Source: Armatimonadota bacterium
GTDB lineage: Bacteria > Vulcanimicrobiota > Xenobia > RGZZ01
Assembly: GCA_016868975.1 (NCBI GenBank)
Contig: VGFD01000004.1
Location: forward strand, 1-35,424
Length of the DNA stretch: 35,424 nucleotides
Reading direction: 5' to 3'
The notes under the pieces were generated by a model, which saw nothing but the letters and a program-made list of their open reading frames with translations, was not told the DNA's origin and searched no databases. The translations under genes were made by a program, and so were the position numbers. Every line of letters begins with the position of its first letter. Position 1 is the stretch's first letter. Of the stretch, positions 1 through 35,424 are shown piece by piece.

Positions 1-374
1 GTGTTCTCCACAAAGAATGACTCCGGATAAGCGGCTGCGCCCAGCGGCGAGGGAACATTCGGGTCATTGGGATCAACGGGCGAGCTGGTGGCGGACTTCA
101 TCACGATGGCGGTCCTGTAACTGTCGTTGTCGTTGTTGTTGGCGTTCCAGATGCGGATGGAGGTAAGAGAGGTGCGGCGCAGCTCGGTGGTGATGTCCCG
201 CTCGAAGTTGCGCAGCGCGGACTGCACCGCGGAACGGGCGTCCACACTCTTCCATCCCTCGGTTCCGTCCCGAGTCAAGGCGAACAGCGCGATGACAATG
301 AAGCTGAACACCCCACAGGTGATCATCAGCTCGATCAGGGTAGCTCCTCGCCGTTCGCTACAGATCGCCTTCAT
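1..374 (-). CDS. Type IV prepilin-like / pseudopilin protein, 3'-truncated by the window edge
   Basis: Minus frame from ATG at 374: MKAICSERRGATLIELMITCGVFSFIVIALFALTRDGTEGW...; class III prepilin motif (G-ATLIEL plus hydrophobic helix). Open to the window edge, so absent from the ORF track. Confidence 0.8.
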   Translation of the reverse strand, partial: MKAICSERRGATLIELMITCGVFSFIVIALFALTRDGTEGWKSVDARSAVQSALRNFERDITTELRRTSLTSIRIWNANNNDNDSYRTAIVMKSATSSPVDPNDPNVPSPLGAAAYPESFFVEN

Positions 375-873
375 AAATGATTCTGCTCACCTCGACCGAC
401 AACTGACCGTAGCCCGCCCGGGCCCGTCCGGGCAGGCCGCCGGCTTGCTCCCACCAGTTGCACACAATGCGCAGCTTGCGAAGCTGTTGGCTGCTTGGTA
501 CCTCGGGTGGTAGAAGGGCAGTTATGTCCTGCACATACAGTGTGTAGAAAAAGTCGGTCTTGTTCAAGTGCCGCACGTCGCTGGCGTATGCATCTTTGTC
601 GGCGGCGTCTTTGGTCGCCGTCATGAACTTATCCAGCCGACCACCGGTGCGCAGGGAGTAGATGTATTCTTGGAGGATGGACTCGGCCACAATTGTTCCG
701 GCCGTCATGTCCACGCTTTTCTGGCTGGCCTTGAAAAGAAACGTGAAGATCCCCACCACCAGAAGGATCGCGGTGCTCAGGATGCCCACCGAGATGATGA
801 GCTCCATGAGACTGAACCCTGCCCTGGGGGAGGCGGGGAAACCGCATCGATTCGAGCTTTCAGACCTCTTCAT
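358..873 (-). CDS. Type IV prepilin-like N-terminal methylation domain protein
   Basis: Start MKRSESSNRCGFPASPRAGFSLMELIISVGILSTAILLVVG; FSLMEL prepilin motif plus TM. Overlaps the next prepilin gene by 17 bp. Confidence 0.85.
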   Translation of the reverse strand: MKRSESSNRCGFPASPRAGFSLMELIISVGILSTAILLVVGIFTFLFKASQKSVDMTAGTIVAESILQEYIYSLRTGGRLDKFMTATKDAADKDAYASDVRHLNKTDFFYTLYVQDITALLPPEVPSSQQLRKLRIVCNWWEQAGGLPGRARAGYGQLSVEVSRIIYEGDL

Positions 874-882
874 CTTTGACAA

Positions 883-888
883 ATTATA
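883..888 (-). promoter_or_regulatory. Candidate -10 element (TATAAT) of the prepilin operon
   Basis: Consensus TATAAT about 10 nt upstream of the ATG at 873; no convincing -35. Confidence 0.3.
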
Positions 889-944
889 CCAGAATGCCCC
901 CGACTGGCATAGCGCAATCACGCCACCCAAAATGTTACGATTTC

Positions 945-2189
945 TTAATCCGCGGCAGCCGGGTTGGAGCCAGGGGGAGTGTCCTTCGCCCCGGGGACTT
1001 TCTTTCGCCAGAGCGCTCGCGCGAAGCTCTCTCCCACCAGACCGGTGCTGGGAAGGCCGAAGCCTTCCAGGCAGGTGGCGCCCAGATCGCCAAAGCTGGT
1101 GCGAACGCCGAGATCCTGGCCGGGCGCCAGCCCCGGCCCCCAGGCGAGCATCGGAGAATACTCGCGCGTGTGATCGGTGTGCGACAGGATGGTGGGGTCG
1201 CAGCCGTGGTCGGCGGTGATGAACAGGACGTCGCCGTCGTGCATGCCGCCCATCAGCCGGCCCAGGTCGGCGTCCAGCTCGCGCAGCGCTTGCGCGTAGC
1301 CGGCCGCGTCGTTGCGGTGGCCGTACAGCATGTCGAAGTCTACGAGATTGGTGAAGATCACGCCGCGCCCGCGCTTCTCGTCGACCAGCCGCCGGGTGAT
1401 CTGCATGCCTTCCCGGTTGTCCTTCATCGGATGGTACTCGTGGATCCCTCGGCCGTTGTAGATGTCCTTGATTTTGCCCACCGCGTAGACCGGAAGGCCA
1501 CTCGCGGCGAAACGATCCACCGCCGTCTCGCCGGGCGGATCGATCGCGTAGTCCTTGCGGCGCGGCGTCCGCTTGAAGGCCCCCGTCGGCCCTTCGAAGG
1601 GACGCGCGATGATGCGGCCGATGAGGTGGTCGCCCTGCATCTGCTCGCGGGCGATGCCCGAAATCCGATACAGGTCCTGGATGGGCCACACGTCCTCGTG
1701 GCAGGCGATCTGGAACACGCTGTCGGCGGAGGTGTAGACGATGGGATAGCCGGTCTTGACGTGCTCCTCGCCCAATTCTTTGATGATGTCAGTGCCGCTG
1801 GCCGCCTTGTTGCCCAGGATCTTCGTTCCGATGGCGTCCTCGAAACGCTCCACGACTTCCGGCGGGAATCCCTGGGGATAGGTGCGGAACGGTACTTCGG
1901 TGGCCAGTCCGGCCATTTCCCAGTGCCCGGTGATGGTGTCCTTCCCCTTGGACGCTTCCACCATGCGCCCGTAGTAGCCGTCCGGCGTCTGCAACGGCGG
2001 TACGCCTTCCACCCTGTGGAGATTGCCCAGCCCCAGGCGCTGCAGGTTGGGCAGGGCCAGTCCGCCGGCCGCCGCGGCCACGTGGCCGATGGTGTCCGCG
2101 CCCTCGTCCCCATACTCTCCAGCGTCGGGCAACGCGCCGATGCCGCCGCTGTCAATGACCAGGATGATCGCACGGTTGAGATGACCCAT
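945..2189 (-). CDS. deoB: Phosphopentomutase
   Basis: MGHLNRAIILVIDSGGIGALPDAGEYGDEGADTIGHVA...; FITADHGCDPT metal-binding motif of the alkaline phosphatase/phosphopentomutase superfamily. Confidence 0.93.
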   Translation of the reverse strand: MGHLNRAIILVIDSGGIGALPDAGEYGDEGADTIGHVAAAAGGLALPNLQRLGLGNLHRVEGVPPLQTPDGYYGRMVEASKGKDTITGHWEMAGLATEVPFRTYPQGFPPEVVERFEDAIGTKILGNKAASGTDIIKELGEEHVKTGYPIVYTSADSVFQIACHEDVWPIQDLYRISGIAREQMQGDHLIGRIIARPFEGPTGAFKRTPRRKDYAIDPPGETAVDRFAASGLPVYAVGKIKDIYNGRGIHEYHPMKDNREGMQITRRLVDEKRGRGVIFTNLVDFDMLYGHRNDAAGYAQALRELDADLGRLMGGMHDGDVLFITADHGCDPTILSHTDHTREYSPMLAWGPGLAPGQDLGVRTSFGDLGATCLEGFGLPSTGLVGESFARALWRKKVPGAKDTPPGSNPAAAD

Positions 2190-2201
2190 CGTCTGCTGCT
2201 C

Positions 2202-2747
2202 CTATCTGCGTTTCCCCCTGGGGGAAGGGGCGCTTTCGTTCGTCGTGGCGACTTCCGCGGTCCTGCCTTCGTCGGGCCGCGCAACCGCGGGCACGGTGCG
2301 GCCGGCCAGCGTTTTCAGCTCGTCGGCGAAGCGGCTCACGTCCTTGAACTCCTTGTAGACTGAGGCAAAGCGCACGTAAGCGACCGGATCGAGCCCCTTG
2401 AGGTACTGCATGACCAGCTCGCCGATCTGGCGCGAGGAAACCTCCCCCTCGCCGCGATGCCGCAGGTCGCGCTCGATGCTGTTGACGATCGCCTCCTGTT
2501 GCGACACGGTGACCGGCCGCTTGCGGCATGCGTTGGCGATCCCCCGCAGCACTTTGCTTCGGTCGAACTCCTCGCGCTCGGTGTTCTTCTTGACGACCTT
2601 GAGCGAGGTTTCTTCATAGCGCTCGTAGGTGGTGAAGCGGCGCAGGCAGCCCTGGCACTCGCGGCGGCGCCGAATCGAAGTGTTGTCGTCGGTCTCGCGC
2701 GAGTCCAGCACGCGCGTGTCCATGTGTTCGCAGAAGGGGCATTTCAT
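2202..2747 (-). CDS. nrdR: Transcriptional repressor NrdR
   Basis: [43 protein letters not shown] zinc ribbon plus ATP-cone region; start moved to MKCPFC (ATG at 2747). Confidence 0.95.
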
Positions 2748-2827
2748 AAGGATTCTCTCATAAAAGCAGAAGCGCGCCGCTTCTCCACGAAGCAACGCGC
2801 TTCCCCCCGATAGCTGACGGGTATCCG

Positions 2828-3915
<1,088 letters not shown>

Positions 3916-3941
3916 GAAAGACCCCTTTCCCACGAATCCGC

Positions 3942-3962
3942 TGTGGATAACACTGTGGATAA
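3942..3962 (-). promoter_or_regulatory. Tandem pair of perfect DnaA boxes (TTATCCACA-gtg-TTATCCACA) upstream of ftsZ
   Basis: Plus strand tgtggataa cac tgtggataa at 3942-3950 and 3954-3962; two exact matches to TTATCCACA, 12 bp start to start. Confidence 0.75.
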
Positions 3963-4020
3963 ATCATCCCGATAATACGCATTCGGCGGCGTGCACTGTT
4001 TTGGTGCCGCCGCCGCCGCG

Positions 4021-5301
4021 CTAGAAAACATATTCTTTCAGCCAGGTAATGAAGCCCTGGAGGGCCTTGTTGACCGAGGAACTTCGCGCCACCGGAGTCT
4101 TTCCCTTCAGCACGCCAAGCCCGTAAATCAACAGTCCGACGCTGGCAGAATAGGCCGGATTGCGCAGGTGCGAGGGCAGCCCGCGCACGCTCTCCGGACG
4201 GGCAATGCGCACCGGATATCCGAGCGCCTGCTCGGCCGCCCAGGCCACGCCTTTCATCTCGGCGACGCCGCCGGTGAGCACGATGCTGGCCGGGCGGGTG
4301 CCCATTTTTCCGAGCCGGTCAAAGGACACGCGCAGCCACTCGAAGACGTCCATCAAGCGCAGGTCGATAATTTCCGACAACTCGGACACCTTCACCGGCT
4401 GCGGCTGCACCGAGGAGAGCGAGGTCACCTCGATCTCGCGCTCCATGTCGGCGGCTTCCACCTCTTCGCCCGCCGCCCGCCGCGCCGCCATTTCCTGCTT
4501 GAACGAAAGCCCTTCCTGAATGACCAGACGCTCGGCCTCCTGCAGTGGGACTCGCAATGCGGTGGCCACGTCATACGTCACCAGGGTGCCGCCCACGCAG
4601 AGCACGTCGGTGTGCCGCAGGTGGCCTTCCTTGAACACCGCCAGATCGGTGGTGCCCCCGCCGATGTCCACGAGCGCCACGCCGAGATCTTTTTCCTCGT
4701 CTTGCAAGACGCCGAGACTGGTGGCCACGCCGCTCACCACCAGCCCGGAATTCTCCTCCGGCTCCAACTCGGCCATCTCCATGCAATTCTGCAGGTTCTG
4801 CAACGGGCTTACCGAGCCGGTGATGATGTGCGCGTCCACCATGAGCTGCATTGCGGACAGGCCCACCGGATTCTTGATGCCGCTCACCTCATTGACCGTG
4901 AATCCCTTGGGGATGACGTGCAGCATGCGCCGCCCGTCAGGCACGCCCACCATGCGCGCATTCTCGATCACGCGCTGCACGTCGTGCTCGTTGATGACCC
5001 GGTTGTTGGCTCCGATGGCCACCGAGCCGCGGCTGGAATCCCCGCCCAGAAAGTCCCCAGACAGATTCACGAAGCAGCGGCTCACGCTCACCCCGGCCTG
5101 CCCTTCCGCCTCGCCCACCGCCGAGCGGATGGCCTGGGTGACTTCGTCCACATCGACCACGACGCCGCGCCGCATCCCGCCATTGGGGGAGACGCCCATG
5201 CCGATGATCTCCAGATCGCCCCGCGCGCTGGCGTCCGCGATGATGCAGCAGATCTTGGTGGCGCCGACGTCCACGGCGGTGACTCGCTGTTTTCTGGCCA
5301 T
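4021..5301 (-). CDS. ftsA: Cell division protein FtsA
   Basis: TAVDVGATKICCIIAD, VDIGGGTTDLAVF, SIVLTGGVAEMKG actin-fold motifs; C-terminal amphipathic helix LQGFITWLKEYVF. Confidence 0.95.
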   Translation of the reverse strand: MARKQRVTAVDVGATKICCIIADASARGDLEIIGMGVSPNGGMRRGVVVDVDEVTQAIRSAVGEAEGQAGVSVSRCFVNLSGDFLGGDSSRGSVAIGANNRVINEHDVQRVIENARMVGVPDGRRMLHVIPKGFTVNEVSGIKNPVGLSAMQLMVDAHIITGSVSPLQNLQNCMEMAELEPEENSGLVVSGVATSLGVLQDEEKDLGVALVDIGGGTTDLAVFKEGHLRHTDVLCVGGTLVTYDVATALRVPLQEAERLVIQEGLSFKQEMAARRAAGEEVEAADMEREIEVTSLSSVQPQPVKVSELSEIIDLRLMDVFEWLRVSFDRLGKMGTRPASIVLTGGVAEMKGVAWAAEQALGYPVRIARPESVRGLPSHLRNPAYSASVGLLIYGLGVLKGKTPVARSSSVNKALQGFITWLKEYVF

Positions 5302-5469
5302 GCAAGAGGCCCTCTCGACGGGGATGATGCGGTTGCGTGAATTACTTTCTATTTCCGAAGCGCGATCCCTGCCGAAAATACAAGAAAATTCAAAAACTTG
5401 CTCGGTTGGATCCTGGCGTGACGCGGCTATCAGCGGTCAGCAGACCGACCCCTCGGGGGTGGGGGGGTT

Positions 5470-5847
5470 CTACGGTCCGGCGACGAACTCCCCGGAGGCC
5501 AGCAGGGCCTGGCGCTCGCGGTAGCGCGAGATGAGGTCGCGGCGGATCCAGGCCAGGCTCTGAAAGATGCGCACGCCGAAAGTCACCAGCGCGGCGAGAT
5601 AGAGGTCCACGCCCAGGCGATCTCCCATGTAGGTGAGCAGGCCGGCCAGGACCGCGTTGGACACGAAGCCGGTTGCGAACACCAGGAAATCGTACTTGTT
5701 CTCGATGTCCGCGCGCACCGCGCCGATCACCGAGTCGAGCCCGGCCAGGAACGACACCGAGATGTACTTGGCGTACTCGTTGGGCAGCTGGACCGGGATG
5801 AAGAGTCCGACGATGATTCCGGCCATCAGGCCGATGACTGCGGCCAT
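5470..5847 (-). CDS. sbp: Small basic membrane protein, DUF1290 (Sbp family)
   Basis: MAAVIGLMAGIIVGLFIPVQLPNEYAKYISVSFLAGLDSVIGAVRADIENKYDFLVFATGFVSNAVLAGLLTYMGDRLG; start trimmed from the longer ORF. Confidence 0.9.
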   Translation of the reverse strand: MAAVIGLMAGIIVGLFIPVQLPNEYAKYISVSFLAGLDSVIGAVRADIENKYDFLVFATGFVSNAVLAGLLTYMGDRLGVDLYLAALVTFGVRIFQSLAWIRRDLISRYRERQALLASGEFVAGP

Positions 5848-5851
5848 TGGT

Positions 5852-6619
5852 TTATCTCGCGTCGACCGGCTGAGCGTAGCGGAAGACGCCGCTGCCCTTG
5901 TACTCGGGCAGGATCTGCTCGGTCTTTCTCTGGATGTCGATGCGCACGCCCTTCTGGATGCTCGCTTCGAGGCTTGCCATGACGCCGCCCGGCATCTTGA
6001 GCGCGGTTTCCAGGGTGGGCGGCGCACCCACCGCGCGGATGATGTACGGCGGGGTGAGCCGCACCGAGTTGACCAGCACCGTCGGTCCCACGCAGCGCAC
6101 CGAAGTGGACGCCACCACGCGCTGGTCGTTCACGCTGATGGCTTCGGCGCCGGCCGCCCACAGCTCGTTTACGAACGCCTGGATGTCCACGTCGTGGATG
6201 ATGAAGAAATACGGGTCGTCCTCGGCCCCCGGCTTCTTGGCCGAATCCTCCAGTCGGACCTCGACCCCGGGTCCTTTCACCGGCACCAGCCCGGCCTGCA
6301 TGCGCACCTTGTCAATCTCGTCCTTGAGAAGCTTCAGGGTGTCACCCTTTTCCCCCATGGCCGCTTCGTATTGCCGCTTCTTTTCGCGCTCCTCGTCGAG
6401 GTCGGCGATCAAGCGGCTCTTTTCGACCTCAAGGTATTTCACCATGCGGCTGAGATCCTGGTTGATATTGGGCTGGGGATTGTTGCGCACGTAACGGAAC
6501 TGCATGGTGATGAGCACCCCGAGCACGACCGAGGCCAGCAGGATGGGCATCTGCCAGCGAAGCTTGCCAAGGCTGCTCCCCTGCGCCAAACGCAAAGCGG
6601 CCGGCGATGGGCGCGCCAT
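5852..6619 (-). CDS. DUF881 family protein
   Basis: N-terminal TM, coiled coil, then GPGVEVRLEDSAKK...FIIHDVDIQAFVNELWAAGAEAISVNDQRVVASTSVRCVGPTVLVN, typical of DUF881; adjacent to sbp. Confidence 0.9.
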   Translation of the reverse strand: MARPSPAALRLAQGSSLGKLRWQMPILLASVVLGVLITMQFRYVRNNPQPNINQDLSRMVKYLEVEKSRLIADLDEEREKKRQYEAAMGEKGDTLKLLKDEIDKVRMQAGLVPVKGPGVEVRLEDSAKKPGAEDDPYFFIIHDVDIQAFVNELWAAGAEAISVNDQRVVASTSVRCVGPTVLVNSVRLTPPYIIRAVGAPPTLETALKMPGGVMASLEASIQKGVRIDIQRKTEQILPEYKGSGVFRYAQPVDAR

Positions 6620-6669
6620 CTCCGCGGCAGGCGGCTGTTTCGTGCTGATGCTCAGGCCAGGTTCACCCT

Positions 6670-7503
6670 TCAGTCTTTTGGTTTTGGCGGCGGCCCCAGG
6701 TGGCCGACCGCCGGATCATGATAGCGCAGGTCGATGTACGCGATCGGGCGGCGCTCGGCGCGCAGTTTTTCGACCAGCGCTCCAAGCACCCGGAATTTAT
6801 ACCGCGTTTGCACCGAATCGCCCATGCGGACTTCCACCGGCCGCCCGCCCAGGCTCATCACGAGGTCCAGGCCGCTGCTGGCGTCGGCGCGAATTTCCGT
6901 CACCTGGGCGGCCAGATCCTGCGGCAGGTTGGCGCGCAGCCGCAACACCGACGACACCAGCCGCTTGTTCATGGGGGCCCCGACGGCAACCGGCGCCTGC
7001 ACGATGAGCCGGGGCAGTTTTTCGTCGCCGCGCGGCCGGGCGGGCGCGAGCACCATTCCGTCCTCTGAAACCACCAGCCAGCCTTGCGGGAAGACAGCAC
7101 CGGGCGTGCCGACCGCGAGCACCGGAACGCGCTCCTGCACGCGGATGACCGTGCCTCCCGGCAGGACCCGGCGCACGCTGACCCCCTGCACCCAGTGGAT
7201 CTTCTTGACGCGGGCCGCGGCTTCGTTGACATCGAGTCCGAGAAGATGCTGCTGCAGTGGCAGGCGCGCTTCGCTCTTCACGACGTCGTCGGAAACGCGC
7301 GCGTTCCCGCGCACCTCAACGGCCTGCAAGCGAAACATCGCGGAGGTGAAGAATACCGCCTGGGCGACGGCCATGATGATGACCAGAAAGAGCCGGCGCG
7401 ATACCGGCCCTTGTGGACCGCGGCGAAGTGGGAGGGTGCGGGTGCGACTTGCCAGGGGACTCTCTCCCTTCAGAGGGCCTTGACAGATATTCAAGAAGCC
7501 CAT
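6670..7503 (-). CDS. ftsQ: Cell division protein FtsQ/DivIB (POTRA domain)
   Basis: Single N-terminal TM, then FRLQAVEVRGNARVSDDVVKSEARLPLQQHLLGLDVNEAAARVKKIHWVQGVSVRRVLPGGTVIRVQERVPVL. Start uncertain; the ORF extension past 7503 overlaps folE2. Confidence 0.85.
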   Translation of the reverse strand: MGFLNICQGPLKGESPLASRTRTLPLRRGPQGPVSRRLFLVIIMAVAQAVFFTSAMFRLQAVEVRGNARVSDDVVKSEARLPLQQHLLGLDVNEAAARVKKIHWVQGVSVRRVLPGGTVIRVQERVPVLAVGTPGAVFPQGWLVVSEDGMVLAPARPRGDEKLPRLIVQAPVAVGAPMNKRLVSSVLRLRANLPQDLAAQVTEIRADASSGLDLVMSLGGRPVEVRMGDSVQTRYKFRVLGALVEKLRAERRPIAYIDLRYHDPAVGHLGPPPKPKD

Positions 7504-7656
7504 TCGCGGCCGCGTGGTAAATCCCTGGCCGGTGTTCGACGAAAACCCCTGTGGATCCCCCGGCCAGGAGCGAAATTTCCCGCATCGCCGAGGCGTCCGG
7601 GGAAGGAGAAACCGCCGACGGTCCGCAAAGCGAGCCCTTCCCCAAGGAGAGTTCAC

Positions 7657-8538
7657 ATGAAAGACGTTCAGAATCAACAAGATGGGCGCGGCGTCGCCAT
7701 TCAGCGCGTGGGCGTGAAGGACGTGCACTTTCCGTTCCAGGTCCGCGAAAAAGACAACGGCTTCCAGTCCGTGCTGGGGCAGGCTCGCCTCTCCGTCGAT
7801 CTTCCGCACCATTTCAAAGGCACGCACCTGTCGCGCTTCATCGAGATCCTGCTGGAATGGAGCCGCAAGCCGGTTTCAACCCATGAAGTCGAGGACATCC
7901 TGCGCGCCACCCGCACCCGCCTCGACGCCGAGCGCGCGCACCTGGACCTGCGCTTCAAGTATTTCGTCGAGAAGGTGGCGCCGGTCAGCAAGGTGCCGCA
8001 ATTGATGGACTACGACGTGGAATTTTCCGGGGATATGGACGGCGAGGTCTCTACCACGATGGTGGCCGTCGAGGTGCCCATTACCACGCTGTGCCCGTGC
8101 TCGAAGGAGATTTCGAAATACGGCGCCCACAACCAGCGCAGCGTGGTGCGCGTGCAGGTCCGCTTCGCCGCGGGCCGCTTCATCTGGATCGAGGGTCTCA
8201 TCCGCGCGGTTGAGGGGCTCGGCTCCTGCGAGCTGTTCCCGCTGCTCAAGCGCGAGGACGAAAAATACGTCACCGAGCGCGCCTACGAAAATCCCAAGTT
8301 CGTCGAGGACGTGCTTCGCGACACCGTCCTCATGCTGCGTGGCGACGACCGCGTGGACTGGTTCGAGGCCTCTTGCGAGTCTTTCGAGTCCATCCACAAT
8401 CACAACGCGTTTGCGTGGCAGGTCGAGGATCTGGCCGCCCAGCGTTCCGAGTGGGGGGTCGGGGGGGCGCTGGAAGCGACTCCCCCCCGACCAGATCCAC
8501 GGCGGCCCGTGGAGACCGTCGGGACCTCGACCAACTGA
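7657..8538 (+). CDS. folE2: GTP cyclohydrolase I, FolE2 type
   Basis: MKDVQNQQDGRGVAIQRVGVKDVHFPF..., VPITTLCPCSKEISKYGAHNQRS, ESIHNHNAFAW motifs. Confidence 0.93.
   Translation: MKDVQNQQDGRGVAIQRVGVKDVHFPFQVREKDNGFQSVLGQARLSVDLPHHFKGTHLSRFIEILLEWSRKPVSTHEVEDILRATRTRLDAERAHLDLRFKYFVEKVAPVSKVPQLMDYDVEFSGDMDGEVSTTMVAVEVPITTLCPCSKEISKYGAHNQRSVVRVQVRFAAGRFIWIEGLIRAVEGLGSCELFPLLKREDEKYVTERAYENPKFVEDVLRDTVLMLRGDDRVDWFEASCESFESIHNHNAFAWQVEDLAAQRSEWGVGGALEATPPRPDPRRPVETVGTSTN
8457..8492. repeat. Perfect 11-bp inverted repeat GGTCGGGGGGG-N14-CCCCCCCGACC
   Basis: Left arm 8457-8467, right arm 8482-8492; inner CGCT/AGCG can extend the hairpin. Confidence 0.85.
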
Positions 8539-8646
8539 CGCAACCGCTTGAGAGGGCAAGGGGCAGCTCACTTTAACGCTGCTCGCCGCAGGTGCTGGCC
8601 CCGCTGCTGGAGGACAGCGCAAGACCCCGCCGTCAGGCTTTGAAGC

Positions 8647-9696
8647 TCATGCTCCCTCGCACTCCGTCTCGGCCGGCGCGGTGACGCGGACGATCTCGTC
8701 GCGCGCGAACCCGCTGAAGGGCGCGAAGCCGCCGTCCTCGTCCTCGCGCTGCACGCCGTCTTCGGCCGCGGTGCACTGGCCGATGCGCGCCGCGGCAATG
8801 TTCGCGTCCATGCAGGCGCGCACGTAGCCTTCCACGTCCTCCTCGGGCATGGCCAGGAGGAGCGCCCCGCTGCTCAGCATCCCCCACGGGTCGACGCCGA
8901 GCGCGGCGCTGATGTCGCGCGTCTCGGGGAGGATGGGCACCTGATCGCCGTAGATTTTCAGGCCCACGTTGGCTGCCTTCGCCAACTCGTGCAGCGCGGT
9001 GGCGATGCCGCCTTCGGTGGGATCGTGCATGGCGTGCGGACGAAAGCCCCTCGTGGCGATGCGCGCGGCTTGCAGAATGCTGATGCCGGGCCTGTTGAGC
9101 AGCTCGGCCGCCGCAACCACGGTAGCCTCACCGATGCCTCTGGCGCGCAGCATGGCGGCGTGATCGCGAGCCAGGATGGCGGTCCCCTCGACGCCGGCCG
9201 GACCGGCTAGCACGACCGCGTCGCCGGGCCGCGCGCCGTGCGTGGAGGTGAGGCGGAAGGTGGTGATCTCGCCGAGCATGGTGCCGATGGCGATGGGACG
9301 GTCGATACCCGGCGTGACCTCCGTGTGGCCCCCGATGAGTTGCGCGCCGATCTCCTTGCAGGCCTCCTCGACCTGCGAGAACACGCGCAGGATGTTGTCC
9401 CGCGTGGCGTGGGCCGGCGACATCAGCAGCGTGAACAGGAACCACAGGGGCTCCGCGCCGCGGGTGGCCACGTCGTTGGCGTTGACGTGCACCACGTACC
9501 AGCCGAGGCGATCGGTGGCGGCGGTGACCGGGTCCATCGCGGCCACCAGGCACGGAAGTGAAGTGAGGACCGCGGCGGCGTCCTCGCCCATCTCCGGGCC
9601 GGTCAGGACTCGGCGCGACAGCGGGCCGAAGCGGCCCAGCACTTCTTGCATGAAGTCGGCGGGGAGCTTGCCGACGGGAAATCTTCCGTTGATCAT
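8647..9696 (-). CDS. AIR synthase-related protein (HypE/ThiL-like fold)
   Basis: GEDAAAV, VVHVNANDVATRGAEPLWF, LIGGHTEVTPG, MHDPTEGGIATALHELAKAANVG motifs of the PurM/HypE superfamily. Start chosen at MINGRFP. Confidence 0.8.
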   Translation of the reverse strand: MINGRFPVGKLPADFMQEVLGRFGPLSRRVLTGPEMGEDAAAVLTSLPCLVAAMDPVTAATDRLGWYVVHVNANDVATRGAEPLWFLFTLLMSPAHATRDNILRVFSQVEEACKEIGAQLIGGHTEVTPGIDRPIAIGTMLGEITTFRLTSTHGARPGDAVVLAGPAGVEGTAILARDHAAMLRARGIGEATVVAAAELLNRPGISILQAARIATRGFRPHAMHDPTEGGIATALHELAKAANVGLKIYGDQVPILPETRDISAALGVDPWGMLSSGALLLAMPEEDVEGYVRACMDANIAAARIGQCTAAEDGVQREDEDGGFAPFSGFARDEIVRVTAPAETECEGA

Positions 9697-9700
9697 GGCG

Positions 9701-10861
9701 TCACTTTCCAGCGGCTTTGGGCGCTGCAATCTTGGGCACTTTAACCTGCATGGTGACCGATTGGCCGACCTCCAGCCGGGTGCCGGCGGCCGGCTGCTGC
9801 GACACGATATAGCCGGGGTCGCCTTCCGCGGTGACCTCGAGCACGCTCAGCTTTACGCCGGCCTTGCTTGCCGCCGCATACGCCTCGACCAGGTTGCGCC
9901 CCTCCAGGGCGGGGATCTGGATCTTGTCGCGGACCATCACCGACACCACCCCGGTGACCAATCCGCCCGGACCGGGGTCCTGCGCGAAAATCAGGTTCTT
10001 TTCCTGGTCCTCGCCCTCCTGGACGTGCAGGCCAAGGTTGAGTTTTTCGAGCCGATCACGCGCGTCCTTCACTGCCATGCCGATCAGGCTGGGGGCGCGA
10101 TCGAGCTGCGGGGTGGACATCACCACGCGGATGAGGTTCGTGCCGGGATCCACCAGCGCGCCGCTGGGCGGAATCTGGGAGATTACCGCCGGAACCTTTT
10201 TGCTTCCGACTTCGGCGAGGAAGGGCGTGCCGCTGATGACCGCGCGCGACTCCTGGCCCGCCTTCTCTATCGAAAAGCCGTTGTTTCCGGCCACGATGGC
10301 CGCCTTCTCAAACGACATGGAATAGAGGAACGGCACCTTGCGCATCTTCCACCCGGAGCTGGTCTGGATACTCACGGAATCGCCCCGCAGGATCTGCGTC
10401 TTGGGCGCCGGGTCCTGCTCGACCACCGTGCCCGTTTTCTGTTTCCCATCGGGTTTCTGGCCCTGATCCTGAAATTGCAGGCTGGCGCGCTCGATGGCCG
10501 CTTGCGCCTCGGAACGGGTGAGCCCGATCACCTTTGGCACCGGCACCAGATCGGCGCCGCCCGGGACCGACAAGATCAAGGTGCCCTTCGGCTTGAGCCG
10601 GTCTCCGGCCAGCGGCTCCTGGTTGCTCACGAGGCCGGGCTGGCCCGCTTCGACCTTGAGATTCTCCCGCTTCACGGTGAAGGGCACTTTCCGCGCCTTC
10701 TCCAGCGCCTGCGCGTACGACATCCCCACGTACTGAGGCACCACCACCGTGTCGCGGATGCGGTAATACCAGTACGCGGTGGCGACGCCGATCACGATGA
10801 ACAGGACGCCGCTTCCGATGACGCCGAAGGATACCTCGCCCCGTCGGCGGCCTCGTCTCAT
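9701..10861 (-). CDS. Membrane-anchored protein with about five PASTA repeats, no kinase domain
   Basis: N-terminal TM (FGVIGSGVLFIVIGVATAYWYY), then repeats such as VPKVIGLTRSEAQAAIERASLQ...VVEQDPAPKTQILRGDSVSI. Start ATG overlaps the upstream stop (ATGA). Confidence 0.88.
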   Translation of the reverse strand: MRRGRRRGEVSFGVIGSGVLFIVIGVATAYWYYRIRDTVVVPQYVGMSYAQALEKARKVPFTVKRENLKVEAGQPGLVSNQEPLAGDRLKPKGTLILSVPGGADLVPVPKVIGLTRSEAQAAIERASLQFQDQGQKPDGKQKTGTVVEQDPAPKTQILRGDSVSIQTSSGWKMRKVPFLYSMSFEKAAIVAGNNGFSIEKAGQESRAVISGTPFLAEVGSKKVPAVISQIPPSGALVDPGTNLIRVVMSTPQLDRAPSLIGMAVKDARDRLEKLNLGLHVQEGEDQEKNLIFAQDPGPGGLVTGVVSVMVRDKIQIPALEGRNLVEAYAAASKAGVKLSVLEVTAEGDPGYIVSQQPAAGTRLEVGQSVTMQVKVPKIAAPKAAGK

Positions 10862-11802
10862 CCCTGTGCCGTGGGCATGGCCGGCGTGTTGAAGGCGAAT
10901 CCCACGCCGCCCCGCGCGTCCACCCCGATCAGGCCGCACTCGACCCCGTGCCCGGTGGCTTCCTCGACGGCCCGCGCCACGGCTTCCCGGGCCGTTCCCT
11001 CTCGCATGTACGAAACCGCGCGCTGGGCGAGGCACAGCTTGATGATCCCCTCCCCGTGCCCGGTCGACGACACTGCGCCGTGCTCGGTGGCGTAGGTGCC
11101 AGCTCCGATGATCGGGGTGTCGCCCACCCGGCCCGGCAGCTTGAACCAGATGCCGCCGGTGCTTGTCCCGGCGGCAAGCGCGCCCTGATCGTCGACGGCC
11201 ACCGCGCCCACCGTGCTGTACAGCTTCTCCTCGGCGCCCAGATAGCGGGCGGCGTACTGGGAGATGCGCTTCCAGTGCTCAAGCTCGTCGGCGGACAGGT
11301 CGCCGGCCTCCATCAGCGCGCGCACTTCTTTCCAGCGGGCGCGGCGCTCCGGCGTGACCGGGTCGTACGACTCCACCCCCAGGATCTGCGCGAAGTGCTC
11401 GGCGCCCGCCCCCACCAGGAGCACGTGATCGGTGACTTCCATGACCGAGCGCGCCAGGTCGATGGGATGGCGGATGCCGCGCACCGCCGCGACCGCGCCG
11501 CACTCCAGGTCGGAGCGCATGAGCGAGGCGTCCATCTCCACGTCGCCGTAAAGCGTGAGCACCGAGCCCGTCCCGGCGTTGAACACCGGGTTGTCTTCCA
11601 GCGCGCGCACCGCCGCGGCCACCGCGTCCACCGCGCTGCCCCCCTGGTGGAGGACGGACAGCCCGGCGTCGGCCGCCTGCCGCGCGCCGTGGTTCTTGCT
11701 TGCCTCCTGCTCGGGAGTGACGTTGCCGCAGCCGCCGTGGACGATGAGTGCGCTCAAATGCTGGCCTCCACGTGAGTTTGAGGGGATGGCGGTTCCACTC
11801 AC
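10858..11802 (-). CDS. Isoaspartyl peptidase / L-asparaginase (Ntn-hydrolase, plant-type)
   Basis: SALIVHGGCGNV, ALEDNPVFNAGTGSVLTLYGDVEMDASLM, nucleophile region STVGAVAVDDQGALAAGTSTGG. Alternative TTG start at 11757 has GGAGG upstream. Confidence 0.92.
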   Translation of the reverse strand: MSGTAIPSNSRGGQHLSALIVHGGCGNVTPEQEASKNHGARQAADAGLSVLHQGGSAVDAVAAAVRALEDNPVFNAGTGSVLTLYGDVEMDASLMRSDLECGAVAAVRGIRHPIDLARSVMEVTDHVLLVGAGAEHFAQILGVESYDPVTPERRARWKEVRALMEAGDLSADELEHWKRISQYAARYLGAEEKLYSTVGAVAVDDQGALAAGTSTGGIWFKLPGRVGDTPIIGAGTYATEHGAVSSTGHGEGIIKLCLAQRAVSYMREGTAREAVARAVEEATGHGVECGLIGVDARGGVGFAFNTPAMPTAQG

Positions 11803-11944
11803 CCCTTGAGCCCTCCTTCGGAGGAAGGGATGGACTCCGGCGCGGGGTATATTCCCCTTGGCTTTTTAGCGTGGCAAAAGATGGAGACAGACCGCGCACA
11901 CTAACCAGGAATCGAGGGTGGCGTCGGCTGTGCCGACCCCTGGC

Positions 11945-13105
11945 ATGAGAATCGGCATTTATACGGAAATCTACAAGCCTGTCCTGAACGGGGTCGTCGT
12001 CTCGGTGGAGTCTTTCCGCGCGCACCTGGAGGAACTGGGCCATGAGGTGTACATCTTCACGCCCTCGTTCATGCAGTACAGCGATCCCCGCGTGCTGCCG
12101 TTCCACTCGCTTCCGCTGCCGACCCGCACGCAGTACCGCCTGACCACGCCGTTCCGCATCGACGGCCGCTCGCCCAAGCTTGACGTGGTGCACGCGCAGT
12201 GCCCCTTCGCGACGGGACTCCTGGCCTATCACCACGCCCGCAACGCCCGCATCCCGTTGATTTTTACCTATCACACGCGACTGGTGGACTACAGCCACTA
12301 CCTGCCGCTCCCGGCGGAGGTCGGCCAACGCTACCTGCGCTGGGTGAGCCGCACCTATTCCAACATGTGCGACCGCGTCGTGGTGCCCACCCAGCCCATT
12401 CGCGAGTTGCTGGAGTCGTACGACATCCGCAAGCCGATCGACGTGATTCCAACCCCGGTGCGCCTCGCCGCGTCCTCGCCGGAGGCGGCCGCCGCGGTGC
12501 GCGCCCGTTTCGGCATCCCCGCCGGCGCGCGCGTGCTGCTCAACGTGGGGCGGCTCGCCCAGGAGAAGAACCTCGAGATGCTCCTGGACGCCTTCGCGCG
12601 CGCCTGCGTGTCCGGCGAGCATCTCATCCTGGTTGGGGACGGCCCCATCCGCGGAGCCCTGGAGGATCGCGCCCAGGCGCTCAAGGTGGCGGATCGCGTC
12701 CACCTGGCCGGCTTCGTGGAGCGCGACCAGATCACGAATTTCTACGCCGCCGCCGATCTCTTCGCGTTTACGTCGCTGACCGAGACGCAAGGGCTGGTGC
12801 TCGACGAGGCGCTTGGGGCCGGCCTCCCCCTGCTCGCCGTGGCGCGCGGCGGACCTGCCGAGGTTCTCGCCTCCACTCGCGCCGGGGTGCCGGTGCTTCC
12901 TTCGGCCGTGATGCTGGACGGCTACAGCACGGCGCTGCGCGAGATCCTGGAGACGCCGGGCCGCCTGGAGGGCTTGCAGAGGCTGGCCCGCCATCATCCG
13001 GTCGGGGGCCGCGACGCCGTGCAGCGTCTGCTGGGCGTGTACCAGTCCGCCCAGCAGCAGCTCCACGGGCGCCGCCGCCCGGTTCCTCGCTCGCGCGTTT
13101 CGTGA
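11945..13105 (+). CDS. GT4-family glycosyltransferase
   Basis: MRIGIYTEIYKPVLNGVVVSVESFRAHLEELGHEVYIFTP, LLNVGRLAQEKNLEMLLDAF, TSLTETQGLVLDEALGAGLP. Confidence 0.9.
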   Translation: MRIGIYTEIYKPVLNGVVVSVESFRAHLEELGHEVYIFTPSFMQYSDPRVLPFHSLPLPTRTQYRLTTPFRIDGRSPKLDVVHAQCPFATGLLAYHHARNARIPLIFTYHTRLVDYSHYLPLPAEVGQRYLRWVSRTYSNMCDRVVVPTQPIRELLESYDIRKPIDVIPTPVRLAASSPEAAAAVRARFGIPAGARVLLNVGRLAQEKNLEMLLDAFARACVSGEHLILVGDGPIRGALEDRAQALKVADRVHLAGFVERDQITNFYAAADLFAFTSLTETQGLVLDEALGAGLPLLAVARGGPAEVLASTRAGVPVLPSAVMLDGYSTALREILETPGRLEGLQRLARHHPVGGRDAVQRLLGVYQSAQQQLHGRRRPVPRSRVS

Positions 13106-13126
13106 TCGCGCGTTGAGAACACCCCG

Positions 13127-14764
13127 GTGAGCCACCGAGTGCGCTCGGCCCGCACCGCGGAGCAGGCGCGCCGCCGCCGTCTCGGGCAGTTCTTCACGCC
13201 CGATGCGGTCGCGGATTTCGCCGTGCGCGTGCTGGAGCCGCATATCGCCCTGGGCGCCGAAGGCGACTCTCCCCGGGTCAGATCCTCGAATGGCGTGCGC
13301 ATCGTAGATCCCGCCGCGGGTGACGGCGTCTTCTTGCGGGCCGCGCGTCGCTTGCTCGGGGATCGCGTAGCGGACTCCGTCGGCCTCGACATCGACCGTG
13401 CCGCCGCGGATTGCGGCGCCGACGCGGGCGTTCGCCTGGGCCATGGCCTGTTAGAGGATCTGGGAGTGTTCGACGTGGCCCTGGGCAACCCGCCGTACGC
13501 CGCGGACGGGATGCGCTGCCTGTCCGGCCTGGCCGACGGCAACCGATCCGAGGACGCCTGGCGCCTCGCCGCGCACGTTCTCGGACAGAGCGTGCTGTGG
13601 CGCCACCGAGTGGGCTGCGAAGCCCCGCTTGAGGATCTTCGCGCGCGCCGCATGACCCGCGCTCTTGCCGCTGAGCTACACCGCGCGGCCCGTTTTCCCA
13701 TCGAGATCCTCTTCGTGGAGCGCTTCGTGTCGCTGCTCAAGCCCGGCGGGTGGATGGCCGTCGTGCTTCCCGAAGGTCTGCTGGCCAACGCGCGCTGGGC
13801 CTTCGTGCGCGACTGGCTGGAAGCCTCGGGCCGGCTGCACGCCGTGTTCGGGCTTCCCCGGCTGTTTGCCCGGGCCGGCGCCACCGCGCGCACGGCGCTG
13901 GTAGTGTATCGCAGGTCGTTTCCAGCCAACGGGGCCCTGGATCAGAGCACCCGGGGCCCGGTGTTGATGGCCGACGCCGGCGCCGAGTGGCTGGGCGCGC
14001 GCCGCCCGGTGAACGATTACCTGGCCGACGTGCTGCGCGGCTCGGCCACGATCTGCGTGTCCGCGGACGCCCTGCGCGGGCAGCGCTGGGACCCGCAGTT
14101 CTGGAATCCCCGCCACGCCAATCCCCTGGACGGGCTGGCGCGCGGCACGGTCGGGCTGGGCGACTTCATCGAGGACATCACCTACGGGCCCATCGTGACG
14201 CGCCGCTTTCCCCGCGAATTTCCCGGGGACGTGCCCGTCGTGAGCCAGCCCCAATTCGAGGACTCGGGGATCAACCTGGCCCACGCCGCGCGCGTGGAAT
14301 CCGACGGGATATTCGATCCGCCGCGCAGCCGGGCGCGGGCCGGGGACCTGCTGTTTCCCCGCTCCGGGGTCGGGACGCTGGGCCGCAACCGCCTCGCGGT
14401 GTACGACGGGGACGTTGCGGTGAACGTCGGCTGCTTCGTGGACCGCATCCGCCTCTGCGGGGTGAACCCGTGGTTCGTGTGGGTTTTTCTGCGGACGCGC
14501 TTCGGCTGGGGGCAGATCCGCCGGGTCATTCACGGGGTGGGAATGCCGAATATCTCGTTCGACGAGATTCGCGCGCTGCGCATCCCACTGGTGCCGGCGG
14601 ACGAGCAGGCCGCGGTGGAGACCGCCTGGCGCGCCCGCGTGGCGCCGCTGCACGAGGCGCTGGTAAGGGCCTGCGCGCGCCGCGAAAAAGAAGCGCCCCT
14701 GCGCGCGAAGGCGGCAGAGGCGTTTCTCGGGCTGGTGCGGGAGCTGGAGGGTCGGCTTACGTAG
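13127..14764 (+). CDS. N6-adenine DNA methyltransferase with fused C-terminal HsdS-like target-recognition region
   Basis: RRRLGQFFTPDAVADF, DPAAGDGVF (motif I), ALGNPPYAADG (motif IV NPPY); C-terminus AGDLLFPRSGVGTLGRNRLAVY...GVGMPNISFDEIRALRIPLVPADEQAAVE is HsdS-like. GTG start. Confidence 0.88.
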   Translation: MSHRVRSARTAEQARRRRLGQFFTPDAVADFAVRVLEPHIALGAEGDSPRVRSSNGVRIVDPAAGDGVFLRAARRLLGDRVADSVGLDIDRAAADCGADAGVRLGHGLLEDLGVFDVALGNPPYAADGMRCLSGLADGNRSEDAWRLAAHVLGQSVLWRHRVGCEAPLEDLRARRMTRALAAELHRAARFPIEILFVERFVSLLKPGGWMAVVLPEGLLANARWAFVRDWLEASGRLHAVFGLPRLFARAGATARTALVVYRRSFPANGALDQSTRGPVLMADAGAEWLGARRPVNDYLADVLRGSATICVSADALRGQRWDPQFWNPRHANPLDGLARGTVGLGDFIEDITYGPIVTRRFPREFPGDVPVVSQPQFEDSGINLAHAARVESDGIFDPPRSRARAGDLLFPRSGVGTLGRNRLAVYDGDVAVNVGCFVDRIRLCGVNPWFVWVFLRTRFGWGQIRRVIHGVGMPNISFDEIRALRIPLVPADEQAAVETAWRARVAPLHEALVRACARREKEAPLRAKAAEAFLGLVRELEGRLT

Positions 14765-16259
14765 GCGTCTCGTTGGGCGCGCCGTTCCCCTTGCTCATGG
14801 CCAGCGACGGCACGTTTTTCACCAGGTCCTCGAACTTGAGGCCGGTGAGCGCCTCAAGCACCGCGGGCAATTGCGCCACCGTCTTCGTCACGTCGCCGGT
14901 GAATTTCGAGATGCCCACGCCATCGCCGCCCCCGATCATCACGATGCGCTCGGTTTTGGCCAGCGGCGCGGTGACCGCTCCGGCGATTTCCGGCAGCTTT
15001 TCGATGAGCATTTGCAGGATGGCGGCCTCGTTGTACGCGCGCCACGAGTCGGCCTTCTTGGCCATCGCGATACCTTCCGCGACGCCGGTGCGTTCCACCA
15101 CGTCGGCGTTGGCGAGACCCTGGGCGCGGGCCACGTCAGCCTGCGCGATACCGAGCTGCTTGTTGGCTTCGGCCTGGGCCTTGCCTTCGCGCTCGACGAC
15201 TTCGGCTTTTGCGAATCCGTTCAGCTTGAGGGCTTCGGACTGGCCTTCGGCGGTGGTCTTCAGCTTGAACTGCTCGGCGTTGGCCAGCGCTTCGATCTCG
15301 TAGCGGCGCGCGTCGGCGGGCTTCACGATGGTGGCCTGCAGCTCGCGCTCCTTGCGGATGGTTTCTTTCTCCTGGACTTCGATCTCTTTCTCTTTCTGGA
15401 TGATCTGGATCTGGACTTCTTCCGCAATGACCTGCTGCTGCGTGCGGTTCTTCTGCAGCTCGTAGGCGAGGTCGGCCTCGGCCTCCTTGGCCTTGGACGA
15501 CTTGTTGTAGTCGGCTTGCTGCATGCGGAAGTCGCGATCTTTCTCGGCGATCTTCGTCCTGGCGTCGATCTTGGCGATCTCGGCCTCCTGGTTGGCCAAC
15601 GCGGCCGCCTTCTGGGCGTCGCGGGCGGCTTCGGCTTCGGCGATGGCCGCCTTCTTCTTGATCTCGGCGGTCTGCGGCTTGCCCAGCGCCGAGAGATATC
15701 CCTGGGTGTCGCGGATGTCCTTGATGGAGAACGAGTCGATGCCAAATCCCATGTTGGAGAGGTCTTGCAAGGACACGCGGGTCACCGTCTGGGCGAACTC
15801 GTCGCGCGCGGTGATGATGTTCTCCACGCTCATCTGGCCGAGGATGGCGCGCGTGTGTCCTTCCAGCGTCTGCTTGAGCACTTCGCGGATCTCTTGCGAC
15901 GACTTGGACAGGAAGCGCTCGACCGCGGTCTGGATGGCCTCCTCGTCGTTCTTCACCTTCACCTGCGCCACCGCGTCCACGATGATGGGCACGCCGTGCA
16001 GGGTGTACACCTCGGGCGTCACGATCTCGATGGTGACGTTTTCCAGCGAGAAGCGATCGACTTTTTCGGTGAAGGGATTGATCAGCGAGCCGCCGCCTCG
16101 CACGAGGCGCATGCCGCGGTTACCGCCGGAGATGACCAGCACTTCGTTGGGGCCGGCCGTGCGGTAGAGCCGGCTGTAAATCGAGATGAGGATGAAAACA
16201 ACGAAGAGGATGCCGGCGAGGCCCCCCACCGTCCAGATGGCCGCTTGTATCAGGTCCAT
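14757..16259 (-). CDS. Flotillin-family SPFH/band 7 protein
   Basis: N-terminal TM, SPFH domain (RTAGPNEVLVISGGNRGMRLVRGGGSLINPFTEKVDRFSLE), long Ala/Glu-rich helices (KKAAIAEAEAARDAQKAAALANQEAEIAKID). Confidence 0.93.
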   Translation of the reverse strand: MDLIQAAIWTVGGLAGILFVVFILISIYSRLYRTAGPNEVLVISGGNRGMRLVRGGGSLINPFTEKVDRFSLENVTIEIVTPEVYTLHGVPIIVDAVAQVKVKNDEEAIQTAVERFLSKSSQEIREVLKQTLEGHTRAILGQMSVENIITARDEFAQTVTRVSLQDLSNMGFGIDSFSIKDIRDTQGYLSALGKPQTAEIKKKAAIAEAEAARDAQKAAALANQEAEIAKIDARTKIAEKDRDFRMQQADYNKSSKAKEAEADLAYELQKNRTQQQVIAEEVQIQIIQKEKEIEVQEKETIRKERELQATIVKPADARRYEIEALANAEQFKLKTTAEGQSEALKLNGFAKAEVVEREGKAQAEANKQLGIAQADVARAQGLANADVVERTGVAEGIAMAKKADSWRAYNEAAILQMLIEKLPEIAGAVTAPLAKTERIVMIGGGDGVGISKFTGDVTKTVAQLPAVLEALTGLKFEDLVKNVPSLAMSKGNGAPNETPT

Positions 16260-16270
16260 GGTGATTGCTC

Positions 16271-16897
16271 CTACGAGTTAGTCGTTTTTTTCGTTTCGGG
16301 CTCCGGCAGACTTACGATGGCCACGCTCCCCACAAAGCGCTCAACCTTCACCAGCGCGCCATTCTTGATCTCGCTGCCATCGCTCGAGCGCGCCACCGCC
16401 GTTTGCCGACCGGACGGGGTAGAGTAGGCGATCTGTCCGACCGAAGTGGATGAAATGGGCGCGATGATTTCGGCCTCGATCCCACTGAGCTGAGACGAGC
16501 GGCCTACCGTGTTTCCCTGGGCCTTGATGAAAATGGTCAGAAACATCCACGTGACCAGCGCGTTCAGCAGCAAGGCGAGTCCGGTCGACCAGAATACGGA
16601 GTTCAACGGGGCCATCTGCAGCGCGTGCAGCGTGATGAGGCCAAACGCGCCGATGCCGGTGAGAAAAGTGGACAGGCCAAGAGGGCTGAGAAAGCTCAGG
16701 TGGAGCCCGCCGCCATCCGCGCCCGCATCCGCTCCGTGGTGCCCGCCGCCATCGAGAATAGAATGGCCCATGTCGGCCACCGAGCCAAGCACAAAACTCG
16801 CCAGAATGTACCCGCCTCCGCCAACCAGGCAGATGAGGTACACCAGGTTCAAGTTCCACTGGCCGATGGTGCCGGCGAGGTCAATGGCGAGCGTCAA
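16271..16897 (-). CDS. NfeD-like membrane protein with C-terminal OB-fold-type domain
   Basis: Multiple TM helices, then GNTVGRSSQLSGIEAEIIAPISSTSVGQIAYSTPSGRQTAVARSSDGSEIKNGALVKVERFVGSVAIV; immediately upstream of flotillin. Confidence 0.75.
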   Translation of the reverse strand: MTLAIDLAGTIGQWNLNLVYLICLVGGGGYILASFVLGSVADMGHSILDGGGHHGADAGADGGGLHLSFLSPLGLSTFLTGIGAFGLITLHALQMAPLNSVFWSTGLALLLNALVTWMFLTIFIKAQGNTVGRSSQLSGIEAEIIAPISSTSVGQIAYSTPSGRQTAVARSSDGSEIKNGALVKVERFVGSVAIVSLPEPETKKTTNS

Positions 16898-16963
16898 AGA
16901 GGTCCCCCCAGGGGTCCGATTCCAAGGGGGACTTTTCAGAAACCCCGCCTAAAGTCCTGCAAC

Positions 16964-18553
16964 GTGCGTGCTGACGGGGTTTTGCGTGCGGTCAAGGCGG
17001 AGCGGTGGGTCAGCCGGGTCCTGCTCATCGCCGTCGCGTTCGGCGCGCTCGGCCTGTTTGTGACCCTGGTGCACGGGATCGCAATGGTGCTCTTCCCGCT
17101 CCAGATCGATTACGCGGAAGGCGTCTGCCTGCAACTCGCCGACACCATCGCGCGCGGCCAGGCATTGTATCGCGATCCGAGCCAGTATCCCTGGCTGGTG
17201 AGTCCGTACACGCCGCTCTATTTGTGGACGTCCGCGATGCTGGGCAAGGGATTTTTCGCGGGGCGCCTCATCTCACTGGTGGCCGCGCTGGGCTGCGCGG
17301 CGCTGGTGGCCTTCGCGACCTGGCGGCGCGGGCATGCGGCGGCTCCCGCGGCGGCACTCACGGTTTTCGTGTGCAGCGCGTTGTTTACCCAGTGGTCGTC
17401 CTATTACCGGGTGGATTTTCTGGGCCTGTTCTGGGAGCTGGCCGGGCTGGTGATGGTGGAGCGCTGCCTCCTGGAGAAGCGCTCGATCCGGTCGGCGAAC
17501 TCCGTCGGGAATACGGAGCCTCACGGGGATTCCGCTCAGCACGGGTCCGACCTCAAGGTGGTGGCGGCAGCGGCCGTACTTTTCACGCTGGCCTTCTACA
17601 CCAAGCAGACGTTCGTGCTGGGGCTGGTCGCCTCGGTCGGCACGCTGTGGTTCGTGTCGCGCCGCGACGCAATTGCGCTGGCCGGGGCCAGCGCGGTGCT
17701 GCTGGCGATCCCCTACGCGCTCATCGATTACGCCAGCGGCGGCTACCTCTACAACCTGTTCTTTCGTTACAACGCCGTGCCGTGGAGCGCGTCGTATGCG
17801 TGGCTCTGGGTGTCCGGCTACCTGCGCACGGTGGCCGCGGGGATCTTGCTGGCACTCTGGTGGCACCTGACGCGCCGCTCGGTGTGGTCGGTGTATTTCT
17901 TCCTGGCGGTGCTCACCTTGATTGGAGTGGGCCGCACCGGATCCTACTACAACCACTTTCTCCCCTTCCACGCGGCCATGGCGATCGGCGCGGGTCTCGC
18001 GATCGGCGCGCTGCTGGGGCCGGAGATCCGCCCTCGGGAGAAAACCTTTTCTTACGGCGTGGTGATGGGCTGCGTTCTGCTGCTGGTACAGGTGGCCCTG
18101 GGCTTCTACCAGCCGCTGCGTCCCACCCTGGAAGCGCCCGCGAAGACGCTCACCGCCGAAGTCCCCGAGTTGCTGGGCGGCCGCTTCGAAGACCGCCTCA
18201 ACCGCTTGCGCGGGGACGTCGGCACGGTGGCGCGCGATCTGAGCCAGTACCCGGGGCCGGTCTTCGCGGAAAATCTCGGGCTGCCGGTGCTGATCGGCCG
18301 CCCTTCCATCGGGTGCGATCCCATCACGCTGTTCACCCTTGCCGAGATTGGCCTGTGGGACGAAAAACCGCTCATCAAGATGATTGAGAAGCGCGAAATC
18401 GCCGTCATCACGCTGCAACGCCTCACGCCGGACAATCCCCGCGTGCCCCCGCGCATCCTGGCGCGCATTTTGCAGCACTACGAGCCGAAGTTCAAGATCT
18501 TCGACGACACGGTGCTGTTCCCCAAAGCCCCCGCAGTCGGGCCCAGCAATTGA
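16964..18553 (+). CDS. Polytopic membrane protein, probable GT-C (GT39/ArnT-like) glycosyltransferase
   Basis: Many TM helices; IDYAEGVCLQLADTIARGQALYRDPSQYPWLVSPYTPLYLW resembles GT-C first loop. GTG start uncertain. Confidence 0.65.
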   Translation: MRADGVLRAVKAERWVSRVLLIAVAFGALGLFVTLVHGIAMVLFPLQIDYAEGVCLQLADTIARGQALYRDPSQYPWLVSPYTPLYLWTSAMLGKGFFAGRLISLVAALGCAALVAFATWRRGHAAAPAAALTVFVCSALFTQWSSYYRVDFLGLFWELAGLVMVERCLLEKRSIRSANSVGNTEPHGDSAQHGSDLKVVAAAAVLFTLAFYTKQTFVLGLVASVGTLWFVSRRDAIALAGASAVLLAIPYALIDYASGGYLYNLFFRYNAVPWSASYAWLWVSGYLRTVAAGILLALWWHLTRRSVWSVYFFLAVLTLIGVGRTGSYYNHFLPFHAAMAIGAGLAIGALLGPEIRPREKTFSYGVVMGCVLLLVQVALGFYQPLRPTLEAPAKTLTAEVPELLGGRFEDRLNRLRGDVGTVARDLSQYPGPVFAENLGLPVLIGRPSIGCDPITLFTLAEIGLWDEKPLIKMIEKREIAVITLQRLTPDNPRVPPRILARILQHYEPKFKIFDDTVLFPKAPAVGPSN

Positions 18554-18610
18554 CCCGACGCCCCCGCAGTCGGGCCCAGCAATGAACCTGACGCCCCCGC
18601 AGTCGGGCCC
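18527..18610 (+). repeat. 33-bp tandem repeat, about 2.5 copies, spanning the stop codon of the membrane protein gene
   Basis: GCCCCCGCAGTCGGGCCC recurs at 18527, 18560 and 18593 (period 33). Confidence 0.85.
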
Positions 18611-18629
18611 CGGGTGGGCGGCGCGCTGG

Positions 18630-18665
18630 AAAACAAAAGGCCCCCGCCGCGGAGACGGCGAGGGC
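18630..18665 (-). terminator. Rho-independent terminator of the 18692-19045 gene
   Basis: Minus strand: GCCCTCGCCG-tctccg-CGGCGGGGGC (one mismatch) followed by TTTTGTTTT. Confidence 0.75.
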
Positions 18666-18691
18666 GCTTCGGGGATGGGCGCCGGGCGGCT

Positions 18692-19045
18692 TTATTCCGG
18701 TGCTTCCACCGGCTCGGGCTCGGAGGGCGGCTGTGTGTCCGTCTCCGCGGTCCCGAAGAGCTCCTCGGCCTCGCGCAAGTTGCGCGGGACCCCTTCGAAG
18801 GGGTCCGGGTACAGGGGGGAGATGCCGCTGTAGCGGCACTGGCGGTTGGCCTGGTAGCAGGGCACGATATTCTCGCAGTAGACCATGCCTTCGGGGCCCT
18901 TGTGGTGCGGGCCCTTGTAGTCTTCGTACTCGATCAGCACCGTGATGCGCTGGCGAATGATGCGGCAAAAACGCTCTTCCGGCAGCAGCGCCTTCTGGCG
19001 CAGCTGGGCCTCGACCCGCCTCTGCTGCTGGGCGATTCTGGCCAT
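18692..19045 (-). CDS. Hypothetical small protein (117 aa) with conserved-looking Cys cluster
   Basis: MARIAQQQRRVEAQLRQKALLPEERFCRIIRQRITVLIEYEDYKGPHHKGPEGMVYCENIVPCYQANRQCRYSGISPLYPDPFEGVPRNL...; own promoter and terminator candidates. Confidence 0.75.
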   Translation of the reverse strand: MARIAQQQRRVEAQLRQKALLPEERFCRIIRQRITVLIEYEDYKGPHHKGPEGMVYCENIVPCYQANRQCRYSGISPLYPDPFEGVPRNLREAEELFGTAETDTQPPSEPEPVEAPE

Positions 19046-19228
19046 TCGGGTGACTCCTCTTGATTCTCTCTTGGCGATCCTGGCAGGCCAGGATCGGTTG
19101 CCTCCCCCGCCCGCCAAACGGTCACGCCCGGTGTTGTCAGGTCGGCAAGGTTCTCGGACTGCCTTTATCAGATCTTTGTTCCGCGAGGTCCCTCACCGGG
19201 GATATCGGCTCCTGCCGGCCTTGAATTC

Positions 19229-19258
19229 ATTATACGGGACAAAAATCGCGTTTGTAAA
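19229..19258 (-). promoter_or_regulatory. Sigma70-type promoter, TTTACA-N18-TATAAT
   Basis: -35 at 19253-19258, -10 at 19229-19234, minus strand; directs transcription toward the 117-aa gene, giving a leader of about 180 nt. Confidence 0.65.
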
Positions 19259-19272
19259 GGAACGACGCCGCT

Positions 19273-21489
19273 CTAACACATGGAATACCCACAAGCGTGG
19301 CACTTCTGGCAGCCTTCCTCAAAAACCAGGGTCGCGTGCCCGCAGTCCGGGCACAGGTCGCCGGTGACATCTGGGATGGCCGGCGCTTCATCTTCCATCC
19401 CGATGTGCTCGGCGAGCGCCTGCGCGATGGCGTCCGGCAGCGAGCGCACGCGCCGCGGCCCGAACCCCGCGTGGCGCGCTCCCCCGATGCCGATGAGCTG
19501 GCGCACGATCTCCTCGACCCGAGCCCGCGCCGGAATCGGCGAAGGCATGCGCAGGGTGAGTGACAGCAGCCGTCCCAGCGCTTCGGACACCGCGGCGATG
19601 TCGCTGCCCGCCTTGCCCACGTTGCAGAACACTTCGAAGGGCTCGCCTTTCGCGTTGTCGTTCACGGTGACGAACACGGTCCCCACCGGCGACTCCACCC
19701 GGTAGGTTGCCCCCCGCACGCGGCGCGGGCGCGGCTCCACGCGGGCCGTCCCCGCTCCCGCATAAAGGACCTGCTGGCCCTTGGAACCCTCGCGAAACAC
19801 CGTGATTCCCATACATCCCAGCTCGTCGGCGAGGCGGTAGGCGCGCCCCACGTCGTCCCTGGTTGCGGAGGCGGGCAGGTTGATGGTCTTGGAAACGCCG
19901 TTGTCGCAGTGCTTCTGGAACGCCGCCTGCATGCGCACGTGCCACTGCGGGGCGATCTCGTGCGCGGTGGCCAGCACGGCGCGCAGCCGCTCGGGGACGT
20001 CGGCGCGCGCCCCCACCGTGCCCTGCTCGGCCACGTGCGCCATCAGCGCGTCGGAGAACATCCCCGCCTCGCGCAGCACCTGCTCGACCGCCGGGGACGC
20101 CACTTCAAGCCGCCGCTCGTCGACCACGTGCTGGAAGGCGAGCGCGAACAGCGGCTCGATGCCGCTCGAGCACCCGGCGATCAACGAGATCGTGCCGGTG
20201 GGGGCCACCGTGGTGACGGCGGCGTTGCGCAGTGGCGGCCCGTCGCGGTAGATGCTGCGCGCAAAATTGGGAAACCCCCCGCGCTCCTTTGCCAAACGCG
20301 CGGACGCCTCGTGCCCCGCGCGTGAGATGAAAGCCATGATCTGGTCGGCCAGGGCCAACGCTTCCTCGCTGGCGTACGGGATGCGCAGCTTCAACAGGAG
20401 GTCCGCCCAGCCCATCACGCCCAGCCCGATGCGTCGGTTGGCGTGCACGGTGTCGTCGATCTCAGGCAGGGGATAGGGGTTCGCCTCAATGACGTCGTCG
20501 AGCATTCGCACGGCCAGTCCCACGGCCTGCTCGAGGCGCGGCCAGTCGACCTCGTCGCCCGCGGCAAACGCGGCAAGGTTGATGCTGCCGAGGTTGCACG
20601 CGTCGTTGGGCAATAGATTCTGTTCGCCGCAGGGGTTGCAAGCCTCGATGCGGCCCAGGTCCGGGGTGGGATTGGCGCGGCTGCGGTTGACGCGGTCGAT
20701 GAAAATGAGGCCCGGGTCGCCGCTGGCCCATGCCGCCGCCACCATCTTGTCGAACACCTCGCGCGCGCTGCGGGTGCCCACCACCGTGGCCTTGTGATCC
20801 ACGAGATCGTACGTGCCGTCGTCGCGGACCGCTTGCATGAACGCGTCGCTGACGGCCACCGAAATATTGAAGTTGGCGATGCCGCCGTCCAGCTTGCAGG
20901 TGATGAACTCCTCGATGTCCGGGTGGTCGACGCGCAGGATTCCCATGTTGGCGCCGCGCCGCGTTCCGCCTTGCTTGACCGCTTCGGTGGCCGCGTTGAA
21001 CACGCGCAGAAAGCTGACCGGCCCGCTGGCCTTGCCGCCGGTGGACTCCACCGCGGCGTCCTTCGCGCGCAGGCGTGAGAACGCAAAGCCTGTCCCGCCG
21101 CCGCTCTTGTGGATGATGGCGGCCTTTTTCACGGCGTCGAAGATGCCCTCCATGGTGTCTTCCACGGGCAGCACGTAGCACGCGGAATATTGCAGGCCGT
21201 TGTCCTTGCCCGCGTTCATCAGCGTCGGAGAGTTGGGCAGGAAGGCGCGCGACACCATCAGGCCGTGAAACGCCTCTGCCACCTCGCGCAGGGCGGCGTC
21301 GCTGAGGCCCCATTGGCGCTCCACTCCGGCCAGCGTCACCGCCACGCGCCAGAACAGATCCTCGGGAGTCTCCACCTCGCCGGAGGGACGCCGCCACAGG
21401 TAGCGCTCGCGCAGCACGCGCAGGGCCGCCTCGCTCCACTCGCCGCGCTTCTGGGGCCGCGGCCACGCCTGCTCATCGTGAATCAGCAT
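19273..21489 (-). CDS. nrdJ: Vitamin B12-dependent (class II) ribonucleoside-diphosphate reductase
   Basis: NSPTLMNAGK, GGGTGFAFSRLR, NPCGEQNLLPNDACNLGSINL, C-terminal CPDCGHATLVFEEGCQKCHACGYSMC zinc motif. Confidence 0.95.
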   Translation of the reverse strand: MLIHDEQAWPRPQKRGEWSEAALRVLRERYLWRRPSGEVETPEDLFWRVAVTLAGVERQWGLSDAALREVAEAFHGLMVSRAFLPNSPTLMNAGKDNGLQYSACYVLPVEDTMEGIFDAVKKAAIIHKSGGGTGFAFSRLRAKDAAVESTGGKASGPVSFLRVFNAATEAVKQGGTRRGANMGILRVDHPDIEEFITCKLDGGIANFNISVAVSDAFMQAVRDDGTYDLVDHKATVVGTRSAREVFDKMVAAAWASGDPGLIFIDRVNRSRANPTPDLGRIEACNPCGEQNLLPNDACNLGSINLAAFAAGDEVDWPRLEQAVGLAVRMLDDVIEANPYPLPEIDDTVHANRRIGLGVMGWADLLLKLRIPYASEEALALADQIMAFISRAGHEASARLAKERGGFPNFARSIYRDGPPLRNAAVTTVAPTGTISLIAGCSSGIEPLFALAFQHVVDERRLEVASPAVEQVLREAGMFSDALMAHVAEQGTVGARADVPERLRAVLATAHEIAPQWHVRMQAAFQKHCDNGVSKTINLPASATRDDVGRAYRLADELGCMGITVFREGSKGQQVLYAGAGTARVEPRPRRVRGATYRVESPVGTVFVTVNDNAKGEPFEVFCNVGKAGSDIAAVSEALGRLLSLTLRMPSPIPARARVEEIVRQLIGIGGARHAGFGPRRVRSLPDAIAQALAEHIGMEDEAPAIPDVTGDLCPDCGHATLVFEEGCQKCHACGYSMC

Positions 21490-21519
21490 GCACCCATGCT
21501 ACCACATCGTGACCTGTAT

Positions 21520-21566
21520 AAACAACATCTTGTGTCAGGAGCATTCCCATCCACTAGATATTGTGT
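21520..21566 (-). promoter_or_regulatory. Pair of NrdR boxes upstream of nrdJ
   Basis: Minus strand ACACAATATCTAGTGG (21551-21566) and ACACAAGATGTTGTTT (21520-21535), 31 bp start to start; match consensus ACACWATATATWGTGT. Confidence 0.75.
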
Positions 21567-21569
21567 AAA

Positions 21570-21590
21570 TGTGGACAACTCTGTGGGTAA
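21570..21590 (-). promoter_or_regulatory. Tandem DnaA-box-like pair upstream of nrdJ (TTACCCACA-gag-TTGTCCACA)
   Basis: Each half has one mismatch to TTATCCACA; 12 bp start to start; 18/21 identical to the ftsZ-upstream pair. Confidence 0.55.
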
Positions 21591-21604
21591 CTCCGCGGGG
21601 CATG

Positions 21605-21632
21605 AAAAAAGCCCCGCTTGCGCGAGGCTTTT
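21605..21632 (-). terminator. Intrinsic (possibly bidirectional) terminator after the 21652-22029 gene
   Basis: aaaaaaGCCCCGC-ttgc-GCGAGGCtttt; one-mismatch stem with A/T tracts on both sides. Confidence 0.7.
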
Positions 21633-21651
21633 GCCCTGAAATCCACCTGGG

Positions 21652-22029
21652 CTAACGATTGTGGTACACCATTCGGTAGCACCCGGTGGGCTCGATCTTC
21701 ACGAAGATGCCCGGCCGAACCGGGAGCACCGAGATGCGGTTGGTGTAGCCCAGGTCGGCCATGTTCACGCGGTAGTTCGCCCGCTGCTCGATCATCGAGA
21801 TCTGGGCTTCGAGGCTCAAGGTGACGCGGTCGCGCAGCCAGGGGGACTTGAAGTCGACGCCGAGGAGGGCCTGGACGTCCTGGACAGATTCCTGGGCGAG
21901 GCCCGCGCTTACCTGCCCGATGCCGCCGCCGGACGGGCCGGCCGTTCCGGTCTGCGTGGATGTGAGCTGGACGGCGTCGCGGCCCCGGCGGGCGCGGATT
22001 TGCTCGATCCGATCCTTGTCTTCGGCCAT
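21652..22029 (-). CDS. Hypothetical protein (125 aa)
   Basis: MAEDKDRIEQIRARRGRDAVQLTSTQTG...LSLEAQISMIEQRANYRVNMADLGYTNRISVLPVRPGIFVKIEPTGCYRMVYHNR; own upstream promoter elements and downstream terminator. Confidence 0.75.
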   Translation of the reverse strand: MAEDKDRIEQIRARRGRDAVQLTSTQTGTAGPSGGGIGQVSAGLAQESVQDVQALLGVDFKSPWLRDRVTLSLEAQISMIEQRANYRVNMADLGYTNRISVLPVRPGIFVKIEPTGCYRMVYHNR

Positions 22030-22100
22030 CAGGGAGACCTCCGGCGTTTGTTAAAACTTTATCTCTGGGCGGGCGCAAACAGGCGCAAAAACTCAAGTTA

Positions 22101-22158
22101 AGTATAGCACGCGGCTGTCGCGCAGCATGTTAACACCATGTAACCAAAATGTAAACAC
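22101..22158 (-). promoter_or_regulatory. PHO-box-like 11-bp triple direct repeat upstream of a -10 element (TATACT)
   Basis: Plus strand ATGTTAACA (22127), ATGTAACCA (22138), ATGTAAACA (22149); minus strand TTTACA-N5-GTTACA-N5-TTAACA; TATACT at 22101-22106 with no good -35. Confidence 0.5.
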
Positions 22159-22189
22159 GCTCTTTCTATCACGTGCCCGAAGCCGCCCG

Positions 22190-23032
22190 TCAAGCCGCTC
22201 CGGGCGATGGTGAAGATCCCTTAACCGATATCCAGCCGGCGATGGCTTCGTACAGCGTGGCGCGCTCGGTTTCGTTGAGCACCTCGTGGAACCAGCCGGA
22301 CCGCCGATCCAGCGTCTTGTCCGCGCATGCCAGCCGCTGGAACAGCGCCAGCGACGCTTCCGGCGCGGCCACCAGGTCTCTGTCGCCCACCACCAGCAGC
22401 AGCGGCACCTCGAGCGCGGCGATCTCGCTTGCCCGTTGCTGCGCCGCGGTGATCTCCACGAACCAGTGCGCGTTGGCGTTCTGGAGGATCATCGTGTCGG
22501 CCTCGTGCGCCTTCAAAATCTCCGGATCGTGGCTGAGAAGCTTGCGGTCGAGCCCTGCCGGCAGCGACATCATCGGCAGCCGGTTGCCCAGGAAGTTGGC
22601 CACCGCGATCTTCCAGCCCGGCACCTTGAGCGCGTTCTCCAGGTAGGGATTGGTCAGGATCAGCCCGTTGAGGCGCGGTTTGCGCTGGGCCGCGAAGGCC
22701 AGCGCCACCAGCCCGCCCATGCTTTGTCCCAGCAGGAAGCGCGGCCCCTCGCCGAGCCCGTCGAGCACCGTCCCCACGTCATCGAGATAGTCCTCGAAGC
22801 GCCCCACGAAGCCGCGCGGACCCGCCGAGCGGCCGTGGCCGCGATGGTCGAAGGCGGTCACTTCGATCCCCTGGCCGGTGAGGTACTGCGCGAACTCGTC
22901 GTAGCGCCCGGCGTGCTCCAGGTAGCCGTGCACGATCAGCAGCCGCGCCGCCGGGTTGGCGCAGGGCCATCGGTAGGTCTGCATCTCGTGGCCGGACGCG
23001 GTTTTCTTTTTCTCCTCCAGGCGCACCATCAT
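22190..23032 (-). CDS. Alpha/beta hydrolase, monoacylglycerol lipase-like
   Basis: LLIVHGYLEHAGRYDEFAQYLTGQGIEVTAFDHRGHGRSAGPRG, nucleophile elbow GQSMGG; start overlaps yqeC stop (ATGA). Confidence 0.9.
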   Translation of the reverse strand: MMVRLEEKKKTASGHEMQTYRWPCANPAARLLIVHGYLEHAGRYDEFAQYLTGQGIEVTAFDHRGHGRSAGPRGFVGRFEDYLDDVGTVLDGLGEGPRFLLGQSMGGLVALAFAAQRKPRLNGLILTNPYLENALKVPGWKIAVANFLGNRLPMMSLPAGLDRKLLSHDPEILKAHEADTMILQNANAHWFVEITAAQQRASEIAALEVPLLLVVGDRDLVAAPEASLALFQRLACADKTLDRRSGWFHEVLNETERATLYEAIAGWISVKGSSPSPGAA

Positions 23033-23739
23033 CTTGCTTGAACCTCCCCTTTGAGCATGCGGCCGCGCCACAGCACGCGCGCCGCACCGCTCAGCCGCGG
23101 CGCGATGGCCTCGTGGATGGCGTGCGCGGCGTCCAGCGCTTGCGGGCTGTCCACCTTGTTGAGCAGCAGGGTGCAGCCCGCTGGCAAGTAACCCGGCTGC
23201 TCGAAAATCGCGCGGGCCAGTGCGGGCGCGTCGAGAACGTCCTCGTCGTCGAGCCCCAGCAGGGACCAGAGCCGCTCCGCGCGATGCACCAGCGGACTGT
23301 GGCGGCCGGTGCCCAGCGCGTCCACCCCGATCAGCACCACCACGTGATCGGCGCCGCGCGGCACGACCGGCTCCTGATCGCGATATCCCTTCACCGAGGC
23401 CCCGCGCGAGCCGTCCGCTTCGATAACCACCAGATCGGCCACCCGTGCGGCGATCACCGCTTCCAGGACGTCGCGCGGCGGGCCCACCAACTTGCGGCCG
23501 TCGTCGGCGACCCGTCCCAGAATCAACGGCGCGGGCCCCAGCGCCGCGGCAACCTCGTCCACTGATCGCGGGTCGAGGCAGCGTTCCGGCACTCGCATCT
23601 TCGTGGTCGTGGTCAATACCGTGCGTCCCGCGGATCGGGCCAGCGCTTCCGCGCAGGTGGTCTTGCCGCCGCTGCCGGTGAACGCCACCGTGTCGCCACG
23701 CCGTAGCCCGAGCACCCGGGCCAGCGGAGAATCAAACAT
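23029..23739 (-). CDS. yqeC: Selenium-dependent hydroxylase/cofactor accessory protein YqeC-like
   Basis: GDTVAFTGSGGKTTCAEALAR P-loop, TVLTTTTKM, VVIEADGSRGASVKGYRDQEPVVP motifs. Confidence 0.85.
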   Translation of the reverse strand: MFDSPLARVLGLRRGDTVAFTGSGGKTTCAEALARSAGRTVLTTTTKMRVPERCLDPRSVDEVAAALGPAPLILGRVADDGRKLVGPPRDVLEAVIAARVADLVVIEADGSRGASVKGYRDQEPVVPRGADHVVVLIGVDALGTGRHSPLVHRAERLWSLLGLDDEDVLDAPALARAIFEQPGYLPAGCTLLLNKVDSPQALDAAHAIHEAIAPRLSGAARVLWRGRMLKGEVQAR

Positions 23740-23797
23740 GGTGCCCGGCATTCTTCCTCGGAGGGGAATCCCCCTTGGGCCGCGCGAAGGGCCCCGC

Positions 23798-24439
23798 ATG
23801 AGCAGCCTTGGACTTGACGAGATCTCCACCGCCATCCGCACGCGCTTCGACGGCGCCGAGCGCGCCCGGGAGCGCTCCCTGACCCTGCACCGTGAGGCCA
23901 TCCGCCAGTCGGGACTGGCAATTCGCGCCGTGCACCGCCACGAGTATGAGGAGGCCGAGCGCATGATCGCGCGCGTCGCCGAGCAGATGGCCGAGTTGTA
24001 CGCGGCGGTGGAGGGATATCCCCAACTGCTGTTCACCGGCTTCGTGCAGGACGCCCAGAAAGAGTACGCCGAGGCCTCCCTCACGCTGGCCCTGGTGCGG
24101 GGCCGCGTGCTGCCCTCTCCGGAGACCCTGCGCGTGGAGGACGCCACCTGGCTCAACGGCCTGGGCGAGGCGGTGGGCGAGCTGCGGCGCTATATCCTGG
24201 ACATGCTGCGGCACGACGACGCCACTCCAGCGGAGGCCCTGCTGGAGCGCATGGACGAGATCTACTACGTGCTCGTCTCGATGGACTATCCCGACGCGCT
24301 CACCCGCGGCCTGCGCCGCACTACTGACGTGGCCCGCGGCATCATCGAAAAGACGCGCGGCGACCTCACCAATCACCTGACGGTGGGAAAGATGGAGCGC
24401 CACCTCACGGCGCTGGGCAAGCGGCTCGACGCGGGCTAG
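23798..24439 (+). CDS. Translin-family protein
   Basis: All-helical; REAIRQSGLAIRAVHRHEYEEAERMI...FTGFVQDAQKEYAEASLTLALVRGRVLPSPETL...YILDMLRHDD...MDYPDALTRGLRRTTDVARGIIEKTRGDLT matches prokaryotic translin-like proteins. Confidence 0.85.
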   Translation: MSSLGLDEISTAIRTRFDGAERARERSLTLHREAIRQSGLAIRAVHRHEYEEAERMIARVAEQMAELYAAVEGYPQLLFTGFVQDAQKEYAEASLTLALVRGRVLPSPETLRVEDATWLNGLGEAVGELRRYILDMLRHDDATPAEALLERMDEIYYVLVSMDYPDALTRGLRRTTDVARGIIEKTRGDLTNHLTVGKMERHLTALGKRLDAG

Positions 24440-24446
24440 TGCTGGG

Positions 24447-25760
24447 CTAGTTCCGATCCTCGTACGCCTTGTAGCGGGTGGCCCAGTCGTGGCCGATCAC
24501 GACGGTGACGTCTGATCTGGTGTCCTTCGGATCGAAGTACACCTTGATCTGCCCGAAGAACGTCTTCTCGATGCCGCGGCAGGTGTCGTCGTTGTCGTCG
24601 TGGTGGGTGATCATGTGGGATTCCGGCTCGACCGGATTGACCGCGTCGCCCACGTTCACCACGTTGTAGCCGCGGTCGCGGAAGATGTTGGCGAGCCGCT
24701 CGGCGGCGCCGGGGATGTCGCTGCCGTTGAGGATCTCCACCTTGATGTCCTCAGGCTCCTGGACCTTCAGCCCGAGCAGCATGCGCGACACCAGCCGCTG
24801 CTTCTCGTGCTCGTCGGGCTCGATGAACGAGATGCCGTCGTAGTCGACGTCCGCGCCGTCCACCTTGGCGGCGACCATGTTCTTGCGGTTGAAATTCTTG
24901 TAGGTGGCCGCGATGTCGAGGATCTCGCCGAAGGACAGCGTGGTGTCGATGTTCTCCTTGATCGCGCGGGCCATCTCGCGCACATTGTTGGGCGTGAGGT
25001 TCTGCGGCTTGCGCAGCTCTTTCATCAAGGCGTCGAGGAACTGCTGCTGGCGGCGGATGCGGCCGCGGTCGCCTTCCTCGTCGTGGCGGAAGCGCACGAA
25101 CCCGACGGCCTGCTCGCCGTTGAGACGGCGGACGCCCTGCTTCAGGTGGATGTGCAGGTTGCCCCAGTTGTCGTCGTAGTCCATGTCCTTGTCGATGGTG
25201 ACGGTGACGCCGCCGATGGCGTCCACCAGCCGAGAAGCCGCGTACTCCTTGATGACAATGGTGTGGTCCATCGGCACGCCGAGCAGGTGCTCAACCGTGG
25301 CCCGCGACAACTGCAGATCACCCATCTCCTTCATCGAGAAGGCGGCGTTGATCTTGTCGAAGCCGTGCCCGGGGATCTCGGCGCGCACGTCCCGCGGAAT
25401 GGAGAGCACGTTCAGCGAGTGCGCCTCGCGGTCCACGCTGATCACGAATATGGTGTCGGAGCGCGCCCACTTGGTGTAGCGGATGCCCTGCCGCGTCGTG
25501 TTGTAGTCCACGCCCAGGCAGAGGATGTTGAGCCGCGCCTTGTCGCGGAAGGCCACCGAGCCGGGATTCTGCCACACGTTGTAGATCTGCTTGATCGGGT
25601 TCTCGCCCTCGGGATAGCGGATCCCCACGATGTAATAGAAGCCGGCGGCCAGGATGCACACGGCCAGGACAAACACGGTAAAACAGAAGACGACCAGCCG
25701 CTTCCAGGTGTAGCGGGGTCGTGCCGGCGTGGTCATCAAGTGGTCAGCGGTTGCGTCCAT
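24447..25760 (-). CDS. LytR-CpsA-Psr (LCP) family protein with LytR C-terminal domain
   Basis: N-terminal TM, RSDTIFVISVDREAHSLNVLSIPRDVRAEIPGHGFDKINAAFS, FVRFRHDEEGDRGRIRRQQQFLDAL, C-terminal IKVEILNGSDIPGAAERLANIFRDRGYNVVNVGDA. Confidence 0.93.
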   Translation of the reverse strand: MDATADHLMTTPARPRYTWKRLVVFCFTVFVLAVCILAAGFYYIVGIRYPEGENPIKQIYNVWQNPGSVAFRDKARLNILCLGVDYNTTRQGIRYTKWARSDTIFVISVDREAHSLNVLSIPRDVRAEIPGHGFDKINAAFSMKEMGDLQLSRATVEHLLGVPMDHTIVIKEYAASRLVDAIGGVTVTIDKDMDYDDNWGNLHIHLKQGVRRLNGEQAVGFVRFRHDEEGDRGRIRRQQQFLDALMKELRKPQNLTPNNVREMARAIKENIDTTLSFGEILDIAATYKNFNRKNMVAAKVDGADVDYDGISFIEPDEHEKQRLVSRMLLGLKVQEPEDIKVEILNGSDIPGAAERLANIFRDRGYNVVNVGDAVNPVEPESHMITHHDDNDDTCRGIEKTFFGQIKVYFDPKDTRSDVTVVIGHDWATRYKAYEDRN

Positions 25761-25824
25761 GGTTTCAAGCTACCCGCGCTGAGTGGATCATGGGGGAATC
25801 GAAAGGGCCTCCGATGCTCGGCGT

Positions 25825-25853
25825 ATTATAATGGTTCCATTCGCCGTTGACAA
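25825..25853 (-). promoter_or_regulatory. Sigma70-type promoter of the LCP gene, TTGTCA-N17-TATAAT
   Basis: -35 at 25848-25853, -10 at 25825-25830, exact 17-bp spacer, oriented to 24447-25760. Confidence 0.75.
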
Positions 25854-25907
25854 GCAAGAATCCCGCGTCCGGCGGCCGGCGCCACATAACCTGGGAAGTG
25901 GAGCAAC

Positions 25908-26672
25908 GTGGCTCAACGTCTGAAGAAGCGTCTCGGCCAACACCTGTTGACCGCGCCCGGCTGGCTGGAACGCATCGTTGCCACGGCCGCCGTCCAGCCC
26001 GGTGACGGCGTTCTGGAGATTGGCCCCGGGCCCGGCAACCTGACACGCCTGCTCGCCGACGCCGTGGGGCCCACAGGACGCGTGCTGGCCCTGGAGCTCG
26101 ACACCGACTGGAAGCCGCGCCTCGAGGCCCTGTGCGCGTCGCATCCCCAGGTGAGCGTCCTGTGGTGCGACGCGCTCGAGGCCGACCTGGACATGCTGGA
26201 CGGCTGGCGCGTGGTGGCCAACATCCCCTATTACATCACGGCGCCGCTCGTGGAGAAATTGCTGGTTGCCCGCGCGCGGTTCACCTCGCTGGCGCTGCTC
26301 ATGCAGAAGGAAGTGGCGCTGCGCCTGCACGCCCAGCGGGGGCGCGAGGTGGGCGCCATCTCGTACTTCGTGCACTACCACTGCGCCACCGAGGTCGCTC
26401 TCACGGTGCCCGCCGAAGCCTTCACGCCGCCGCCGAAAGTGGACTCCGCGCTCCTGCTCTTGCGGCCGCTGGAAGAACGGCCGGTGGCGGTGGCGCCGGA
26501 GCGCCTGTTCCCCCTCATTCGCGCGGCCTTCGAAACGCGCCGCAAGATGCTGCGGGGATCGCTGCGCGGCTACGGCGAGGCCATCTTTCGGGACAGCGGG
26601 GTCGCCGGAGATCGGCGTCCCGAAGACCTCACGCTCGAAGAGTTCGCGCGCCTCGCGTCGGCGAGCCCGTAA
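25908..26672 (+). CDS. rsmA: 16S rRNA dimethyladenosine transferase RsmA/KsgA
   Basis: LKKRLGQHLLTAPG, DGVLEIGPGPGNLTRLL, VANIPYYITAPLVEKLL, FTPPPKVDSALL; GTG start. Confidence 0.92.
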   Translation: MAQRLKKRLGQHLLTAPGWLERIVATAAVQPGDGVLEIGPGPGNLTRLLADAVGPTGRVLALELDTDWKPRLEALCASHPQVSVLWCDALEADLDMLDGWRVVANIPYYITAPLVEKLLVARARFTSLALLMQKEVALRLHAQRGREVGAISYFVHYHCATEVALTVPAEAFTPPPKVDSALLLLRPLEERPVAVAPERLFPLIRAAFETRRKMLRGSLRGYGEAIFRDSGVAGDRRPEDLTLEEFARLASASP

Positions 26673-26726
26673 AAGCGGGCGGTAAAACGCTGCGAAGCGG
26701 CCGTAAGACTGAGGTGCGCGGGCTGC

Positions 26727-27140
26727 CTATTCCGGCTTCTTGGCCAGCGAGATCTGCACCAGCCCGGCCGCCTTTGCCTTGTCCATTACGGCCACGACGC
26801 GCCCGTAGGGGACGACCGTGTCGCCCATGATGATCACCCGGCTGGTGTCGTGCTTCTCGCGCCGGAGGCGCTGCAGAAAGCCGAGCAGCGAGTCTTCCGT
26901 GACGGCCTGGGTGCCCACCGTGATGCCGCCGTCCTTGTTGACGCTCACGATGATGTTGGAGTCGTCATCGGCCTGCACCTGGGTGGTCGCCTTCGGAAGA
27001 TTGATGTTGAAGCCGTGTTGCATCACGGCGGTGGCCGCGATCATGAAAATGATGAGCAGCACCAGCAGCACGTCCGTGAAGGGCGTGATGTTGATTTCGG
27101 CCATCATGTCTTCGTTGCCGTCGCCGGCCTTGACGGCCAT
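26727..27140 (-). CDS. exbD: ExbD/TolR-family biopolymer transport protein (copy 1)
   Basis: MMAEINITPFTDVLLVLLIIFMIAATAVMQHGFNINLPKA single TM with conserved Asp. Confidence 0.92.
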   Translation of the reverse strand: MAVKAGDGNEDMMAEINITPFTDVLLVLLIIFMIAATAVMQHGFNINLPKATTQVQADDDSNIIVSVNKDGGITVGTQAVTEDSLLGFLQRLRREKHDTSRVIIMGDTVVPYGRVVAVMDKAKAAGLVQISLAKKPE

Positions 27141-27152
27141 GCTAAATCGTCC

Positions 27153-27569
27153 TCAATTCTTTTCGTCCTTCTTCGTGGCCAGGGCGATCTGGGTGAGGTC
27201 GGCGTCCTTGGCCTTGTCCATGATGTCGATAACGGTGCCGTAGGGGACGGTGGCGTCGGCCATGATGATCACCTTATCGGTGTTCTTGGCCCGCTTCAGG
27301 CGCGCCAGATACTGCACCAGCTCTTGCTGGGTGAGGCTGCGGCTGCCCACGTACACCGTCTTGTCCCTGGTGATGGAGATGACGATGTTCGAGTTGTTGG
27401 CCTCTTCCTCGGTGATGGCCTTGGGAAGGTTGATGTTGAGGCCGTCCTGCATCACGGCGGTGGCCGCGATCATGAAGATGATCAGGAGCACCAGCAGCAC
27501 GTCCGTGAAGGGCGTGATGTTGATTTCGGCCATCATGTCCTGGTCGCCGTCGCCCGCTTTGACTGCCAT
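27153..27569 (-). CDS. exbD: ExbD/TolR-family biopolymer transport protein (copy 2)
   Basis: MMAEINITPFTDVLLVLLIIFMIAATAVMQDGLNINLPKA; tandem paralogue. Confidence 0.92.
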   Translation of the reverse strand: MAVKAGDGDQDMMAEINITPFTDVLLVLLIIFMIAATAVMQDGLNINLPKAITEEEANNSNIVISITRDKTVYVGSRSLTQQELVQYLARLKRAKNTDKVIIMADATVPYGTVIDIMDKAKDADLTQIALATKKDEKN

Positions 27570-27581
27570 CTGGCGCCTCCC

Positions 27582-28265
27582 TTAGTGCGCGGCCATGGCC
27601 GGCATGCCCGGCGGGCGCAGGTCTTCGGGGAAGGCCTGCTTCTCGCGGGACAGGAGGATCATTTCGACGAGCTTGTTGGATGCGATGTGCATCTGGGAGA
27701 TGGCCAGCTTGCTGCGCCCCTTGAAGTAGTTGAAGGCGACCACCGAAATGATGGCGACGAAGAGTCCGGCGGCGGTGGCGATAAGCGCTTCCGCGACGCC
27801 CGCGCTGACAACGGCGGGGTTGGTGGCGCCCTTGGAGGCGATGTCCTCAAACGAGTGGATGATGCCCATGACCGTCCCGAAGAGGCCGATGAACGGGGCG
27901 ATGACGGCCATGGTGCCGATGATGCCGAGGTTCTTCTCAAGCACGTGCTGCTGCTCGCTGATGGTGGTGCCCATGGCGCCTTCGATGTCAGACTGCTTGC
28001 GGTCGTAGCGCATCAGAGCGGCCTCGAAGACGCGGGGAAGGCAGCCCGGGACCTGCTGGCAGAACTCAAGGGCCTTCGACTTCTCCCCTTGTTGCAAGAA
28101 ATAGGCCATCTGGGCAAGAAGCCACTCGTGGTCGATCATCAGGGACTTCAGCTTGTACCATCGCTCGAACACCACGCCGATCAACAGGATGGAGCAGGCG
28201 ACAAGGACGTAGAGCGTGGCCCCACCCTGGTTCAGGAAGTTCACGATGGAGACAAAGGGATTCAT
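27582..28265 (-). CDS. exbB: MotA/TolQ/ExbB proton channel family protein
   Basis: ERWYKLKSL, LGIIGTMAVIAPFIGLFGTVMGIIHSFEDIA, GVAEALIATAAGLFVAIISVVAFNYF; start trimmed to MNPFVSIV. Confidence 0.92.
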   Translation of the reverse strand: MNPFVSIVNFLNQGGATLYVLVACSILLIGVVFERWYKLKSLMIDHEWLLAQMAYFLQQGEKSKALEFCQQVPGCLPRVFEAALMRYDRKQSDIEGAMGTTISEQQHVLEKNLGIIGTMAVIAPFIGLFGTVMGIIHSFEDIASKGATNPAVVSAGVAEALIATAAGLFVAIISVVAFNYFKGRSKLAISQMHIASNKLVEMILLSREKQAFPEDLRPPGMPAMAAH

Positions 28266-28341
28266 TGGGCAACTCTCCTCGGGGGCTTTGGTCCGGCCGG
28301 ATCGCACAAGGACGCGGATTGCGGCGGACTCAGACGGCATC

Positions 28342-28370
28342 ATTATATCAACCCGGATGATGAGGGACAA
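28342..28370 (-). promoter_or_regulatory. Sigma70-type promoter of the exbB-exbD-exbD operon, TTGTCC-N17-TATAAT
   Basis: -35 at 28365-28370, -10 at 28342-28347, 17-bp spacer. Confidence 0.75.
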
Positions 28371-28420
28371 GACGCAGTTCCTCCGTGGAAAGTTTCCCGC
28401 ATGCCCAGGATGCGAGGAGA

Positions 28421-28451
28421 TTGGCACGATTGGAAGTATTGGAGGTATAAT
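28421..28451 (+). promoter_or_regulatory. Candidate promoter of the kinase-like gene, TTGGCA-N19-TATAAT
   Basis: -10 exact at 28446-28451; spacer slightly long. Confidence 0.45.
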
Positions 28452-28532
28452 AGGCTGGAGCTTTCAAGCCGCACCGCCCGGATCGTGCATCCAGCGGCCT
28501 CCGGCCCGCTCAGCCTGGTTGGAGGACTCCGA

Positions 28533-29501
28533 ATGCCCCAGCTTTCCGCCCCGATATGGATTGGCATCGGCGTCGCCGTGGCCGTCATCGTTGCGGTCGT
28601 GGTGCTGGCCACCCGGCGGCGCGGGGCTCCGCGCGTCGTGAGCGTGACCGAGGAGATCCCGTCCTCGCTCAAGCTGCCCATCAACACGCTCAAGGTCGGC
28701 AATTATCGGATCCTTGATCTGTTGAGCGAGAGCCAGTACGCGATGACCTATCGCGGGAAGGCGGCCGACGGCGCGCTCTGCATCATCAAGCTGCCCAGCC
28801 GCCTCTGCCTGGCCGATCACGACAACCTCAAGCGCTTCGGCCGCGAGGGGCAGCTCCTGGAATTGCTGCAGCACCCCAACATCATCAAGAAGCTGGACGC
28901 CGGCGAGATCAGCGACCAGGGGCTGAAGATCCCTTACCTCGTGCTGGAGTATCACGAGGGGAAGGACCTCGGCGACATCCTGGCCGAGCGCGCGCCCCTG
29001 CCGGTGCCCGAGGCGGTGGGCATGATCTCCCAGGTCGCGTCGGCGCTCGACGTGATGCACGCGAAGGGCGTGGTCCACCGCAACCTCTCGCCCGATGCCA
29101 TCCGCGTGAGCAATGACGGCCAGGTGATCGTGCACAATTTCGGCGTGGCGCGGGCGCTCACCATGGAGACCATCACGCTGCACGGGCAGATCGTGGGCAC
29201 GGTCGAGTACATCGCGCCCGAGCAGATCTACGGCAAGCAGATCGACGGGCGCGCCGACCTGTACGCGCTCGGCGTCCTGGGCTATCGGATGTTGACCGGC
29301 CGCTCGCCGTTCATCTATGCCAGCATCGCGGCCCTGGTCAAGCAGAAGAACGAGAGCGACGGCCCGCATCCCCGCGAGTCCAACGCCGACATCCCCAACG
29401 ACCTGGACCGCATCGTGTCGCTGCTGATGAGCCGCGACCCGGCGCGGCGGCCGCACCCGGCCGGCATGCTGACCACCCAGCTCGCGGAGATCGGGCAGTG
29501 A
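28533..29501 (+). CDS. Membrane-anchored Ser/Thr protein kinase-like protein, predicted pseudokinase
   Basis: TM ([20 protein letters not shown]) plus kinase fold: [61 protein letters not shown]. Catalytic D, metal-binding N and DFG D all substituted. Confidence 0.9.
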
Positions 29502-29734
29502 CGCTGGCGGCCGCCGAGGTCGTCGTCTGCCCGTTGTGCAACAGCGCCGAGTTCGTGAAGCGCCGGCTGTTTTTCACCTACTGCGCCAATCCGGCCCACA
29601 CCCACAAGAAAGGCGAGCCGGTCGCCAATACGATTCTGGAGTTCCGCTGGTGCATCGAGCACGGAGTGCCCGACGACTGCGTGAAAGCGCTGCTGGAGCC
29701 GACGGAGGACGAGGGGCCGCCGACGGGGGACTGA
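29498..29734 (+). CDS. Small zinc-ribbon-like protein (78 aa)
   Basis: VVVCPLCNSAEFVKRRLFFTYCANPAHTH...RWCIEHG; GTG start overlaps the upstream stop (GTGA). Confidence 0.65.
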   Translation: MTLAAAEVVVCPLCNSAEFVKRRLFFTYCANPAHTHKKGEPVANTILEFRWCIEHGVPDDCVKALLEPTEDEGPPTGD

Positions 29735-29916
29735 CATGACGCGACAGTCGTCACCCTGCCCGCGAAATAAGAACAAAATGTAAACATCCCGCCATGACGC
29801 GGATTTTGCCGGAGGAATTGATTCCATCCCCTAGAATCTCGGGCGAATTCCGGAGAAGTCCCCCCATGATCCGCAGGGTTGCGGGCTTTTCAAGCTAGAG
29901 GGAGGAGTCGACCCCA

Positions 29917-31491
29917 ATGGTCCGCTCACGCATCGTTGCCCTGCTTGTGGCCCTGGTGCTGCAAGTCTCCACGGCTTCCGCCGTATTTGCCCATCCCGGT
30001 GCCCATCCCGGGCACGAACACAACGCCGACGCAGGCACCTACACGCTGGTGATCCTGCACACCAACGACATGCACGGGCACCTGCTGCCCGAGGTGGACA
30101 AGAAGATTGCGCCCGAGACCGACCGCGTCGGCGGCGCGGCGGCGCTGGCCGGCGTTATCGGCCAGGAGCGCGGCAAGTACACCAACGTCCTCCTGCTGGA
30201 CGGCGGCGACATCGCGCAGGGCACGCCCATCTCCAACCTGTTCCGCGGCAAGGCCATGCTCGAGTTCATGAACATGGTGAAGTACGACGCGGGCACGGTC
30301 GGCAACCACGAGTTCGACTGGGGTCCGGAAGCGTTCACCAGGATGGTTCACTGGGCGCACTTCCCTATCGTCTGCGCCAACCTCGTCGAGAAGAAGACCG
30401 GCACGCCGCCCACCGGCGTCAAGGAATTCATCGTCAAGAAGATCAACGGGGTGAACGTCGGCATCACCGGGCTGGTCACGCCGATCACGCCGACCATCAG
30501 CTTCCCCAAGAACGTGGAGCCCTTCGAGTTCCTTCCGGCAGCCGAATCGATGAAGAAGGTGCTGCCCAAGATGAAAGAGGCGGGCGCCCAGGTCATCGTG
30601 GTGGTCAGCCACCTGGGTGACGAGGGCGATCAGCAGCTTGCGAAGGAAGTTTCCGGCATCAACGTCATCGTCGGCGGGCACAGCCACAAGCCGCTGCCCA
30701 GGCCGCTGTTCGTGAACGACACGGTGATCGTGCAGGCCGGCAAGTACATGCGGTACCTGGGCGCGGTCAAGGTGGCCATCGACCGCAAGACCTGGAAGGT
30801 CGTCGACTACACGAAGGACGACGCGCTCATCGCCGTCGTCAATTCCAAAGTGCCCATCGACGGCCGGGTCGCCGCGCTGGTGAAGAAGTACGAGGACCAG
30901 GTGGCGCCGATGATGGATCAGCGCCTGGGCGAGGCCTCCACCGACCTCTCCAAGTCGCCGGCTCCGGGCACCACCGATTCCCCGCTGGGCAACCTGATTA
31001 CGGACGCGCTCCGCTGGAAGGTGACCTCCGACATCGCCATCTACAACGCCGGCGGCATCCGCTCCGAGATCAACAAGGGCGCAATCAAGCTGGGCGACGT
31101 GTACACGCTCCTTCCGTTTGATAACTTCGTGGTCACGCTGTCGCTGAGCGGCGCGCAGATCGAGAAGCTTGTCGAGCAGGGCCTGAAGGACAAGCACGGA
31201 ACCATCCAGGTGTCGGGCCTGTCGTTCAACATCGACGCGGCCGGCAAGGCGACGGACATTACGGTCGACGGCAAGCCGCTGGATCCGAGCAAGATGTACC
31301 GAGTGGCCACCGTTGATTTCCTCGCGGAGGGCGGCGATGGCCTTACGGTCCTCAAGGAAGGCAAGGACAAGCAGATCGACGAGCTTGCCCGGGACGTCTT
31401 CTCCGCGTTCGTCCGCAAGCGCACCCCGGTGGCCGCGCCGGAGAGCGGCCGCATCAAGAAGGCGACGACCACTTCGAGCGATTCCCATTAA
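29917..31491 (+). CDS. Secreted 5'-nucleotidase / UshA-family metallophosphoesterase
   Basis: Signal peptide, LVILHTNDMHGHLLPE, LLLDGGDIAQGTPISNLFRG, GTVGNHEFDWG, VVSHLGDEGD, IYNAGGIRSEINKG. Confidence 0.93.
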   Translation: MVRSRIVALLVALVLQVSTASAVFAHPGAHPGHEHNADAGTYTLVILHTNDMHGHLLPEVDKKIAPETDRVGGAAALAGVIGQERGKYTNVLLLDGGDIAQGTPISNLFRGKAMLEFMNMVKYDAGTVGNHEFDWGPEAFTRMVHWAHFPIVCANLVEKKTGTPPTGVKEFIVKKINGVNVGITGLVTPITPTISFPKNVEPFEFLPAAESMKKVLPKMKEAGAQVIVVVSHLGDEGDQQLAKEVSGINVIVGGHSHKPLPRPLFVNDTVIVQAGKYMRYLGAVKVAIDRKTWKVVDYTKDDALIAVVNSKVPIDGRVAALVKKYEDQVAPMMDQRLGEASTDLSKSPAPGTTDSPLGNLITDALRWKVTSDIAIYNAGGIRSEINKGAIKLGDVYTLLPFDNFVVTLSLSGAQIEKLVEQGLKDKHGTIQVSGLSFNIDAAGKATDITVDGKPLDPSKMYRVATVDFLAEGGDGLTVLKEGKDKQIDELARDVFSAFVRKRTPVAAPESGRIKKATTTSSDSH

Positions 31492-31536
31492 CGGGGGGGC
31501 CAGGGGGCGCCCAGGGCGTCGTGGGATGTTGGCGCG

Positions 31537-32547
31537 ATGAGAGCGCCCCGGCTTGACGGCCTGATCTTTGGCATCAACGCAAAGGATCAGGCCGTTTTTT
31601 TCCGTCAGCTCGCCACCATGATCGACGCGGGGATGCCCACCGCGAAAGCGCTGGCCACGCTGCGCCCGCAATTGTCCGGACGACTGGGAGCGCTGGTGGG
31701 CGAGCTCCTTGAGTACTGCGACCAGGGGCATCCGCTGTCGGACGGCATCGCGCGTTACCCCGAGTATTTCTCGCCGTTCGTGGTGGCCATGCTGCGCGCC
31801 GGCGAGGTAGGTGGCGCCATCGATCGACGCTTGATCGAGGTCGCGGATTTCCTCGAGTCGTCCTACGCCATCCAGCAGAACATCGCCAGCCAGCTCATCT
31901 ACCCGGCGGTCATCATCCACGCGGGAATCGTGCTGCCGCCGCTGTTCGTGCTGGTGACCCAGGGCATGGCGCCGTACCTGCGGATCGTGTTGCCGGCGCT
32001 GCTGGTGATGTGGACCGTCGTGATCGGGCTCTACTGCACGGCGCGCATGGGCGCCGTCAGGCCGGGCGCGCGCGCGCTGCTTGACCGGCTGCTCCTGTCG
32101 CTGCCACTGTTTTCAAAGGTGGTGCGCGGCGCCGCGTGCATGCGTTTCTTGCAGGCCTTCGGGGATCTGCTCGACGCCGGCGTGCCGTCCCCGACGGCCG
32201 TGGAAGTGGCCGGCCGCGCCTGCGGCAACGTGGTGCTCGGCAATCGGCTGTCCGCCACTTCGCGGATGATGGCCGACGGGATGAGCGTGACGGCGGCCCT
32301 TACCTCCAGCGGAGTGCTGCCCCCGGCCACGCTGGGGATGATTGCCACCGGCGAGGAGTCCGGCAGCATCGGGCACTTGATGCGCAAGGCGTCCGAATAT
32401 CTCCAGATCGAGCACCGCGAGTCGCTCAAGCGGATGATGACGGTGTTTCCGGTAATCTTGATGCTGATTATCGGGGTCATCGTGGGGATCGGGTACATCC
32501 GCGCGTTTGCCGGGCTGTTTTCTCAGATCAACTCGATCGTGCCTTGA
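31537..32547 (+). CDS. Type II secretion / type IV pilus inner-membrane protein (GspF/PilC)
   Basis: FFRQLATMIDAGMPTAKALATL, SPFVVAMLRAGEVGGAIDRRL, QIEHRESLKRMMTVFPVILMLIIGVIVGIGYIRAF; duplicated T2SF domain. Confidence 0.92.
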   Translation: MRAPRLDGLIFGINAKDQAVFFRQLATMIDAGMPTAKALATLRPQLSGRLGALVGELLEYCDQGHPLSDGIARYPEYFSPFVVAMLRAGEVGGAIDRRLIEVADFLESSYAIQQNIASQLIYPAVIIHAGIVLPPLFVLVTQGMAPYLRIVLPALLVMWTVVIGLYCTARMGAVRPGARALLDRLLLSLPLFSKVVRGAACMRFLQAFGDLLDAGVPSPTAVEVAGRACGNVVLGNRLSATSRMMADGMSVTAALTSSGVLPPATLGMIATGEESGSIGHLMRKASEYLQIEHRESLKRMMTVFPVILMLIIGVIVGIGYIRAFAGLFSQINSIVP

Positions 32548-33592
32548 CGATCACTTTGAGCGTCTCGGCGGCGGTGTGCTCCCATGAGTAGGCGGCGGCA
32601 CGATCGAAGCCGCGGGCGATACGCTCGGACGGGTCGCTGAGCGCAAGGTCCTCGAGTGCGGCGCGAAGTTCCAAAGCGTCGGTCGGGTCGTCGACCAGGA
32701 GCGCCGCGTCACCAACAATCTCCGGCACGGATGCGGCACGTGCCGCCAGCACCGGCGCTCCGCACGCCATGGCCTCCAGGGGCGGCATGCCGAAGCCTTC
32801 GTAAGTGCTCAGATATACGAATCCGCGGGCGCCTCGGTACAGCGAGACCAGCCGGTCGTTGCTGACGTAGGGGAGGTGCACGGCGCGCTCGGGCAGGGCA
32901 AGGGGCTCGCCCTCCGGCAGAAAGTTCTGGCCGACCACTACGAAGTGAAACGCTTTGAGGCGTTGGGATCGGGCAAAGGCGTCAAGCATGGGCTGCACGT
33001 GACGCTTGCGCGCGATGGAGCCGACGTACAGGAGATAAGGCTCCGGGACACCGTGCGGGTGGGACGTTCCCGAGGTGAATCGCGGATCGGCGGCCAGGGG
33101 AATGACGCTCAGCTTCTCCGCGAGTGAACGGCCCAGGCTCCGCTGCCCCCATTCTGAAATTTCGGCGCGAATAAATGCCGAGTCGGTGATGATGCGATCC
33201 GCGCGGGCCAGCGCGTACAGGTGCTTTGCACGCAAATACGCTAGCTGGATGGGAAGGAAGGCATCCGGCGTGGCCTCGTGGACCAGGTCGTGCACGGTGA
33301 TGACAGAGGGCGAGTCGATGGGCTCCGGCAGCTCGTACAGGGGTGAGAAGAAGACGTCCACCGGTCGGCGCTCCAACTCGCGCGAGAAGAGATGGGGTTG
33401 ATGGGCGTCTTCGAAGGCGACGCGGCATGGCACGAAGGGAATTGCTTCGGACGGTGGCGGGCCGATGGTGTAGACGTGAAATCGTAAATCGGCGCCCAGC
33501 ACGGCCCACGCGCGCAGGAGGTTTTCCAGGTAGCGGCCGATGCCCGTGCGCTGCTCTTCGAGGGAGCGGGCGTCCACGCCGACGGTCAGCAA
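32528..33592 (-). CDS. GT4-family glycosyltransferase (start uncertain, TTG near 33592)
   Basis: LTVGVDARSLEEQRTGIGRYLENLLRAW, VITVHDLVHEATPDAF, YLLYVGSIARKRHVQPMLDAFA, YLSTYEGFGMPPLEAMACGAPVLAA. Confidence 0.88.
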   Translation of the reverse strand: MLTVGVDARSLEEQRTGIGRYLENLLRAWAVLGADLRFHVYTIGPPPSEAIPFVPCRVAFEDAHQPHLFSRELERRPVDVFFSPLYELPEPIDSPSVITVHDLVHEATPDAFLPIQLAYLRAKHLYALARADRIITDSAFIRAEISEWGQRSLGRSLAEKLSVIPLAADPRFTSGTSHPHGVPEPYLLYVGSIARKRHVQPMLDAFARSQRLKAFHFVVVGQNFLPEGEPLALPERAVHLPYVSNDRLVSLYRGARGFVYLSTYEGFGMPPLEAMACGAPVLAARAASVPEIVGDAALLVDDPTDALELRAALEDLALSDPSERIARGFDRAAAYSWEHTAAETLKVIVKARSS

Positions 33593-33643
33593 GGGGTTGC
33601 GCTCCAGGAGGCGCCCGGGGGTTTTCGGTAGAAGGGCACTGTC

Positions 33644-34351
33644 ATGCCGTTTTCCTACTCCGAGTTCGAGCATCGGTTCCGGGGCTCCTATGAGGACGTC
33701 CGGGCCGAGCAGCAGAAATACCTGCGTTTTTTCGAGGGCGCGCCGGGCCCGGTCATCGACCTGGGCTGCGGTCGCGGGGAGTTTCTGTCGCTGCTTCGCG
33801 AGCGGGGCCAGGCGTGCTACGGGATCGACTCGTCGCCGACGATGCTGGCGGAGGCGCAGCGACACGACGTGGACGCGCGCGACGAGGATCTCCTCGCCCA
33901 TCTCGACGGCCTGGACGACGGCGCGCTCGGCGGCATCTTCATGTGCCAGGTCATCGAGCACCTGCGCCGCGAGGACGTCATGGAGTTCGCCGAGCTGGCC
34001 TCGAGAAAAGTGGCGGCCGGCGGCGTGGTGGTGATTGAGACGCTGAACCCGCAGTGCGTCTTCTCATACGCGCCCTTTACCATGGACCTGACGCACCGCT
34101 GGCCCATCCACCCCCAGACCCTGCAGTTCTTGCTGGAAGCGGGCCACTTCGGAGAGTTCGAGTACCTGTACCGCCAGTACATCCCCGACGAGCTGCTCCA
34201 GCTGCCCGCGCCGCTCATCACGCAAGGCCCCCAGGAGGCCCAGTTCGCGGACGCGATGCGCAAGCTGCAAATCATCATCGACCTTGCGTTCAAGAACTTC
34301 GTGTACGCGGTATCCGCCCGCCGCCTGCGCGAGCCGTCCGACGAGGCCTAG
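33644..34351 (+). CDS. Class I SAM-dependent methyltransferase
   Basis: GPVIDLGCGRGEFLSLLRERG motif I; GGIFMCQVIEHLRREDVMEFAELASRKVAAGGVVVIETLNP. Confidence 0.9.
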   Translation: MPFSYSEFEHRFRGSYEDVRAEQQKYLRFFEGAPGPVIDLGCGRGEFLSLLRERGQACYGIDSSPTMLAEAQRHDVDARDEDLLAHLDGLDDGALGGIFMCQVIEHLRREDVMEFAELASRKVAAGGVVVIETLNPQCVFSYAPFTMDLTHRWPIHPQTLQFLLEAGHFGEFEYLYRQYIPDELLQLPAPLITQGPQEAQFADAMRKLQIIIDLAFKNFVYAVSARRLREPSDEA

Positions 34352-34362
34352 ATCGGTTTGAT

Positions 34363-34429
34363 CGTGTCGCGCGACACGCCAGGGTCAGTCGTTGTCCCGT
34401 AAGGCGACGCTACTCGTGTCGCGCGCCAC
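34363..34429. repeat. 16-bp perfect palindrome CGTGTCGCGCGACACG plus imperfect copy 52 bp away
   Basis: 34363-34378 perfect; 34416-34429 GTGTCGCGCGCCAC has one mismatch; lies between two convergent genes. Confidence 0.8.
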
Positions 34430-34446
34430 TAAGCGACGTTCGTATT

Positions 34447-35424
34447 TCAGGTCCCGTCGTCGGGCGCGATCTTGCTGCCCAGCGACGAGCCCACCCTGGC
34501 GCCCGCGTAGCTGAGGCCCACCACGCCGACCACGCGGCCGATGAACGAACCCACGCCGGCGCCAACCGGGCCGCCGACCGCGCCGCCCAGGGCGCCGCCC
34601 ACAAATGCGCCGCCCATGCTTCCGGCCGCGGTGCCCAGCGCGCCACCGACTGTGGCGCCGCCGAGCACGCCCGCGAGGTGCAGCTTGTCGCGGCCGGTCA
34701 TGCCGCCCTGCGCCGCCGTGCCGCGCATCTTGAACGACTTGTAGGCGGCCACCGCGCCCAGGCCTAGCATTGCGCCGCCGATCTTGCCCCAGTACGCGCC
34801 GGACACGGCGCCGCCCACCCCGCCCAGCGCGGTACCCACCAGGGCGCCGCCCATCTGGCCGAGGTAGCTGCCGACCAGGGTGCCGGCCAGCGTGGTGACA
34901 ATCCCCGGGACATTCTTGCCGGAGGGCAGGGCGTTCGCGGGGGGATGGGGCGTGATGCCTTCCTTCTCCAGCGTCTCGAACGCGGCCATTCCGGTGGTGC
35001 CGATGGGGCCCATCGACACCGCGAGGAACTTGTCGGCCTTGCGATGGGCCTCTTCAACGGTCATCGCGCCGCTCTGCACGGATTTGCTCATCACGTGCTG
35101 GGCGACAGTGGTGACCAGCCCGAGCGGGGCCGCTGCCTTGAACATGTACGCGAAGCCCGTCGCCATGCGCATCTTGCCCTGGAAGCGCGCGTAGTCGTCG
35201 CCCTCGTTCATGGCCTTATCGAGGTGCTTCGCGCCGTTGTGCAGGGTGGCGGGCGCGATGAGCGCGCCGGCAAGATCCACAGCCATGCGCAGGTAGGGCG
35301 CCTGCTCGTAAAGCTCGCCAATGGAGCGGCCGACGTTGCGCACGCCGGGCCGATCCAGCGCGCGGTCCAAGGGGCCCGGATGGTGCAGCGCGTCCATCGC
35401 CTCGAATTTCTCGGGATTGACCGA
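34447..35424 (-). CDS. Glycine-zipper-rich membrane-associated protein of unknown function, N-terminus probably beyond the window
   Basis: GGALVGTALGGVGGAVSGAYWGKIGGAMLG and GGATVGGALGTAAGSMGGAFVGGALGGAVGGPVGAGVG; frame stays open past the 35397 ATG (SVNPEKFEAMDALHH). Confidence 0.7.
   Translation of the reverse strand, partial: SVNPEKFEAMDALHHPGPLDRALDRPGVRNVGRSIGELYEQAPYLRMAVDLAGALIAPATLHNGAKHLDKAMNEGDDYARFQGKMRMATGFAYMFKAAAPLGLVTTVAQHVMSKSVQSGAMTVEEAHRKADKFLAVSMGPIGTTGMAAFETLEKEGITPHPPANALPSGKNVPGIVTTLAGTLVGSYLGQMGGALVGTALGGVGGAVSGAYWGKIGGAMLGLGAVAAYKSFKMRGTAAQGGMTGRDKLHLAGVLGGATVGGALGTAAGSMGGAFVGGALGGAVGGPVGAGVGSFIGRVVGVVGLSYAGARVGSSLGSKIAPDDGT

Follow-up and report, generated by a model that had tools for sequence, protein, structure and literature searches.

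DnaA-box pairs upstream of nrdJ and ftsZ as candidate parts of a replication-linked regulon in an Armatimonadota bacterium

DnaA regulons and the present locus

The DnaA regulon of Caulobacter crescentus comprises ftsZ, gcrA, mipZ, podJ and nrdB (Hottes 2005; Fernandez-Fernandez 2011, PMC3193534). DnaA directly activates ftsZ, gcrA and mipZ there, and controls nrdB (PMC3193534; PMC8203912). The nrdAB promoter of E. coli carries sites for DnaA, NrdR and Fis (PMC8203912, PMC12176259), and DnaA and NrdR act on it (PMC4009431); uvrB is another DnaA target in that species (PMC8203912). The DnaA boxes of E. coli ftsQA were irrelevant to ftsZ according to Smith 1996, as cited in PMC8203912. Since regulation by DnaA is known both for ftsZ and for a ribonucleotide reductase (RNR), the novelty of the locus described here is limited to its arrangement, and the statement in the earlier note on this DNA that boxes at ftsZ plus class II nrdJ are not described was too strong. 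In searches of freely accessible papers for DnaA with nrdJ or class II RNR, judged by titles and abstracts, we found no report of DnaA acting at nrdJ; the sole paper to mention DnaA boxes, NrdR and nrdJ jointly was a genome description.

We analysed a stretch of 35,424 nucleotides (the window) from a draft metagenome-assembled genome, G000 (6.1 Mb, 956 contigs). G001 and G002 denote genomes of the same family, and g4, g7, g8 and g9 genera of the same class; C-numbers denote contigs and L-numbers loci within genomes. As in Caulobacter, where DnaA serves as a cell-cycle transcription factor, DnaA boxes precede ftsZ and an RNR gene in the window. The Caulobacter enzyme, however, is class I (nrdB), and nrdR has not been described in its ftsZ unit, whereas here the RNR is class II (nrdJ), an NrdR-box pair adjoins the DnaA boxes, and nrdR follows ftsZ. 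The promoter resembles that of E. coli nrdAB in combining DnaA and NrdR boxes, but nrdAB encodes a class Ia RNR, and in our genomes the DnaA boxes precede NrdR box 1 or overlap it. A further likeness to E. coli is that both ftsZ and a uvr gene have DnaA boxes nearby; the ftsQA boxes are inside coding sequence, whereas ours occupy the gap between ftsA and ftsZ, and uvrA takes the place of uvrB.

On the sequence comparisons presented below, we judge it fairly probable that the two sites are genuine DnaA-box pairs within a genome-wide regulon, that nrdJ is under dual DnaA/NrdR control, and that the ftsZ pair sets the level of FtsZ and of nrdR expression.

Table 1. Positions of genes, boxes and RNA copies in the window and elsewhere (C, contig of G000; L, locus).
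Feature	Location	Strand	Remark
deoB, phosphopentomutase, directly downstream of nrdR	945..2189	-	
nrdR, repressor of RNR genes, directly downstream of ftsZ	2202..2747	-	TIGR00244 203.7 bits, cut-off 124.65
ftsZ	2829..3915	-	TIGR00065; long ORF called 2758-3933
DnaA box TTATCCACA upstream of ftsZ	3942..3950	-	exact; ends 26 nt before ATG (3915)
DnaA box TTATCCACA upstream of ftsZ	3954..3962	-	exact consensus
ftsA, upstream of ftsZ DnaA boxes	4021..5301	-	
nrdJ, class II (B12-dependent) RNR, 738 aa	19273..21489	-	
NrdR box 2 ACACAAGATGTTGTTT	21520..21535	-	2 mismatches; 31 bp from box 1
NrdR box 1 ACACAATATCTAGTGG	21551..21566	-	1 mismatch to ACACWATATVTDGTGT
DnaA box TTGTCCACA, second of nrdJ pair	21570..21578	-	3 nt before NrdR box 1
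DnaA box TTACCCACA, first of nrdJ pair	21582..21590	-	1 mismatch
Hairpin and T-run, terminator-like, between nrdJ regulatory region and upstream gene	21605..21633	-	by eye; not returned by the scan
Exact box, rpmH-rnpA region	C237		oriC-like
Exact box, between rpsR and rplI-dnaB	C82		ssb just upstream
Exact box, upstream of parE-type topoisomerase B	C17		
Exact box, uvrA	C8		tandem, 13 bp; uvrB just upstream
Exact box, DUF503-lapA-recJ gene string	C170		
Exact box, just upstream of dnaA paralogue (dnaA2)	C136		
Exact box, ftsZ	C4		
Exact box, second ftsZ (ftsZ2)	C13		
Exact box, ThiS/dCTP-deaminase segment	C88		
Exact box, PLD/TPR gene interval	C8		
Exact box, two HNH genes	C79, C640		
Exact box, response regulator	C47		
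Exact box, gene interval beside clostripain-type peptidase	C5		
Exact box, five ncRNA copies	C51, C57, C84, C317, C89		
ncRNA copy, G000	L250 5424-5880	+	
ncRNA copy, G000	L249 2265-1660	-	
ncRNA copy, G000	L247 2232-1760	-	
ncRNA copy, G000	L005 1440-2000	+	
ncRNA copy, G000	L119 892-1300	+	
ncRNA copy, G002	L260 1501-1900	+	

The box pairs and the nrdJ promoter

The 21-mer TTACCCACAgagTTGTCCACA was located at 21570-21590 (-), 80 nt upstream of nrdJ, and reads TTACCCACAGAGTTGTCCACA on the gene strand. The 21-mer upstream of ftsZ, at 3942-3962 (-), reads TTATCCACAGTGTTATCCACA. The two are identical at 18/21 positions, equal in orientation and share a 12-bp box-to-box step, as the earlier note had described. 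Its gene identities were also sound: nrdJ scored 966 bits with NF006417 (cut-off 961) and 667 bits with TIGR02504 (cut-off 400), and ftsZ matched TIGR00065. Each nrdJ box carries one mismatch to the DnaA consensus, TTACCCACA being the weaker. A chance origin of the pairs was ruled out by dinucleotide shuffling of the window (no such pair in 100 shuffles), by the reversed-pattern control of TTNYCCACANNNTTNYCCACA (no match in the 6.1-Mb genome), and by a zero-order expectation for the relaxed pair pattern of 0.003 per genome versus 2 observed.

Directly after the nrdJ boxes, on the same strand, stands a canonical NrdR-box pair that the earlier note had overlooked. It is the sole NrdR-box match in the window at up to 3 mismatches, and it has the layout of an NrdR-regulated RNR promoter, namely two boxes ~31-32 bp apart before an RNR gene. 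The position of the DnaA pair immediately upstream of this two-box operator suggests dual control of nrdJ. DnaA would most likely bind the pairs at both nrdJ and ftsZ; at nrdJ it would report replication status, probably activating from upstream, while NrdR, bound nearer the promoter, would repress at high dATP and thus act as a dATP brake. No sigma-70 consensus promoter was returned by the scan at nrdJ, and neither a cobalamin riboswitch nor any other Rfam RNA reached the gathering score in the window or in the ncRNA loci treated below.

The same combination was found in relatives. At nrdJ, the NrdR pair has neighbouring DnaA boxes in 5/5 g4 and 3/3 g9 genomes, at spacings that differ from the 12-bp step. 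The g9 genomes share an unchanged block amid diverged flanks, CTGTGGATAACCACAACATCTCG, in which NrdR box 1 comes after a DnaA box. Most g4 genomes have the second DnaA box and NrdR box 1 in overlap (TTATCCACAAyCTGTAGTGG); NrdR box 2 is followed there by TTGAC, which resembles a -35 element. The g8 nrdJ has the NrdR pair and no DnaA box, and neither was clearly seen in g7. NrdR pairs were common among 80 named nrdJ relatives, mostly of other phyla; exact TTATCCACA occurred within 600 bp of nrdJ in none of them, and any TTNTCCACA in 3. Counted by genus, boxes at nrdJ were present in 3/5 of the class versus 3/80 relatives (Fisher p=0.002, genera and loci being partly non-independent samples). In four outgroup genomes of the phylum, no TTNTCCACA sites were seen at RNR genes.

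Moreover, G000 (C282) and G002 (C55) each encode a second class II RNR whose -35/-10 region is overlapped by an NrdR pair, with DnaA-like boxes upstream, and the C282 promoter repeats the core of the window element, CCACAGAGTTGTCCAC. If this reading is correct, a class II RNR would be under joint DnaA and NrdR control. By eye, we also observed a leader with a cobalamin-riboswitch-like CCGGAGCTGCCCCCGCAACTG before a 966-aa class I-type RNR in G003 (C12, L302); the class II nrdJ of that genome, in contrast, has DnaA and NrdR boxes.

The ftsZ-nrdR-deoB string

The gene directly behind ftsZ, at 2202-2747 (-), is nrdR, which the earlier note had overlooked; it holds this place in G000, G001 and G002. 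In consequence, the ftsZ DnaA boxes precede the RNR repressor gene too. Judging from gene order, the nrdJ and ftsZ loci are linked through the predicted regulator NrdR, beyond a common motif. DnaA would affect ftsZ and, by position, nrdR, provided that the two are co-transcribed, which would close a feed-forward loop: DnaA acting on nrdJ and on nrdR, and NrdR acting on nrdJ. An RNR repressor behind ftsZ would, if so, suggest a tie of division, dNTP supply and replication initiation. DnaA boxes at an nrdR lying away from ftsZ were found in one genome of several (G003) and thus make no general rule.

We must also note that the conserved C-terminal peptide of FtsZ (..EVPAWIRR..) lies in the region 2758-2900 (-) in a frame other than that of the long ORF, a frame that ends near 2828. 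This change of frame at the 3' end would be a frameshift, either assembly-made or real; the ftsZ of G002 is intact.

The promoter scan at ftsZ gave no sigma-70 consensus on the coding strand and one weak match on the opposite strand. With none at nrdJ either, we can only guess at both genes whether regulation is positive or negative. The best -10-like hexamer seen by eye is TATTAT at 3977-3972 (-), with no -35 beside it; a start directed by it would fall near 3965 and place the boxes at ~+3 to +23, which would suggest a position suited to repression. Neither G001 nor G002 has the pair between ftsA and ftsZ. Given that absence, the lack of promoter support and the ftsQA precedent, our confidence is lower at ftsZ than at nrdJ.

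The same points feed the best-surviving alternative, in which the nrdJ boxes function with NrdR while the pair at ftsZ binds or titrates DnaA and leaves transcription of ftsZ and nrdR unaffected. It would explain why the pair is missing from both same-family genomes, it fits the cited ftsQA case (PMC8203912), and it accommodates a pair so close to the ATG (26 nt) that little room is left for a promoter. Nevertheless, regulation is favoured by the place of two exact boxes in a short gap between genes, given that 90% of such boxes in G000 are intergenic and that they gather at genes of replication and division, and also by the box upstream of ftsZ2. We therefore rate titration as possible but the less probable choice, and prefer DnaA control of ftsZ and nrdR. 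The second ftsZ itself (C13, L118 402-1763), also present in several class relatives, is ~65% identical, has clpS before it, and carries one TTATCCACA upstream in G000.

Genome-wide boxes, DnaA proteins and a multi-copy RNA

Every TTNTCCACA in G000 was listed and checked for a codon-biased ORF, whether a site was coding or intergenic being decided by ORF length and GC at codon positions rather than by annotation. Exact TTATCCACA was intergenic at 28/31 sites (90%), TTGTCCACA at 12/20, and the TTYTCCACA controls at 4/30, the judged control set being the 30 sites with fetched loci (Fisher p=2e-7 for intergenic location of exact TTATCCACA versus the rest). Some of the G000 contigs in Table 1 could be foreign, as the assembly has 8.4% contamination. 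G002 holds 7 exact TTATCCACA in 5.7 Mb versus 6 for the reversed control and thus no excess. These fall at four kinds of place, dnaA/rpmH (with TTATCCACA between the two genes), rplI-dnaB, the PLD/TPR interval and the ncRNA, and 4/4 are boxed in G000 too; we regard these common places as the strongest single evidence that the boxes are functional.

A replication-linked DnaA-box regulon in G000, as proposed in the earlier note, is accordingly graded by us as very likely, with boxes strongly intergenic and placed at replication, repair and division genes. Its proposed basis, one composite operator, was not supported, the 21-mer being found only at nrdJ and ftsZ. Sites before division, dNTP-supply, replication and repair genes suggest that the machinery starting replication probably has a second role in adjusting division and nucleotide supply; the principle is known, the arrangement new. 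The multi-copy ncRNA and the HNH genes, by contrast, partly answer to the matches unrelated to replication or division that the earlier note had named as counting against its regulon. Inverted DnaA-like box pairs 29 bp apart were observed on C79 (L248 1561-1598), C640 (L117 1503-1540) and C170 (L103 1503-1540), those of C79 and C640 upstream of HNH-domain genes. All three are partly hairpin-like palindromes and may perhaps be no DnaA sites.

Three DnaA_C proteins are encoded in each of G000 (C558, C136, C13) and G002 (C11, C44, C233). DnaA-1 retains the DNA-contact signature PRQIAM...KDHTTV, so G000 has a DnaA with an intact box-recognition motif, and its rpmH-rnpA region (C237) uses TTATCCACA. 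Paralogues 2 and 3 have KDYSSV and ANPNQV at the canonical DHTTV. Paralogue 3 and the second ftsZ share one contig in both genomes. The number of paralogues and the TTATCCACA just upstream of dnaA2 raise the alternative that a diverged DnaA paralogue, not the initiator, reads the boxes as a specialised transcription factor. We consider this improbable: it is the initiator-like DnaA-1 that kept DHTTV, and in most other class genomes, which have a single dnaA, the box clusters around that gene have the same sequence.

Still less credible is a composite operator of 21 bp, dedicated to a two-gene regulon and different in kind from ordinary DnaA boxes. The identity, orientation and spacing shared by the two 21-mers would suit it, as would the common core CCACAGAGTTGTCCAC in the second RNR promoter and the count of TTNYCCACANNNTTNYCCACA in the whole of G000, exactly 2 matches, at nrdJ and ftsZ. 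The genome search that the earlier note had proposed for the 21-mer thus returned no further replication or division genes. An element occurring just twice is not a widespread composite operator; the DnaA box by itself is the unit. Other DnaA sites of G000 have 10-, 11-, 13-, 29- or 51-bp steps or are single, the spacings at nrdJ vary among relatives, and the 21-mer is absent from G001 and G002, with only weak one-mismatch matches elsewhere in the class. Chance similarity, with DnaA regulating neither gene, is the least plausible reading of all, since the shuffles, genome search, expectation, intergenic bias and conservation at nrdJ in other genera outweigh the individual commonness of one-mismatch boxes and the E. 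coli ftsZ precedent.

A structured ncRNA of ~330 nt, new and without an Rfam match at gathering score (one unrelated match fell below threshold), has five copies in G000 and one in G002; neither BLAST nor the covariance model found it outside these two genomes. As a tentative extension of the preferred reading, DnaA may run a broad regulon in this family (dnaB, parE, uvrA, recJ, ftsZ, ftsZ2, a dnaA paralogue and both class II RNRs) with a feed-forward loop via ftsZ-nrdR, in which the five ncRNA copies would be the strongest targets. On that extended view, an ncRNA with conserved DnaA boxes in its promoters would be a replication-coupled regulator. The preferred reading, if true, would by itself extend the principle of DnaA as a transcription factor, known from few model bacteria, to an uncultured lineage, and would point to a new DnaA-box-driven RNA family. 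The ncRNA promoters carry the boxes at fixed positions (..TTATCCACA..TCCACA..AATTCACA..TTGAC N~17 TAtNaT), and compensatory changes occur at 15 pairs of the consensus fold. A covariance model built from five copies recovered the remaining one on C89 at 73 bits; this copy, too, has an upstream TTATCCACA, at a distance of ~250 bp.
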